64,000 nt of DNA. Origin: Bacteroidota bacterium. Its GTDB lineage: Bacteria > Bacteroidota > Bacteroidia > SXHM01. The notes beneath the pieces are model-generated. The model was not told where the DNA came from. It searched no databases and saw only the letters and a list, made by a program, of their open reading frames with translations. The stretch is from contig CANKAM010000002.1 in the NCBI GenBank assembly GCA_947479755.1, forward strand, positions 101,324 to 165,323. The letters are read 5' to 3'. This document shows, piece after piece, positions 1 through 64,000 of this stretch. Position 1 is the first letter of the stretch. The number at the start of each line of letters is the position of its first letter. The translations under genes and the position numbers were made by a program.

Positions 1-53
1 AGGGATGTTACATTTTTTCGTTGAACGACAGGACCAACAACCGTTTGCGGGAA

Positions 54-734
54 TTATTGCCCCAACTCCTTCACAAACCAGAACGTAGCGTCTTTATACT
101 TTCCACCTTCCAGCAGTTCGCGGGCTTTTTTAAGTGTATTAAATGGTCCCATATCAATAGTGGAATTTACCAGCCATGCCGGCACACTTCCGCCCGGATT
201 TATTTTTGCGAAATATTCCACATCAACAAAGCCTCCCGCAAGCGGAGTAAGTGTCCATCCGGTTTTTCCTTCTTTAATTCTTACAATTCCGTCATTTTCT
301 TTTACCATATCAACCACACAAACAGAATTAGTTCTGATAACCTTTGTAACGCTATCCTGTTTCAGTGACGAACGGAAAACCTGGTCGCGGTCGCTGGCCG
401 GCCACGGTAAACCGGTATGCGTATAATAGCATTGCGCTGTGTCGCAAACAGCAAGTACCATTTTTGCTTCCACGCAGTTATAAGCCCACTCAGTATAGCC
501 CGGAACATCTTTCAGTAAAGCGGTAAAAGCCGAAAGAGTTGTTTTTACACGCATGGTGGCACGCACCTCATCAAATTTAGCACCCTCGGGCAGGCGCGAA
601 TAAACTTTTATGCCGTCTTCATTTTTTTTGAGTGTCCACTCCTGCGCGTGGGAAGTAAGTAGCAGGCAGCAGCAGGCGGCAGTCATCCAATACTGCCACC
701 TGCCACCTGCCGCTGCCAACTTAATTTTCTTCAT
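54..734 (-). CDS. START-domain (lipid-transfer-like) secreted protein
   Basis: ORF with signal peptide ending TSHAQ; body (EDGIKVYSR, DVPGYTEWAYNCVEAKM, WPASDRDQVF) resembles bacterial START-domain proteins. Confidence 0.7.
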   Translation of the reverse strand: MKKIKLAAAGGRWQYWMTAACCCLLLTSHAQEWTLKKNEDGIKVYSRLPEGAKFDEVRATMRVKTTLSAFTALLKDVPGYTEWAYNCVEAKMVLAVCDTAQCYYTHTGLPWPASDRDQVFRSSLKQDSVTKVIRTNSVCVVDMVKENDGIVRIKEGKTGWTLTPLAGGFVDVEYFAKINPGGSVPAWLVNSTIDMGPFNTLKKARELLEGGKYKDATFWFVKELGQ

Positions 735-1786
735 GCTCTCAAATAAAAATCCTCACCCATACCAAACATATTTTCAATCATCACTTTTTCGCCTGTTGTC
801 TTTTTCAGGTAGCCGTTGAAAAAACCATAAGGTCCCTCGTACTGACTTTTTAAAATCAGCAGATTTATGTTTACTGAAGTATGGATAACGGGCGTGAATT
901 CCAGATTCACCATATCGTATTCATCACTTATCTGCCACTTGCCTTTTACACCCTCGGGGCGTTTTACTTTTATAGGCGGTAGCGGATGCAACTCACCACC
1001 AAACCACAAACAGTTCTCGTTGTATTTTTCCTGTTCTATCACCTGATTATTGGTAAGGTTAAAACCAATAATGCGGTTTTCTTTATCGCGCCCCATGCCC
1101 GTTACCCAATCATAAATGGTAGGGTAAGGATAATAACCTTTGTGGTCGTCTAATATCATTTGCGAATCGCTTTGCGCAAACTTTAAGTGCTTGTCGCCAA
1201 TTACCAACTCTCCTTCCATCGGCATCAGGCATTTATGCGAATACATTACTCTTCCCGCAGAAAACGGATTGCAAACCACCATGGGGGTGTAGGTTGTAAC
1301 ATCGTGCAACCCGCTGAAGCGTGCATTCACATCCGGAAGATTTTGAAAGCCTTTTATCCAGGCAGTAAGTTCTAATTTATTGGTAGCAATATTATGCTTT
1401 GCCTCAAGCGAAAAGTTCTTGCTGGTGTACGAAGCAATAGAATTATACAACGTATCAGGCACCGTTAAATCCCACGAAGCCACCTTCTTTTCGTATTTTA
1501 TTTTGTGGTTGTTTTTAATGTCGTAAACAATAAACTGCACCAGCGAAATTTTTTTGGCATTATAAATAGCCACCATCACAAAATGGTCTTTGCCCATCAG
1601 TTGAAAAGCCTGCCACTCGCGCAACTGCAATGCTTTCAGTGCACGCGGCAACGGCAATTTGTAAGGCGCAGGAAAATCCAGAAGGTTGGCCTGCTTCACA
1701 GGTGTGTTGGAACAACCAAGATTATAGTTTCCGTTCTCCACCAATTTTTCAGGAGCAGCGGTTATCGGGCGCGAGTAGGTTTTCAT
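731..1786 (-). CDS. DUF2804-like protein
   Basis: 351-aa ORF overlapping the downstream START-gene start by 4 nt; overall pattern resembles DUF2804. Confidence 0.5.
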   Translation of the reverse strand: MKTYSRPITAAPEKLVENGNYNLGCSNTPVKQANLLDFPAPYKLPLPRALKALQLREWQAFQLMGKDHFVMVAIYNAKKISLVQFIVYDIKNNHKIKYEKKVASWDLTVPDTLYNSIASYTSKNFSLEAKHNIATNKLELTAWIKGFQNLPDVNARFSGLHDVTTYTPMVVCNPFSAGRVMYSHKCLMPMEGELVIGDKHLKFAQSDSQMILDDHKGYYPYPTIYDWVTGMGRDKENRIIGFNLTNNQVIEQEKYNENCLWFGGELHPLPPIKVKRPEGVKGKWQISDEYDMVNLEFTPVIHTSVNINLLILKSQYEGPYGFFNGYLKKTTGEKVMIENMFGMGEDFYLRA

Positions 1787-1827
1787 TCTGCAATTTTAAT
1801 GATTTTGAAGGCTGTGTCCGGAAAATA

Positions 1828-1835
1828 TATCTTTG
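1828..1835 (+). promoter_or_regulatory. Bacteroidota-type promoter -7 element TATCTTTG (with TTTTG at 1803-1807, 20-bp spacing)
   Basis: Matches TTTG-N19..21-TAnnTTTG consensus just upstream of the ATG at 1851. Confidence 0.5.
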
Positions 1836-1850
1836 TTGAAAATAAAATCC

Positions 1851-4385
1851 ATGAAGAAACTTTTTCTCATTTTAGTAATTATCAATTGTCAATTGTCAAT
1901 TATCAATTGTCCGGCTCAGATTGTCATCAACGAATTCTCCTGTTCTAACCTCAATCAGTATGTTGACGACCACAATGATTACAACGACTGGATTGAACTT
2001 TACAATACAACCGGAAGTGCCGTAAATCTTTCAGGTTATTACCTCAGTGATGATTCACTGAACAATACCAAATGGCAATTTCCTTCAGGTACTTCCATTG
2101 CTGGAAATGGTTACCTGCGCATCTGGGCCTCGGGCAGAGATGTTTCAACAGTCGGAAATTACCACACCAATTTCACACTCAAGCAAACAAAAAATAATGG
2201 CGAGTTTGTGGTGTTCTCCAATTCTTCAGGCGTTATAATTGATTATAAAATCACGTTCACAACCAAGGTAGGTCACTCATACGGGCGCACTACCAACGGC
2301 AACAGCGGATGGAGTATTTTCAGTACACCCACACCTAATGCATCTAATAACACCTCCACACCTTACAGTGCTTATTCCGTAAAGCCGGTAGCGAGTGTTG
2401 CCGCGGGTTTTTATACAACTACACAAACTGTTACGCTTACCACAACAGAACCCAGTTCTTCTATCCGTTACACGCTCAACGGAAATGAACCGCTCCAATC
2501 ATCTACGCTTTATACCGGACCTATTACTGTTTCGGCTACTACGGTGATAAAAGCAAAAACCTATTCCACCAACGCAAGTATTCTCAGCAGTTTCATTCGT
2601 TTTGAAACGTATTTTATAAACGAAATGCATAGTCTGCCCGTAGTTTCTGTTACAGGTTCACAGCTTACAACACTCGCCAATGGAGACAACAGTCTGCGCC
2701 CTTACGGAAGCTTTGAATATTTTGATACTTCAGGAACCCGCACCGCAAAAAGCTATGGCGAGTTTAATAGTCACGGACAGGATTCGTGGGCAAACAGTCA
2801 GCGCAGTCTGGATTTTGTTTCGCGTGATGAAATGGGTTACAACCATTCGGTAGAAACGCCATTATTTAATACCACCGACCGTAATAATTTTCAGCGTGTG
2901 ATACTTCGTGCAGCCGGTGATGATAATTATCCTGCAGACCATAATCCTTCTAATGCCGGTAGTGCTCACCTGCGCGATGCATTTATTCATAATCTAAGTT
3001 TGCAGGGAGGCTTAAATCTTGATGTGCGCAGAGGTTCTAAATGTGTTATTTACCTCAACGGTGCTTATTGGGGAGTATATGATTTACGCGATAATCCGGA
3101 TGATCACGACAACACCAAATATTATTACAATCAGGATAAGTTTAACCTTTATTACATCGAAACATGGGGAAATACCTGGGCTGAATATGGCGGACAGGCA
3201 GCCCTTGATGATTGGTATACGCTATATGACTATATCATGAACAACGATCTAAGTGTGCAAAATAATTATCAGTATGTAGCCGATCGCTATGATGTAACTA
3301 GTCTCACTGATTATGTATTGGTAAATATGTTTACCGTTTGCTCCGACTGGCTGAACTGGAACACTGCATGGTGGCGCGGCACCGATCCCAACGGAACACA
3401 TCTTAAGTGGGGATATGCACTTTGGGACAACGATGCCACATTCGGACACTATATCAATTACACCGGCATTCCCGATATTTCACCAAACGCAGATGTCTGT
3501 GACCCCGAAGGTTTAGATGGAGATTCTGACCCCGAAGACCACATTGGCGTGCTGATGAAACTGCGCGAGAATGAAGGCTTCAACGACTATTACATTTCGC
3601 GTCAGATTGATTTATGGAACACCGTTTTCAGTTGCGATAACATGCTGCCTAAGTTAGACAGCACAGCCGCATTGATAGAGCCGGAAATGACCCGTCACTC
3701 CACCCGCTGGAGCGGAACCTACAACGAGTGGACACAGAATGTGCAGCAGTTGCGAGACTTTATTGATGACCGCTGCACAGCCTTAACAACCAGTTGGACC
3801 GATTGCTATGCCTTAACCGGACCGTATGATATTACCCTGAAAACCGAACCTGCCGGTGCAGGAACAATTCTGTTCAATTCACTTAATCTGAATCAATTTC
3901 CTTGGACAGGAACCTATTTCGGAAATATAACTACCAACCTCACCGCAACAGCTAATACAAATTTTGTCTTCAGTCATTGGGAAACCGCTAACGGAAATGT
4001 ATTAAGCAACAGCACACTCGATCCGCATGTTTTCACAGATTTTACAATAAGTGATACCATAACAGCTGTGTTTACCGACATTACCATCGGCATTAATGAG
4101 CAGGAATCATTTTTTGATTTCAATGTTTATCCAACACAAACGGGGGATGTGGTAAATATTGAGTACACATTAACCAAAGCAGAAAATTTAACCCTGCAAT
4201 TGTATGATGTAAACGGACAACTATTGTATGACATTGGTAAATCAGAAAAGGCAATTCCTCAACCGGGAATAAACCGGTTAAGTATTAACCTTGCTGGCTT
4301 GGGACTGGCGCAAGGGGTTTATTTTATCCGCCTGCAAACTGAGCAACAACGGGTAGCAAAAAAGGTAGTGTTTATAGCGCAGTAG
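1851..4385 (+). CDS. CotH-kinase family secreted protein with lamin-tail domain and T9SS type A C-terminal sorting domain
   Basis: Signal peptide MKKLFLILVIINCQLS; lamin-tail-like IVINEFSCSN...DWIELYNTTGSAVNLSGYYLSDD; CotH-like core RGSKCVIYLNGAYWGVYDLRDNPD; C-terminal NVYPTQTGDVVNIEYTL...GVYFIRLQTEQQRVAKKVVF. Start moved to the internal M at 1851. Confidence 0.85.
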   Translation: MKKLFLILVIINCQLSIINCPAQIVINEFSCSNLNQYVDDHNDYNDWIELYNTTGSAVNLSGYYLSDDSLNNTKWQFPSGTSIAGNGYLRIWASGRDVSTVGNYHTNFTLKQTKNNGEFVVFSNSSGVIIDYKITFTTKVGHSYGRTTNGNSGWSIFSTPTPNASNNTSTPYSAYSVKPVASVAAGFYTTTQTVTLTTTEPSSSIRYTLNGNEPLQSSTLYTGPITVSATTVIKAKTYSTNASILSSFIRFETYFINEMHSLPVVSVTGSQLTTLANGDNSLRPYGSFEYFDTSGTRTAKSYGEFNSHGQDSWANSQRSLDFVSRDEMGYNHSVETPLFNTTDRNNFQRVILRAAGDDNYPADHNPSNAGSAHLRDAFIHNLSLQGGLNLDVRRGSKCVIYLNGAYWGVYDLRDNPDDHDNTKYYYNQDKFNLYYIETWGNTWAEYGGQAALDDWYTLYDYIMNNDLSVQNNYQYVADRYDVTSLTDYVLVNMFTVCSDWLNWNTAWWRGTDPNGTHLKWGYALWDNDATFGHYINYTGIPDISPNADVCDPEGLDGDSDPEDHIGVLMKLRENEGFNDYYISRQIDLWNTVFSCDNMLPKLDSTAALIEPEMTRHSTRWSGTYNEWTQNVQQLRDFIDDRCTALTTSWTDCYALTGPYDITLKTEPAGAGTILFNSLNLNQFPWTGTYFGNITTNLTATANTNFVFSHWETANGNVLSNSTLDPHVFTDFTISDTITAVFTDITIGINEQESFFDFNVYPTQTGDVVNIEYTLTKAENLTLQLYDVNGQLLYDIGKSEKAIPQPGINRLSINLAGLGLAQGVYFIRLQTEQQRVAKKVVFIAQ
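1876..1910. repeat. 7-bp tandem repeat (CAATTGT/CAATTAT), about 5 units, inside signal-peptide codons
   Basis: taattat caattgt caattgt caattat caattgt. Confidence 0.9.
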
Positions 4386-4468
4386 TTTTCAACAATTTAT
4401 TGTCTGTTTCTTCGTTTTTTACCCAAAGGGCGTCTGAGATTTGTATTACTTTTAGGCCCTGATTTACC

Positions 4469-6712
4469 ATGGTAAAAACCACCGATAATAAAAAATACGC
4501 CCGCCTCTTCTGGCTGCTCTTTGCATCACCTTTCTTGTTGATTGGATTAATTATTCTCCTCATTTCAGTAGGCTTGTTTGGCGAACTGCCCAGTCTCGAA
4601 GAGTTGGAAAACCCAAAAAGCATGCTTGCTTCGCAGGTTATTTCTGCCGACCAGAAAGTGCTTGGAAGCTACTACGCAGTAAACCGCACACAGGCACGCT
4701 ATGAAAACCTTTCACCCGATTTGGTTAATGCGCTTGTTGCAACCGAAGATGCGCGTTTCTACGAGCATTCGGGTATTGACTTCCGTGCATTGATGCGTGT
4801 AGTAAAAGGCGTTCTTACCGGAAATACAAGCAGCGGTGGCGGAAGCACGATTACACAACAATTAGCGAAACAGCTTTTCAATACCCGCAAAGCGATGAAC
4901 GGAGGTATCGTCATTGAAAAACTTTCGGAATGGATTATTGCCGTGAAACTGGAAAGACGTTACACCAAGCAGGAAATCCTGACCATGTACCTCAATGAGT
5001 TTGATTTTCTCCACAATGCCGTGGGCATTCAAACCGCAGCCAGCGTTTACTTCAATACCTCTCCCGACTCCTTGAAGATTGAAGAAGCGGCCTTGTTGGT
5101 AGGCATGGCTAAAAATCCTTCACTGTTTAATCCCCGCAGAAGACCCGACACTACCGAACACAGGCGCAATGTGGTGATGATGCAAATGGTGAATTACGGT
5201 TACCTCGAAAAAGTAAAGTATGATTCACTCAAACAAATACCTCTTAAACTCATTTACAGAAGTGTTGACCACAATGAGGGAAGCGCAACCTATTTCCGCG
5301 AATTTTTGCGTGGTGAATTGATCCGGTGGTGCAAGGAAAATAAAAAACCTGACGGCACCAATTATGATTTGTACCGCGATGGATTGAAGATTTACACCAC
5401 CATCAATTCCAGGATGCAGATTTATGCAGAAGAAGCAGTGCGCGAACATTTATCGGTGTTGCAGGAATCATTTTTCAAAGAACATAAAGGCAGAAGCAAA
5501 GCTCCTTTCTATCAACTTACGGATGAAGAAATTCCGAAAGTGATGAAGCAGGCGATGAAACGCACGGAGCGTTACCGCAAAATGAAACTGCAAAAAGCGC
5601 CAATGGATTCCATTGAAAGATCATTCAATACTCCAACCGAAATGTCCATCTTTTCCTACAAAGGAGAAATTGACACAGTGCTCACACCCATGGATTCCAT
5701 CCGTTACTACAAGCATTTTCTCAACACGGGCTTTATGTCCATGGATCCGCAAACCGGTTACGTAAAAGCTTGGGTTGGCGGAATCAATTACAAGCATTTT
5801 AAATACGACCAGGTGTATTACGGCAAACGTCAGGTAGGTTCTACATTCAAACCTTTTGTTTATGCGCTTGCTATTCAGGAAGGATATTCGCCTTGTTATA
5901 AAGTCTTGAACCGGCCTTACACATTTGAAAAAGGAACCTTTGGCTTACTCCGAAACTGGACCCCAAAAAACTCTGACCACAAGCACGAAGGCGAAGAAAT
6001 TTCGCTCAAGTTTGCCTTGGCACAATCCGTTAACTATGTTACCGCTTGGGTAATGAAACAATACGGCCCCGAAGCAGTAATTAACCTTGTTCGCAAAATG
6101 GGCGTTACTTCACCGATTGATCCGGTTCCTTCTATTTGCCTTGGTACGCCTGACATTTCAGTGTATGAAATGGTGGGCGCTAATTCAACCTTTGCAAATA
6201 AAGGAGTTTACACAAAGCCGGTTTACATAACCCGCATTGAAGATAAAAACGGAAACGTTTTGCAGGAATTTGTTCCGCTGACTAATGAAGCCATGAGCGA
6301 AGAAACTGCTTATGTAACATTGAATTTATTGGAAGGTGTTGTGCAGGGAGGTTCGGGTGTAAGACTCCGCTACCGCTACAAAATGATGAACCCTATTGCC
6401 GGAAAAACCGGAACTACACAAAACAACAGTGATGGCTGGTTCATGGGATTAACTCCTAATCTGGTTTCCGGAGCATGGGTAGGTTGCGAAGACCGTAGCG
6501 CACACTTCAGGGGAATGGCTTTGGGTCAGGGCGCTTCCATGGCATTGCCTATCTGGGCTTTGTATATGAAAAAGGTTTATGCCGACCCAACACTTGGTAT
6601 TTCACAGGGCCCTTTTGAGCGACCATCAACACCCATAAAAGTGGAATTAGATTGTGTGAGATACGGCAAGGAAAAATTACAGAATAAAAATAAAGACAAT
6701 CAATACGATTAA
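4469..6712 (+). CDS. Penicillin-binding protein 1A (transglycosylase/transpeptidase)
   Basis: GT51 motifs [26 protein letters not shown]; transpeptidase motifs [20 protein letters not shown]. Confidence 0.95.
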
Positions 6713-6717
6713 GATAC

Positions 6718-7428
6718 ATGAATAAAACAGTAAAAAATGCTGACGAAGCACTGGCAGGACTGGAAGATGGAATGACGCTTGCGCTGGGCGGTTTCGGTTT
6801 GTGCGGAATTCCTGAAAACAGCATTACGGCTTTGGTAAAAAAAGGAAAGAAGAATCTGACCTGCATTTCAAATAACGCGGGAGTTGATGATTTTGGCTTG
6901 GGATTATTGCTGCAAAAAAAACTGATTAAAAAAATGATCTCCTCTTATGTGGGCGAGAATGCAGAATTTGAACGCCAGATGCTGAGCGGAGAATTAGAAG
7001 TGGATTTAATTCCGCAGGGAACATTGGCCACCCGCCTCATGGCAGGCGGCTACGGAATGCCCGCAATTTTTACTCCCGCAGGTGTAGGGACAGAAGTAGC
7101 AGAAGGAAAAGAAGTGCGCAGATTCAAATTCAATGGTGAAGAAAAAGACTACCTGATGGAATATGCCTTTGAACCTGATTTTGCCATTGTAAAAGCCTGG
7201 AAAGGTGACACCATGGGAAATTTAGTTTTCAGAATGACTGCAAGAAATTTTTCACCTCTTGTTGCCATGGCAGGAAAAATAACAGTAGCAGAAGTGGAAG
7301 AATTGGTGCAGCCGGGAGAACTAAATCCGCAGGAAATTCATTTGCCGGGAATTTACGTTACACGCATTTTTCAGGGTGAAAAATACGAGAAGAGAATAGA
7401 GCAAAGAACCGTAAGAAAAGGAAGTTAA
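6718..7428 (+). CDS. scoA: 3-oxoacid/succinyl-CoA:acetoacetate CoA-transferase subunit A
   Basis: [40 protein letters not shown] motifs of CoA-transferase family I subunit A. Confidence 0.93.
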
Positions 7429-7431
7429 CTA

Positions 7432-9282
7432 CTACTTCATTGTTTCTATTCTGCAACGTGCATCCTTTATAGAATAAGGCTTGCTGCGAATATTCCAGAC
7501 ATAAATCACTAAGCTGTGCGCTTCAGCAGGCAGGTTGTGAATAATTGAGTTTTTCACAAAATTGTGTGGCTCACCGTTGTACTCGCTTTGCAAAAAATCA
7601 AATTGCAGCCACTCATAACGCAACGATTTATTGTCTTTGTCGCTGACGGCAGCAATCACCTGCGCTGTAAATGGATTTTCATACGCCAGCAATGATAAAT
7701 CATAATTAATGATAAGCGTTTTCCCGGCCAGCGAATCAACCGTTCCTTCATAAAGATTCCAAAACTCATTCGTGTAATTTTCACCGGTTGCAAGTCCGCT
7801 TCTATCAGAAACCAAACTTAAAACAGGTGCTGTTTTTCTTTTCAATAGCCATATTTCAGAGTACTTATCATAATCCAGCGAGTCGTAGTATTGCAGCCAG
7901 TCGCTACGGTGTTCCATGAGTGCCAATTGAAAATCGGCATTTACATCCGGATAACCTTCATAATGTATCTGCGATAAAATATTGCCCCTTCTGAAATTGA
8001 TAAAATTCCAGGCATAGCCCCGCATTTTATAACCGGCAACAGTTGGCGGAGGTTGACCCGGAATCACATATTCCTTCACCTTGTCGTGAAAACGATAAGG
8101 TATCCGCAGATTTTTCCAAAACGAAGCATACGAAACATTTATATTCAGAAAAAAGTGAACGGTAAGTAGCAGCGCAGGCGCTGCAATCACAGCACTTATT
8201 TTACTGTTAATAAATCCTGAAACATCATCTGCAAGGAAACAAAAGCTGCCCACCAGCAAAGGAAAAAAATACATGGCAGCACGGTCTTCGGGATAATTTA
8301 CGTTGAAGAAATTACCAAGAAAAAGTGTGATAAAAAGATTACCCAGCAGCAAATAGAAAAATACAAAACGTGAATTATGAAAAAATTTCAGGCTCTTGTC
8401 TTTTAAAAAAAGCAAAACAAAAAACAGGCAGATTACTGCGAAGAAAAAAATCACATAATAACCAATCAGCGGGTTATCTGAATTGGTAAAAACAAGGGTG
8501 TTTGATTTTATCGTTACCTGCCAGAAACCATCGTGAGTGCCCACATCCAGCAATCCGCGTATCTGTAATTCCATGGCAAAACGCGCAAGCAAGCCAAGAG
8601 GAATTATGCCCGTAAAAAGAATAACAAGTGACTTAAGAATTATATTTTTCCAGGCTGTGTTTTTAAATTGCAAGAGCAAATTCATTCCCAGCAAAAAAAT
8701 AATCAGCGCATTGGAATTGATCAAAGTAAGATTCGCCATACTTGCCATTGTAGCAAACAAAAGGCAATACAAATAATTCCTTGTTTCATTTGTTTTTACA
8801 GCCTGCATCAGAAAATATACTGAAGCAACCAGCGAAGCCATTGCTATTCCATAACCTCGACACAAGGCAAAAAATTCAATAAAATAATGCGCAAAACACA
8901 AGACAATAACAAACAACCAACGCCAAATCAGGTTTTTTATTTCCTGTGAAAGTTTGTAAACAAAAAGGAAAAAAACAGGAAAAAATAAAAGGTTGGGCAA
9001 ACGTAAAATCAACTCACTAACTCCGAACAGTTTGTAAAAGAAAAACGCCAGCACCGTATTCAGTAAATGGTTGTTGGCATACCAATGCATATTCACAAAC
9101 GGAATAAAGCGCTCGGAATGGATGTAATGAAAAAAGGTTGCTATCTCGTCATGCGAAAATGGAATCAGTGCAGCACGAAGCCACAAGTATATCCAGAGAA
9201 AGAGAAACAGGATGATATAGACCCATCGCTCATTCCGGTTTAATGTTAATGATGATTGCATAGAATTCAGCAAAGAACGCAA
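7432..9282 (-). CDS. Multipass membrane protein, glycosyltransferase family 39/ArnT-like
   Basis: Many TM segments and N-terminal FSHDEIATFFHY motif resembling GT39-type acidic loop. Confidence 0.6.
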   Translation of the reverse strand: MRSLLNSMQSSLTLNRNERWVYIILFLFLWIYLWLRAALIPFSHDEIATFFHYIHSERFIPFVNMHWYANNHLLNTVLAFFFYKLFGVSELILRLPNLLFFPVFFLFVYKLSQEIKNLIWRWLFVIVLCFAHYFIEFFALCRGYGIAMASLVASVYFLMQAVKTNETRNYLYCLLFATMASMANLTLINSNALIIFLLGMNLLLQFKNTAWKNIILKSLVILFTGIIPLGLLARFAMELQIRGLLDVGTHDGFWQVTIKSNTLVFTNSDNPLIGYYVIFFFAVICLFFVLLFLKDKSLKFFHNSRFVFFYLLLGNLFITLFLGNFFNVNYPEDRAAMYFFPLLVGSFCFLADDVSGFINSKISAVIAAPALLLTVHFFLNINVSYASFWKNLRIPYRFHDKVKEYVIPGQPPPTVAGYKMRGYAWNFINFRRGNILSQIHYEGYPDVNADFQLALMEHRSDWLQYYDSLDYDKYSEIWLLKRKTAPVLSLVSDRSGLATGENYTNEFWNLYEGTVDSLAGKTLIINYDLSLLAYENPFTAQVIAAVSDKDNKSLRYEWLQFDFLQSEYNGEPHNFVKNSIIHNLPAEAHSLVIYVWNIRSKPYSIKDARCRIETMK

Positions 9283-9308
9283 AGATTTAGTAATGAAGCG
9301 ACAAACTT

Positions 9309-9316
9309 TATATTTG
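9309..9316 (+). promoter_or_regulatory. Putative -7 element TATATTTG upstream of scoB
   Basis: Exact TAnnTTTG match 18 bp before the probable GTG start at 9334; the -33 match (TTTAG near 9286) is partial. Confidence 0.4.
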
Positions 9317-9333
9317 CAGCAAAATCATTAATC

Positions 9334-9993
9334 GTGTTAGACAAAAACGGAATCGCAAAACGCATTGCGAAAGAAATTAAAGACGGATATTATGTAAACC
9401 TTGGCATTGGTATTCCAACGCTTTGTGCCAACTATATTCCTCAGGGAGTGAACGTGGTATTGCAAAGTGAAAACGGAATTCTGGGCATGGGACCATTTCC
9501 TTTTGAAGGCGATGAAGATGCTGATTTGATAAATGCAGGGAAACAAACTGTAACACTTTTACCGGGTGCAGCTATTTTTGACTCGGCTTTAAGTTTTGGA
9601 ATGATACGAGCACAGAAAGTAAACCTTACTATTTTGGGTGCAATGGAAGTGAGTGAAAATGGTGATATTGCAAACTGGAAAATTCCCGGTAAAATGGTGA
9701 AAGGCATGGGAGGCGCAATGGATTTAGTTGCTTCTGCAAAAAATATAATAGTTGCTATGCAGCATGTAAATAAAGCAGGAGAATCAAAACTATTACCTTC
9801 ATGCACGTTACCCATTACAGGTTTGCGCTGTGTGAAAAAAATTGTGACTGAATTAGGAGTTTTAGATGTATTGCCCGAAGGCGGGTTTAAGTTGCTGGAG
9901 CGTGCTCCCGGAATTTCTGTTGAACATATTCAGAATGCAACTGCAGGAAAATTAATTGTAGATGGAGAAATTCCTGAAATGATTTTGGACTAA
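9334..9993 (+). CDS. scoB: 3-oxoacid/succinyl-CoA:acetoacetate CoA-transferase subunit B
   Basis: YYVNLGIGIPTLCANYIP, SENGILGMGPFP motifs; probable GTG start (VLDKNGIAKRIAKEI), so the ORF-track start at 9256 is likely too far upstream. Confidence 0.9.
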   Translation: MLDKNGIAKRIAKEIKDGYYVNLGIGIPTLCANYIPQGVNVVLQSENGILGMGPFPFEGDEDADLINAGKQTVTLLPGAAIFDSALSFGMIRAQKVNLTILGAMEVSENGDIANWKIPGKMVKGMGGAMDLVASAKNIIVAMQHVNKAGESKLLPSCTLPITGLRCVKKIVTELGVLDVLPEGGFKLLERAPGISVEHIQNATAGKLIVDGEIPEMILD

Positions 9994-9999
9994 ATTTTA

Positions 10000-10929
10000 A
10001 TGAGAAAAAAACTTTCTGTCATTATTCCCATTTACAATGAAGAAGGAAACATTCCTGCTCTTTTTGAACGCCTTAGTTCAGTGGTTTCAAAAATGGATGT
10101 GGAGCCCGAATTTCTTTTTGTGAATGACGGCAGCCGCGATAATTCCATTGCACTAATAAAGGCATTGGCAGTAAAAAATACATTTGTAAAATACATTGAC
10201 TTCAGTCGCAACTTTGGTCACCAGGTGGCTGTAAGTGCGGGATTGGATAAAGCTTCAGGAGATGCAATTGTAATTATTGATGCTGACCTGCAAGACCCGC
10301 CAGAACTGATTATTGAGATGTTCGGGAAAATGCAAAACGGGTTTGATGTAGTGTATGCAAAACGCAGAGCACGTAAAGGCGAAAGTTTTCTAAAAAAATT
10401 TACCGCAGGAATGTTTTATCGCATTCTTGGCAGCATCACTTCGGTTTCTATTCCTGTTGACACCGGTGATTTTAGGATTATGAGCAAACAGGTTGCTGAC
10501 ATTGTTAAGAGTATGCCCGAGAAAGAAAAATTTCTGCGCGGACAAATTTCGTGGGTAGGTTTTGAGCAAACATTTGTAGAGTATGACCGTGACGAAAGGC
10601 AATCAGGAGAAACAGGATACACTTACAGCAAAATGATTCGTTTTGCGTTGGATGGAATAACATCGTTTTCCAACTTTCCATTGAAGTTTGCTTCAGGTGC
10701 AGGTTTTGTTGTTTCAGGTTTTTCTTTTCTGATGATTTTGTATGCGCTGTATTCGCGCTACATTTTAAAGGTTTATGAACCCGGCTGGACATCGCTGATG
10801 CTTGCCATTACTTTTATAGGTGGAATACAATTAATCTCCATCGGCATCATTGGTGAATACATCAGCCGCATGAGCGCCAACATTCGTAACCGTCCGCTTT
10901 ACATTATTAAAAACACAAACATAGATTAA
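10000..10929 (+). CDS. Glycosyltransferase family 2 (DPM1/GtrB-like, C-terminal TM helices)
   Basis: [33 protein letters not shown]-terminal TM pair. Confidence 0.9.
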
Positions 10930-10933
10930 GCTG

Positions 10934-11659
10934 ATGTGCGCTAAAAAACTTTCCATTATTATTCCAGCATACAATGAAGCGCGAACTATTCATCTTATTT
11001 TGGATAAAGTAAATGCCGTGCAACTGATTGGTGGTTTTGAAAAAGAAATAATTATAGTGAATGATTGCTCAACAGACGACACAAAAACTGCATTGGAGAA
11101 ATATAGTACGGCACATCCTGAACTAAATATTCAACTATATAATCAGGAAATTAATCGGGGAAAAGGCGCTGCCATTCACAAAGGAATTCAGCTTGCAACC
11201 GGAGATTATTTGATTGTGCAGGATGCCGATTTGGAATACAATCCTCAGGAGTTTAATTTGCTGTTGCAACCTATAGTTGATGGCTTTGCTGATGTGGTTT
11301 ACGGCTCACGTTTTATGGGTGGAAATCCTCACCGCATTTTATTTTTCTGGCATTCCATCGGAAATAATATTCTGACATTCATGTCTAATATGTTCACCAA
11401 CCTTAACCTTACCGACATGGAAACGTGCTACAAACTGTTTGACAGCAAAATGGTAAAGAGCCTTAACTTAGTGGAGAACCGTTTTGGATTTGAGCCGGAG
11501 GTAACTGCAAAAATTGCACGCATAAAAAACATCCGGATTTATGAAGTGGGAATTTCCTACTACGGCCGCACCTACGAAGAAGGGAAAAAAATAGGCTGGA
11601 AAGATGGCTTCCGCGCTATCTATTGCATTCTGAAATATGGGTTATTCAACGCAAAATAA
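10934..11659 (+). CDS. Glycosyltransferase family 2
   Basis: [35 protein letters not shown]. Confidence 0.9.
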
Positions 11660-11662
11660 ATA

Positions 11663-13015
11663 ATGGGTTCAATTCTGAAACCTTTTGCCCTCGGAGTTTT
11701 GGTGCTGCTTCTTGCCTGGGGTGCAAATATTCTTTTTCAGAATAAAACGGTTTACGACAAAACAATCGGCAAACACATTCGCCAGATACAAAAGGTGAAT
11801 GGTGAAATAACTGCTCCCGACAAAGCGTTTGAAAAAGTAACCAACGAAAACCTCATCCGTTGGGATGCCGTTCATTATCGTTTTATCCGTGATAATCATT
11901 ACGACCAAAACAAAGTTGGCGATTATATTTTCGCATTCTTCCCTTTGTTTCCGCTTATTTGGGAGGTAACAGGATTATCCAACATCGGTATCAGCATTTT
12001 AAATTTTCTGCTGTTTATTTCAGGGTTGATATTGCTTTTTAAAGCGCTTGATATTTCGTTGGACAACAAAGAAAATTTGCTGAAATACATCACGCTGCTC
12101 TCTCTGCCGGGCGCGGTTTGTTTTTTTATTCCTTATACCGAGTCGGTTTTCTTTTTTACGATGTGCCTTGCTTTTTATGGTATGATGAAGGAGAAATACC
12201 TATTGTACTTTACAGGTATGTTGTTGTGTTCTATGACACGCCCTGCTGCACTGATAATAGGCGCTGCCGTTGTGAGCAAAGATGTTTACATGTTTGTTAC
12301 CACCAAAGAATATTATTCACTGCCGAAAAAGATTGTGCTGAATGTCTTGCCAATGATAATTGGCACATTAATAATTAGCGCGGTTCAATATTATTACGAC
12401 CCTTCGCAGTTTTTCCATTTCTACCATGTAAACAAATACTGGGATCACAAACTGCAGGTGCCGCATAACCTGCGCGACTGGTCGCAGGAAGGTTTTGGTT
12501 TAAACATTGCTTCGCTTTTTCTGCTGGTGCCCCTGATGATTTACCTGCTGGTGAAAAATGTTTTTGTGAAAAACGCAACACTGAACAGACGTGATGAACT
12601 TTTTAATTTCTCACTATTTTATTTGTTGGGCGCAACGTTCTTTATTCTGCTTTTTCAGGGCGGAAACCTGCACGGGTTGTTTCGTTATGTACTATGTACT
12701 CCTTTCTTTTTTGCTTTCTGTGTCTTGAGCTTTGAACGGTTCTTAAAATTAGAATCAAACCAAAAACTTGCACTGTTTGTGTTTACATTTTTACCAGCTT
12801 TATTCACGTATTCATTTTCTTCTTTTTTGGGTGAGTGGGAATTTTACAGCATGGGATTGTTGCTGGTATTTCTGAATTTTGTTTTCCTGTTTTATTTTCA
12901 GCCGTATAAAAATGTGTTGAGCAAAATTGTTTTTGCTGTGGTGCTGCTCTTTAATATTGTGTGGAATGTTTTTATGCTGAACTGCTATTTGAATGACGGC
13001 TGGATTTTTACTTAA
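11663..13015 (+). CDS. Membrane mannosyltransferase, PIG-V-like
   Basis: RWDAVHYRFIRDNHY, FFPLFPLIW, IPYTESVFFF motifs with multiple TM segments. Confidence 0.65.
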   Translation: MGSILKPFALGVLVLLLAWGANILFQNKTVYDKTIGKHIRQIQKVNGEITAPDKAFEKVTNENLIRWDAVHYRFIRDNHYDQNKVGDYIFAFFPLFPLIWEVTGLSNIGISILNFLLFISGLILLFKALDISLDNKENLLKYITLLSLPGAVCFFIPYTESVFFFTMCLAFYGMMKEKYLLYFTGMLLCSMTRPAALIIGAAVVSKDVYMFVTTKEYYSLPKKIVLNVLPMIIGTLIISAVQYYYDPSQFFHFYHVNKYWDHKLQVPHNLRDWSQEGFGLNIASLFLLVPLMIYLLVKNVFVKNATLNRRDELFNFSLFYLLGATFFILLFQGGNLHGLFRYVLCTPFFFAFCVLSFERFLKLESNQKLALFVFTFLPALFTYSFSSFLGEWEFYSMGLLLVFLNFVFLFYFQPYKNVLSKIVFAVVLLFNIVWNVFMLNCYLNDGWIFT

Positions 13016-13016
13016 A

Positions 13017-13060
13017 GCCTCACCCCCTGCCCCTCTCCGAGGGAGAGGGGAGCAGAGGGC
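13017..13060. repeat. Dispersed palindromic repeat of GCCTCACCC..CCTCTCC..GGAGAGGG type
   Basis: gcctcaccccctgcccctctccgagggagaggggagcagagggc; related copies near 14116 and 32232. Confidence 0.7.
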
Positions 13061-13091
13061 TAACACAACAACTGAATATTAGAAAGAAATT

Positions 13092-13607
13092 ATGGCACTT
13101 ATAAAACCTGTAAAAGGAATTGAACCCAAGTTTGGCAACAACTGCTACTTAGCCGAAAACGCAACCGTGGTAGGCGATGTGGTAATGGGTGACGAATGCA
13201 GTGTGTGGTTTAATGCCGTGGTGCGCGGTGATGTGCATTACATCCGCATGGGCAATCGGGTGAATGTGCAGGACGGTGCGGTTATCCATTGCACCTACAA
13301 AAAAGCAGCAACTACCATCGGCAATAATGTATCCATCGGGCACAATGCGTTGGTGCATGGCTGCACGGTAAAAGACAATGTGCTGATTGGCATGGGTGCT
13401 ATTGTAATGGATAATGTTGTGGTGGAAGAAAACAGCATCATAGCTGCCGGTGCGGTGGTTCTGGAAAACACGCATGTGGAGAGCGGCTGCATCTATGCCG
13501 GTGTTCCTGCCAAAAAAGTAAAAACCTTAAATGCCGAACAAACCGCTACCCTTATTAAAGGCATTGCCGAAAACTATGTGATGTATTCAGGGTGGTTTAG
13601 AGACTAA
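13092..13607 (+). CDS. Gamma carbonic anhydrase family (left-handed beta-helix hexapeptide) protein
   Basis: VVGDVVMGDECSVWFNAVVRGDVHYIRMGNRVNVQDGAVIHC; hexapeptide repeats. Confidence 0.92.
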   Translation: MALIKPVKGIEPKFGNNCYLAENATVVGDVVMGDECSVWFNAVVRGDVHYIRMGNRVNVQDGAVIHCTYKKAATTIGNNVSIGHNALVHGCTVKDNVLIGMGAIVMDNVVVEENSIIAAGAVVLENTHVESGCIYAGVPAKKVKTLNAEQTATLIKGIAENYVMYSGWFRD

Positions 13608-13671
13608 GCAATGATGTTACCCTTATAGGGGTTAGGGTGTAAAAATAATTTCAGCAAATCCTTAGCACCTC

Positions 13672-14091
13672 CATTTGGGTTCCAAAAGGAGGTTTGGGTG
13701 GACAAGGAATTCTCATTTTGGTTTCAAAATGCACTTTCCATGGAAGGTTAAACCCCGTTTTGAAACCCAAATACGCTTTCCAAACTATTGGAGCAGCTAT
13801 TTTGAAATCAAAATGCACTTTCATCCGAGGAGAAAACATCATTTTGAAACCAAAATGCAGTTTCCATAAAGAGAGAAACATCATTTTGAAATCAAAATGC
13901 ACTTTTACCCGAGGAGAAAACCTCATTTTGAAACCAAAATGCACTTTCCGTGGAGTGAAAACCCCCATTTTGAAACCCAAATAGCCGATCTAAGGATTCG
14001 GAAACCTCATTTTGAAATCAAAATGCACTTTCCATGGAGGGGTAAACCCAATTTGTAAATCCAAATAATCGATCTACGGCTATATTAACCG
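13672..14091. repeat. Tandem array, strict 42-bp period, about 10 units, palindromic core CATTTTGAAATCAAAATGCAC
   Basis: Core starts counted at 13672, 13714, 13756, 13798, 13840, 13882, 13924, 13966, 14008, 14050 (all 42 bp apart). Confidence 0.95.
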
Positions 14092-14115
14092 AGACAGGTT
14101 AGTTGTTAAGTGCAT

Positions 14116-14160
14116 TAGCAAAGCCCTCTCCGCCTGAGGCGGAAGGGTTTGAGTGGGGTG
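14116..14160. repeat. Related dispersed CCCTCTCC..-type repeat
   Basis: gcaaagccctctccgcctgaggcggaagggtttgagtggggtgg. Confidence 0.5.
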
Positions 14161-14165
14161 GTCTT

Positions 14166-17100
14166 TTACTGCGCCAGTGTAAACCTCAACGCTATCCCCG
14201 CATTGGTATTGTCGGTAGGGAAGGAAGAAGAGATAACCGGCTTGGTAATAATCCGGTCGTAGAAAGCGCGGATGTTAAAGCGCGGGCTCAGCACATAGTC
14301 AGCCGAGAATTTAATGGTGGTCAGTTTTTGTCCGGCCGTTGGCTGGTTTACATCGTCCTCAATTTTGCGGATAATGGTTCGGTTGTCGCGTATGCTTAAA
14401 TCAACACGCACGTTTACATCACTAACCGGTTTCTTTTTGCCTTTAGCCAACTTGATAGGGAACTTCACATTCTTGAAACGGTAGCCCAATCCCATCACCC
14501 ACTCCTCACTTTTTATTTCGGTTACTTGTGTGTTTACCATACTTAATGAAAGTGTACGGCTTTTCTTCAACTCAAATTTGGCAATCAGGCTGTTGTTAAA
14601 CGTCATGTCAATACCAATAAAGGGACTGAATTGCTCTGAAATAGTAATGGTTTGTATGGTGCGTTGCGGAATAAAATTCTGGCTCGAATCTAATCCGTTG
14701 TTCGCAGGGTTATAGTTAAGGTTAGTCATCCATGACGAAACCGCGTAGGTAGAACGGTAGGCATGACTGAATACAATGGACTTAAATATTTTCTTCATGA
14801 AGGGAAGTTTGCCCAACCCGTCATACTTGGCACTCCAGTTTATTTTAGGCATTGCCGGGAAGGGCGACAACCCTATTTTATTGACATCCGTTTTAGAATA
14901 AGCAGCAAGGAAGGCAGGAATTAAAACATCCTGCGAAGTTTGAGTATAACCAATCGGGAAGCCTTCTGAGTTTACTCCGGATGAACCATTGATAGCTGCA
15001 ATCCGGTCGGCAATAGGTTTGCGGTTAGCGCGCAATTGCTCAAACGCTGCCGAAGTAAAATCATCGCTATTGCCCTCAAATGCAGTACCGAAGGTGTTCC
15101 ACGAAACGCTGTAACTACCATTGGTCATAGGGCTGTTGGAACGGAAATCCTGCAACGTATCAATCCACTGGAAAAACTCGCTGTGGTTTTCGGTTTCGCT
15201 GTAATTCATGGTCAGGTCAACCTTCAGGTTGGGCAAAGGTTCAACCGTAGCCCTGCCGTTCCAGGTAATGGCTTTGGTGGTAATGTATTGTCCGCTTACA
15301 ATATCACTTTGGCTGAGCCAGTTGTTATCCCTTGCGCGGTAGCGTATATCGTTCTGGCTTCCGAAAATAAAATCCCAGCCCGGAGCCATTCTGTCACCCC
15401 AGTCCATACCCATGTAATCCGTTTGAGGACGATAGCCCGGCAACACCGTACCGTTGGTTTGATTGTAAGTGAACGAAGCATTTTTAACCGAAATCAGCAG
15501 GCGCGAAAAGGTGATACCAATACCATCCAGAACCTTAGGCGGGTCTTTAGGTGCTTTAAGTGAATCGGGAACCGGAGCCTTAGGATCTTTAGGCTTGGGC
15601 TTAGGTGCGGGCTTGTTAGACTGCGGCTGTCCTGCACGTTTAAAGTATTTTACCTTGTTGTAAAGCTGTGTAAAGTTCAGGTTTACATTTCCTGTTTTGG
15701 TGTTGGAGTTGGAGATGGTATTACCCAGACTTAATGCCGCCAGCGAAGCAGCGTTCCACATATAGGTAGAAGAGTAGCCTACGTTGGAGTTTATGAAATC
15801 AAAGATAGGCAGCTTGTTAATAGGCAAGGCATAGGTAACGTTGGTAGCATTTTGATACATAACCGTTCTTCCTCCGGTCTGCACGTTGTTCCACACACTG
15901 TCTTTCCAGTAATCGTAACCTTCTTTGTCATCTTTATCCACCTTGCCGGGAGGCTCGTCAATACGGGCATTGTTGGTGGCGGTGAAATCTATTTTAAGTG
16001 CCTTGGTCAAATCATACTTAAAGGTGTAATATCGGTTCCACAGAAATGATTTGTTGTACGTAGCATCAATAATCAAATCATCGGTAGTGGTGTTGCGCAG
16101 TTTCTGTTCGGCATAATCGCGGAGCACATCGTTACGCACACCAAAGTTGCTGGGCAGGTAATTGAAGTTGAAATCTTTTATCGGTTTCAGGTAGCCCGAC
16201 TTAAAGTATCGGTCCGATGCCTTTACAAAGCGGTCTTTTTTCCTGGTGCGCAATGCCAGCTCGTCTTCCGCTTCTTTCAATGCCGAAGGTTTTTTATTGT
16301 CTTTCTTCAAACTGTCAACAACGGCTTTGGCATCTTTTTCCTTTTTCTTCTTGTGTTCAATAATGCTGTCCGAAATCTTTTTCATGATTTTCAGCTTCGC
16401 AAAAGGGCGCACGTTCTTAGGGTTAGGATTGTAGGCATAGTTGAGCGAGCCCCGATGCGACTTATCATTATTGAGCTCGTAATTAATGTCGCGGCTTTCC
16501 ATTTCGGTATAAGCATACGTTGCCGAAAAATTAGAAATGTCAATCGGTGTCGGGAACCCAATACCCTTGCCCCGCGTTCGCATCACGTTACTGAAGTTCA
16601 GACTTTGCCGCTTTACATAGCCCTGCGCAATTTCTTTTACCCGTGCCTGTTCGTCAGGAGTTTCATTTTTCAACTCAATATCCGGGTTCAGCGGGTTGTA
16701 GTGCGGATTGCTGAACGACTCGGAAATACTGTAGAACATCGGCAGTTTCACGCCAATCTTTTGCGGAATAAATTTGTCGAGGGCAACGGTAGTGGCAATA
16801 TCGTAACCCACACTGTCGGTCCAGCTGCGCTGGTTCAATTTTTCGTGTACCTGTCCCCAGCCAAAGGTGTGCAAACCTGTACCTATGTTTACGGTTGCAA
16901 AATCAGCAAGCGTAATTTTTGCCTGCAGTCGCGCTGCCGAGCCACTCTCATTATTGAAATCGGTAAGGCGCATTTCATTCACCCATATCTCGGCACATTT
17001 TTCTTTGCCGTCATCGGCATTTGGGTTTGATGCCTTAGGCGGGTTGCGGATACCAATCATGGCGGTGCGCACATTGGCAAGGTTGGGGTTACCCACAATG

Positions 17101-20100
17101 GTAATTCTGTTATCGGGCTTATTAGGGTCGAAGGTGTAAAAAGGCTGCACCTGCGGAACGCCATTTGCTGTGCGCTCCTGCTTGGCTGCAAGCAGTACCT
17201 CAAACGGGAAATCAAAGAAATTGGAATCAGGCCATATTTTGGTGGAGTCGATACCGGGGTCGCCAAGTGGCGTAAACTTTAATGGTATCTCGTACTCGTA
17301 ATAGTTGTTTACATAATCTGTTCCGAAACGGATAAAGCAGGTAAGGTCGCCATCGTTCACAATCTCTTCTCCACGCTGTTCTGCGTGTACAAACATTTTA
17401 AAGCGTTTGTATCTGCGCACATCAAACTGCACATTTTTAAAAGCTGCACGGGCATCACCATCATTCAGTCCGCATACACGCAATGAAAGCGATTGCTCGT
17501 TCAGCTGGCGCAGTGTGTTACTGTTACCCTGATTGATTTGCTGACGCTGAATTCCGGGAGGCAGTTTATAATTGATAGGAATACGGTTTGAGTTCTGCTC
17601 AATGTTTACCGCACCCACATCAAACTCGGTATCATCGCTGTTATCAACGGGAACATACTCACCCGGCTCCAGTAACGAAAAATCATAAGGGCGCCATTCA
17701 CCGCGCACCAGTTCCATTTTGGCAAAACGGCAAACAACGCTGTCTTCAAAACCGCGCATAAACAAACGCATGAAACGGATGGAACGGAAATCAGAAATAC
17801 TGCCCACCACTTTATCGGGCTGACGAACCGGAATACGAAACTGATACCAGGTAACTTCATTGCTTTGCCCGTTCAGCAAAGGAGGATTTACCGTAATCTT
17901 ATCGGTGATGTAGTTTTGTCCCACCACCATGTCCTGCGGGCGCAGACTGACTTTGTACTGGTAATACGTTTCCGATTCACTCAGTGTATTGTCTTTGTTT
18001 ACATCCTCAGCATTGGGAACTGTTGTTGCCGAAGTAGGGAAATCTTCGTTGGCAGATTCAGAAGCGGGTGAGTTACCCTCAAGATTGTTGTATTCTTTAT
18101 AGCGCCATAAAATAGAACGTTGTTCCGCATCGTATGTATCGTTGCGATAAAAAGTATAATCGTCTGAAGAGGGATCGCTAATTGCTTTGGTATAGGCTTC
18201 GGAATTCATTCCGTAAAGCGTAACTACTTCATCAAGGTATTGTTGTTTGAAAAATGTATTCTCTGCTGTATCAATTAAACCATCCAGACCAATATCCTGG
18301 TAAGGGCGCGAAGCAGGGTCGTTGTCAAAAGCGTTTACAATCTGCTGCACGTTGGGAACAATTCCCCAGGCGGTTGTGTCGGTCGAATTTCCGTTAGTAG
18401 GTGCGGGCAACCCGTTTTCAAAGGCTTTGCGTGAGTCGCGCAAAATATCTTCCGAAGTATTTCCAAGGTTCATATAAAAATCACCACCGGTAGTGTTCAT
18501 CTGATTTACACCATCTGCTAAAGCAAACGGGTCCATCATCCAGAACTGAACAAACTGAATGTTGGCCGCTTCAAAATCGTTAGGGTCAATTTTGCGCATG
18601 ATACCTCCCCAGCGCGATTCCGGATCGTTAAGCAATCCCGCAGAGTTGATACCCGCTGAACTTACAAATCCGCTTTGCGGTTTCGAGTCAAAATTGTAAG
18701 GACCTTTTTCTCTTGGATAATACGCCAAATCAAAAACGGTAAGCGCATTAATTTGTCCTGCCGCCACCTGTTGGTTAGGGAACACTTCGGTTACCTGAAC
18801 CATACGGGTAAAGTGATTACTCTGGTCGTCTTTGGTAATGTGGTCGGGTGTTAACTGGTTTCCATCCTGAATAAATAAAGGGTCAATGATGTACCAGGCA
18901 AGTTTCGCGCGGTTCATACCGTAGCGCAAATCGTTGGAGAGGCTTGCCTCGGGGAACAAATCAGGCTGCCCCTGCGGAGTTGAAGCAATACTCCAGGCTT
19001 GCACGTTTTTGATGTCAATGAGGGTTTGGGTTCCTTCAAAATCATCCATATATGAAATGGCACTTCCGTCATCCTCTTGAATTGCCCTTGCATTGCCCGG
19101 AAGCAGTTGCGCAAACTCTCCGTTCACCGCAATGCTGGAAGGAGCTTTGGTATTGATGAGCGGAATTTTGTCAACCAGTTTGGTGAGCAAACGCGATTCT
19201 TTTCTCCAACTTCCGTCCAATCCCCAGATGCTGTTTGCGATCGGCTCATCACCAATGTTTACTTTTTGAGTAAGCGGGCGCTCATTCATGTGCATGAAGG
19301 TTCCGCCCAATCTGAAATCTTTGTTAATCGTGTAATCTAAATGTGTTCCATACAAGGTTTTGGTTTGTATGTTGAACATACTCTGACTCTCCAAGTTAAT
19401 GCTGATAGGAGTTCCTGCATTCAGAATACTCTGGTTGATGATTTTTACACGACCCAGTGTGTAGTCAACGGTGTAGTCAGCGCCTTCGGTCAATGTTGTT
19501 CCGCCTGCAGTAACGCTTACCGAACCTTGGGGAACGTTAATCGCATTCAGCGGAATCTCTGAACCCGATTCGGATTTATAACTTCCGGAAATTAAGAAGC
19601 GGTTGAGTTGCGGCTGCTGAACGGCTTTCTGGTGGGTGGAGTCATACAGTATCTGGTAATCAAACTGGTCGGCCAGTTCGGGGTGAGGACCTGCTAAAAT
19701 CTGCTGGCGCAAATGACTTCCGAATGGTTCTACAACCGGTAAAAAAATTCTTCCCGTTTGTGAGTTGATGGTTAAGCCTTCCACATAATCAAAGAAGCCA
19801 TCAGGAACAGGATCGTTGTTTACGTTCAGCTTGTCCACGTTCATTACCTTCAACAGGATTTTGCTGCCGCCTTGCCCGTCAGCGTTAACAATGGCTTCGT
19901 TGGGCAGGTAGTTCAGTCGCGTACCGCTGGCAAAGTTGTCGTACAATATATTCAGTGTAAAATCTTCGCGGTTCAGTTGGTAAGCACCTAATGAGTAAAC
20001 GTTTTTCATCATCCAGTCCCACATCGGCAAACGGGTGTTGAGTGTGGTACTCTTCAGCATTTTAAGGATAAGCGCACTGGGTGAGGCAATACCATCGGTT

Positions 20101-21611
20101 GAAAATTCACCCACCTGGTAAGTTGTTCCGTTCAGAGTGTATTGGAAAGCTACGGCAAGCACCTCATCCGCATTCAGCGGGGTGCTTAATGAGATGTAAC
20201 CAAGTCGGGTGTTAACCGTGTATTCAGAGTTTTCGGTAAGTTTTCGGGCATTTTCAATTACCTCGTAATCGCGCGAGTTTTGCAGGCCTGTGCTGAGAAG
20301 TGTACTTGTAATCTGATTGATGTTACGTATGGCAGAATAGGTAGAGGTAAGTTTACTGTAAAGGTTGTTGTTGTTATTGAAAGGGTAAGGTCCGCCCTGA
20401 TTGTTTTGAATAAAGGTTTGTCCGTCAGGATATTTTGAATTGTAAACAGCTATGTTTTCGCCCAGACCCTGGAATGGAACAATGTTTCTGGTGTTATCGA
20501 ATATGGAGGTTTTGTTGGTTACATACACTTCCACTCTCGTAATGATTGCGTTGGACGAAACAATAGGCAGATTTGCCAAAGCCACATCGTAATTGCTGCG
20601 AAAATACTCGGCAAGGAAATAGTGTTTGTTGGCTTCGTAATTATCGCCTTTGACCTCAAACTTGGTAACCTGTGCACCGCCCTGCACATCTATGGTTTGA
20701 GATTTACCACGCTGTTGCGAGAAGATGCCGGTAACGGTAAGTCTTCCGAATTTCAATGCTGTTTTTATACCAAACAAACTCTGGCTTCCCTGAATAAGAC
20801 TTCCTGTTAGCGGCAGATTTACGTTACCTGCTTCAATCAACTGAATGATATCGTCTTCCTCGCCCTGATAAGCCAGTTTCATCTGGTTGTCGAAGTCAAA
20901 GGTGGCTTCGGTATTGTAAGAAGTGGTGAGTTTCATTTTGCAACCGATGTTTCCGGTTACATTCATCTGAATCTTCTGGTCGAAATTGAAGGTGGTGTTT
21001 TTGCGCTGACGGATTGGAAGCGCTGGGTTGTTTACCTTGGAAGTGTTCCACCCGAAAATCAACTCGGCAGAACCCTGGGGTTTTATTTCAATAGGGCAAT
21101 CACCAAAAATTTTATCAAGCACTTTGCTGTTGATGTTCAGTTTTGGTATCAGTGGTTTTTTAGCGTTGGCGCTTTCTTCTGCTGAGCGCGATTCCCAGTA
21201 TTCCTGCTCCTGCTTTTCTGATACATATCGCTGATACTCATCAAAGGTCATGTAGGTGGGTGGCTTGGTGTTTTGTCCGCCTACTGTTTCGGTAATGATG
21301 TAAGTGTTGGTTTCGGGATCGTACTCCACATTGGTCTCCACGTTTGAAGGGTTTGCCATTTGCAGACTCGGTGTACTATCGTTTCCGGGTTGCGGAGCAT
21401 AATTATCGGAGAAAGGATATTTGAGGGTATCAACGGGAGGCGTATCTACGAGAAAGATTTCGGGTTCGATTGTTAAACTCAACGCAGAAGAAGCTTCGGC
21501 AATTTCAAAAAGCATTTCTTCTGGAAGCACAGCCGCGCCCGAGAACCAAACCACAGGCAGCAGGGCAATAACAGGAGCAAAACGAAGAATGTTTTTTGAA
21601 AGTGGTTTCAA
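14166..21611 (-). CDS. sprA: Cell surface protein SprA (type IX secretion translocon)
   Basis: 2481 aa; size and sequence (PAPYDQVFD-like SprA blocks, SGSYKSESGSEIPL, SISYMDDFEGTQ) consistent with SprA/Sov. Confidence 0.93.
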   Translation of the reverse strand: MKPLSKNILRFAPVIALLPVVWFSGAAVLPEEMLFEIAEASSALSLTIEPEIFLVDTPPVDTLKYPFSDNYAPQPGNDSTPSLQMANPSNVETNVEYDPETNTYIITETVGGQNTKPPTYMTFDEYQRYVSEKQEQEYWESRSAEESANAKKPLIPKLNINSKVLDKIFGDCPIEIKPQGSAELIFGWNTSKVNNPALPIRQRKNTTFNFDQKIQMNVTGNIGCKMKLTTSYNTEATFDFDNQMKLAYQGEEDDIIQLIEAGNVNLPLTGSLIQGSQSLFGIKTALKFGRLTVTGIFSQQRGKSQTIDVQGGAQVTKFEVKGDNYEANKHYFLAEYFRSNYDVALANLPIVSSNAIITRVEVYVTNKTSIFDNTRNIVPFQGLGENIAVYNSKYPDGQTFIQNNQGGPYPFNNNNNLYSKLTSTYSAIRNINQITSTLLSTGLQNSRDYEVIENARKLTENSEYTVNTRLGYISLSTPLNADEVLAVAFQYTLNGTTYQVGEFSTDGIASPSALILKMLKSTTLNTRLPMWDWMMKNVYSLGAYQLNREDFTLNILYDNFASGTRLNYLPNEAIVNADGQGGSKILLKVMNVDKLNVNNDPVPDGFFDYVEGLTINSQTGRIFLPVVEPFGSHLRQQILAGPHPELADQFDYQILYDSTHQKAVQQPQLNRFLISGSYKSESGSEIPLNAINVPQGSVSVTAGGTTLTEGADYTVDYTLGRVKIINQSILNAGTPISINLESQSMFNIQTKTLYGTHLDYTINKDFRLGGTFMHMNERPLTQKVNIGDEPIANSIWGLDGSWRKESRLLTKLVDKIPLINTKAPSSIAVNGEFAQLLPGNARAIQEDDGSAISYMDDFEGTQTLIDIKNVQAWSIASTPQGQPDLFPEASLSNDLRYGMNRAKLAWYIIDPLFIQDGNQLTPDHITKDDQSNHFTRMVQVTEVFPNQQVAAGQINALTVFDLAYYPREKGPYNFDSKPQSGFVSSAGINSAGLLNDPESRWGGIMRKIDPNDFEAANIQFVQFWMMDPFALADGVNQMNTTGGDFYMNLGNTSEDILRDSRKAFENGLPAPTNGNSTDTTAWGIVPNVQQIVNAFDNDPASRPYQDIGLDGLIDTAENTFFKQQYLDEVVTLYGMNSEAYTKAISDPSSDDYTFYRNDTYDAEQRSILWRYKEYNNLEGNSPASESANEDFPTSATTVPNAEDVNKDNTLSESETYYQYKVSLRPQDMVVGQNYITDKITVNPPLLNGQSNEVTWYQFRIPVRQPDKVVGSISDFRSIRFMRLFMRGFEDSVVCRFAKMELVRGEWRPYDFSLLEPGEYVPVDNSDDTEFDVGAVNIEQNSNRIPINYKLPPGIQRQQINQGNSNTLRQLNEQSLSLRVCGLNDGDARAAFKNVQFDVRRYKRFKMFVHAEQRGEEIVNDGDLTCFIRFGTDYVNNYYEYEIPLKFTPLGDPGIDSTKIWPDSNFFDFPFEVLLAAKQERTANGVPQVQPFYTFDPNKPDNRITIVGNPNLANVRTAMIGIRNPPKASNPNADDGKEKCAEIWVNEMRLTDFNNESGSAARLQAKITLADFATVNIGTGLHTFGWGQVHEKLNQRSWTDSVGYDIATTVALDKFIPQKIGVKLPMFYSISESFSNPHYNPLNPDIELKNETPDEQARVKEIAQGYVKRQSLNFSNVMRTRGKGIGFPTPIDISNFSATYAYTEMESRDINYELNNDKSHRGSLNYAYNPNPKNVRPFAKLKIMKKISDSIIEHKKKKEKDAKAVVDSLKKDNKKPSALKEAEDELALRTRKKDRFVKASDRYFKSGYLKPIKDFNFNYLPSNFGVRNDVLRDYAEQKLRNTTTDDLIIDATYNKSFLWNRYYTFKYDLTKALKIDFTATNNARIDEPPGKVDKDDKEGYDYWKDSVWNNVQTGGRTVMYQNATNVTYALPINKLPIFDFINSNVGYSSTYMWNAASLAALSLGNTISNSNTKTGNVNLNFTQLYNKVKYFKRAGQPQSNKPAPKPKPKDPKAPVPDSLKAPKDPPKVLDGIGITFSRLLISVKNASFTYNQTNGTVLPGYRPQTDYMGMDWGDRMAPGWDFIFGSQNDIRYRARDNNWLSQSDIVSGQYITTKAITWNGRATVEPLPNLKVDLTMNYSETENHSEFFQWIDTLQDFRSNSPMTNGSYSVSWNTFGTAFEGNSDDFTSAAFEQLRANRKPIADRIAAINGSSGVNSEGFPIGYTQTSQDVLIPAFLAAYSKTDVNKIGLSPFPAMPKINWSAKYDGLGKLPFMKKIFKSIVFSHAYRSTYAVSSWMTNLNYNPANNGLDSSQNFIPQRTIQTITISEQFSPFIGIDMTFNNSLIAKFELKKSRTLSLSMVNTQVTEIKSEEWVMGLGYRFKNVKFPIKLAKGKKKPVSDVNVRVDLSIRDNRTIIRKIEDDVNQPTAGQKLTTIKFSADYVLSPRFNIRAFYDRIITKPVISSSFPTDNTNAGIALRFTLAQ

Positions 21612-21789
21612 AAGTTTTTTCTGTTTTTAGAAGTTGAATAAAGTCAACCTTTAATTTTTTTATGGTTTATTTTTCGCTGTACTTCGTTGTCGTTTTTGCT
21701 GAGAGAAGCTCTGCTATCAGCTGCAAACTCCGCCTCGTCCAGCAAAAAATATCCGCATAAAAATTCTGAAATCCTGACTTTATACAACT

Positions 21790-22374
21790 TCATAGATTAT
21801 TCAACGCTGTTTTAATAATGTCTTCCACCGGTGCTGTGTTTCCTTTTTCTTTTAGTGCTTTGTCCACTGCTTTTTCGGCAACTGCTTTTGCAAAACCAAG
21901 CATCACCAAAGCCGATAACGCCTCTTCGCGCACTTTATTGTGTGGCCCCGAAAATATTTCTGAAGGCAGACCTTCTTTCGCCAGTTTATCCTTCAAATCA
22001 ATGAGGATGCGTTCGGCAGATTTTGGTCCTACGCCTTTTACAGCGCGCAAACGGTTGAGGTCGCGGGTAACAATGGTTCTGTGCAGTTCTTCGGGGCTCA
22101 TGGACGAAAGAATCATCCGTGCGGTAGCCGGACCAATTCCGGAGACAGAAGTTAGCTGCAAAAACAGTTCGCGCTCGGCTTTATCGGCAAAACCGAAGAG
22201 CACGTGTGCATCTTCGCGGATAGCGAGATGGGTATAAAGTTTCAGTCTTCCGTTCTCAGGAAGTTTTGAAAATGTATTCAGGGAAATGTTAAGGAAATAG
22301 CCGACACCATTACAGTCAATAACCGCATGGGCAGGGGATTTTTCCACCAACACACCTTCAAGATGGGTGATCAT
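21790..22374 (-). CDS. ruvA: Holliday junction branch migration protein RuvA
   Basis: MITHLEGVLVEKSPAHAVIDCNGVGYFLNI; SVSGIGPATARMIL; VKGVGPKSAERILIDLKDK. Confidence 0.97.
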   Translation of the reverse strand: MITHLEGVLVEKSPAHAVIDCNGVGYFLNISLNTFSKLPENGRLKLYTHLAIREDAHVLFGFADKAERELFLQLTSVSGIGPATARMILSSMSPEELHRTIVTRDLNRLRAVKGVGPKSAERILIDLKDKLAKEGLPSEIFSGPHNKVREEALSALVMLGFAKAVAEKAVDKALKEKGNTAPVEDIIKTALNNL

Positions 22375-22689
22375 GAATTTATCAGTTTTTTAGCTTAAAA
22401 CGGGTAAAGGTTCAGATCGATAAGTGAAGGATTTAGGGTTAGTTTTCGGGTCGTTTTTCTGAAAAGGGTTGTAAAAGTAGTAAAAATATATATCCTGCCA
22501 AATCCGTTGGGCAGGGTTTTCGGGGTTTTCGACTAACAAAGGATTTCTTTGAGGAAGACAGACTTGTCCTGAAAACAGGTTTAGGCAAAACTTAAGACAA
22601 ATGCGAAAAATATGTAGATTTCAGACTTACCCAGCCTTGATTTTTTATCAGGGCAAGGAAGTGCTGAACGTTTTGCTCCTTTTCACCCA

Positions 22690-23787
22690 TTAAAATGAAA
22701 CAGCCAACGATGTTGTTATAAAATAATTTTGTGCGGCCGGTTTGTTGTCCAATGAAAAGATGTTGTCTTTGCTTGCAAATGCTCTGCCTTCAATTCTCCA
22801 CATAATGTTTTCACGAAACAGGTAATCAACGTTAAGTGAATAACCCAGCGTTTGAAAACCATTGGGAGTGCCTGTAGCAATCAGTACGCCTTTTGAATCG
22901 CTGTAGTATTCGCCTCTTGCAGCTATATTGAACGTAGAAGAAGGACTTACTTTCAACATCAATACGGGTGTGTACCAGGTGTTGTAATCACTGCTTGCAT
23001 TTGCAGTTTGTTCGGCACCGAAATCAAATCCGGCAGTTATTGCAAATTTTTCGTGTACCTGGAAGATGCCATAAAAATTATGGAAATAGCGCATCTGTCG
23101 GGTGCTGTCGGGTTTGTCGCTGCCAATGAATGAACTGCTGTTGAGTGTAATTTTTGAATTGGGTTTGAAGGTAACCTGATGTCCGAATGCGGGCATGTTA
23201 TTTCCGTTTACTCTGTAGATGCGCTGCCATCCGTTAAGCACCAGAGCACTTAAAAACCATTTTTCGTTATCGGAGGTGTAGCCGATTTTTATACCGCTTT
23301 CGTAGTACGGTGAGTTATCTGCCAAAATACCTCGTGTTAGATTCCAGCAATCTTTACCTATGGCACTTTCAAAGCCAATGTGTGAAGCGAAAATACCGGC
23401 ATCTACCCACAGATTTTTCTTTGCTGAAATTTTTATACCTGCATTTGCTTCCAGAATATTTTTCAAAACTCCGGGCTCTGCGGCAAGATTATCATTGCTG
23501 TAAGTTCCCGCCATCAGTGCAATGTTGGCTCTTACTCTGCCTTTGTTGTATGCCAGTTTTACGTAACCGAGATTTAAATTAAATTCATTGTGGCGGTTGA
23601 ATGAATAAGCAAAAGGTTGGCGATTGTGATTGCCGGGATTTGCAAAATCATAACTGTAATAGGTTTCTATATATCCTGAAAAAGATAGTGACCGGGTGCT
23701 GTCTTTTTGCGCATTTGCAGAATTAGAAATTGAAAAAGCAGAATTGAAAATTATAAGTGCTGCGGTGATTTTATAAAGATTTTTCAT
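22690..23787 (-). CDS. Outer-membrane beta-barrel porin (BBP2/OmpL-like)
   Basis: Signal peptide then SGYIETYYSYDFANPGNHNRQPF...; alternating beta pattern; C-terminal aromatic F. Confidence 0.75.
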   Translation of the reverse strand: MKNLYKITAALIIFNSAFSISNSANAQKDSTRSLSFSGYIETYYSYDFANPGNHNRQPFAYSFNRHNEFNLNLGYVKLAYNKGRVRANIALMAGTYSNDNLAAEPGVLKNILEANAGIKISAKKNLWVDAGIFASHIGFESAIGKDCWNLTRGILADNSPYYESGIKIGYTSDNEKWFLSALVLNGWQRIYRVNGNNMPAFGHQVTFKPNSKITLNSSSFIGSDKPDSTRQMRYFHNFYGIFQVHEKFAITAGFDFGAEQTANASSDYNTWYTPVLMLKVSPSSTFNIAARGEYYSDSKGVLIATGTPNGFQTLGYSLNVDYLFRENIMWRIEGRAFASKDNIFSLDNKPAAQNYFITTSLAVSF

Positions 23788-23845
23788 GATGAAAATTTAT
23801 TTAAAAATCTTTCGAACTTCTTATCGCGCTCTGCTTCTTCCTTGA

Positions 23846-25147
23846 TTACTTGGCGGTATATTTATTCCTGAACTTGCGGTAAAGTTGTTTCTGGTGGTTA
23901 TCAAGGTCTAACTTTTTGCCATTAATAAAAGCCATTTCCACATTGTTAGTGCGCATGTCCAGCGCATCGCCCGAGGAAACAAAAAGGGTTGCGTCTTTGC
24001 CGCCTTCCAGCGTTCCTGCTGTTGCATCAATGCCCAGAATTTTGGCGGTATTGAGGGTAATTGCTGAAAGCGCTTGTTCTTTGGTAAGTCCGTATGCAAC
24101 GGCAGTTCCGGCTGTAAAGGGCAAGTTGCGCATTCCGGCAGTTTCCATTCCGCCCATGTAACTCAGGCAATAGAGTACACCTGCATCCTGCAATATTTTC
24201 GGGGTTTTGAAAGGAAGGTCAATATCGCTGTCGGGAGAAGAAGGTAAATCGTGAACACGGTCTAAGACCACTGCCACATTGTTGTTTTTCAAAACATCGG
24301 TAACCAATGAAGCGTCTTTAGCACCAACAATAACCAGATGTGGAACGGCAAATTTTTTGGCAAAATAAACTGCTTCAATAATGTCTTTGGCAAGTGTGGC
24401 ATTGATGAATAATCTTTTCTCACCACTAAATATGCCTTTCATGGCTTCCATGCGGATGTCTAATTCGCTTTGTCCGTTTTGACTGTAAGCTTTTGCATCG
24501 GCAAAAAATTTCTGAAGCGCTACAATGCGTTTCTCATATTCTTCGTTTTTCTTCATTGGTTCGGGTTCGCCCCACCAGCCGCCTGCGGAGTAGCGTGCCG
24601 GCCAGTTGACAAAAATGCCGTCATCGGTTTTGTAAACGGCATCTTCCCAGTTCCAGCCATCAAGAGTAAATACGGAAGATGTTCCTGAAATCAGTCCACC
24701 CCGCGGAGCAACCTGTGCCAGCAAAACCCCGTTGGTGCGGATGGTAGGAATGATTTTAGAATCGGTGTTGTAAGAAATTTCGGAGCGCACATGAGGATTG
24801 ATATAACCCACATCTTCAAAATCGCGGGTGGCACGTGCCGCTTCAATTTCAACTAATCCGAGCGTGGTAGAAGGAGCAATAAACCCGGGATAAACCTGTT
24901 TTCCTGTGATGTCAATTACTTCATCACCCAACTGACGGGTGTAATCTTTTGCATCGCTTACAAATAGGAGTTCACCGTTTTCAAAACCAATTGCCGATTT
25001 TTCAATAACAGTTCCGTTGCCGATGTGCGCTGTTCCGTTCAGCAGAACGATTTGTCTTTGCTGAGGCTTGGCAGGGGTTTGAGCGTGTGAAGTAAGAAGG
25101 TGAGAAAGTGAGAAGGTGAGAAGGATTACTATTTTTTTCATATTCAT
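23846..25147 (-). CDS. Secreted amidohydrolase family protein
   Basis: VIDITGKQVYPGFIAPST; TAGTAVAYGLTKEQALSAITLNTAKILGID; start chosen at MNMKKIVILL. Confidence 0.85.
   Translation of the reverse strand: MNMKKIVILLTFSLSHLLTSHAQTPAKPQQRQIVLLNGTAHIGNGTVIEKSAIGFENGELLFVSDAKDYTRQLGDEVIDITGKQVYPGFIAPSTTLGLVEIEAARATRDFEDVGYINPHVRSEISYNTDSKIIPTIRTNGVLLAQVAPRGGLISGTSSVFTLDGWNWEDAVYKTDDGIFVNWPARYSAGGWWGEPEPMKKNEEYEKRIVALQKFFADAKAYSQNGQSELDIRMEAMKGIFSGEKRLFINATLAKDIIEAVYFAKKFAVPHLVIVGAKDASLVTDVLKNNNVAVVLDRVHDLPSSPDSDIDLPFKTPKILQDAGVLYCLSYMGGMETAGMRNLPFTAGTAVAYGLTKEQALSAITLNTAKILGIDATAGTLEGGKDATLFVSSGDALDMRTNNVEMAFINGKKLDLDNHQKQLYRKFRNKYTAK
25092..25123. repeat. 8-bp tandem repeat, 4 units (GTGAGAAG-like) inside signal-peptide codons
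   Basis: gtaagaag gtgagaaa gtgagaag gtgagaag. Confidence 0.9.
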
Positions 25148-25167
25148 GTTGTTAATCTTTATTAAAC

Positions 25168-26385
25168 CTACCATTTGCGATTCTCAATTATTTTATTTGT
25201 AATAATGCTATAACCTATTGGTTTAAAATGTCTATCGTTCTTCCAATATAATTCTGCTGCATTACCCTGTGACTTCAGAGCAGGCAAGCAATCCACTACA
25301 TTGGTGCTATCTATCTGTCTTAATGCATTAAGCAATTGAACATACTCCAAATTAGTTTTCTTCAATTCATAGTCTAATGGATGAACTACAAATAAAGCAT
25401 TTACACCAGCTCTTTTTGACCACGGAATAATTTCATTTTGAATTAGTTTTGCTATTTTTTCTATTGCTATATTGTTTCTTTTAATCAGTTCTTCTGATGA
25501 AAACAGATTAAAATCACGATTAAATACATTGTGAACAAAGAGTCGAAATACAAAACTGACAGCATACACAGGTTCCCACCAGGGTTGTGAATTATTTTTC
25601 AGCAAACCATTTGTACAAAAACGATTATTTCCGCCACGAACAGCTATGTCATTAATATCGGTTGTATTCATTAGAAAGATAATCTGTTTCAACGTGTATT
25701 TACTTTCTAATTTTTGTACCATTTTCCAATCAAAAAAAATGTCGTTTCCGGAAATTCCTGCATTCAACACATCAAGTGAAGAATCTTTTGCTGTAATATA
25801 TTTTCTGAGCAGTGCCGGACAAGAACTGTCGGCAGGAGCACCTGCTCCTTCAGTAAATGAATCGCCCAAAACAAGAATTATTTTTTTATTCTCACTTGGA
25901 AGTCTTCCCCTAAAACCAAGCGCATTACAGGTATCATTTGCATACTGATAGTCAAAACAATTATTATCTCTTATTTCTCCCGAATCAAATTCCAATGTGT
26001 AAACATCTTCTCTTTTATCTATGTATTTGAAATGAAGATTATCCTTCAACGCATATCTATCAACCATAGTATAGCCCCCTCCATTTTGTTCGGAATAACT
26101 GAGGGGATATTTGATTACATATCGAAGGGTGACTTCTCCTGCAAATAAACTTATAAGAATGGAATACACCATTAATGAACTATTTGAGGATACTTGAAAC
26201 TTATTAAACAAGTAATAAAACAAAAGTGCAATCAGAACATATGCATAGGTAGTAGTAAAGAAAAAAGAAACACCAAAATAAAGAAGAAAGAATACAATTC
26301 CACTCCAAAATATAACTATCCACAACAGCAATTTTTTAATTCTGTTTTTCTTAGTTTTTAGATTGGGCATTGAGCTATTTAACAT
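25168..26385 (-). CDS. SGNH/GDSL-hydrolase-like membrane protein
   Basis: N-terminal TM helices; ILVLGDSFTEGAGAP motif; C-terminal DRHFKPIGY. Confidence 0.7.
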   Translation of the reverse strand: MLNSSMPNLKTKKNRIKKLLLWIVIFWSGIVFFLLYFGVSFFFTTTYAYVLIALLFYYLFNKFQVSSNSSLMVYSILISLFAGEVTLRYVIKYPLSYSEQNGGGYTMVDRYALKDNLHFKYIDKREDVYTLEFDSGEIRDNNCFDYQYANDTCNALGFRGRLPSENKKIILVLGDSFTEGAGAPADSSCPALLRKYITAKDSSLDVLNAGISGNDIFFDWKMVQKLESKYTLKQIIFLMNTTDINDIAVRGGNNRFCTNGLLKNNSQPWWEPVYAVSFVFRLFVHNVFNRDFNLFSSEELIKRNNIAIEKIAKLIQNEIIPWSKRAGVNALFVVHPLDYELKKTNLEYVQLLNALRQIDSTNVVDCLPALKSQGNAAELYWKNDRHFKPIGYSIITNKIIENRKW

Positions 26386-29384
26386 TATAAGTCATTTTCG
26401 TTTTCCATTGTATCGCAGTGATACAATTTCTCTTCTTTCTTTTCAGGTTTTTTTGTTTGCTCACCGCCTTTTTTTGCGGCAATCATTTTTTGAATCAGTC
26501 GTGCACGTTCTTTGCGCACTTCATCTCGCAGTTGTAAATCTTTGTCTGCATCGTAGTAGCAAATGCCATCTACAAATGTTTTTTCCGCACGTGCGTAAAC
26601 AGAAAGCGGGTTGTCGCTCCACAGCACCACATCGGCATCTTTGCCTTCTTTGATACTGCCCATGCGGTTATCCAAATGCAAAAGTTTCGCAGGATTAAGC
26701 GTTACCATTTTCAAAGCATCTTCTTCGCTCATGCCTCCGTATTTCACAGACTTTGCAGCTTCCTGGTTCAGCCTTCTTGCCATTTCGGCATCATCGGAAT
26801 TGATGGCAACTGTAACACCTTGTTCATTCAGAATTGTTGCGTTGTAAGGAATGGCATCAACTACTTCGTATTTATAAGCCCACCAGTCGGAGAACGTAGA
26901 AGCACCCACACCGTGCGCTTTCATCTTGTCAGCCACTTTGTAGCCTTCCAGAATGTGCGTAAAGGTGTTTACTTTAAAACCCATTGAGTCGGCAACGTGC
27001 ATGAGCATATTTATTTCGCTTTGCACGTAGGAGTGACACGTGATGAAACGTTTTTTATTCAGAATTTCAACCAAGGCATCCAGTTCAAGATCTCTGCGCG
27101 GAGCAAGCTTCGATAGAGTTTTATCGTTAGCACTAAATAATTTTTCATACTCCTTAGCGCGAATAAACGCATCGTAATACACCTGCTCAACGCCCATTCT
27201 GGTTTGTGGGAAACGAACAGTTCTGTCATCACCCCAGTTGCTTTGCTTTACGTTTTCGCCCAATGCAAATTTTATGAAGCCATCTGCGTTTTCAATTTTC
27301 ATTTTTTCGGGTGCAAGTCCCCATCGAAGTTTTATCAATGCACTTTGTCCACCAATAGGATTTGCAGAACCGTGCAGCAGTTGCGAAGCCACCACACCAC
27401 CTGCCAATTGACGGTAGATATTTATGTCTTCTGAATTTACCACATCACCAATACTCACCTCGGATGAAGAAGCCTGCGCACCTTCGTTTACTCCTTTGCT
27501 GATGGCGATGTGCGAGTGTTCGTCAATAATTCCGGCAGTAAGGTGTTTGCCGGTTCCGTCAATCACTTTTGCATTTTCTGTTCCCGAAATATTTTTTCCG
27601 ATTACAGCTATTTTTCCGTTTTCAATCAGCACATCTGTGTTTGCCATTTTGCCTGAGCTCTCGTTGGTCCAGACGGTGGCGTTTTTGATTAAAACGGTTT
27701 CCTGTTTGGGTTGCTCGCTCCAGCCAAAAGCTGTGAAGGGATAAACTAGTTTTCCGATTTCTTTTGGCTTGTTATCGGTGCTGTCTTTTTTTACTTTTTC
27801 TACAAATGCATCTTTGTAAATCGCTTTCCAGTCGGTCCAGGTTCCGGCAGGCAGCTGGCATCTTCCGCTCAATTGTTTTCCTTCTATAACACCGCTCATG
27901 CGGATTAAATCTGTTTTCCCTTTTTCAACAGGAAATGAAAGCGAAACCATTTTTTTATCCACTGAAATATCGCCTGAAGTAGGAACTGTATCAGCGTAAA
28001 AAACTTTCAGTGATGGTTTGCGTTCCTCGCCTTCAATTTTCAGTTTGTAGGTTACGCTGCCACCGATTGTTATGTCATACGTTCCACGAATATCCTGCAC
28101 TTCCAATGAGTTTACTTTGTAAGAAACTCCGTCTACCCAGTTTTCGAGAATGATATTTTTCTTATCGAAAAGATTGGTAGAAGTTATGATGAAATTGGCT
28201 TTCAATCCTGCTTTCAGACTGCCGACAGTATTTTCAACACCAATTAATTTTGCAGGACTGTAGGTAATTGCTTTAAGTGCTTCGGTTTCTGAGAGCCCGT
28301 ATTCAATGGCTTTGCGCATGTTTTTCCAGAATTTGGAAAGGTCTTTCAAGCCATCAGCAGTGATGGCAAATGGGATTTTGTTTTTTTCAAAAGCGGACAA
28401 ATTGGTTGGCGCCATTTCCCAGTGTTTCAAATCATCAAGGTTTACAATCAGTGCATCATAGGGGTCTTCCACATCATATGGGTCAGGGAAATTTAGTGGT
28501 AAAATGAATGAAGCATTCGTTGCTTTTATTTCATCCATTCTGCGGTATTCGGTGCCGCTGCCTTTCAGAATATATTGTTTGCCAAACTCATCGCCTACCT
28601 TGTCTGCGCGAAGCGCAGAAAGAAAATCATCTGTATCAAAAATCTGGGGAAGCGATTGAAGCTCGTTCCATGATTGCAACGAAAGATTTTTTTCAGCTGT
28701 AGTATTCTGAGCATACCATTGCGCATCAAAATAAGTCTGACGCAACAAGGCAATTGAGCCCATCAGCGAAGAAGGATAATCCTGTGTTGAATTTCCTTTT
28801 TTGAAAGAATAACAAGCTGCTGCTTTTTCTTTCAATAACAGTTTGTTATCCTTTCCTTCGCCCAACGAAACAAATGCGGAAGTGCCGCGCGCAATGCCAT
28901 CCTGCTGCAATGTAAGAACAGAACCGAAACCGTTTTTTCTTAGTTCTTCTGCTTTTTTTGTATCAACAGAAAATACGAAAGCAGCATTGAATTCAGGCTT
29001 AAGCGACTGATTCCACGCGTAAGCACCTTTTGTTTTACTTTCCATTTGCGGGCCGGGACCTGCGTTTTCTTTTTTCGCTTCGGGTAAGCCGTAAGAGGTG
29101 TAAATATCTACCAACGAAGGATAAATGAATTTACCTTTCAGGTCGTTGACCACAGCGCCTTCCGGAATTTTAATGCCTTTGCCGGCAGCTTCTACTTTAC
29201 CTTCTTTGATGAGCAGCGTTGCGCTGTCAATTCTGGTCTGATAATCAGTGAAAATGGTGGCGTTGGTAAACGCATAGTACAGTTTGTTGTTCTCGCGTGT
29301 TCCGTTCACGGGGAAAGTTTCCTGTGCGGATGACAGCAGGCAATAAGCAGGTACTAGACAGAGAGTGAGAAGAATTTTTTTCAT
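26385..29384 (-). CDS. Large amidohydrolase (two amidohydrolase-like modules)
   Basis: 999 aa; DEHSHIAISKGVNEG metal-binding motif; SEEDALKMVTLNPAKLLHLDNRMGSIKEGKDADVVLW and a second SETEALKAITYSPAKLIGVENTVGSLKAG. Confidence 0.88.
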   Translation of the reverse strand: MKKILLTLCLVPAYCLLSSAQETFPVNGTRENNKLYYAFTNATIFTDYQTRIDSATLLIKEGKVEAAGKGIKIPEGAVVNDLKGKFIYPSLVDIYTSYGLPEAKKENAGPGPQMESKTKGAYAWNQSLKPEFNAAFVFSVDTKKAEELRKNGFGSVLTLQQDGIARGTSAFVSLGEGKDNKLLLKEKAAACYSFKKGNSTQDYPSSLMGSIALLRQTYFDAQWYAQNTTAEKNLSLQSWNELQSLPQIFDTDDFLSALRADKVGDEFGKQYILKGSGTEYRRMDEIKATNASFILPLNFPDPYDVEDPYDALIVNLDDLKHWEMAPTNLSAFEKNKIPFAITADGLKDLSKFWKNMRKAIEYGLSETEALKAITYSPAKLIGVENTVGSLKAGLKANFIITSTNLFDKKNIILENWVDGVSYKVNSLEVQDIRGTYDITIGGSVTYKLKIEGEERKPSLKVFYADTVPTSGDISVDKKMVSLSFPVEKGKTDLIRMSGVIEGKQLSGRCQLPAGTWTDWKAIYKDAFVEKVKKDSTDNKPKEIGKLVYPFTAFGWSEQPKQETVLIKNATVWTNESSGKMANTDVLIENGKIAVIGKNISGTENAKVIDGTGKHLTAGIIDEHSHIAISKGVNEGAQASSSEVSIGDVVNSEDINIYRQLAGGVVASQLLHGSANPIGGQSALIKLRWGLAPEKMKIENADGFIKFALGENVKQSNWGDDRTVRFPQTRMGVEQVYYDAFIRAKEYEKLFSANDKTLSKLAPRRDLELDALVEILNKKRFITCHSYVQSEINMLMHVADSMGFKVNTFTHILEGYKVADKMKAHGVGASTFSDWWAYKYEVVDAIPYNATILNEQGVTVAINSDDAEMARRLNQEAAKSVKYGGMSEEDALKMVTLNPAKLLHLDNRMGSIKEGKDADVVLWSDNPLSVYARAEKTFVDGICYYDADKDLQLRDEVRKERARLIQKMIAAKKGGEQTKKPEKKEEKLYHCDTMENENDL

Positions 29385-29448
29385 TCGAAAAAATTATTGT
29401 TGAAGAGCCAAAGATAGAATTTGAAAGGAATTAGGGCTTGTTAAAAAA

Positions 29449-29486
29449 TGCAAAAACCCTTACCGGTGTTAGTAAAGGTTTTTGCA
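29449..29486 (-). terminator. Rho-independent terminator downstream of queA
   Basis: Inverted repeat TGCAAAAACC...GGTTTTTGCA followed on the minus strand by TTTTTTAA. Confidence 0.65.
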
Positions 29487-29507
29487 AAAAAATTAATGAT
29501 GTAAGTA

Positions 29508-30557
29508 TTAAAGAATCAACATTGCATCTCCATAGGTGAAGAAGCGGTATTTTTCTTTTACTGCTTGTCTGTAGGCTTCCATCAGAAAATCAAAACCCGC
29601 AAATGCAGAAACCATCATCAGCAAAGTTGATTGTGGTGTATGGAAATTGGTAACCATACAGTTTGCAACACTGAAATCATAAGGAGGAAAAATGAATTTG
29701 CTGGTCCAGCCATCGTAAGGTTTTACGTGACCTGTTGTAGCAACCGATGATTCAATCGCACGCATTACTGTTGTTCCAACAGCACAAACTTTCTTCTTGT
29801 TATCTTTTGATTTGTTGATGATATCACAGGCTTCCTGAGTGATGATTACTTGCTCGGAATCCATTTTATGTTTGGTCAAATCTTCTACTTCTACAGGACG
29901 GAAAGTTCCTAATCCAACGTGTAAAGTTACTTCTGAAAAATTCACCCCTTTCAATTCAAGGCGTTTCAGCAATTCGCGGCTAAAGTGAAGACCTGCAGTA
30001 GGAGCTGCTACAGCACCTTCATGTTTTGCAAACACAGTCTGATAGCGTTCTTTGTCATCTTCTTCGGGCTTGCGTTTAATGTATTTAGGCAATGGGGTTT
30101 GTCCAAGGGCTTCAATAGTTTTTTTGAATTCCGGATATTCACCATCAAACAAAAAACGCAAAGTTCTTCCGCGTGAAGTTGTGTTATCAATTACTTCGGC
30201 AACTAACGAATCATCATCACCAAAATATAATTTATTTCCTATGCGGATTTTACGCGCAGGGTCAACTAAAACGTCCCATAGACGGCTTTCGCGGTTCAGT
30301 TCGCGCAACAGAAATACTTCAATATTTGCACCGGTTTTTTCTTTGTTTCCGTAAAGACGGGCAGGAAAAACTTTAGTGTTGTTCAATATCATTGTATCGC
30401 CATCTTTGAAATAATCTTTGATGTCTTTAAACTGTTTGTGCTCGATTGTTTTCTTTGCACGGTTCAACACCATAAGGCGAGCTTCGTCCCTGTTTTTTGC
30501 AGGGTGCATTGCTATAAGGTCGTTGTTGAATTTGTATTTAAACTGGGATAATTTCAT
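29508..30557 (-). CDS. queA: S-adenosylmethionine:tRNA ribosyltransferase-isomerase
   Basis: [54 protein letters not shown]. Confidence 0.97.
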
Positions 30558-30721
30558 TTGGGTATAATTTGTTTTTTAGAGGTCAAATGGCTTCAACATG
30601 CTATCATCTTAATATTAGCGGAGCATGTTGAGGTCATATTAAGTTACGGCTTAATTTTTAGTGAATAATTTTGAAAAGGGGTGCGAAGATAATACAAGAA
30701 AAAGCCAATGGCGGAAATATT

Positions 30722-31453
30722 TTATAAACTGCTATTTTCCAGTGGGGTTACAGTTAAATTTTGCCTGAAATCGTCCATGGAAATGGCATTTTCAAGCCTG
30801 AAATTTCCTGAGCGGGTACGGCACAGATTTTCAAGGTAGCCACCGGAGTTTAATGCCTTGCCAAAATCAAAGGCAAGCGATCTGATATATGTGCCTTTTG
30901 TACAAACTACCCGAAAATCAACTTTAATCAGTTTTTCTTCTCTATGTATTGCAGTGATTTCAAATTCACGGATGGTTATTTTACGTGCTACCAGTTTGGC
31001 TTCTTTTCCTTTACGTGCAAGATCATAGGCGCGGTTGCCTTCTATTTTCAGTGCTGAAAAAATAGGAGGAAGCTGTTCTATCTCACCTAAAAACTGCTGG
31101 ATAGCTACATATATATTTTCATCCGTAATGTGTTCTGTAGGAAACCATTGGTCAATGGGGTTTTCCAGATCATAGCAAGGTGTGGTTGCGCCAATGGCAA
31201 AAGTTCCGGTGTATTCTTTTTCGTCTGCCTGATACTTGTCTGCGTTCTTGGTTTCTTTTCCGGTGCAGATAATTAAAACACCTGTGGCAAGCGGGTCAAG
31301 TGTTCCGGCATGGCCGACTTTAGGGCGACCCAGTTGCCCTTCCGCAGGCAGCTTCTTAATCATGTTGCGCACTTTATGCACCACATCAAAGGATGTCCAG
31401 CCCAAAGGTTTGTTGATGAGGATTACTGCGCCTTCTCTGTAATTGACAGGCAT
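30722..31453 (-). CDS. truB: tRNA pseudouridine(55) synthase
   Basis: INKPLGWTSFDVV; VGHAGTLDPLATGVLIICTGKETK; GTYIRSLAFDFG. Confidence 0.97.
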   Translation of the reverse strand: MPVNYREGAVILINKPLGWTSFDVVHKVRNMIKKLPAEGQLGRPKVGHAGTLDPLATGVLIICTGKETKNADKYQADEKEYTGTFAIGATTPCYDLENPIDQWFPTEHITDENIYVAIQQFLGEIEQLPPIFSALKIEGNRAYDLARKGKEAKLVARKITIREFEITAIHREEKLIKVDFRVVCTKGTYIRSLAFDFGKALNSGGYLENLCRTRSGNFRLENAISMDDFRQNLTVTPLENSSL

Positions 31454-32229
31454 TACATGATTTTAAGTTCGTAGCCCATGGCAAGCAGAACAAGCAAGAA
31501 TAAGCCAAGGACAATTCTATACCAGCCGAAGACTTTGAATCCGTATTTGGTAAGAAAAGAGATGAAAAATTTAATGGCAAGCATGGCAACAATAAACGCT
31601 ACCAGATTTCCGAAAAGAAGAATATCCAAATTGTCGGTGGTAATTTCTTTGTAGCCTTTCAACATTTTATAGGCTGAGGCGGCAAACATGGTAGGCACTG
31701 CAAGAAAAAAAGAAAACTCAGCAGCGGTTTTGCGGTTAAGGCCTTGTGCCATTCCGCCAATGATGGTTGCTGCAGAACGCGAAACACCGGGTATCATGGC
31801 GATACACTGAAAAAAACCGATGGCTAATGCTTTTTTGTAATCCACTTTTTCTTCGTTTGAGGATTGAAACCATTTGTCAACGAACAAGAGAATGATACCA
31901 CCAATCAATAAAGAAGTAGCAACCACCCAAACATTTTCCAAAAGACTGTCGATAAAATCACCGAGTAGAAAACCAATGATAGCAGCAGGGATAAAGGCAA
32001 CTAATAGTTTATAATAAAAATCAAGTGATTGAAAAAAGCGTTTCCAATAGAGAACGACCACTGAAAGAATGGCTCCGAACTGAATATTTACTTCAAAAAT
32101 TTTAACAAAAGAACTTTCGTTAATGCCCATAAATGCCGAAGCAATAATCATGTGCCCGGTGGACGAAACGGGAAGGAATTCGGTGATTCCTTCTACGATG
32201 GCGAGAATAAGTGCTTCTAAGAATGACAT
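31453..32229 (-). CDS. uppP: Undecaprenyl-diphosphatase
   Basis: [29 protein letters not shown]. Confidence 0.97.
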
Positions 32230-32231
32230 TG

Positions 32232-32271
32232 GCTGTTACCCTCTCCTTTGGAGAGGGTAGGGTGAGGCTTT
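32232..32271. repeat. Dispersed palindromic repeat CCCTCTCC..GGAGAGGGTAGGGTGAGGC
   Basis: Reverse-oriented relative of the 13017-13060 repeat. Confidence 0.65.
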
Positions 32272-32515
32272 AATCTTTCGGTTTTTTCATGATTGCAAAA
32301 ATCTCAATCACAAAACCGGTAATTACAACGATTGGTGCAAGTGTAATTCTGCGGAAAGAAAAAATCTCTTCGCTGAAAACATTAGGGTCTTCAGAGCCAC
32401 CGCCTGTCATGAGGATAAAGCCGGTTACTATAAAACCTAAACCTACTAAAAGCAGGATATAGTTTTCTTTACCGAAGGCAAGGTCAGATTTTTTGTTGTC
32501 AAGTTCTTTAGCCAT
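32270..32515 (-). CDS. DUF3098 small membrane protein
   Basis: 81 aa, two TM helices; FGKENYILLLVGLGFIVTGFILMTGGGSEDPNVFSEEIFSFRRITLAPIVV; position between uppP and ftsX. Confidence 0.88.
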   Translation of the reverse strand: MAKELDNKKSDLAFGKENYILLLVGLGFIVTGFILMTGGGSEDPNVFSEEIFSFRRITLAPIVVITGFVIEIFAIMKKPKD

Positions 32516-32539
32516 TTGTTTTTGTATTTATTGTTACTG

Positions 32540-32564
32540 CCCTTCGACTACGCTCAGGGTGACA
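32540..32564. repeat. Short dispersed palindrome CCCTTCGACTACGCTCAGGGTGACA
   Basis: Exact short inverted repeat between ftsX stop and DUF3098 start. Confidence 0.55.
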
Positions 32565-32571
32565 GTTTTGG

Positions 32572-33447
32572 TTAATAATATAAATCGTCTCCTTTCAGTT
32601 TCAGGTATTTCCGGACTGCGAATGTAGTGGAAAGCCATGAAATAAGTGCACCGGCAGCAACTACGCCTGTAAACAGGATTGCAGTGATTACAAATTCCTG
32701 CAAAGCAAAAAGTTCGGGTGCCGATTTTCTAACAAAAAGAATTACAAAAAGTAACATAATGTTAGCTATTCCCGCCCCAATTAACCCTCTGATAATCCCG
32801 GTTATTACAAATGGTTTACGGATAAATTCCTGCGTTGCTCCAACCAATTGCATACTCTTAATAATAAAGCGTTTTGAATACACCGAAAGACGGATGGTGT
32901 TATTAATTAACGCCACCGCTACAATGCTCAGCAGGCCGCAGAAAATTAAAATGACAAAACCCATTTTGCGCACGTTGCGGTTGATGACTTCTACTAACGA
33001 TTTCTGATAATAGACTTCATGAACTTTAGGGTCTTGCATTAGTTCGGCTTCCATTTTTGCAAGGCTGTCGGGGTTGGCATAATCGGCTTTAAGGCGCACA
33101 TCGATGGAAGGCAGGAGCGGATTGTATCCTAAGAACTCAACAAAGTCTTCACCTAAATCTTCTTTCAGGCGAATGGCTGCTTCGTCTTTGCTGATGAATT
33201 TGGTGGATTTTACACTGGGTCTTGCATCCATAAATTTCTGCAATTGCAGCATGTCAACTTCCTTGGTATTGTCTTTCATGATAACGGAAAAGCCTATGTT
33301 TTCACGTACATAAATGGAAAGCGTTTGTGCATAAAGCATTATGAGTCCCAGAATTCCGATGAGGAATAAAACCAATGAAATACTGACTACTGCCGAGATA
33401 TTGGAATTACGGACTTTTCGCTGATGCGCTTTTTCTTCGTCTGTCAT
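32572..33447 (-). CDS. ftsX: Cell division protein FtsX
   Basis: Four-TM permease pattern; YVRENIGFSVIMKD; MQLVGATQEFIRKPFVITGIIRGLIGA. Confidence 0.92.
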   Translation of the reverse strand: MTDEEKAHQRKVRNSNISAVVSISLVLFLIGILGLIMLYAQTLSIYVRENIGFSVIMKDNTKEVDMLQLQKFMDARPSVKSTKFISKDEAAIRLKEDLGEDFVEFLGYNPLLPSIDVRLKADYANPDSLAKMEAELMQDPKVHEVYYQKSLVEVINRNVRKMGFVILIFCGLLSIVAVALINNTIRLSVYSKRFIIKSMQLVGATQEFIRKPFVITGIIRGLIGAGIANIMLLFVILFVRKSAPELFALQEFVITAILFTGVVAAGALISWLSTTFAVRKYLKLKGDDLYY

Positions 33448-33480
33448 GTTTTTTTAAGCGCGGCTAAATTAGGAAAGATT

Positions 33481-33574
33481 CGTCATTGCGATGGCGCTTT
33501 TTTGCGCCAGAAGCAATCTCTCAATATTGTTCTTTGTTCAATCAGGAGATTGCTTCGCTACGCTCGCAATGACG
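33481..33574. repeat. REP-like palindrome CGTCATTGCGA...TCGCAATGACG
   Basis: Terminal inverted repeat plus internal GCAATCTC/GAGATTGCTTCG; second family copy at 57207. Confidence 0.8.
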
Positions 33575-33579
33575 GAGAA

Positions 33580-34995
33580 CTATTTCAACACCTTACTCTG
33601 GCAAACAAAATCCGATTTAGGAATATCGGTTTTTGCAATGGCATTGAAACCACCTTCCACTTCGGTGAAGTTGCGGTAGCCGCGTGCCTGCAAAATACTT
33701 GCTGCTATCATGCTGCGGTAGCCTCCGGCACAGTGCATAAAAAAATGCTCGTCAGGATTTATGTCTTTTACCCAGTCGTTGATATAAGCCAACGGCTTGC
33801 TGTAGGCTTCATTAATATGCTCGGCTTCATACTCTGTTTCTTTACGGATGTCCACTACTTTGCTTTCACCGTGTTTGTATTGATCTGCAAATTGTGCAGG
33901 TGTAATGCGGTTGATGGTGTCGGTTTCTTTTCCTGAATCGAGCCAGGTTTTGATGCCGCCTTTTAAATGCCCGAGTATATTATCAAAACCAACACGGCTA
34001 AGACGGGTAACGGTTTCTTCTTCTTTGCCGGGGTCGGTTACCAGCAGCAAAGGTTGCTTTACATCGGCAAGCAAGGCGCCTACCCAGGGAGCAAAATCAC
34101 CGTTCAGTCCTATGCTTACTGATTGCGGAATAAAGCCTTTCCAGAACTCGTTATTGCTGCGGGTATCTAAAATCAATGCGCCTGTTTCTTCGGCTGCTGC
34201 TTCAAACTCAGTGGCTGAAAGGGCACGCATTCCGTTATTTAAAACAGTTTCAAAACTGTCGTAGCCTTTTTTGTTCATGGCCACATTCATTCCGAAATAG
34301 GCAGGAGGAGGAAGCAAACCATCGGTTACTTCTTTCACAAATTCCTGCTCGGTCATGTTGGCGCGTAGGGCATAATTAAACTGCTTCTGGTTGCCAATGG
34401 TGGAAACAGTTTCTTTACTCATGTTTTTTCCGCAGGCGCTTCCCGCACCGTGTGCAGGATATACAATCACATCATCTGCAAGGGGCATTATCTTTTCGTG
34501 CAATGATTTATATAGCGTGGCAGCTAACTGTTCCATAGTCATGTTGGCGGCTTTCTGTGCCAGATCGGGGCGACCAACATCACCTATAAACAAAGTGTCA
34601 CCTGAAAAAATCGCATGGTCTTTTCCGTTTTCGTCAATCAATAAAAAGGTGGTGCTTTCCATAGTATGACCGGGTGTGTGCAGCACTTTTATTTTCAGTT
34701 TTCCGAGTTCAAATACTTGTCCGTCTTTAGCGCTGATGCAATCAAACTCACAGGCAGCATTAGGACCATAAATAATAGGAGCACCTGTTGAGCGGCTCAG
34801 GTCAACATGTCCGCTTACAAAGTCGGCATGAAAATGTGTTTCAAAAATGTATTTCAGTTTTACGCCATCGCGTTTAAGGCGGTCTAAGTACGGCTGTACT
34901 TCTCGCAGCGGGTCAATTATGGCCGCTTCACCATTACTTGTTATATAATAAGCACCTTGAGCAAGGCAGCCGGTATAGATTTGTTCAATGTTCAT
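33580..34995 (-). CDS. MBL-fold metallo-hydrolase with rhodanese domains (persulfide dioxygenase-like)
   Basis: THFHADFVSGHVDLSR; HTPGHTMEST; FSGDTLFIGDVGRPDL; C-terminal rhodanese HCAGGYRSMIAAS. Confidence 0.93.
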   Translation of the reverse strand: MNIEQIYTGCLAQGAYYITSNGEAAIIDPLREVQPYLDRLKRDGVKLKYIFETHFHADFVSGHVDLSRSTGAPIIYGPNAACEFDCISAKDGQVFELGKLKIKVLHTPGHTMESTTFLLIDENGKDHAIFSGDTLFIGDVGRPDLAQKAANMTMEQLAATLYKSLHEKIMPLADDVIVYPAHGAGSACGKNMSKETVSTIGNQKQFNYALRANMTEQEFVKEVTDGLLPPPAYFGMNVAMNKKGYDSFETVLNNGMRALSATEFEAAAEETGALILDTRSNNEFWKGFIPQSVSIGLNGDFAPWVGALLADVKQPLLLVTDPGKEEETVTRLSRVGFDNILGHLKGGIKTWLDSGKETDTINRITPAQFADQYKHGESKVVDIRKETEYEAEHINEAYSKPLAYINDWVKDINPDEHFFMHCAGGYRSMIAASILQARGYRNFTEVEGGFNAIAKTDIPKSDFVCQSKVLK

Positions 34996-35005
34996 GGGTT
35001 AATCA

Positions 35006-35040
35006 GTTCAAAGTTGAAAGTCCAAAGTTGAAAGTTTGTA
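35006..35040. repeat. 14-bp imperfect tandem repeat AAAGTTGAAAGTCC/AAAGTTGAAAGTTT
   Basis: Direct reading in the 5' region of the MBL/rhodanese gene. Confidence 0.7.
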
Positions 35041-35105
35041 GTACAAAGGTGCAAAGATGTTTTGAAACGGGCAGTTACATTTGTTACAATTATCGCAACA
35101 AGGAA

Positions 35106-35570
35106 TTAAAACTTCCCAAACATCTTCTCCACAGCCACGGTGCGAAAATCAAAAATTTCTTTCAGTTTTCCTCTTATAAAAAGTGCGTTGGCTATTACTC
35201 CCAGAAATCCCAAGGGTGGCTGATAGCTCACAATATCAGTCATCAGCACACCGCCTTCAATGGTTTCAACCTTGTGCTGATGATGCCACATGGCATAAGG
35301 TCCCATGCGTTGCTCGTCCACAAAATAACGGTGATTTTCTACATGCGTTATTTCGGTTACCCAGGTCATTTTTATTCCCAGCAGCGGACTAACTTTATAG
35401 GAAATAATCATTCCCGGATACATTTTTTCAGGAAGGTTAGCACCTGTTATTTCAAAGCCCATGTAAGCAGGTGTAATCTCTTTCAGGTTTTTTGGTGAGG
35501 AGATAAAATCCCATACCTGCTCAACCGAGGCGGGTATTTTCTGTGTTGCAGTAAACTGGTAAAATGCCAT
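35106..35570 (-). CDS. SRPBCC family protein
   Basis: TATQKIPASVEQVWDFISSPKNLKEITP; SRPBCC ligand-binding pattern. Confidence 0.85.
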   Translation of the reverse strand: MAFYQFTATQKIPASVEQVWDFISSPKNLKEITPAYMGFEITGANLPEKMYPGMIISYKVSPLLGIKMTWVTEITHVENHRYFVDEQRMGPYAMWHHQHKVETIEGGVLMTDIVSYQPPLGFLGVIANALFIRGKLKEIFDFRTVAVEKMFGKF

Positions 35571-35576
35571 ATTTTT

Positions 35577-36080
35577 TTAACGGTTAAGGTACCAAAATGC
35601 TGCATTAAGCAACGATGCAAAACTTACCCATGCCAGATAAGGCAGTTGCAAAAAAGCAGCTGTTGGCGAAAGTTTGTGAAACCGTATAATCATATTCAAA
35701 ATACAACCCCAAAGCAATGCTATTTCTATAAGTGCTATATCAGTACGATGGAAATAAAAGAACAGAAAGCTCCAGCTGAAATTAAGAAACAGCTGAACCC
35801 CGAAAATTATAAGCGCTGTTGTGCGCAGGTTTGATTTTGGTGTTTGCAAAATCAGGTAAAGTCCTATGCCCATTAATATGTAAAGTGTAGTCCATGCCGG
35901 ACCAAAAACCCACGAAGGTGGATTGAAAAATGGTTTTTGCAGTGTATCAAACCACCCGTTCATGCCGCTTGCAGTGGCTATGCCCGATGTAAATCCTACA
36001 AGTAAAACTCCTGCTATGCAGGCTGTCAGTTTAAGCCATTTGATGTTTGCCATAGAGCTGTTATTAGTAAAGGTAAACAA
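35577..36080 (-). CDS. TspO/MBR family protein
   Basis: W..L.KP.F.PP.WVFGPAWT.LY..MG motif; five TM segments; start may be the internal M near 36053. Confidence 0.93.
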   Translation of the reverse strand: MFTFTNNSSMANIKWLKLTACIAGVLLVGFTSGIATASGMNGWFDTLQKPFFNPPSWVFGPAWTTLYILMGIGLYLILQTPKSNLRTTALIIFGVQLFLNFSWSFLFFYFHRTDIALIEIALLWGCILNMIIRFHKLSPTAAFLQLPYLAWVSFASLLNAAFWYLNR

Positions 36081-36110
36081 ACAGGGTGGGGGAATGTTCA
36101 GGGGCTGAGG

Positions 36111-36593
36111 TTACACCTTCTCAATCAACACCACCGCATAAGCCGAAACACCTTCTTCACGGCCTACATAGCCCAGCTTTTCTGTGGTGGTAGCTTTAAT
36201 GGAAAGGTCTTCTTCGCTGATGCCCATTACCTGAGCCAACACCCGTTTCATTTCAGGTATAAACGGGTTTATTTTTGGGCGTTGCAGGCAAATGGTGCTG
36301 TCAATATTGCCGATGGTATAGCCTTTTTCGGTAATCAGTTCCACCACTCTTTTCAGCAGAATTTTGCTGTCAATATTCTTGAACTCGCCAGCGGTATCAG
36401 GGAAATGAAAACCAATATCGCGCATGTTGGCTGCGCCCAGCAGGGCATCGCAGATAACGTGAATAAGCACATCGGCATCGCTATGACCAAAGGCACCATG
36501 GGTGTGGGGTATTTGTATGCCGCCCAGCCAAAAGGGGTGTCCTTCTCTCAGTTGGTGAACATCAAAGCCGAAGCCGGTACGGATTTTTGCCAT
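36111..36593 (-). CDS. ispF: 2-C-methyl-D-erythritol 2,4-cyclodiphosphate synthase
   Basis: RTGFGFDVHQL; AFGHSDADVLIHVICDALLGAA; ATTTEKLGYVGREEGVSAYA; start set at MAKIRTG. Confidence 0.96.
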   Translation of the reverse strand: MAKIRTGFGFDVHQLREGHPFWLGGIQIPHTHGAFGHSDADVLIHVICDALLGAANMRDIGFHFPDTAGEFKNIDSKILLKRVVELITEKGYTIGNIDSTICLQRPKINPFIPEMKRVLAQVMGISEEDLSIKATTTEKLGYVGREEGVSAYAVVLIEKV

Positions 36594-36692
36594 AACTCTT
36601 TTGGGCTTAGTTTTATTGCCCATGCAAATATAGATGTGAAGTTGTAATAACCAAGATTGCAATCTGGGATTACTCACCTATTTATATAAACT

Positions 36693-37007
36693 GCGTTTTC
36701 CGTTCAACCATGTCATTTTCCGTTCAACTACCCCTTTTTCTATCAAAAACCTGCTTTTTACCTCCAAAAGCACTCCTTTCAGAGGTGCGGACACTCCTTT
36801 TGGTAGTGCGGAGGCTCCTTTTACAGGTGCGGACACCCCTTTTACAGGTGCGGAGGCTCCTTTTGGAGGTGCGGACACTCCTTTTTCAAGTGCGGACATT
36901 ACTTTTAAAAGTGATTATGCCTCTTTTTTATGTAAAAAGAATACTTTTTGAAGAAAAAGGATAACTTTTTACAGAAAAGAGCTTCCTTTTGCTAAAAAAT
37001 GTTAAAA
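36693..37007. repeat. Tandem array, strict 21-bp period, about 15 units each opening with a T-tract
   Basis: Unit starts counted every 21 bp from 36693 to 36987; central units TTTTACAGGTGCGGACACCCC/TTTTACAGGTGCGGAGGCTCC. Confidence 0.95.
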
Positions 37008-37113
37008 AACAGCCTCAAAAGTTAAAATCTGTTAAAAACGGGAGGGTGTTTTTAAAACTGACCTGAAAACGCTATTCATTTGTAGCATATAAACCAATTA
37101 ACACTATTTAATT

Positions 37114-38079
37114 ATGAGAAAATCAGAAGTAAAACCAATTTTTAACCAATCGTTTGCCGACCTGATGCAGCTTGGCGACAAAGCAGATGATTTAATGGAG
37201 CGCGATGCCGTAGAACTTCTGCCCTACGGTGTAGATGCCACCTTTCGCAGCGACACGGCTACACTTACCCAAGACCTTAAAGACTTTCCCACCGATGAGG
37301 AGTTGCAAGGTGCAGCAGCTGAACAAACAGAAATCAAAAACGAAAGTGCCGATGTTGTAAAGGTTCTTATTCGTTCAGTAATGGTAAGAGCTAAAAATGC
37401 TTTTGGCGAAAGCAGCGCAAAATACCGCAGGTTTGGCACTAAAGGTTTGGACGAATTAACGGATAATGATTTGCTCAAATGCGGCAAAAGAGTAGTGCGT
37501 ACAGCCACCCTTTTTCAGGTGCCCCTTTCAGCAAAAGGTTTAACTCCCGCTATGATTGCGGCTTTAAACACTAAGGTAACCACCTTTGATGATGACATTG
37601 ATGCACAGGACGATGCCATCCGTCAGCGCGACAATGCTACTGAAGACCGCATTGAACTGGGCAATGCGCTCTACAAAAAAATTACCGAACTCTTTGATTA
37701 CGGTAAGGATTATTGGATAACCCGTGATGAAGCTAAGTACAACGATTACGTTATTTATGACCAGCCCGCAGGCAACGACCTGTTTTTTGATGGCACTATT
37801 GCAGGCATGACCACTGAAAATGTGCTGGACGCAACTGCGGTAGATGAATATCTAGTTGGTGTGCAACTGCGTATAAAAAACACTACAGCAGGACCTGTTA
37901 TTGGAGGTTTGTTTTTCTACACCGCCATGAACCCCGGTGATGGCTGGAGTGGCTTAGGTCAAAACCTGAACCCCGGTCAGGAAGCCACCATTACTTTAGG
38001 TGCAGCAGATTACCGCCCGTATTTTAATATACAAAACCAAGGACCAAATGAGCAGACTTGGGAAGTGGAGATATTATAG
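37114..38079 (+). CDS. Uncharacterised 321-aa protein: helical N-terminal part and beta-rich C-terminal part
   Basis: Long ORF with uniform coding character, ATG after an AT-rich leader, followed by a terminator; no family recognised. Confidence 0.88.
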   Translation: MRKSEVKPIFNQSFADLMQLGDKADDLMERDAVELLPYGVDATFRSDTATLTQDLKDFPTDEELQGAAAEQTEIKNESADVVKVLIRSVMVRAKNAFGESSAKYRRFGTKGLDELTDNDLLKCGKRVVRTATLFQVPLSAKGLTPAMIAALNTKVTTFDDDIDAQDDAIRQRDNATEDRIELGNALYKKITELFDYGKDYWITRDEAKYNDYVIYDQPAGNDLFFDGTIAGMTTENVLDATAVDEYLVGVQLRIKNTTAGPVIGGLFFYTAMNPGDGWSGLGQNLNPGQEATITLGAADYRPYFNIQNQGPNEQTWEVEIL

Positions 38080-38094
38080 TAAGTGAGTAGAAAT

Positions 38095-38126
38095 AAAAAA
38101 GCCTCGCAATTTTGCGGGGCTTTTTT
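38095..38126. terminator. Bidirectional rho-independent terminator
   Basis: AAAAAAGCCTCGCAATTTTGCGGGGCTTTTTT between the 321-aa gene and porV. Confidence 0.85.
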
Positions 38127-38147
38127 ATTTATCTGTTTGAGTGAAAC

Positions 38148-39395
38148 TTACTCAGCTCCGCCTTCTTTATCTTTCTTAGCCTTTAGGTTAGCAAAATCAA
38201 AGGTAAGGGTAAAGCGCAGCGTGTTTTCAAGAGGGTGGCGTTGCTGTGTAGGTACTAAATAAGCAAAGTCAAGTCCGAACACATTGTAGCGGATACCTGC
38301 ACCCAGCGTAAAATATTTACGGTTACCTTTTGAAGCATGCTCGTTAAAATAACCTGCACGCACCGCAAACATTTTATTGTACCAATATTCCATACCAATA
38401 GAATAGGTTAATTCACGAAACTCTTCGGCAGCTCCACCGGGAGCATCACCAAAGCTTTGAATAATTCCGGCAGGAACACTTACGTTGGGATTTTTTCCTT
38501 TATCAATTTGATAATAGCCGTTTCCATCAGGTATTGGATTGCCGGATGAATCACGAGCTAAAGTAGGTGGTGTAGGCACTAACAGTTTGTTGATGTCAAC
38601 CATAACCGCAAGTGAGTTAAACTCATCAAAATTGATTTTGTAAGAAGGGCCAAGGCGCAGGTTGATTGGAATAAAATCTTTCTCCGAAGTATTGGTGTAA
38701 GAAACCTTGTTGCCGATATTAGAAATAACTAAACCAAAAGCAAAGTCAGATTTCATATCGCCAATCTTAATGTTTGGCTTGGTAATGTACAGACCCACAT
38801 CACCGGCAACTGCGTTGGCAGCTTTGGTGGCAGCACCTTCCACGCTAATTCCTCCTGTAAGATTTGAGTTTACATAACGCAGGGCAATACCCATAGAAAT
38901 AAAGTCAGAAAGTTTGCGCGAATAAGCTAAATCCAATGCAAATTCATTCGGGCGGAAATTGCCGATTACGTTACCAACGTTATCGGTAAACGTAATATCT
39001 CCCAAAGAAAAATAGCGCAATGAACCGCCAATGGTTTGCAGTTTCTTCTTTCCGAAACGTCCGTAGCCCGAAAGGTAAGCAAGGTTAATATCGGGAACCA
39101 GTTTGCGCAACCATGGAGTGTAAGAAACAGCAAATCCCATGTCATTTTCAACAAAGGCAAGTTTACCCGGATTCCAGTGAATAGAAGCTGCATCAGGTGA
39201 TGATGCAACACCTACATCTCCCATTGCGCCTGCTCTTGCATCGGGAGTGATGGCTAAGAACGGAACCGCTGTGGTTATGGTGTTAATCTGTATCGTTTCG
39301 GCTGTCTGATTCTGATTTTGTTGCGCAAGAACGTGTTGGCTTCCTGCGCAAAAAGTAAACGCTGTCAGGGCTGTTAAAACAAGTTTGTTTTTCAT
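38148..39395 (-). CDS. porV: Type IX secretion system outer membrane protein PorV (LptO)
   Basis: AVPFLAITPDARAGAMGDVGVASSPDAASIHWNPGKLAF; position next to porU; start reset to MKNKLVLTALTAF because upstream codons translate a palindromic repeat. Confidence 0.95.
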   Translation of the reverse strand: MKNKLVLTALTAFTFCAGSQHVLAQQNQNQTAETIQINTITTAVPFLAITPDARAGAMGDVGVASSPDAASIHWNPGKLAFVENDMGFAVSYTPWLRKLVPDINLAYLSGYGRFGKKKLQTIGGSLRYFSLGDITFTDNVGNVIGNFRPNEFALDLAYSRKLSDFISMGIALRYVNSNLTGGISVEGAATKAANAVAGDVGLYITKPNIKIGDMKSDFAFGLVISNIGNKVSYTNTSEKDFIPINLRLGPSYKINFDEFNSLAVMVDINKLLVPTPPTLARDSSGNPIPDGNGYYQIDKGKNPNVSVPAGIIQSFGDAPGGAAEEFRELTYSIGMEYWYNKMFAVRAGYFNEHASKGNRKYFTLGAGIRYNVFGLDFAYLVPTQQRHPLENTLRFTLTFDFANLKAKKDKEGGAE

Positions 39396-39456
39396 CTGAT
39401 TTTTTTTGAAGGATTGCAAAGATAGATTTATTTGTGATTTTATTTGTTTTTGTTTT

Positions 39457-39539
39457 GGAACGCGGATGACGCTGATTTGGCTGATTTTCGCTGATTTTAA
39501 ATCCGTTTTTATCCGCACAATCCGTGTCATCTGCGTTCC
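39457..39539. repeat. 83-bp imperfect inverted repeat between porU and porV
   Basis: Arms GGAACGCGGATGACGCTGATT / AATCCGTGTCATCTGCGTTCC (3 mismatches over 21 bp by eye) with further internal pairing. Confidence 0.85.
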
Positions 39540-39544
39540 ATTAA

Positions 39545-42500
39545 TTAATTCAGTATTACTAATTTTTCAAATGCCTGTGCCGAGTAGCCTTCAGGTGTGC
39601 GCACTTTTATGCGATACACATAAACACCGTTACCTATTTTCTGGTCGTAATCATCACGCCCGTTCCAGGCAATGCCTTCGGCACGGAAACCATCGCAGTT
39701 TACTTGTTCGTTAATAGTTTTAACCACTTTTCCTGAAACAGTAAACACCTGAATATTTACATCCAGATCGGCACAAGGTCGGTTATGCTCAAACATAAAT
39801 TGAGTGTTGGTGGTAAATGGATTGGGGTAGTTCAGTACATGGCTCAGCGCTAGCTCTGCCGACTGCGAAACCACAAACTCGGTATAAGCATCAGACGAAT
39901 TATTGTAAACATCCCACACTTTCATTTTCAGGGTGTGGTTGCCTTCACTCAGTTCAGAGAAAGGGTAGCGTATGGTTCCGCTCTGATAACTGTTCAGGTC
40001 GGCCTGGTAATACTCGTTCAGCACGATTGTTCTGTTGGTGTTTTCGTCCAGTACGGCAGCAACATCGTGTCCTATGCCGTTACCCACGGTGTTAATTCCA
40101 TTGGGGTCGCTTACTACGGCATATAAAAGAGGATTTTCGTTGGTAACGCCACCAAAAACAAATTTATCATCGTTCAGGTAAAGATTTACCTGCGGACCGC
40201 TTACATCGTTTGCAACGTTATCGGCAGAACCACCTATAATCACATTTTCGTAATTTCCGTTGGCATCCGTAACTCCGTCATAAGCATAATAGCTGATGCG
40301 CCCGTAACCATAATTATAGGATATGTCTTTGGGTACAATAAATGTGAACGTAAAATCGCCATTGGTAACGCTTGCTTTGCCTTTATAAAGAATGTTTTTC
40401 TGCAGTTTAAAACTTTCAACACTGCTGGCAGGGTCGTTTGCAAGCGTATTAATGGTTGCTGCCTTATCAAAAACAGTAGGGTAAATCAATCCGTTGAAGT
40501 TGGCCATTTTATTGCCATTGCGGTCGCGTACCTCGCCTGTTACGGTTACCAGTCCAAGCGCTTTCAGTGTATCGGCAGTTCCGCCCACCGGGTTTCCGTT
40601 TACCGAAGTGGTAACTACATTGTTTACCGGATAAGCCAAACGCTGTGCGGGGTCGCCCAACAACGAGAAGTTGCGGCTGTTCTGGATAACTCCGTTAGTG
40701 CCTTCGTTCACGGTTTTGCGCATTACCTCGCCCATAGTGGGTATAGGTTCGCCATCAACAGGGAATAAATGCTTGTAAAAATTTTTGTTCAGTGTAAAGT
40801 TAGGTGCTGAAAAAACCAATCGGGTGGTAGTGAACAAAGCAATTCCGCCACCATTCGGGTTTAATAAAACAAGTTCGCCTGCTGAGGTTCTGCCCGGATC
40901 TTCAAAGCGCGAAAACTCGCAGGTGGCAGTAACAAAAGCAGGAAGATTTTCAATGTTGGTCCAGCTGTTAATGTCCGAAACTTCTAAAACACGTTCGTGT
41001 GCCCAGCCCACTTCACCACCATGTCCGGTATAGTTTACAACCAATGCGCCTTTCAGAACACGGTTATTAATAGCGTCTTTCACCGAAGGGTAACGTTGTC
41101 CGCCCGGAGTAGATTCCTCCACAAAGGCATCGAAATAGATTTTGTCGAGGTTGTAATTATTTTGCGTGGTATCCAGCCCTTTTGCAATGGCATCGGCCTG
41201 ATCAAAATGTTGATTATTATCTTCATCATCGCCTACAAAGCAAATCCAGTTTTTCCAGTCGGGTGATGAAATACTTACGGTTTGTGCCGTGCAAAGGCTT
41301 GGGTTTGTTTCAACGGTGGCAATACCTTCATAGTCGAGAATTTTAGTTACTACATTGGTTGCTTCCTGCAAAGTTTGCACTGGCAAACGCCCTATTCCGA
41401 TGTCGAGAAAATGAGGGTTGCAGCTGTCGCAACCTTCTACCCAAACGCCTTCGTTGCTATCAAGAAAACCGAAAAAATCATCGGAAACATAAGACGAGGT
41501 GGGACTTAAAGATTGTGCACTTTGATAGGTAACAATGCGGTTAGTGTTATTGTCAAGACGGTCGCGGTTATCGTAAGAGCCATCGCCAAAAAGCAGAAGA
41601 TATTTTGGTAATTCATCATCGTTGGTAGCGCGGTCGTAAAATAGTTTCATCATGTCACGGATGGCTGATACATCCTGCGCTCCCGAAGCAAATTCATTAT
41701 AAACCTGTTGAGGTGTAACAATGGCAACCGTAAGCGGACTAACCACATTGTTGCGGTGAAAATTAGCAAGGCGCTCGGCTTCGCTTAAATATTCGGGATA
41801 AGCTACAATAACCATATCCACTTGCGGAAGTGCGTGTATATCCTGATTGGCAACAAAACCTGCGCTAACAGGAGTTAAATAAGAAGAACCGTCAAAAGCA
41901 ACATACTCATGCAACGTTTCTGCCGATGCCCTGAAAATATGGTTAGAACCTGAAAGCGCTGCATCCTGTTTGCGGATATTTAGAGGGTCAGTTACATCCC
42001 AAATGGTAACTGCAGAACTTGAATTGCCGAGTGAAAACTCTGCAACATTACCTGTGCCAATACTGCTTGCATCACGGAAAATGGTCTGACCTCCTGAAAC
42101 GGCTAAGCTTCTGCGCACATTCAACTCAATATAGTTAAGCCAGGCAACAGCCGTTGAAAATCCGCTTTTATTATAGGTAACCGTTACATTAAGTGTTGAA
42201 CTTGTTGATGTGAAATCGGCATTTGCCGTTGCATCCGAAGCCTGTGCGTTGGTATAAACACCCGTTACATTCTGAAATGGAATGTTTAAAGGCGAGCCAT
42301 TGTTAACCTTTACATTAAACGAAGTGCTGGTACCCGAACCGCAGGCGCATTGTCCGGCACCTGATACTTTTATGTTTGCAGGAGTTGATGCATCAATATT
42401 TGGAAACGAAAATGAAAAGTCATACGCATTCTGAATGTCAAAATACTCACCATACCATTGTCTGCCCGATTTGATGATATTTTTTTCATCGCTTTCATGG

Positions 42501-43465
42501 AAAGCATAATCGTTAAAGCTGCTAACATTGTGCGTTGCCGGTTGGTCAGAAGAACCTAAAGGCGAAACTCTTTTTCCTGCGCCAAGGTCAGCAGAAATAA
42601 AGTAATAAGTATTGTCTGAATAGTCGTTTAATACGTGTTCAAATTTAGCAGTAGTGCTGTTGTAAGTCCAGCGGTGAGGTGATTGTCCGTAAAACAAAAC
42701 ATAATCACCACTTGTAAAATCTCCATCACTTTCGCCAACAACTACAATGGCATTTTCCTGTAAATCATCGTGGCGCAAATCAGCATTTGCTTTGGGTAAC
42801 ATGCCACCACCGTTTCCATAAACACGAATGTTCCTCGGATCTATATTCTCAACATTCATTCCCAGTTCCTGCAATTGCTCGTAGGTAAGTTTGTAGATGC
42901 CATCCGCATTTACAGCAACTTTATACCAGTTACCCGATGCCAGAACAGAACTAGAAGCAGTTGTTGCAGTTGACTTAGGCTGAAACGACTTAAAATCGGT
43001 AGCCACCACCTGCAAATCAAAACTCACTAATTTCTCAAACTGACCTGAAGACGCATTTTTGCGAACAGGAATAAATGAAACCACAGAAATTTTCTTCTTC
43101 CTGTCATAAGCCACCGAAGCGCTCACTTCAATTTCGGAACCTAATTTATCAATTCCTTCAATTTTTAAAAGTTCGTTTGTTTCAAAAGGTGCGTAAACAG
43201 GATTTACAATAAATGCTTTAATCTGTGAAGCATTATTTTCGGTTGCTCCTTTATAAACATAAACCGGCAAATTATTAGCTGCGTCATAAACAGCGCCTTC
43301 AAAATACAGGAATGATTTTTCCATCCCTTCTGCCGGACTTTCCTTTTTTACAGCACCCCATTTTATTTCTTTTTTACCTGAATTGCGTTGTTTCGCATAT
43401 TGCGAAAAGGCCAGTGATGGCAGCAGAAGCAAAGCTAGTGCTAAAAGATGAAGTTTAGTTTTCAT
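39545..43465 (-). CDS. porU: Type IX secretion system sortase PorU (C25 peptidase family)
   Basis: 1306 aa; LLLFGDGSYDNRD, VVNYTGHGGEVGWAHERVL, TATCEFSRFEDP, LLGDPAQRLAYP; C-terminal LNYPNPFTTNTQFMFEH. Confidence 0.94.
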   Translation of the reverse strand: MKTKLHLLALALLLLPSLAFSQYAKQRNSGKKEIKWGAVKKESPAEGMEKSFLYFEGAVYDAANNLPVYVYKGATENNASQIKAFIVNPVYAPFETNELLKIEGIDKLGSEIEVSASVAYDRKKKISVVSFIPVRKNASSGQFEKLVSFDLQVVATDFKSFQPKSTATTASSSVLASGNWYKVAVNADGIYKLTYEQLQELGMNVENIDPRNIRVYGNGGGMLPKANADLRHDDLQENAIVVVGESDGDFTSGDYVLFYGQSPHRWTYNSTTAKFEHVLNDYSDNTYYFISADLGAGKRVSPLGSSDQPATHNVSSFNDYAFHESDEKNIIKSGRQWYGEYFDIQNAYDFSFSFPNIDASTPANIKVSGAGQCACGSGTSTSFNVKVNNGSPLNIPFQNVTGVYTNAQASDATANADFTSTSSTLNVTVTYNKSGFSTAVAWLNYIELNVRRSLAVSGGQTIFRDASSIGTGNVAEFSLGNSSSAVTIWDVTDPLNIRKQDAALSGSNHIFRASAETLHEYVAFDGSSYLTPVSAGFVANQDIHALPQVDMVIVAYPEYLSEAERLANFHRNNVVSPLTVAIVTPQQVYNEFASGAQDVSAIRDMMKLFYDRATNDDELPKYLLLFGDGSYDNRDRLDNNTNRIVTYQSAQSLSPTSSYVSDDFFGFLDSNEGVWVEGCDSCNPHFLDIGIGRLPVQTLQEATNVVTKILDYEGIATVETNPSLCTAQTVSISSPDWKNWICFVGDDEDNNQHFDQADAIAKGLDTTQNNYNLDKIYFDAFVEESTPGGQRYPSVKDAINNRVLKGALVVNYTGHGGEVGWAHERVLEVSDINSWTNIENLPAFVTATCEFSRFEDPGRTSAGELVLLNPNGGGIALFTTTRLVFSAPNFTLNKNFYKHLFPVDGEPIPTMGEVMRKTVNEGTNGVIQNSRNFSLLGDPAQRLAYPVNNVVTTSVNGNPVGGTADTLKALGLVTVTGEVRDRNGNKMANFNGLIYPTVFDKAATINTLANDPASSVESFKLQKNILYKGKASVTNGDFTFTFIVPKDISYNYGYGRISYYAYDGVTDANGNYENVIIGGSADNVANDVSGPQVNLYLNDDKFVFGGVTNENPLLYAVVSDPNGINTVGNGIGHDVAAVLDENTNRTIVLNEYYQADLNSYQSGTIRYPFSELSEGNHTLKMKVWDVYNNSSDAYTEFVVSQSAELALSHVLNYPNPFTTNTQFMFEHNRPCADLDVNIQVFTVSGKVVKTINEQVNCDGFRAEGIAWNGRDDYDQKIGNGVYVYRIKVRTPEGYSAQAFEKLVILN

Positions 43466-43808
43466 TCTTCCGGTTTTTATGTGACAACAAATAAAACAGC
43501 ATTCCTGTTTTAAAAATTATCGGTTATTAAAATTGTAATCTTCACGCTTGCCTTTTTTCAAAAGAGAAAACCGGCTTGTTTAATCAAAAATCAGAGTAGA
43601 AATCTGCGATATGCGTGGTATAAAGAATTGAATTAAGGAGGGCAAAGATAGTTTATTTTTGAAAAAACCAAATCTCGGGTGAAAAAATATCGATAGATGA
43701 CAACATTTTCAACCCATTACCGTTGCAGCCAAAAGTTTATTGCTCTTAAAATGAGGGCACACAATAAAAATCTTTTTACCACGTTTTCTTATTAAGAATA
43801 ATATTCTC

Positions 43809-43816
43809 TATATTTG
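43809..43816 (+). promoter_or_regulatory. Putative -7 element TATATTTG upstream of porP-like gene
   Basis: Exact TAnnTTTG match; no clear -33 TTG. Confidence 0.35.
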
Positions 43817-43883
43817 TTACCCTTATAGTCGACCGTAAACGCAGTATTTATAAACACGATATTAACTAAATCTCAATAATAGC

Positions 43884-44849
43884 ATGGTAAAGCGATTACT
43901 TTTTATCTCCCTGCTTGCACTATCACTAATAGATAGCGCAAAAGCACAAGACCCGCAATTTACCCAGTTTTACGCCAATCCACTCTATTTAAACCCGGCT
44001 TTTGCGGGAACGGCAATATGTCCGCGTATTATTATGAATTATCGTAACCAATGGCCTGCTATTTCGGGAACTTATGTTACCTATAGCGCTTCTTACGACC
44101 AGCATTTTGATGGCTTGCATGGTGGCGTTGGTCTCTTAGTTACTAATGACAGAGCAGGAGAAGGAACATTGAATACTTTGGGAATTAACCTAATGTATTC
44201 TTATCGTTTGGAAGTCAGCCGCAAGTTTTCAATGAAATTAGGTTTGCAGGCAAGCTATATGCAGAAGAAAATTGATTGGAGCAAACTTACCTTTGGCGAT
44301 CAGATTGACTCTCGTTATGGTTTTATTTACAACACAAATGAAATATTCGGAAAAAACAGCAGAGGTTTTCCTGATTTCTCTGCCGGACTTCTTGGTTTCA
44401 GTGAGCGTTTTTACGTGGGTTTTGCAGCTCACCACCTTACTCAACCTGATGAGGGTTTTCTTGGTGTAAGCAAACTTCCAATGAAATTAACCGGACATAT
44501 TGGTTTTGTTTCTTATTTCAACAAGAAAAGAAAAGATAAAGGAAACTGGTCGCTTAACGTATTGTATCAGCAACAACAGGATTTTCAGCAAATCAATTAC
44601 GGATTTTACATCAACAAAGGTGTTTTTGTAGGTGGATTGTGGTTCAGACAGAACTTTTTTAACGCAGATGCGTTTATAGCCCTTGTCGGATTCCAGTACC
44701 AAGGATTTAAATTCGGCTACAGCTATGATGTAACTGTGTCAAAACTAAGTAATGCAACTGCCGGTTCGCACGAATTTTCGGTGGCAATGCAATTCCCTTG
44801 CAAGCCTAAGAAGAAGAAATTCAGAGCTATCAGTTGTCCTTCGTTCTAA
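43884..44849 (+). CDS. PorP/SprF family type IX secretion membrane protein
   Basis: QDPQFTQFYANPLYLNPAFAGTAICPRIIMNYRNQWPAI signature. Confidence 0.95.
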   Translation: MVKRLLFISLLALSLIDSAKAQDPQFTQFYANPLYLNPAFAGTAICPRIIMNYRNQWPAISGTYVTYSASYDQHFDGLHGGVGLLVTNDRAGEGTLNTLGINLMYSYRLEVSRKFSMKLGLQASYMQKKIDWSKLTFGDQIDSRYGFIYNTNEIFGKNSRGFPDFSAGLLGFSERFYVGFAAHHLTQPDEGFLGVSKLPMKLTGHIGFVSYFNKKRKDKGNWSLNVLYQQQQDFQQINYGFYINKGVFVGGLWFRQNFFNADAFIALVGFQYQGFKFGYSYDVTVSKLSNATAGSHEFSVAMQFPCKPKKKKFRAISCPSF

Positions 44850-44920
44850 AAATAATTCTATCAGCATACAATAATAATTTTTTCGCAGAGTTATACAATT
44901 AAAACCAATTCATCAATAAC

Positions 44921-46393
44921 ATGAAAACATTAAAAGGAATAGCAATTAAATTATCGGCTATGTCTTTAGTTCTGGCAACTGTTACTTCGTGCCAGAAAGA
45001 AACATCAAGCACCACAGGTTGGGATTACAACAATTCAAAAAACGGAGGTTTTGAGGTTGTTGACTACGAAGGTCAGGAAACCGGACCCGGTCTTGTGTTT
45101 ATTGAAGGCGGTACTTTTTCAATGGGACGTGTTGAACAGGATGTGCGTTACGATTGGAACAACGTGCCAAGAAGAGTTACTGTTTCTTCCTTTTATATGG
45201 ACGAAACCGAAGTGAAAAACGTGGATTACCGCGAGTACCTTTATTGGTTGACACGTGTTTTCTACGAAAGTTATCCGGAGGTTTTCAAAAAAGCATTACC
45301 TGACACGTTGGTGTGGAGGGATAAGTTGGCTTATAATGAGCCTTATGTTGAACTTTACCTGCGTCACCCATCTTATCAGTATTACCCGGTTGTAGGTATC
45401 AACTGGTTGCAGGCAACTGACTATTGTGCATGGAGAACTGACCGTGTGAATGAGATGATTTTGATTCGTGAAGGTATTTTACGTGTAAATCCAAATCAGG
45501 TGGATGATGACAATTTTAATACAGAAGCATACTTAGCAGGACAATACGAAGGTTTGGTAAAAAGCGATTTGTATGACCTTGACCCGAATAAAGACACTCG
45601 TAAAGTGCGTATTGAGGATGGGATTTTCCTTCCTGAATACCGTTTGCCAACTGAAGCTGAGTGGGAATTTGCTGCACTTGGTTTAATTGGAAACACTGTA
45701 TTTGAAAGGGTAACAGAACGTAAACTTTACCCTTGGAATGGAGAAACAGTTCGTAATCCTGAAGAAAATTATAAAGGCGATATGTTGGCCAACTTCAAAA
45801 GAGGTCGTGGTGATAACATGGGTGTTGCAGGTAACCTGAATGACAATGCTGATATTCCTGCTCCGGTTGATTCATACTGGCCTAACGATTACGGTCTGTA
45901 TAACATGGCAGGTAACGTTAGCGAGTGGGTAATGGATGTTTACCGTCCGCTTTCTCAGGAAGATGAAACTGACTTCCGTGCTTTCAGAGGTAACGTTTAT
46001 GAGACTCAATTAAGAGATGAGGAAGGTGCGATTGCAGAGAAAGACAGTTTGGGTCGTGTTATCTGGAGAGGCGTAACAGAAGAAGAAAGTCTTGATAGAA
46101 GAAACTACAACAAATCTGACAATATCAATTTTGTGGATGGTGATTTTGAATCAAGTATTTTCTATAACAATGAGGAGTTTAAAGACGATGCAAAAACCGA
46201 TAAACGTATGTATGACTACGGTATTACATCATTGGTAAACGATAAAGCCCGTGTTTACAAAGGCGGTTCATGGAAAGACCGTGCTTACTGGATGGTTCCT
46301 GGAACACGCAGATTTTTAGATGAAAAGCAAAGCACTGATTTCCTAGGTTTCAGATGTGCAATGACCAGAGTGGGAAGTCCAACAGGATTTTAA
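44921..46393 (+). CDS. gldJ: Gliding motility lipoprotein GldJ (formylglycine-generating-enzyme-like fold)
   Basis: Lipobox VTSCQKE; FIEGGTFSMGRVEQD; DETEVKNVDYREYLYWL; YGLYNMAGNVSEWVMD; GFRCAMTRVG; next to murF and T9SS genes. Confidence 0.9.
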   Translation: MKTLKGIAIKLSAMSLVLATVTSCQKETSSTTGWDYNNSKNGGFEVVDYEGQETGPGLVFIEGGTFSMGRVEQDVRYDWNNVPRRVTVSSFYMDETEVKNVDYREYLYWLTRVFYESYPEVFKKALPDTLVWRDKLAYNEPYVELYLRHPSYQYYPVVGINWLQATDYCAWRTDRVNEMILIREGILRVNPNQVDDDNFNTEAYLAGQYEGLVKSDLYDLDPNKDTRKVRIEDGIFLPEYRLPTEAEWEFAALGLIGNTVFERVTERKLYPWNGETVRNPEENYKGDMLANFKRGRGDNMGVAGNLNDNADIPAPVDSYWPNDYGLYNMAGNVSEWVMDVYRPLSQEDETDFRAFRGNVYETQLRDEEGAIAEKDSLGRVIWRGVTEEESLDRRNYNKSDNINFVDGDFESSIFYNNEEFKDDAKTDKRMYDYGITSLVNDKARVYKGGSWKDRAYWMVPGTRRFLDEKQSTDFLGFRCAMTRVGSPTGF

Positions 46394-46412
46394 CAACTTA
46401 GGTTGATAAATT

Positions 46413-46449
46413 AAAAAGCCCTGCCGCAGAATTGCGACAGGGCTTTTTT
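46413..46449 (+). terminator. Rho-independent terminator after gldJ
   Basis: AAAAAGCCCTGCCGCAGAATTGCGACAGGGCTTTTTT. Confidence 0.85.
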
Positions 46450-46460
46450 ACTTTTACGGC

Positions 46461-47774
46461 ATGACAAGTATTTCAGAACTCTACGAATTATTTCTGCAAA
46501 ACTCTATTGTTTGCACCGACACGAGAAACATTATTCCAGGTTCCATTTTTTTTGCACTGAAAGGCGAGAATTTTAATGCAAACACCTTTGCTGCTGAAGC
46601 TATTGAAAAAGGTAGTGTGTTTGCTGTTATTGATGAGCCGGAATATAAGAAAGGCGAAAATTTCCTGTTAGTAAATGATGTCCTAAAATCTTTACAGAAT
46701 TTAGCAGAGCATCACCGCAGGCAATTGAAAATTCCTGTAATTGGAATAACAGGAACTAACGGAAAAACTACAACAAAAGAATTAATCAATTCTGTTCTGA
46801 AAGAGAAGTATAAATGTTTTGCAACAAAAGGAAATCTGAATAATCATATTGGTGTTCCGCTTTCACTTTTGTCACTTACTAAAGAACATGAAGTTGCAGT
46901 AATTGAAATGGGCGCAAGCAAGCCGGGTGATATTGAGGAACTCTGCAATATTGCTTTTCCTGATTATGGTATAATTACCAATATAGGAAGAGCGCACCTG
47001 GAAGGAATGGGCGGATTTGAAGGAGTTTTGAAAACAAAGACAGAATTATTTAAGCACATTAAATTACACGGCAAATTAGTTTTTGTGAATGTAGACGATG
47101 AACTGCTTATGGAGAATGCAAAGGGATTTGAAACTTTTACTTGCGGAAAAAATGAAAGCGCAGATGTGGTTGGTGAACTTGTTTCAGGTGATGAGGAATT
47201 GGTGGTGAAGTGGAACACAAAAAATAATATGGTTGAAACTATAGCTAATTCTCATTTACCCGGTAGCTATAACTTTCCTAATATAATGGCTGCCATTTGC
47301 ATCGGAACTTATTTCGGATTATCAAAAGAGCAGATTAATAAAGGAATTGAAAATTATATTCCAACCAACAACCGCTCGCAGGTGATTAAATCTGGCAGCA
47401 ACACCATTTTGATGGATGCTTATAATGCTAATCCATCAAGTGTTGAAGCTGCTCTTGAAAATTTTAATCGAATAAAGGCAGAGAAAAAATCTATCATTTT
47501 GGGTGAGATGCTTGAACTAGGAGAAACTTCTCAAAAAGAACACGAACACATTATAGCATTGATTGAAAAAATGGAGTTGACTCAGACCTATTTTGTGGGC
47601 AATAATTTTCTTTCACTGCGCGAAAAGTTTCAGAAACATTCTTACTTCAAAGATGTAAGTGAATTATTGGAGTTTCTGAAGAAGAGCCCAATTCACAATT
47701 CCTTTATTTTAATAAAAGGTTCGCGCGGAAATAAGCTGGAAAGATTATCAGAAGTTTTTAATTCCACAGTCTGA
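46461..47774 (+). CDS. murF: UDP-N-acetylmuramoyl-tripeptide--D-alanyl-D-alanine ligase
   Basis: DTRNIIPGSIFFALKGENFNANTFA; VIGITGTNGKTTTKELI; ILMDAYNANPSSVEAAL. Confidence 0.96.
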   Translation: MTSISELYELFLQNSIVCTDTRNIIPGSIFFALKGENFNANTFAAEAIEKGSVFAVIDEPEYKKGENFLLVNDVLKSLQNLAEHHRRQLKIPVIGITGTNGKTTTKELINSVLKEKYKCFATKGNLNNHIGVPLSLLSLTKEHEVAVIEMGASKPGDIEELCNIAFPDYGIITNIGRAHLEGMGGFEGVLKTKTELFKHIKLHGKLVFVNVDDELLMENAKGFETFTCGKNESADVVGELVSGDEELVVKWNTKNNMVETIANSHLPGSYNFPNIMAAICIGTYFGLSKEQINKGIENYIPTNNRSQVIKSGSNTILMDAYNANPSSVEAALENFNRIKAEKKSIILGEMLELGETSQKEHEHIIALIEKMELTQTYFVGNNFLSLREKFQKHSYFKDVSELLEFLKKSPIHNSFILIKGSRGNKLERLSEVFNSTV

Positions 47775-47838
47775 AGAAAGACTGTTAAAAAACGTTAAAC
47801 CCTTCAAGCCCAAAGAGGTTTAGACCTATTTTTGGGCA

Positions 47839-49452
47839 ATGAACAAAACCATTATCCGTATTACCATTGTTTGCATGGCGCTTGCGCTGATAGGGCTTAC
47901 AGGTGTGCAGGTTTATTGGATAAAAAATGCCATGGCATTGCGCGAAAAGCAGTTTAATCAGGCTGTGAGTGAGGCGTTGGGCAATGTTGCCTACAATTTT
48001 GAAAAGCAGCGTGTGGCGCAAAATCTTTCGCGTCAGGTTGATTTACAAAACAGAAGAATGCAACTTTTTCGCAAACTGGATTCTATCGGTGCGGCAAATG
48101 TAATGAGCTTGGACACCTTGAATAATAGCTACAGCTTTGGAAATAATTTTCCCTTTTCAGGTGGTGAGGAAGATTTTGAGTTGAATATTACCGAACAGGT
48201 GGTAGAGGATTCGAGTGGTTATTTATTAACCAGAACACGAAAAAGAAGTTTTGGTCCGAGGGGTTTGAAAGAGGCTAAGACAGTTGTAGAAAATAACCCG
48301 GAAGCAGATTTGGCTCGTGCGATACAAAGTAAGAGTAGCCAATGGGTTGCAGAAAAATCAGAAATTCTGGATGACATTTTCAAGGAAATGCTTTCGTTCA
48401 ATGCGTTTGACCAGGAAGAAAATTTAAATCCAAAAATATTAGATTCTCTGATAGCGGAAGAATTGACTAATAAAGGTATTGAAACGGATTATTCATTTGC
48501 TGTTCTTGACCCGTTTAAGAATATAATTTTTGCGCAGGAAACTAATAAGACGGCTGAAGCAGACCTGATTAACTCTACGCACAAGGTCAACCTTTTCCAA
48601 GGAAATATTTTTGCAAATCCTAATTACCTGTCACTATTTTTCCCTAACAGGCAGCAATATATTTTAAAAACATTATGGGCCATGTTGCTCACTTCAGCCC
48701 TGTTTATGCTCGTTATTATATTTTCATTTTCCTACACGGTTTCCACTGTTTTTAAGCAGAAGAAATTATCGGAAGTAAAAAATGATTTTATCAATAATAT
48801 GACGCATGAACTGAAAACTCCAATCTCTACCATTTCACTTGCCTGTCAGGTTTTAGAAGATCATGAAGTGGAAAAAACTCCGGCAATGGTTGAGAATTAT
48901 ATCAGAGTGATTAATGAAGAAAATAAACGATTGGGTTTGGTGGTTGAAAGTGTGTTGCAAACTGCCATTATTGACAAAGGAGAACTGAAGCTGAAAACCG
49001 ACATCGTAGATATTCATGAAGTGATTGAAGCATTAGTTAACAACATGAAAATTCAAGCGGATAAAATGGGCGGTGAAATTTTTATGGATTTGAAAGCTGA
49101 GAAATGTATTATTCTTGCTGACAAGGTTCACATCACAAATGTGATTATGAATCTGGTTGACAATGCCTTGAAATACTGTGAAGAAAACCCAGTGGTGAAA
49201 ATTGCAACTAAAAGTTTCAGCGAAGGCATTTCAATAGTAGTAGAGGACAATGGAATTGGTATCAGTCCTGAGAATCAGAAGAAAATTTTTGATAAACTTT
49301 ATCGTGTACCAACAGGAAACATACACAACGTTAAAGGCTTTGGTTTGGGATTAAGTTACGTGAAAGCAATTGTTGATAAGCATAAAGGAACTGTAAACCT
49401 TGTAAGCGAAACAGGGAAAGGAACCAAGTTTGATATTTTCTTACCGTATTAA
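47839..49452 (+). CDS. Sensor histidine kinase
   Basis: Two TM segments; H-box FINNMTHELKTPISTI; N-box and GFGLGLSYVKAIVDKHKG. Confidence 0.95.
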   Translation: MNKTIIRITIVCMALALIGLTGVQVYWIKNAMALREKQFNQAVSEALGNVAYNFEKQRVAQNLSRQVDLQNRRMQLFRKLDSIGAANVMSLDTLNNSYSFGNNFPFSGGEEDFELNITEQVVEDSSGYLLTRTRKRSFGPRGLKEAKTVVENNPEADLARAIQSKSSQWVAEKSEILDDIFKEMLSFNAFDQEENLNPKILDSLIAEELTNKGIETDYSFAVLDPFKNIIFAQETNKTAEADLINSTHKVNLFQGNIFANPNYLSLFFPNRQQYILKTLWAMLLTSALFMLVIIFSFSYTVSTVFKQKKLSEVKNDFINNMTHELKTPISTISLACQVLEDHEVEKTPAMVENYIRVINEENKRLGLVVESVLQTAIIDKGELKLKTDIVDIHEVIEALVNNMKIQADKMGGEIFMDLKAEKCIILADKVHITNVIMNLVDNALKYCEENPVVKIATKSFSEGISIVVEDNGIGISPENQKKIFDKLYRVPTGNIHNVKGFGLGLSYVKAIVDKHKGTVNLVSETGKGTKFDIFLPY

Positions 49453-49467
49453 ATAAAAAATAACACC

Positions 49468-50172
49468 ATGCAAAAAGCAACACCGGCCCTGAAAGTTCTT
49501 TTAGTTGAAGACGATCCAAATCTTGGATTATTGCTGAGAGAATACCTTAATGCAAAAGGCTACGAAACCACCTTAGCTATCAATGGTAAAAAAGGTTACG
49601 AAGCTTTCTCAAAAGGTGCATTTCAACTTTGTATTCTTGATATTATGATGCCCGTAAAAGATGGTTTTACATTAGCAGAAGAGATTCGTAGAACGGATAA
49701 AACTATCCCGATTATTTTTCTCACCGCAAAATCGTTGAGTGAAGATCGCATCAGCGGATTTAAAAAAGGAGGTGATGATTACATTACCAAGCCGTTCAAC
49801 ATGGATGAATTGTTGTTGCGTGTGAAAGCAATATTGCGCAGAGTGAATCCCGAAGCAGTAAGCAGCGAACCTGAAAACAGGATTCATAAAATTGGAAAAT
49901 TGCGCTTTGATGTTACGCATCAAACACTTGACGGGAAAGATTACAATCAGAAACTGACCACCAAAGAAGCAGCTTTACTGAACCTGCTTTGCGAAAACAA
50001 AAAAGATGTTTTGGAGCGCTCTTATGCTTTGAACAAAGTATGGGGCGATGATAATTATTTCAACTCGCGCAGCATGGATGTGTATATCGCCAAACTGCGT
50101 AAATACCTTTCAGCCGACTCTAAAATTGAGTTGGTAAATGTGCATGGAAAAGGATTCATGCTGATGGATTAA
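49468..50172 (+). CDS. OmpR-family response regulator
   Basis: LLVEDDPNLGLLLREYL; ILDIMMPVKDGF; winged-helix C-terminus. Confidence 0.95.
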   Translation: MQKATPALKVLLVEDDPNLGLLLREYLNAKGYETTLAINGKKGYEAFSKGAFQLCILDIMMPVKDGFTLAEEIRRTDKTIPIIFLTAKSLSEDRISGFKKGGDDYITKPFNMDELLLRVKAILRRVNPEAVSSEPENRIHKIGKLRFDVTHQTLDGKDYNQKLTTKEAALLNLLCENKKDVLERSYALNKVWGDDNYFNSRSMDVYIAKLRKYLSADSKIELVNVHGKGFMLMD

Positions 50173-50173
50173 A

Positions 50174-50962
50174 TCAGAGACAAGCTGTTCTTCCACCATC
50201 AACCGGTAAATTAATTCCGGTAATATAACCGGCAGCTGGTGTTGCGAGAAAAGCAGCGGCAGCAGCAATTTCAGAAGGTGATGCAAAACGTTTTGCAGGA
50301 ATTTCATGCTGCATTTCCAGTTTTACCGATTCTTTACTTACTGCATTTTTTTCTGAACGCTTATCTATAATTGCTGTAAGGCGTGAGGTTTCTGTTGCTC
50401 CCGGCAACACATTATTTACTGTAATTCCAAAAGGCGCTAATTCCACTGAAAGTGTTTTTGCCCAGTTTGCCACCGCAGCGCGTATGGTGTTTGAAACTCC
50501 TAATCCGGGAATTGGTTGTTTTACTGAAGTAGAAATAACATTGATAATTCTTCCGTAACCCGCCTCTTTCATGCCAGGTTCAACCGCCTGAACTAATACC
50601 TGATTGCAGAGTAAATGATTATTAAACGCCTGCACAAATTCATCCAGCGAAGCATCAATGGCTTTTCCCGATGGCGGTCCGCCTGTGTTGTTAATGAGAA
50701 TATGAACCGTTCCGTTTTCTTTTATCCAGGTTTCAATTTTTTCTTTCAGAATTGCGGGATGTGAAAAATCTGCGCAGATATAATTGTGTTTTTGTCCTTT
50801 TGAAGTGCTGAGTTCAGAAAGAGTTTGTTTCAGTTTTTCTTCGTGACGGGCAATTAAAATAACTTCCGCACCAAGTGATGAAAGCTCAATGGCTATTGCT
50901 TTTCCGATGCCCTGTGTGCTGCCGCAAACAAAGGCTTTTTTGTTTTCAAGATTTAAGTTCAT
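50174..50962 (-). CDS. SDR family oxidoreductase
   Basis: VCGSTQGIGKAIA; LINNTGGPP; C-terminal INLPVDGGRT. Confidence 0.92.
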   Translation of the reverse strand: MNLNLENKKAFVCGSTQGIGKAIAIELSSLGAEVILIARHEEKLKQTLSELSTSKGQKHNYICADFSHPAILKEKIETWIKENGTVHILINNTGGPPSGKAIDASLDEFVQAFNNHLLCNQVLVQAVEPGMKEAGYGRIINVISTSVKQPIPGLGVSNTIRAAVANWAKTLSVELAPFGITVNNVLPGATETSRLTAIIDKRSEKNAVSKESVKLEMQHEIPAKRFASPSEIAAAAAFLATPAAGYITGINLPVDGGRTACL

Positions 50963-51025
50963 GTTTCAAAATTAATTCTTATTGCGGAATTTCTTTACTT
51001 TGTCTGACAAACTAAATTTCCTGAC

Positions 51026-51556
51026 ATGAGTATCAGACGCCCTTTTAACCTCAAAAAATGGATTGATGAAAATCGTCATCTTCTGAAACCACCTATTGCC
51101 AATAAAAATCTATATCCCGAAGGCACTGATTACATTGTGATGATTGTTGGAGGACCAAATGCACGGAAAGATTATCACTACAATGAAACAGAAGAATTAT
51201 TTTATCAACTCGAGGGTGAAATAAATGTGCGAATTCAAGAAGATGGAAAGCCGGTTGACATTAAACTCGGACCAGGTGATATGTTTTTGTGTCCACCTAA
51301 AACGCCACACTCTCCGGGTAGAACAGAAGGTTCAATTGGTTTGGTGATTGAGCGCGTGCGTAAAGGAAAAGATTATAAAGATGGGTTGTTGTGGTTCTGC
51401 GAAAAATGTAACAACAAACTGCACGAAACCTATTTTGAGTTGAACGATATTGAAAATGATTTTCTTTCACGTTTCAGAGAATATTATGGCTCTGAAAAAT
51501 TGCGCACCTGTAAGCATTGCAATTATGTAATGGAAACAGACACTCGTTTTGTATAG
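51026..51556 (+). CDS. 3-hydroxyanthranilate 3,4-dioxygenase
   Basis: VMIVGGPNARKDYHYNETEELFYQLEGEINVRIQEDGK; C-terminal rubredoxin-like CEKCNN...CKHCNY. Confidence 0.94.
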   Translation: MSIRRPFNLKKWIDENRHLLKPPIANKNLYPEGTDYIVMIVGGPNARKDYHYNETEELFYQLEGEINVRIQEDGKPVDIKLGPGDMFLCPPKTPHSPGRTEGSIGLVIERVRKGKDYKDGLLWFCEKCNNKLHETYFELNDIENDFLSRFREYYGSEKLRTCKHCNYVMETDTRFV

Positions 51557-51559
51557 CGC

Positions 51560-52567
51560 ATGCTGACGATAGATATTCATACGCACATTCTTCCTGAAAA
51601 TATTCCCGACTACGAAAAGAAATTTGGCTACGGAGGTTTTGTAAAACTGGAACACCACAAGCCTTGCTGCGCAAGGATGATTAAGGACGGAAAGTTTTTC
51701 CGCGAGATTGAAGACAATTGCTGGAGCGCTGAAAAGCGCATGCAGGAATGCGACCATCATCACGTTGATGTGCAGGTTTTATCTACTATTCCTGTAATGT
51801 TTTCTTACTCGGCAAAACCGAATGATGCGCTTGAACTTTCACAATTTTTAAATGACCATATCGCAGAAATTGTGCAGCGTTATCCCAAACGCTTTGTTGG
51901 TTTAGGTACTGTTCCAATGCAATCGCCAGAACTTGCAAGTAAAGAATTGGAACGTTGTATGAAGATTGGTTTGCGTGGTGTTCAGATTGGTTCACATGTG
52001 AACAATTGGAATCTGAGCGCACCTGAATTACTTGAATTTTTTAAAGCAGCAGAACAATTGAATGCCGCTGTTTTTGTTCATCCATGGGAAATGATGGGTG
52101 AAGAGAAAATGCAGAAATACTGGCTGCCCTGGTTGGTAGGAATGCCTGCCGAAACTTCGTTGGCAATCTGCTCTATGATTTTTGGAGGTGTGTTTGAGAA
52201 GTGTCCGAACCTGCGCGTAGCATTTGCACATGGAGGAGGCTCCTTTCCTGCAACCATAGGCAGAATAGAACATGGTTTCAACTCTCGTCCTGATTTAGTA
52301 GCAATTGACAACAGCGTAAATCCGAGGGAATATCTTGGAAAATTCTGGTTAGATTCTTTAGTGCATGATGAAGAAATGCTGCGCTATATAATCAAGCTTT
52401 TCGGTTCAGAAAAGATTGCATTAGGTTCTGATTATCCTTTTCCTTTGGGAGAAAATGAGCCGGGAAAACTAATCCGCGATTTGAATTTTGATGCAAAGAC
52501 AGCAGAAGATCTGCTGCATAATTCAGCATTGAAATGGCTGGGACTTGATAAAAAAATCTTTATTTAG
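51560..52567 (+). CDS. 2-amino-3-carboxymuconate-6-semialdehyde decarboxylase (ACMSD) family amidohydrolase
   Basis: IDIHTHILPE; RFVGLGTVPMQSPELA; VFVHPWEMMG; LGSDYPFPLGE; adjacent to 3-HAO. Confidence 0.92.
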   Translation: MLTIDIHTHILPENIPDYEKKFGYGGFVKLEHHKPCCARMIKDGKFFREIEDNCWSAEKRMQECDHHHVDVQVLSTIPVMFSYSAKPNDALELSQFLNDHIAEIVQRYPKRFVGLGTVPMQSPELASKELERCMKIGLRGVQIGSHVNNWNLSAPELLEFFKAAEQLNAAVFVHPWEMMGEEKMQKYWLPWLVGMPAETSLAICSMIFGGVFEKCPNLRVAFAHGGGSFPATIGRIEHGFNSRPDLVAIDNSVNPREYLGKFWLDSLVHDEEMLRYIIKLFGSEKIALGSDYPFPLGENEPGKLIRDLNFDAKTAEDLLHNSALKWLGLDKKIFI

Positions 52568-53462
52568 ATTTCTCCTTGTATTCGCGGTAAAGCTGCCTGA
52601 TTATTCCATCAGCTAAACCTATTTTAGGAACATAAATTTTGCTGCTGCCACAGCCTTTCATTATGTCAAGGAAAATTTCTGAAGCAGGAACAATAACATC
52701 TGCACGGTCAGGATTCATTTCCAGATTTTTTACGCGCTCTTCCAGCGAATAGGATTTTATCAATTTATAAACCTGCGTTACCTGACCAATTGTAAGTGAA
52801 GCATTTTTAGTAGCCTTTGTTCCACTGAGCTTAAAAATTTTATTGATGTTACCGCCAGAACCAATCAGATAAAGTGGTTTGTGTCTTGCAGTGGTTTTCT
52901 TCACCCACCTCTTCAGTTCCTTTTCATCTTCTTTTTTTACAATTCCTTTCAAATAACGCACTGCGCCAAGGTTGAATGAACGAGAGTCTACTAATTTGTT
53001 TTTTGCAAATAAGGTAAGTTCTGTGCTGCCTCCACCCACATCCACATACAGATAAGAGTTTTTGTGGTCCAACATTTCTTCAACGTGGGTTGAATAAATA
53101 ATATCGGCTTCTTCTTTTCCGTCAATTACTTCAATTTTAATTCCCGTTTCTTTTGCAATTTTTCTAACCACAGCAGCACTGTTTGTCGCTTCACGCATAG
53201 CGCTTGTAGCACAGGCCCGGTAAGAAATAATTCCCGTTGCATCCATCAGGTATTTAAATGATTTGATGGCAAGCAGCAGCGTGTTAATTTTTTTTGCACT
53301 TAATTTTTTCTCAGAAAAAGCCTCATCACCCAATCTAACAGGCACACGAATAAGTGTTGTCTTGCGGAATACATGAGTCTTCCCGTTTTCTATCACGTTC
53401 ATCAATAGCAAACGCATGGCGTTGGAGCCAATATCAATTGCTGCAAACGTGAGAATTTTCAT
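52560..53462 (-). CDS. Ppx/GppA phosphatase family exopolyphosphatase
   Basis: AAIDIGSNAMRLLL; YVDVGGGSTELTLF; GSGGNINKI. Confidence 0.93.
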   Translation of the reverse strand: MKILTFAAIDIGSNAMRLLLMNVIENGKTHVFRKTTLIRVPVRLGDEAFSEKKLSAKKINTLLLAIKSFKYLMDATGIISYRACATSAMREATNSAAVVRKIAKETGIKIEVIDGKEEADIIYSTHVEEMLDHKNSYLYVDVGGGSTELTLFAKNKLVDSRSFNLGAVRYLKGIVKKEDEKELKRWVKKTTARHKPLYLIGSGGNINKIFKLSGTKATKNASLTIGQVTQVYKLIKSYSLEERVKNLEMNPDRADVIVPASEIFLDIMKGCGSSKIYVPKIGLADGIIRQLYREYKEKSK

Positions 53463-53541
53463 CGCAAAATTATTTTCACAAAAATTGAATTTTAAAACGA
53501 TGAATCAACCCTATGTTGAAAAGTATTGGAAAAGTAAAGAC

Positions 53542-55602
53542 TTAGACTTTTCCGTGTTTTTCTTTCAGGTAATTGTAAAAAGCAACCTGCGAACGAATCT
53601 TTGTATTGGTGCTGCTGCGCTTATAGCGGTTAGTCTGAAACTCATCAATGATACGGGCTTTCACGTTTCCGCTCAATTGTATATTGAGCATTGTTCTTAA
53701 TTCCTGCTGTAATTCTTTAGAGTAAACAGGACAGGTAACTTCAACACGGTAATCGAGGTTGCGTGTCATCCAGTCTGCAGATGAAAAATAATACAACTCA
53801 TTTCCGCCATTACCGAAAACAAAAATGCGTGAATGTTCCAGATATCGGTCAACAATACTTACTGCTTCAATGTTTTCGCTCATTCCTTTTATGCCCGGAA
53901 TAAGTGAACAAACTCCGCGTATAATCATGTTTATTTTTACACCTGCTTTGCTTGCCTGATAAAGCTTTTTTATGAGTTCCATATCAACAAGATTATTCAT
54001 CTTCAAAATCATGTAAGCAGGTTTCCCCGCTTTGGCATTTTTAATTTCGGTGTTGATATGCAAAATCATTTTCTTTCGCATGGAATGAGGCGAAACAACT
54101 AAGTGTTGATACTTATGAGTATGAAAATTATTTTCGAAAAAATCAAAGAGTTTATTTACTTCTAACGTAATTTCTTTGCGTGAAGTAAACAGGCTGTGAT
54201 CGCTGTAAAGAGTAGCTGTCTGTTCATTAAAATTACCGGTTCCAACACTCGCATAGTAAGCAAACTTTCCGCCTTCTTTTCTTTTGATGATGCACATTTT
54301 GCTATGCACTTTTAATCCCGGAACACCATAAATAACTTTCACGCCTTCTTCCTGCAAAGCATTGCTCCACTGTATGTTTGCTTCTTCATCAAAACGCGCC
54401 TGAATTTCCATTATTACCGTAACCTCTTTTCCGTTTTTTACCGCACTGATCAGTGCATTAATAACGTTTGATTTTTTCGCCAAACGGTAAGCTGTCATTT
54501 TTATGGAAACAACATTTGGATCAATAGCTGCTTCGCGCAAGAGGTCAATGAAAGAACTAAAACTCTGATATGGGTAATGCAGCAGAATATCTCGTTTCTT
54601 CAGCACGTTAATAATGCTGGCTGTTGGATTCAGATATTTATTTGGAATTGCGGGCGAAGGATGATATTCAAGGTGTTTTCCACCTACATTCGGGAAACTG
54701 ATAAAGTCTTTGAAGTTGTGATAGCGTCCGCCCGGAATCAAATTATCTGCATTGTCAAACTTCATACTTTTAGTAATGAAATCAAGTAACTGGCGCGGCA
54801 TGGTACGGTCATAAACAAAACGAACAGGGTCGCCTTTTTTGCGTTGCTTCAGACTGCGAGACATTTTTTCTACCAGACTTCGCGCAAGGTCATTATCAAT
54901 GTTTAACTCCGCATCACGTGTTATTTTTATCGTAAAGGCTTTATCAAATTTCAGTTTCAGAACTTCAAAAATTTCCTGCATCGAAAAACGGATAACATCA
55001 TCAATGAGCATAATGTACTTTTTACCGTCTTTCTCGGGTAACACAATAAAACGTGAATGAACCGTAGTAGGAATTTCAATCAGTGAATACGGATTCTTTT
55101 CACTCTTTCTGCCAACAAAATTTACAGCCAAATAAATAGATTTCTCACGCAGGTAAGGAAAATCAGCGAGCTTGTAAAGCATGATGGGAACCAGCGTTGG
55201 TCGTATTATGCGGTGAAAATAATCTTTCACAAAAATTCCCTGCTCTTTTGATAATTGTGTTTCGTTGAGAATGAAAATATTTTCTTTTTTAAGTCCTGCT
55301 AAAATGTCGTTGTAGATTTCAAGTGAACGTTCCTGATGACGGATAACGATGTCATGAATCTGACCCAACAACTTTTTAGGTTTTGCTCCCAACAACTCTT
55401 TTGCACTTTTACCGAAATTTAAAATACGATTGATGGTAGCAACGCGTACGCGAAAAAATTCGTCCAGGTTATTAGAGAAAATGCCAAGAAAACGAATGCG
55501 CTGTACTAATGGAACCGTTGGATCGCCTGCTTCCTGCAGCACACGTTCGTTAAACGAAAGCCAGCTTATTTCACGGTTAATTATTTCCTTTTCCGGTTTC
55601 AT
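53542..55602 (-). CDS. ppk1: Polyphosphate kinase 1
   Basis: REISWLSFNERVLQEA; LDEFFRVRVA; KVHSKMCIIKR; HYASVGTGNFNE-like YASVGTGNFNEQTATLYSD. Confidence 0.97.
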   Translation of the reverse strand: MKPEKEIINREISWLSFNERVLQEAGDPTVPLVQRIRFLGIFSNNLDEFFRVRVATINRILNFGKSAKELLGAKPKKLLGQIHDIVIRHQERSLEIYNDILAGLKKENIFILNETQLSKEQGIFVKDYFHRIIRPTLVPIMLYKLADFPYLREKSIYLAVNFVGRKSEKNPYSLIEIPTTVHSRFIVLPEKDGKKYIMLIDDVIRFSMQEIFEVLKLKFDKAFTIKITRDAELNIDNDLARSLVEKMSRSLKQRKKGDPVRFVYDRTMPRQLLDFITKSMKFDNADNLIPGGRYHNFKDFISFPNVGGKHLEYHPSPAIPNKYLNPTASIINVLKKRDILLHYPYQSFSSFIDLLREAAIDPNVVSIKMTAYRLAKKSNVINALISAVKNGKEVTVIMEIQARFDEEANIQWSNALQEEGVKVIYGVPGLKVHSKMCIIKRKEGGKFAYYASVGTGNFNEQTATLYSDHSLFTSRKEITLEVNKLFDFFENNFHTHKYQHLVVSPHSMRKKMILHINTEIKNAKAGKPAYMILKMNNLVDMELIKKLYQASKAGVKINMIIRGVCSLIPGIKGMSENIEAVSIVDRYLEHSRIFVFGNGGNELYYFSSADWMTRNLDYRVEVTCPVYSKELQQELRTMLNIQLSGNVKARIIDEFQTNRYKRSSTNTKIRSQVAFYNYLKEKHGKV

Positions 55603-56108
55603 TCTTCAGTTGTCTTCTTCTCTTTTTTAGGACTTTTCAGGAATAAGAGTTTTCCACTTTTGGTTTTAAGTTCCTTCCATTTTTCTACTTTGAAATTGAT
55701 TTTAGCAACAGACGATGTGGGCATTTTTTCCAATGCTTTTCCAGTCAGGTCATTCAGAAGGTATGTAAATGCGGGGTCGTGTCCTACCAGCATGGCAACA
55801 TCGTATTTGTCATCCATATTTCGCAATAAAGGAAGCAAGGCGTCTTTGCTGAAATCATAAACAATTTCGTTAATCACGATGCGATTGAAATGATATTTCA
55901 GTGTTCGTGCAAAAATAAGTGCAGTGGTTATTGCTCTGACTGCCGGACTTGTAATAAGTATATCGGGTGATATTTTCAGTGATTTCAGTTTCTCGGAAAC
56001 TTCAATGGCATCTTTTACTCCGCTTCGCTTTAATGGACGGTCGATGTCTGAAATATCAGCATCGTTCCAACTTGATTTGGCGTGACGAACAAGTAAAAGA
56101 GTTTTCAT
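55599..56108 (-). CDS. SixA-like histidine phosphatase
   Basis: LLVRHAKSSWNDADISDIDRPLKRSGVKDA; LVGHDPAFTYLLN. Confidence 0.93.
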   Translation of the reverse strand: MKTLLLVRHAKSSWNDADISDIDRPLKRSGVKDAIEVSEKLKSLKISPDILITSPAVRAITTALIFARTLKYHFNRIVINEIVYDFSKDALLPLLRNMDDKYDVAMLVGHDPAFTYLLNDLTGKALEKMPTSSVAKINFKVEKWKELKTKSGKLLFLKSPKKEKKTTEE

Positions 56109-56173
56109 AATAATGTGAAAAATAAGAAGTATTAGAATTTAATGCTAAATAATTGCCAAAACTTAACTTTAAC

Positions 56174-57196
56174 TTAACGTTGGACTTTTCTACCCAAAGA
56201 CACTAAATATACCCCAACCGTAAACACCATCAGCGCACCAAACTGATGCAGCGAACCTAAGAAAACAGGATTAAGGTGCAGATTTAAAATGGTAATAATA
56301 CCCAGCACTACCTGAAACATAACAATCAGCATCATCAGTTGCACAGCGCTCTGCAAAACAGGATGTAATTTATTCCGCAGTGAATAAATCCAGAGAACTA
56401 TCACCATCAGCGTAAGCAAGTATGCAATGTTGCGATGAATAAATTGCAGCGTAATCGTATTCTCAAAAAGATTAAGCCATGCCGGTTGCAGCGTTCCCAT
56501 TTCAGAAGGAATAAAAGTGCTGCCCATCTTCGGAAAGGTATTATAAATATAACCTGCTTTTGTTCCGGCTACAAAGGCTCCGTAAATAAGTTGAAGTAAA
56601 ATAGCAAACAAAATAATCCAAGAAAAATTGCGGACAAACGCAGGAGTATTCAGTTCTTCTTTTGTCATAAGAGAAAGCGCAATCCACAGCGTATAGCCGA
56701 ATGTGATAAAAGCTGTAACAAGGTGCAACGCTAATCGGTAATGTGCCACAAAAGGATTATCAACCAATCCGCTACTCACCATATACCAACCGATAAACCC
56801 TTGTAAACCTCCAAGAAAAAAAACAATTACGAGCTTAGGAATTAAGCTGCGCTCTAATTTTTTGCGAATTAAAAAATAAAGGAAGGGAATAAGAAAAACC
56901 AACCCGATACTGCGACCAACAAGTCGATGAAAATATTCCCACCAGTAAATGTTTTTGAAATCGGTTAATTCAAAATGCGAATTAATTTTCTGGAATTGCG
57001 GAGTAAGTTTATATTCATCAAACTCCCGCATCCATTGTATTTCATTTAAGGGAGGTAGTGTTCCGGTAACTAATTTCCATTGCGTAATGGAAAGTCCCGA
57101 TCCGGTAAGGCGTGTGATGCCGCCAATTACCACCATGGCTGCAATCAGAAAGCAGCCTGTGAGAAGCCAGATGATGATGGGTTTGTTGTTGTTCAT
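56174..57196 (-). CDS. COX15/CtaA heme A synthase family protein
   Basis: IGGITRLTGSGLSITQWKLVTGTLPPL; multiple TM and conserved His. Confidence 0.95.
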   Translation of the reverse strand: MNNNKPIIIWLLTGCFLIAAMVVIGGITRLTGSGLSITQWKLVTGTLPPLNEIQWMREFDEYKLTPQFQKINSHFELTDFKNIYWWEYFHRLVGRSIGLVFLIPFLYFLIRKKLERSLIPKLVIVFFLGGLQGFIGWYMVSSGLVDNPFVAHYRLALHLVTAFITFGYTLWIALSLMTKEELNTPAFVRNFSWIILFAILLQLIYGAFVAGTKAGYIYNTFPKMGSTFIPSEMGTLQPAWLNLFENTITLQFIHRNIAYLLTLMVIVLWIYSLRNKLHPVLQSAVQLMMLIVMFQVVLGIITILNLHLNPVFLGSLHQFGALMVFTVGVYLVSLGRKVQR

Positions 57197-57206
57197 TTAT
57201 TATTCC

Positions 57207-57276
57207 CGTCATTGCGAGCTCAGCGAAGCAATCTCATACGTAAGATTGCTTCGGGTGAAAAACCCTCGCAATGACG
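57207..57276. repeat. REP-like palindrome CGTCATTGCGAGC...CTCGCAATGACG
   Basis: Same terminal and internal motifs as 33481-33574. Confidence 0.8.
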
Positions 57277-57285
57277 TTCCTTAAT

Positions 57286-58425
57286 TTACGCCAGAATACT
57301 CTTCCCGATAACCAACTTCTGTATCTCCGAAGTTCCTTCTCCAATGGTGCATAGTTTTGAATCGCGGTAAAACTTCTCCACCGGAAAATCTTTGGTATAG
57401 CCATATCCGCCAAAAATCTGAACCGCTTCAGTAGAAACTCTTACTGCAACTTCTGATGAATAGTATTTTGCCATTGCACCTTCTTTGGTCATGCGCTCGC
57501 CTCTGTTCTTCATATCGGCAGCCTGATAAATCAAGAGTTCTGCAGCTTCAATCTGAGTTGCCATGTCAGCCAGTTTAAAAGAGATAGCCTGGAAATTAGA
57601 AATAGGCTGACCAAACTGATGGCGCTCTTTTGAATATTTAACAGCAGCTTCGTAAGCGCCTTTTGCAATTCCTAAACCAAGAGCAGCTATGGAAATTCTT
57701 CCTCCGTCTAATACTTTCATTGCCTGAATAAATCCTTCACCTTCCTGTCCCAGCATCTGGCTTTTGTGTACTCTGCAATCCTGGAAAATCAATTCCGTTG
57801 TTTCGGATGCACGCATTCCCAATTTGTTTTCTTTTTTGCCTGAAGTAAAACCTGGTGTTCCGCGCTCAATAATAAAAGCACTCATACCTCGTGAATCACC
57901 TTTTGCACCTGTGCGAACAATTACTACAGCCACATCACCTGATTTACCGTGCGTGATAAAATTCTTTGCTCCGTTTATAACATAGTGATCACCATCTTTT
58001 TCGGCAACGGTTAACATACGCGCTGAATCAGAACCGGTGTTGGTTTCCGTTAAACCCCATGCTCCTATAAATTCGGCAGTAGCCAGTTTTGTTAAATATT
58101 TTTTCTTCTGCTCTTCGTTACCGAAATACATAATGTGTCCAGTACAAAGTGAGTTGTGTGCAGCCAATGAAAGTCCGATAGAACCGCACACTTTAGCTAC
58201 TTCAACAATAGCAGTTACGTATTCAAAGTATCCGAAACCTGAACCTCCGTATTCTGTTGGCACAAGAACACCCATCAATCCAAGGTCTCCCAGTTTCTTA
58301 AAAACGGGAACAGGAAATTCCTGGCTCTCGTCCCACTCCATCATTTTAGGACGAATTTCTTTATCTGCAAAATCACGCACCATTTGCGCAATCATTTTCT
58401 GGTTTTCGTTTTCGGTAAATTCCAT
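57286..58425 (-). CDS. Acyl-CoA dehydrogenase
   Basis: GAWGLTETNTGSDSA; YSKERHQFGQPISNFQAI; QIFGGYGYTKDFPVEKFYRDSKLCTIGEGTSEIQ. Confidence 0.97.
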   Translation of the reverse strand: MEFTENENQKMIAQMVRDFADKEIRPKMMEWDESQEFPVPVFKKLGDLGLMGVLVPTEYGGSGFGYFEYVTAIVEVAKVCGSIGLSLAAHNSLCTGHIMYFGNEEQKKKYLTKLATAEFIGAWGLTETNTGSDSARMLTVAEKDGDHYVINGAKNFITHGKSGDVAVVIVRTGAKGDSRGMSAFIIERGTPGFTSGKKENKLGMRASETTELIFQDCRVHKSQMLGQEGEGFIQAMKVLDGGRISIAALGLGIAKGAYEAAVKYSKERHQFGQPISNFQAISFKLADMATQIEAAELLIYQAADMKNRGERMTKEGAMAKYYSSEVAVRVSTEAVQIFGGYGYTKDFPVEKFYRDSKLCTIGEGTSEIQKLVIGKSILA

Positions 58426-58532
58426 GTTTTTATTTTGTTTATAGAACGCTTATTGATTATGGTCTTTATGATTTAAGATGATGCAAAATCATAATTAATC
58501 TTAACCATCATAAAAATCTGCGTTCCATCTTT

Positions 58533-59060
58533 TTAATAATTAACTAAACTGATTATTTCTTTTGAATATTTTTTCAATCGCTCATTGCCGTTTAAAAAAT
58601 CTAAGCCTACAATAAAAGCAAAACCCGAAACAGTTCCGCCCTGCATCTGAATAAGTTCTGCAGCAGCGCATGCTGTACCTCCTGTTGCCAGCAAATCATC
58701 GTGTACCAATACATTCCATCCGGGTTTAATTGCATCGGTGTGCATTTCTATTGTTGCGCTTCCGTATTCTAAATCGTAGGAATAAGAAACTGTTTTGTAA
58801 GGTAATTTCCCCGGTTTGCGTGCAGGAATGAAAGGAACATTTAATTGCTCTGATAACAATAGTGCGAAAAAAAATCCGCGGCTTTCAACGCCAACAATTG
58901 CATCTACAGGTGTTCCGTCAATGCGTCTGATAAATTCATTTACAATATCGCGACACAATTTGGGATCCATCAGAATGGGAGTGATGTCCTTGAAAAGAAT
59001 TCCCGGTTTAGGAAAATCAGGAATGTCGCGTATGGTGGCTTTTAACTGTTGGTCTATCAC
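58533..59060 (-). CDS. apt: Adenine phosphoribosyltransferase
   Basis: IRDIPDFPKPGILFKDITPIL; VGVESRGF; VLVHDDLLATGGTACAAAELI. Confidence 0.97.
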   Translation of the reverse strand: MIDQQLKATIRDIPDFPKPGILFKDITPILMDPKLCRDIVNEFIRRIDGTPVDAIVGVESRGFFFALLLSEQLNVPFIPARKPGKLPYKTVSYSYDLEYGSATIEMHTDAIKPGWNVLVHDDLLATGGTACAAAELIQMQGGTVSGFAFIVGLDFLNGNERLKKYSKEIISLVNY

Positions 59061-59063
59061 AGG

Positions 59064-60068
59064 TTATTCAATCGTCAAATAGGGCACAATTTTACGGAAG
59101 ATATCCTCAGTAACCAAATGAGATTTCTTTATTCCTTCAACACTGTTAAAACGCCCGTGTTGCTGACGGATACTGACGATTGAATTGGCAATGTTATAGC
59201 GGATATAAGGATGCGCTTTCAGTTCGTCCAAGGTTGCGGTGTTAATGTTTAGTTTTTTCACCTCAAAAGGGTCAACGGTAAGAAAGGGTTCAATTTCAGC
59301 ATATCTTGCTGAATCAACTCTGTAAACTTCGCGTAATTGTTCTTTGCCATAAAAGCCCCCGAGTTTAGTTCTCAGTTCAATAATTTTCATGGCGGTGTAA
59401 GGTCCAATGCCTTTCACCTTTATCAGCTCCAGAGAATCGGCAGTGTTGATTTCAACAAGCACCGTTTGTTTTGCAGGATATTCCTTTTTCTCGAAGTATG
59501 TTTTCTTGTGAGAATAAATTTTCTCTTCCTGCTTTTCTTCGGGAACTACAATAAATGCTTCCAATCGTTCATACTCATCTTTGCTGATGGTGTACATTTT
59601 TGCAAAATCTTCTTTCTTGCGGAACTTGCCGCCTTTGTTGCGGTAGTTCAGAATTCCGGCTGCCTGCTTTTTACTTAAACCAAGTTTTACAAAATCTTCT
59701 TCGGTTGCAGTATTGGGATTGAAAATAAAAAGTTGCGCAGCAGGTTTTGAAGGACTTGCTATTTCATCAGCAATAAATCTTTGTGATGAATCATTATCCT
59801 GTTTTATTTCTGAGCTGGCAAGAAATTCATCTAACTGTTTTTGAAATGCAGATGTGTCGGGAGCCGCCTGACTATTATGGAAACGGTAAGAAAGTGTCAG
59901 AACAGTAAAAAAAAGAATCAGTGCAAGAATTGCAATGATTCCGTTGCGCTCTTTTTTATTGAATATAAAATAATCGCGAAGGAAATTGCTGAAAGAAGAA
60001 TGAACCTCTTTCTTTTTACTGTAAGATTTTTTGTTGAAAAAATCGCTGAGCCTTTCTTGAATTGACAT
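59064..60068 (-). CDS. Helix-hairpin-helix (ComEA-like) protein
   Basis: FNPNTATEEDFVKLGLSKKQAAGILNYRNKGGKF; EINTADSLELIKVKGIGPYTAMKIIELRTKLGGF. Confidence 0.9.
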   Translation of the reverse strand: MSIQERLSDFFNKKSYSKKKEVHSSFSNFLRDYFIFNKKERNGIIAILALILFFTVLTLSYRFHNSQAAPDTSAFQKQLDEFLASSEIKQDNDSSQRFIADEIASPSKPAAQLFIFNPNTATEEDFVKLGLSKKQAAGILNYRNKGGKFRKKEDFAKMYTISKDEYERLEAFIVVPEEKQEEKIYSHKKTYFEKKEYPAKQTVLVEINTADSLELIKVKGIGPYTAMKIIELRTKLGGFYGKEQLREVYRVDSARYAEIEPFLTVDPFEVKKLNINTATLDELKAHPYIRYNIANSIVSIRQQHGRFNSVEGIKKSHLVTEDIFRKIVPYLTIE

Positions 60069-60107
60069 CGCTGTGTTTTTAGCACAGCTAAAATAGAAAA
60101 AATCCGG

Positions 60108-61013
60108 TTATACTTTCTTTAGTTGCGCATCCAGAATTTTTAAACCTTCTTCAAATGAATGTGGTTTGTAATCCAGTTCACGGTAAGCTTTGTTAAGAAT
60201 AAAGCCTGTGCGTGGAGGGCGTTTTGCGGCTTGATACAAGGTGTCTGACTTTATCGGCTTCACAATTGATTTATCCAATTTCCAGAAATCGGCAACGCGG
60301 TAAACCAACTCCAAAATGCTCATGATGTCTTTTCCTGAAACGTGATAAATACCTTTTGCGCGTTTGTCAGCTGTGCTGATGCAGGCATCTGCAAGGTCTT
60401 CGGCCAATGTTGGCGAACGAAACTGGTCGTCAACGACATTGATGGGTTGTCCTTTTTCTAATGCGCCTTTTGCCCAGAGCACTACATTGCTGCGGCTCAT
60501 GTTATCAACTATTCCGTAAACAATAATGGTTCGCAGTATTGCCCAACTTATGTTGCTTTTCTGCAACACTTTTTCTGATTCATATTTTGAAAGTGCGTAG
60601 TAGGAGAGTGGATTAGGTTGGTCTTCTTCTTTATAAGGACCGGCTTCTCCGTCAAAAACAAAATCGGTGCTGAGGTGAATGAAATGAATAGCTGAGTTGC
60701 CAATTGCGTCAACAAAATTTTCAACAGCGGTAACGTTTGCTGCCCAACATTCTTCTCTTTTTGTTTCGCAGTCATCAACGTTGGTCATGGCTGCGGTGTT
60801 GATGATTACCTGTGGTTGAAAATTTTCAATTGCTACGCGAACATCTTCCAACTTTGAAATATCAAGATTGATGTAGGTATAACCATTTTTTTCGCGCAGT
60901 CGATTTTCGCCTTTTGAACCAGCAACAAGGTTTACATCGCTGCGTTGTAAAAGTTTGTAAATAATTTTTTGTCCAAGCAAACCATTGGAGCCGGTAACAA
61001 GAATAGCTGTCAT
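60108..61013 (-). CDS. SDR sugar-nucleotide reductase (RmlD-like)
   Basis: ILVTGSNGLLGQKI; FIHLSTDFVFDGEAGPYKEED; YALSKYESEK. Confidence 0.9.
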   Translation of the reverse strand: MTAILVTGSNGLLGQKIIYKLLQRSDVNLVAGSKGENRLREKNGYTYINLDISKLEDVRVAIENFQPQVIINTAAMTNVDDCETKREECWAANVTAVENFVDAIGNSAIHFIHLSTDFVFDGEAGPYKEEDQPNPLSYYALSKYESEKVLQKSNISWAILRTIIVYGIVDNMSRSNVVLWAKGALEKGQPINVVDDQFRSPTLAEDLADACISTADKRAKGIYHVSGKDIMSILELVYRVADFWKLDKSIVKPIKSDTLYQAAKRPPRTGFILNKAYRELDYKPHSFEEGLKILDAQLKKV

Positions 61014-61016
61014 TTT

Positions 61017-62033
61017 CTAATCTTTTTGTCTGAATTCTTTGCGCAAATTGTTTATCTGTTCGTGCGAACCTAGGATGAATATTTTTGAGTCGTGTTTAAT
61101 TATTGTGTCGGGTGAGGGGTTAATGACATATTGCCCTTCAGAAGATTTGAACCCGATAATATTAGCACCGAATTTATTTCTGATTTCAAGTTCACGTATA
61201 GTTTTGCCGCGAAACTCTTCCTGCAATTCCTCTCCGCTGATTTCGTCAAGGTGAAATTCAATATCACCGCCACCTGTGAGCACATCAATGAACTCAACAA
61301 TATTTGGTTTCAAAACCAATGAAGCCATATGAGCTCCGCCTATCTTGTCGGGCATTATAACATTGTCGGCTCCGGCTCTTTTTAATTTAATATCGGAGTG
61401 TTCATCTGAAGCGCGACTGATAATTTTTATTCCGGGGTTTATTACACGGGCAGTTAGTACAACAAAAAGATTATCTGCATCTTTTGGAAGCGTTGTGATT
61501 AAAGCACGTGCATGTTTTATTCCGGCTTTAATAAGCACTTCGTCATGAGTTGCATCACCTACAATTATTAATTCTCTGTCAATGTCAGTAAAAGAATCAA
61601 TGCCGGCTTCATTACTTTCAATTAAAACAAAAGGGGTTCTATGTGCTTTCAAACGACTGGCAGCCTGCTTTCCGTTTCTTCCGTAGCCGCAAATAATTAC
61701 ATGATTTTTCATTTTACTTAGTTTTTTATCGGATCTGTAGTTTCTGAAAACCCTTTGAAACTCACCATCTATAACGTATTTTGTAATACGTGTGATGGCA
61801 AGGGCAAATGTACCAATACTTGTAATAATCAGAATAACGGTAAACATTCTTCCTGAAAGGCTCAGCGGTTTTATTTCGCTGAAGCCAACGGTGGCAATCG
61901 TTATTACAGACATATACAATGCATCGAAAAAATTGTAATCTTCGATAAGCATATATCCTGCAATACCGAAAATAAAGATTAGCAGGATTAGTGCTAAAGG
62001 AAGATAAAGCTGCCTGAATTGCGAGAAAATCAT
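61017..62033 (-). CDS. Potassium channel with TrkA-N/TrkA-C domains
   Basis: Pore TIATVGFSEIKPLS; VIICGYGRNGKQAA Rossmann motif. Confidence 0.94.
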   Translation of the reverse strand: MIFSQFRQLYLPLALILLIFIFGIAGYMLIEDYNFFDALYMSVITIATVGFSEIKPLSLSGRMFTVILIITSIGTFALAITRITKYVIDGEFQRVFRNYRSDKKLSKMKNHVIICGYGRNGKQAASRLKAHRTPFVLIESNEAGIDSFTDIDRELIIVGDATHDEVLIKAGIKHARALITTLPKDADNLFVVLTARVINPGIKIISRASDEHSDIKLKRAGADNVIMPDKIGGAHMASLVLKPNIVEFIDVLTGGGDIEFHLDEISGEELQEEFRGKTIRELEIRNKFGANIIGFKSSEGQYVINPSPDTIIKHDSKIFILGSHEQINNLRKEFRQKD

Positions 62034-62056
62034 GAACCCGATTTCAAAGAATTAGT

Positions 62057-62302
62057 TCAAAGATCCCAAATTCTTTTCGGCTGCTGGCGCAGGCTACCGG
62101 GTTTGAAATACTCTTTATGTTCCAGAATGAATGAGAAAATAAAATAAATAATTACGGGAGAACCGAACGTAAAGAATGACAAATAGATAAAGTACAGGCG
62201 AATGGTTGCACTCTTGATTCCCAGCTTTTCGCCAAGCCAGGTGCAAACACCAAAAACATTAAACTCTAAAAAGGATTGTAGTTTTTCTTTCAATGAATTC
62301 AT
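62057..62302 (-). CDS. PspC domain protein
   Basis: GVCTWLGEKLGIKSATIRLYFIYLSFFTFGSPVIIYFIFSFIL. Confidence 0.9.
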   Translation of the reverse strand: MNSLKEKLQSFLEFNVFGVCTWLGEKLGIKSATIRLYFIYLSFFTFGSPVIIYFIFSFILEHKEYFKPGSLRQQPKRIWDL

Positions 62303-62306
62303 TGTT

Positions 62307-63575
62307 TTAGTTTTTTAAAAGTGAAATTCCAATGCCGCAATTTAAACATTTTTTATTGTTACAGTATTCGTTTTTCAGTTCGAGGAGGCTTTGTGTGTTT
62401 GCAGCATTTAGTGGTTTTATTCCCAGTTGAATAAAATTTTCAATGATGTTATTCTTTTCAGATTTGAGTTGTTCCAGCAATGAAACGGCTTTGTCTTTGT
62501 AGTCTTCAATCCCGCGGTAGTCAGCATAAACAAACATAAACGGAACAACCGTATTGATAATGATATTGTCAATGGCAACGTTTCCAAGTTTCTTATTTTT
62601 AGAAGGGGAAACAGTATCAAATGTGTAATGTGTATTCCAGTATTCTGAGGATTCAGCGCTGAGTAATTTTCTCATGTCATGAATAGTTGCTGCTTCCATT
62701 ACTTTTGAGAACATGCCTGAAGAGTGGTGAATAAGTGAAGCCAGCTGTGCAATTCGTATTGTAGGAAAGTTGACAGGACGAAGACGAAGAAATTTCCAGA
62801 GATGACCTTCAATTGGCAGAAGCGAGAATTTTTTTTGAAGAAATTGATATTCTTTTTTTAGTTGATTCGGGTATTCGTCTTTTAATTGTTTTTCTAGCAA
62901 ACCTGATTGCCCGAATAAAAGCGCTTCCACCTGAAACAGACTGCTCTTGTGTTTGCCGAGAAAGGAGTTGGGTGCTGATTTTGCGAGCAATTCAAAAGGA
63001 ACTGCGTTTACTTTCATCCCGAAATTGCGGGCAAGGTGGATGTAAAATGTTTCTTCGAGGTTGTTTTTGTTCAGCTCAAGCAGCGAGGAAATTGTTTTTG
63101 CTTTTCGCTGCAGACGCTCAATTAATAAACGCTCTAACCAATTGTTCAGTGAAAATGACGAAACAGTGTTCAACTGATTGGCACATGGAACCCATTGCTT
63201 TGCAGTCATCAAGGCTGTATATCTGCTGAGCAGATTTTCATCAATCAGTGTTTTCAGTTCTGCTGTGGCAACGGGTTTTCCGGTGTGTGAAATATCTTCA
63301 TCGTTTTCATAAACGAGATGCAGAATCAGGTTGCTGTAATTATCGTTGTTGATATGAGCGTGCTTTCTCCAGTCACTGGATTTGAGGTGTAGTTCAATGT
63401 TGCCTGCCCAGGTTGTGTTTCCGATTTTGAGTCGTGCGTTGAAGAAGTCAGGGCCTGCATCCTGATTGTGTTCACCTGTTTTAATAATCTGAATAGGCTC
63501 GCCTTCCAGCGTTTTTAAACCGGAAAGATTAAATGCTTTATATTTCCAAACGAAGTGGAGGAAATCTTCGGTCAT
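62307..63575 (-). CDS. DUF2851 family protein
   Basis: EDFLHFVWKYKAFN; GPDFFNARLKIGNTTWAGNIELHLKSSDWRKHAH. Confidence 0.9.
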   Translation of the reverse strand: MTEDFLHFVWKYKAFNLSGLKTLEGEPIQIIKTGEHNQDAGPDFFNARLKIGNTTWAGNIELHLKSSDWRKHAHINNDNYSNLILHLVYENDEDISHTGKPVATAELKTLIDENLLSRYTALMTAKQWVPCANQLNTVSSFSLNNWLERLLIERLQRKAKTISSLLELNKNNLEETFYIHLARNFGMKVNAVPFELLAKSAPNSFLGKHKSSLFQVEALLFGQSGLLEKQLKDEYPNQLKKEYQFLQKKFSLLPIEGHLWKFLRLRPVNFPTIRIAQLASLIHHSSGMFSKVMEAATIHDMRKLLSAESSEYWNTHYTFDTVSPSKNKKLGNVAIDNIIINTVVPFMFVYADYRGIEDYKDKAVSLLEQLKSEKNNIIENFIQLGIKPLNAANTQSLLELKNEYCNNKKCLNCGIGISLLKN

Positions 63576-63580
63576 TTTGT

Positions 63581-64000
63581 TTAGTGGACTAAGGTCACTG
63601 TTCCCACATAATCCTGTATGCGGTTCAGTTTATCGCGCACGTAAACACGCCATACATAGACATCGGGCATGGCATAGATTTCTGATTCGCGGACTTTTCC
63701 GTTCCAGCCAATTAAGGGGTCAAAGCTCGTGAACACCTGATTGCCTGAGCGGCTGAAAACTCTTAATTCATAATCGCGCCAGCCAATTCCTTTAGGGAGA
63801 AAAATATCGTTTACGCCATCATTGTTTGGTGAAAAAGCATTGGGAACGTAGATGGTGAAGGACGGTGTTATAATTACGGTGTGGCTCACGGTATCGCTGC
63901 AACCAAACTGATTGAATATCTCGAGCACAACGGTAAACCTTCCCGTATCGGGGAAATTGTAAACGGGGTTTTGTGTATCAGAGCTGTCGCCTGTTCCGAA
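63581..64000 (-). CDS. C-terminal part of a PKD-domain protein with T9SS type B (CHU_C/gliding motility-associated) sorting domain; truncated by window edge
   Basis: IYVPNAFSPNNDGVNDIFLP...YELRVFSRSGNQVF...GWNGKV; frame stays open to 64000. Confidence 0.9.
   Translation of the reverse strand, partial: FGTGDSSDTQNPVYNFPDTGRFTVVLEIFNQFGCSDTVSHTVIITPSFTIYVPNAFSPNNDGVNDIFLPKGIGWRDYELRVFSRSGNQVFTSFDPLIGWNGKVRESEIYAMPDVYVWRVYVRDKLNRIQDYVGTVTLVH

Follow-up and report, generated by a model that had tools for sequence, protein, structure and literature searches.

A 42-bp tandem array in a convergent gap of a Bacteroidota genome, proposed as an orphaned operator array

The window, the whole stretch of 64,000 nucleotides of a Bacteroidota bacterium that was analysed here, possesses ten tandem 42-bp units (13672..14091, + strand) which can with moderate confidence be regarded as an orphan copy of a putative tandem operator array. 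The block is a member of a class of non-coding arrays with a common step, many of them placed between the gene of a small DNA-binding protein and one whose function is not known, and for this reason the arrays of the class are probably long strings of protein-binding sites. Small cassettes of the genus have, in order, a small DNA-binding regulator (LytTR, LuxR/GerE-type, Cro/C1-type or similar), some 5 to 22 repeats with a step of 21 or 42 bp, equal to two or four helical turns, and a gene whose predicted product combines a helical part with, in many cases, a beta-sandwich domain of fn3-like or other type. In each cassette the regulator would recognise a motif of its own that recurs on one face of the DNA every two or four turns, and binding along the array may bring about cooperative control of the cassette gene. 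Arrays alone, without their genes, would also be copied into other intergenic places, this being the direction of copying that we infer. The window array would accordingly derive from the array upstream of a cassette gene on contig C67, with which its unit order agrees, and its left end appears to have been turned round by an inversion through the palindromic core. If the arrays prove to be operators, each genome would carry dozens of insulated regulator-operator-effector cassettes with many-site operators and no common consensus, an unusual regulatory design and a potential test bed for regulator specificity and the co-evolution of regulators with site arrays.

The window array and its sister array

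The units start at 13672, 13714 and so on to 14050 with a step of exactly 42 bp, and have the core CATTTTGAAAYCAAAATG or variants of it. A fuzzy core search returned nine cores with all eight spacings being 42, and TRF gave a period of 42 with 8.5 copies. Self-identity of the array at lag 42 is 0.627, the maximum at any lag in 500 dinucleotide shuffles being 0.375, while at lag 21 it is at chance level (0.311) and the true unit of this array is therefore 42 bp. These results bear out the ten evenly spaced cores described in the first-pass annotation, and its palindromic core (CATTTTG/CAAAATG), second core type (..CAAATA, at 13756, 13966 and 14050) and GATCTA motif (at 13987 and 14071) were likewise recovered. 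The left end of the array (13657..13731, - strand) is an inverted copy of 13924-13998, with 54 of 75 positions identical. This inverted part covers unit 1 and part of unit 2, about 1.5 units, and the register survives the flip because the core is a palindrome.

A genome-wide search with the core, a check suggested at the outset, identified a second 42-bp array of the same family on contig C67 in addition to one chance match. Between the window and C67 the array alone matches and the flanks do not. The colinear block lies at 13756..14007 (+ strand), with units 13756, 13924 and 13966 matching C67 units 3, 7 and 8 at 34-35 of 42 positions, and in both arrays a CCAAACTATTGGA unit stands close to the start and a GATCTAAGGATTCGG unit close to the end. 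The C67 array is located directly upstream of a gene for a 400-aa protein (MPVIKRP...) of unknown function with CarboxypepD_reg domains. Array and gene have orthologues in three relatives (G002, G003 and G004), in which the 42-bp core spacing is kept over 9-11 consecutive units. The spacing had been thought to be either constrained or recently expanded. The exact step at the sister locus in four species supports constraint, as does the recurrence of a 21- or 42-bp step in unrelated arrays throughout the genome. As for expansion, some gain or loss of units has taken place, but the window array was mostly copied as a block, since its unit order is common to the C67 array. Relatives that were assembled separately hold the sister array in exact register, which makes an assembly artefact unlikely.

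The core has a narrow distribution. Among 396 genomes drawn evenly from the phylum it was matched at a 42-bp step in its own genome only, and at a 21-bp step in none. A core search of the GTDB contig collection returned four stretches, namely those of the three relatives and one of another MAG (CANJYB), where a 21-bp version of the same core, with about 18 units, precedes an fn3-like gene. A phage origin was also considered and rejected, a search of phage records giving no match.

Through the sister arrays of the relatives runs an open frame of 148-187 codons, and the array could on this basis be taken to encode 14-residue repeats (..HFETKMHFPWRRKP..). Such a reading is barely tenable, as the pN/pS of the open frame (0.5-0.7) is within the range of the other frames, with 0.14-0.24 for the neighbouring gene, and the window copy has a stop in this frame. 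In addition, steps of 41, 43 and 22 bp also occur in the class, which argues that it is the helix which is kept rather than the codon or reading frame. A protein-coding tandem repeat was rejected on the finding of no purifying selection in one frame. It should be mentioned that sister arrays with one frame open (FETKM repeat; L021 5435-5881, L053 4399-4905 and L055 3676-4239) could be mis-annotated as a gene. The records of L052 and L055 are titled as a Chitinophaga pinensis MAG; by kinship they are of the same genus as the genome of the window (G000), and the species name may be wrong.

The array class and its neighbouring genes

Self-matches in 464 kb of the genome are strongest at lags of 42, 84, 126 and 21. 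In 862 kb of G000, 31 non-coding arrays were identified, 25 of them on periods of 21n±1 or 41/82 bp (by dominant lag, 23 of the former kind and two of the latter), and in 180 kb of G002 seven of nine arrays have such periods, as against two of nine in ten other Bacteroidota (361 kb together). Densities, which are estimates from sampled genome stretches, are 27-29 per Mb in G000 versus 5.5 per Mb in the ten other Bacteroidota; extrapolation of the former gives an estimated 100 or so arrays for the genome. The coding repeats of G000 have no such period preference. Unit sequences are mostly unrelated between arrays. Of 26 arrays only about 9 have significant palindromes, for which reason the palindrome was rejected as a class-wide feature. 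The clearest case of a site plus spacer is the 21-bp array at L082 3964-4270, next to a Cro/C1-type gene, where about 8-9 bp (TATTAATTG) of the unit stay constant and the remaining 12 are variable.

Neighbour relations were read from ORF lists by inspection and regulators were identified by domain scans. Six of the 15 LytTR genes in the genome (on contigs C1, C59, C13, C45, C29 and C4) have an array directly 3', at a distance of about 110-170 bp, an adjacency with a P of 1.9e-7 if arrays were placed independently. Where the contig continues, a same-strand gene comes next. The step of these arrays is 21 bp in L127, L129 and L109 and 42 bp in L074, L124 and L128. Regulators of other folds adjoin arrays also, these being Cro/C1-type (L119, L090 and L082), GerE-type (L137, L179 and L140, more weakly L138 and L201) and Sigma70_r4-like (L054), and the idea that an array marks LytTR modules only was rejected on these grounds. 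As the identical step occurs beside regulators of different folds, the geometry of LytTR sites alone cannot explain it. The regulator-array-gene arrangement recurs in G451 and G409, which are of other families, and in CANJYB, which is outside the genus.

In many cases an array is followed by a codirectional gene for a helical/fn3-like protein, and often a LytTR, LuxR-type or Cro/C1-type DNA-binding gene adjoins the array. Most downstream proteins have no Pfam family, and no toxin domain was detected in them in Pfam scans; one, modelled with its relatives, is predicted to have a helical bundle and an fn3-type beta-sandwich (mean pLDDT 87, whole model). The convergent setting noted for the window copy at first pass is correct for that copy and atypical otherwise, most sister arrays being found upstream of a gene.

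Two LytTR paralogues with 81% identity have matching arrays, while 9-mers in common are few or absent in almost all other pairs. A TGAAATCAA motif occurs in the arrays of both C67 and C1 (p about 0.0075), and the LytTRs of C67 and C1 are, together with those of C67 and C59, the best-scoring remaining pair. This co-similarity is suggestive of a pairing of regulators with sites; it is not proof of it, because array and gene may have been copied together. A number of features weigh against the operator reading, namely the distance of about 4 kb between the C67 LytTR gene and its array in G000, the existence of several arrays with no regulator gene next door, and the exchange of units in convergent gaps described below. 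In G004, the adjoining stretch read for the C67-type array contains no LytTR or other regulator gene.

Turnover of arrays in convergent gaps

The window array sits between two convergent genes, one gamma-carbonic-anhydrase-like (13092..13607, + strand), a name given at first pass with which the sequence is consistent, and the other sprA (14166..21611, - strand), also named at first pass. Neither of these flanking genes encodes a regulator, and a scan for promoters and terminators at the locus gave counts at shuffle level. By eye, G+C-rich inverted repeats are visible near the flanking-gene ends at 14119-14150 and 13020-13060, the former being absent from the output of the simple terminator scan. 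The gap also retains what appears, with codons read by eye, to be a relic of the last codons (..NDVTLIGVRV and stop) of a SpoIIE-type phosphatase gene (13610..13642, + strand), a gene which is complete at the same place in relative G002 (L098:164-2239).

In G003 and G004 the carbonic-anhydrase-like gene is 96-98% identical, yet the window array is missing from both. The gap has a different array with a step of about 22 bp in G004, two 21-bp copies of another sequence in G003 and a 21-bp array of yet another sequence in G002, while in G005 and G006 there is almost no gap and no array. The window array is thus lineage-specific at its locus. A 1.2-kb stretch of G004 (C112 8349-9549, L182) is identical to G000, with several per cent divergence elsewhere, and is possibly due to cross-contamination between the assemblies; this does not affect the window locus, where G004 and G000 have different sequences.

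Similar turnover was observed in the convergent gap at an ALDH gene, where the arrays of G000, G002 and G005 are unrelated and have a step of 21, 41 or 42 bp, and in that at the end of a 341-aa gene (L122), where the arrays of G000 and G002 are unrelated and likewise have such a step. In all three convergent gaps examined, the unit sequence changes between species and the step (21, 41 or 42 bp) persists. Orphan arrays in convergent gaps are paralogous to cassette arrays in three pairs (window/C67, L080/L081 and L112/C32).

Retention of the step with exchange of the unit fits a structural role as well, in which the two-turn step would matter rather than the unit, with a nucleoid protein or DNA shape organising or insulating gaps and units being swappable. 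The presence of arrays beside regulators of several folds is also in keeping with this. We nevertheless consider it rather unlikely, as units are alike within an array and, at the sister locus, are conserved from one species to another, which pure geometry would not need, and the window gap has no array in two species. The A/T tracts of the window unit are, furthermore, unevenly phased in the column table, and bending by A-tracts was rejected on that account. Should the two-turn step outlast replacement of the sequence, the geometry of the DNA itself would seem to be under selection.

The same orphan copies, together with the inverted segment, the varying unit numbers, the lineage-specific presence and an array divergence faster than that of the neighbouring gene, are what would be expected of a mutational by-product, with a replication or repair process of the lineage making and spreading tandem duplications close to 21 or 42 bp in length and most arrays, that of the window among them, having no function. 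This appears improbable given the non-random position of the arrays, next to regulator genes and ahead of genes of one kind, and the register held over 9-11 units in four species. To our knowledge, no process with a 21-bp step has been described.

Returning to tandem operators, the window copy is upstream of no gene, so that it may be a decoy or an insulator or have no function; most likely it is neutral or a decoy taking up regulator. A broader proposal, put forward tentatively and held to be possible though doubtful, is that of a lineage-wide system with completely replaceable units and a persistent two-turn step, paired with regulators of its arrays' own and with a large number of helical/fn3-like proteins, in which array copies in convergent gaps would act as decoys or insulators.

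Comparison with known repeat systems

LytTR sites have no common consensus and are made up of two repeats, direct or inverse, each 9-11 nt long and separated by 11-13 nt (PMC4847170). For CoxC, binding is to three repeats spaced two turns apart (PMC11347149). Like the LytTR-type operators (YpdB/PyhjX, CoxC/PcoxB and RcoM), the arrays described here have repeats at about two turns, no common consensus and often a regulator gene close by, a LytTR gene in six cases, although the window array itself has the 42-bp step only and no regulator gene next to it. However, the known operators have two or three repeats, whereas the putative sites here number about 5 to 22 per array, and their step is also common to arrays beside HTH regulators.

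The arrays resemble REP/BIME elements in being intergenic and palindromic, with copies in convergent gaps. REP elements are, however, many dispersed copies of one sequence, whereas here each array is a tandem of its own sequence with one or two arrays observed per family, and membership was rejected for the window core, which occurs in two arrays only plus the one chance match. With iterons and plasmid centromere arrays they have in common tandem protein-binding sites (putative here), often on a helical step. They differ from these in the many unrelated arrays per genome and in that no replication or partition gene is found among the listed neighbours, with the exception of a parA-like gene downstream of the array at L122:11412. 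A CRISPR array was also rejected, as units are degenerate, inter-core stretches recur between arrays, and the flanks are metabolic genes and sprA.

Like the repeat RNAs of type III toxin-antitoxin loci, an array is often followed directly by a codirectional gene, and the arrays could accordingly be transcribed as tandem hairpins, as had been raised for the window. The window array does fold better than its shuffles on both strands (z of -8.3 and -4.6). Nevertheless, an RNA element is very unlikely. The stem has no compensatory base-pair changes, palindromes are infrequent in the class as given above, no Rfam match was obtained at the gathering score, and a helical step serves no purpose for RNA. 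Unlike the toxin-antitoxin loci, the class also has this step fixed and downstream proteins which, judged by the one modelled, are of helical and fn3-like type and not evidently a ToxN-fold RNase, and the window copy lies in a convergent gap with a promoter signal not above chance. A structured tandem-hairpin RNA was rejected on the lack of compensatory changes and of an Rfam family.

No description of such arrays was found in a search of the open-access literature on these arrays, LytTR sites and operator arrays. The window itself contains a second array of the class, with a 21-bp step and the unrelated unit CTCCTTTTACAGGTGCGGACA (36694..37050, + strand). Directly 3' of it is a gene of unknown family (37114..38079, + strand) encoding a 321-aa protein (MRKSEVKPIF...), the C-terminal part of which resembles, by eye, that of the L087 cassette protein.

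What the first reader, a model, noticed from the sequence alone, without database searches (positions are those of the whole stretch)
36693..37007. Strict 21-bp intergenic array with phased T-tracts between ispF and an orphan gene
About 15 units start exactly every 21 bp (36693 to 36987), each with a T3-T6 run after pyrimidines. The central units look recently amplified (TTTTACAGGTGCGGACACCCC / ..GGAGGCTCC, loosely alternating as a 42-bp dimer). The flanks are sequence-diverged but keep the T-tract register. Several flank units also carry an A-tract about 10 bp into the unit (36735, 36756, 36924, 36945, 36966). Since 21 bp is two helical turns, intrinsic DNA curvature or a protein-binding array is a plausible function. 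Curvature from phased A-tracts is established; that it operates here is inference.
Basis: partly seen in the sequence, partly recalled or inferred. Interest (0 to 1): 0.75.

Follow-up and report, generated by a model that had tools for sequence, protein, structure and literature searches.

The report
21-base repeat arrays preceding gene family
Stretches of non-coding DNA repeated every 21 bases (two turns of the double helix) precede nearly every member of a little-known bacterial gene family, and at the same places in related species the repeat sequence is completely different while the 21-base spacing stays, so the spacing rather than the letters seems to be what matters.

Summary
The array is real: lag-21 identity is 59% against 26% shuffled. 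Eleven of 15 T-runs are spaced exactly 21 bp; the four left ones are spaced 19-22 bp. It is one of a large class. In 1.26 Mb sampled from two species of this genus, 24 of 41 non-coding repeat arrays have a period that is a multiple of 21 (other Bacteroidota: 3 of 38). Units are unrelated between arrays. At the ispF-porV site three unrelated 21-bp arrays occupy the interval in different congeners. Arrays are preferentially the upstream region of two paralogous families (the window's 'orphan' gene and a ~236-aa fn3-like family): 12/15 family genes against 47/982 others. Most F2 relatives in other families of the class also carry one. The arrays are non-coding, homogeneous in the middle and diverged at both ends. 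Predicted curvature is strong in this array (highest in the window) but is not shared by the class. Best reading: upstream regulatory arrays under concerted evolution, held to two helical turns so that units stay on one helix face whatever their sequence. The association is shown; the function is inferred. Closest known: the BrickBuilt 23-bp minisatellite-MITE and promoter tandem repeats that tune expression.

The parts
36693..37007 (.). non-coding tandem array, about 15 units of 21 bp (left units 19-22 bp)
   Evidence: lag-21 identity 0.59 vs 0.26 shuffled; stops in all frames
36693..36770 (.). diverged left units (TTTTCCGTTCAAC.., TTTTTCTATCAAAAACC.., TTTTTACCTCCAAAAGC); the last is an inverted relative of the central unit
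   Evidence: the same left end begins the related array G000:C9:80344-80486
36771..36907 (.). homogenised central block, TTTTACAGGTGCGGACACCCC / GGAGGCTCC, 42-bp dimers
   Evidence: 83% identical to the array at G000:C9:80344-80486
36908..37007 (.). diverged right units with T-runs and A-runs about 10 bp apart
37114..38079 (+). family-1 gene (321 aa): helical N-terminal part, conserved ~100-aa beta-rich C-terminal domain; no Pfam/NCBIfam family; 13 or more paralogues in the genome
   Evidence: array upstream in 11 of 12 evaluable paralogues of the own-genome search
38091..38130 (+). terminator-like hairpin after the family-1 gene; member of a dispersed palindromic element
36111..36593 (-). ispF, the other side of the divergent interval
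   Evidence: ispF-porV interval compared across congeners
13671..14099 (.). second array of the same class (42-bp units with palindrome CATTTTGAAATCAAAATG) between convergent genes
   Evidence: absent in G006 and G004, replaced by an unrelated 22-bp array in G001

Best explanation
The array is a member of a class of non-coding upstream arrays whose period is locked to two helical turns (mostly 21 bp; also 41, 42, 63, 65, 84, 85, 105 and 126 as multiples of 20.5-21.7). SHOWN: the class is abundant in this genus. The unit sequence is unrelated between loci and is replaced between close relatives while the period stays. Arrays are homogenised in the middle and diverged at the ends. They are strongly concentrated directly upstream of two paralogous gene families, also in other families of the class. 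INFERRED: they act on the DNA as regulatory arrays of the downstream gene. Every unit shows its core (often a short palindrome) on the same face of the helix, for a protein array or for a curved or looped upstream region. Slippage or unequal exchange adds and removes whole units; because one unit is two turns, such length changes alter dosage or distance without rotating the upstream DNA relative to the promoter. Periods off two turns are selected against, and the letters are free to drift. In this array the T-tracts additionally make the DNA strongly curved.
For: Period: 24/41 arrays at multiples of 21 in the genus (binomial P=3e-21); genus against other Bacteroidota P=1e-6. Near-21 variants stay close to two turns. 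Same site, unrelated arrays, same period: ispF-porV in G000/G006, G004/G002 and G003, alignment scores equal to shuffles; paralogous loci C5/C75 with flanks 83-90% identical but unrelated arrays. Association: 12/15 family genes against 47/982 others, Fisher P=2e-13; family 2 in own genome 8/8; most F2 homologues in other genera. Core and spacer differ in conservation in 12/29 arrays; palindromic units in 9/33 (P=3e-5). The 41-bp arrays of C24/C18, C3, C26 and C58 each rest on a different perfect palindrome, with symmetric changes. Middle homogeneous, ends diverged, P=7e-7, no polarity. G006 orthologue keeps the register with one compensated 1-bp gap pair. Helical alignment between a tract and a promoter is known to set promoter output (sabA, PMC4081817), and spacing between operators does so in nadA (PMC2791445).
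Against: No expression, binding or copy-number polymorphism data. Some arrays sit away from family genes: in the sampled DNA 47 other genes have one upstream, and 2 of 24 lie between convergent genes. Array position is otherwise like all intergenic DNA. In several F2 genes the array ends 2-14 bp before ATG, so it may be 5' leader RNA rather than promoter DNA. Bacteroidales arrays have 22-23 bp periods, which two exact turns of 10.5 bp do not explain. Middle homogenisation is also what neutral minisatellites do.
Confidence: 0.4

Rival explanations
1. Neutral dispersing minisatellite: arrays descend from a few 21-bp arrays, spread by ectopic copying, keep their period because they grow by whole units, and diverge fast by concerted evolution; the gene association only reflects duplication of array and gene together.
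For: Middle homogenised, ends diverged. Related arrays at different loci: window vs C9 83%, 13.7-kb array vs C67 80%.
Against: Most arrays show no similarity to each other. At the 13.7-kb site flanks are 95-98% identical between G000 and G001 yet the arrays are unrelated. Recurrence upstream of F2 genes in several families with unrelated sequences. Periods of 20.5, 21.25 and 21.67 stay near two turns without exact inheritance. Conserved cores with variable spacers.
Confidence: 0.3
2. Intrinsic curvature: phased T- and A-tracts bend the DNA upstream of the promoter, and curvature itself is the function of the class.
For: This array: z=10 against dinucleotide shuffles, z=5.1 against column-permuted arrays, highest in 64 kb; G006, C9 and G001 relatives also high.
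Against: Class mean z against column permutation 0.47 (29 arrays) and 0.04 (36 upstream arrays); the G005 relative has half the curvature. Wedge parameters were taken from memory.
Confidence: 0.13
3. The array works as RNA: a transcribed 5' leader of tandem hairpins controlling translation or stability of the downstream gene.
For: Folding more stable than column-permuted in 19/36 (mean z -1.9), -5 to -8 in some 41-bp arrays; sense strand A-rich in 31/36; some arrays end 2-14 bp before ATG.
Against: An RNA has no need for a two-turn period across unrelated units; the antisense strand folds better than the sense strand; arrays also lie between convergent genes; the window array is not A-rich on the gene strand.
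Confidence: 0.12
4. MITE-like element of the BrickBuilt kind: a mobile element with leader, tail and a tandem-repeat core.
For: Intergenic, tandem 21-23 bp units, partly dispersed, Bacteroidota (PMC4596501).
Against: No shared leader/tail or terminal inverted repeats among arrays (shared flanks found belong to paralogous gene loci); unit differs at nearly every locus; no clean empty site.
Confidence: 0.04
5. Coding heptad repeats (21 bp = 7 codons).
For: Open frames over some arrays, e.g. 36710-36964 (+) and 36678-36899 (-).
Against: Sense frames no more open than antisense (P=0.35); 8 of 36 arrays closed in all six frames; 41-, 65- and 85-bp periods are not multiples of three.
Confidence: 0.01

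Closest known systems
BrickBuilt minisatellite/MITE of Porphyromonas gingivalis (PMC4596501)
   Same: Bacteroidota; intergenic; imperfect head-to-tail 23-bp units; partly conserved, partly variable unit; copy changes by whole units; promoter activity reported
   Different: One unit family genome-wide with leader, tail and terminal inverted repeats; here the unit is different at nearly every locus, no leader or tail was found, the period is 21, and the arrays precede a specific gene family
Promoter-proximal tandem repeats that tune transcription (nadA, PMC2791445; sabA T-tract, PMC4081817)
   Same: Repeat tract in the upstream region; DNA length and axial alignment relative to promoter elements matter
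   Different: Those are 1-4 bp repeats whose length changes rotate the helix; here each step would be two full turns and the tract is 300-550 bp
TIGR arrays of TIGR-Tas systems (PMC12045711)
   Same: Tandem array next to one gene; repeats alike within a locus and different between loci; palindromic variants exist
   Different: 36-nt units with two spacers and box C/D motifs and a Nop-domain protein; no Nop hit here, units 21/41/42 bp
A-tract curved DNA upstream of bacterial promoters (general knowledge; genome-wide periodicity in PMC3940949)
   Same: T/A-tracts in phase with the helix in this array
   Different: Curvature is not shared by the other arrays of the class

Membership tests
BrickBuilt MITE | 23-bp tandem unit shared by all copies in the genome | tested here: not met
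   21-bp period; 36 arrays compared all against all, mostly no similarity
BrickBuilt MITE | leader and tail segments with terminal inverted repeats | tested here: not met
   No shared flanks except at paralogous gene loci
BrickBuilt MITE | intergenic location | tested here: met
Intrinsically curved DNA | predicted curvature above period-preserving controls | tested here: met
   Met for this array (z=5.1) but not for the class (mean z 0.04-0.47)
Intrinsically curved DNA | anomalous gel mobility at low temperature | not testable with these tools
   needs the bench
Phase-variable or tuning promoter repeats | located between regulatory DNA and the gene start | tested here: inconclusive
   Array upstream of the start codon, promoter position unknown; sigma-70-type scan of this region found none
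Phase-variable or tuning promoter repeats | copy number varies within a species and changes expression | not tested
   Only one genome per species was available
TIGR-Tas | associated protein with a Nop domain | tested here: not met
   No Nop hit in Pfam for 10 family proteins
TIGR-Tas | 36-nt unit with two spacers between edge and loop repeats | tested here: not met
   Units of 21, 41 or 42 bp
CRISPR array | conserved repeats separated by unique spacers, growth at one end, cas genes | tested here: not met
   No polarity (P=0.68); no cas-like neighbour recognised by eye in the flanking proteins listed; homogenised middle

The most novel reading that the evidence does not exclude
Array plus family-1/family-2 protein form a new two-part system: each paralogue works with its own array (as DNA operator array or as processed RNA), and array sequence and protein specificity change together, so that period and architecture are conserved while every locus has a private sequence.
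Probability: 0.15. Interest if true: 0.93.

Novelty: new variant of a known kind. Interest (0 to 1): 0.75.

Why it matters
It is a non-coding element recognised by its period and position rather than by its sequence, so alignment-based annotation misses it. At the same place in sister species the letters are unrelated and the two-turn spacing remains. That makes a clean test of whether helical phasing alone can be the conserved property of a bacterial regulatory region, and it gives two expanded, unannotated Bacteroidota protein families a linked partner element through which their function can be attacked.

Tried and rejected
Coding heptads: rejected by stop-codon counts. Curvature as the shared function: rejected for the class by column permutation. 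MITE/BrickBuilt membership: no common flanks or terminal repeats. CRISPR-like growth: no polarity. TIGR-Tas: no Nop domain. Rfam: nothing in the window. Gene orientation bias: none. Structure of the orphan protein: single-sequence AlphaFold model poor (pLDDT 40; helices, then a beta-rich C-terminus), so no fold search was made. Plasmid and phage records: no homologues of the one protein searched in each. Viral-contig searches gave no answer. A first pattern search used a wrong spacing (N14, period 22) and found nothing useful. Literature searches found no description of this class; most subscription journals are not held.

Full report
OBSERVATION. The array at 36693-37007 is real. Lag-21 identity is 0.59 (shuffled mean 0.26, maximum 0.34), and T-runs from 36777 to 36987 start exactly every 21 bp; the four left ones are spaced 19-22 bp. 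The central block is a 42-bp dimer array.

NOT ALONE. A relative of the array (83% identical) lies at G000:C9:80344-80486, and a phased CTTTT pattern finds further arrays with unrelated units. An unbiased autocorrelation scan of non-coding DNA (63-bp windows, at least 60% match, lags 10-130) gave 29 arrays in 855 kb of this genome, 15 of them at exact multiples of 21, and 12 arrays in 400 kb of a congener (G003), 9 of them at multiples of 21. Together 24/41 against an expectation of 5% (P=3e-21). In other Bacteroidota 3 of 38 are multiples of 21; Bacteroidales loci there have 22-23 bp arrays instead. Five related families sampled for 400 kb in all had none (7.6 expected at the genus rate). Near misses stay close to two turns: 41, 82, 85, 65/130. 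The window holds a second array of the class at 13671-14099.

CHARACTER. The arrays are not coding. Inside units a core is conserved and a spacer varies in 12 of 29 arrays; units are palindromic in 9 of 33. Some arrays start with, or switch half way to, the inverted unit without leaving the 21-bp register (L231, L117; G004).

TURNOVER WITH CONSTANT PERIOD. Between ispF and porV, G000 and G006 share the array and the orphan gene (G006 same register, one compensated 1-bp gap pair). G004 and G002 have a different 21-bp array (GGAAATGGCGGAAATGAGTAT) and no orphan gene; G003 a third one (ATTAGAATAGCATATTTGATT) with an XRE-like gene; G005 nothing. Alignment scores between these arrays equal those of shuffled sequence. 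At the 13.7-kb site G000 has the 42-bp array, G001 an unrelated 22-bp array, and G006 and G004 none, with flanks 95-98% identical between G000 and G001. The paralogous loci C5 and C75 have flanks 83-90% identical and unrelated arrays. Among genes 76-91% identical (C24, C18, C3, C26, C58) the 41-bp arrays rest on different perfect palindromes (CCGTAACGGTTACGG, CCATAACGGTTATGG, TTGGGGAAACCCCAA, CTGTGGCGGCCACAG); the step from the first to the second changes both arms symmetrically.

THE GENES. The 'orphan' gene 37114-38079 belongs to a family with 13 or more paralogues in the genome that share a ~100-aa C-terminal domain. A second family (about 236 aa, fn3-like C-terminus) has at least 8 members. 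Of 12 evaluable family-1 genes in that search 11 have an array upstream, of 8 family-2 genes 8. In the unbiased sample 12 of 15 family genes against 47 of 982 others have one (P=2e-13); for non-21 lags there is no association (1/15 against 71/982). Family 2 occurs in 22 of 293 genomes of the class. Most homologues in other genera and families (G014, G047, G064, G069, G105, G269, G270 and others) have an array of 21, 41, 42 or 105 bp immediately upstream with unrelated sequence. Family 1 co-occurs in all 12 genomes tested; by the strict rule arrays precede 9 of 11 in the genus and 8 of 15 elsewhere, and that rule did not demand a 21-bp lag. XRE-type regulators (named by eye from their sequence) flank several arrays (L090, L241, L253; G003 L100, L103). 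The proteins have no useful family match, apart from fn3 or CarboxypepD_reg hits to single members.

MECHANISM. Curvature is predicted to be extreme in this array and conserved in its orthologue, but class-wide it is no higher than the 21-bp period itself gives. RNA folding is stronger than in column-permuted arrays in 19 of 36, most of all in the 41-bp palindromic ones, and the sense strand is A-rich in 31 of 36, which would suit a transcribed leader; the window array is an exception. The one property common to all is the two-turn period. I therefore favour a DNA-level upstream array whose units must stay on one helix face (inferred), homogenised by slippage or unequal exchange (supported), and free in sequence (shown). 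The precedents for spacing or axial alignment of tracts with promoters are sabA and nadA (PMC4081817, PMC2791445). A neutral minisatellite with inherited period is the main rival and is not excluded.

LIMITS. One genome per species, many of them fragmented, so assembly errors in repeats are possible; ORFs were called by a simple rule; curvature parameters were taken from memory; background rates in the other genera could not be measured; the organism has no name here. The strict same-site comparisons rest on two loci and one paralogue pair. Several screens used different thresholds (0.60 for the unbiased scan, 0.54-0.56 for upstream regions), so the association counts are not strictly interchangeable.

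Noticed in passing
window 38091-38130 and about 39456-39542: Short palindromic GC-rich, terminator-like elements (AAAAAGCCCCGC..GCGGGGCTTTTT) present in many copies across the genus
   Followed up: partly
L160, L166, L169, L172, L182, L186, L187, L198, L207, L214: Bacteroidales genomes carry shorter intergenic arrays with 22-23 bp period, some of clear palindromes (e.g. TGAAAC..GTTTCA in L172); their relation to the 21-bp class is open
   Followed up: partly
L231:2294-2608 (G000:C78) and L117:19283-19594 (G003): Arrays that switch half way to the reverse complement of their unit without leaving the 21-bp register
   Followed up: partly
L245:2860-3269 (G000:C4): Array whose only conserved part is AATRYATT every 21 bp, occurring as AATGTATT or its reverse complement AATACATT; spacers look random
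   Followed up: partly
L090:3549-3920, L253:19337-19657, L241:10888-11286, L100:1038-1421, L103:18372-18713: Small XRE-type HTH genes (named by eye) directly beside arrays, three of them similar to each other
   Followed up: no
L256:11351-11841 (G000:C6): Two different unit families abut in one 21-bp register
   Followed up: no
window 35005-35056: Short 7/14/21-bp repeat (AGTTGAA) upstream of the gene at 33580-34995
   Followed up: no
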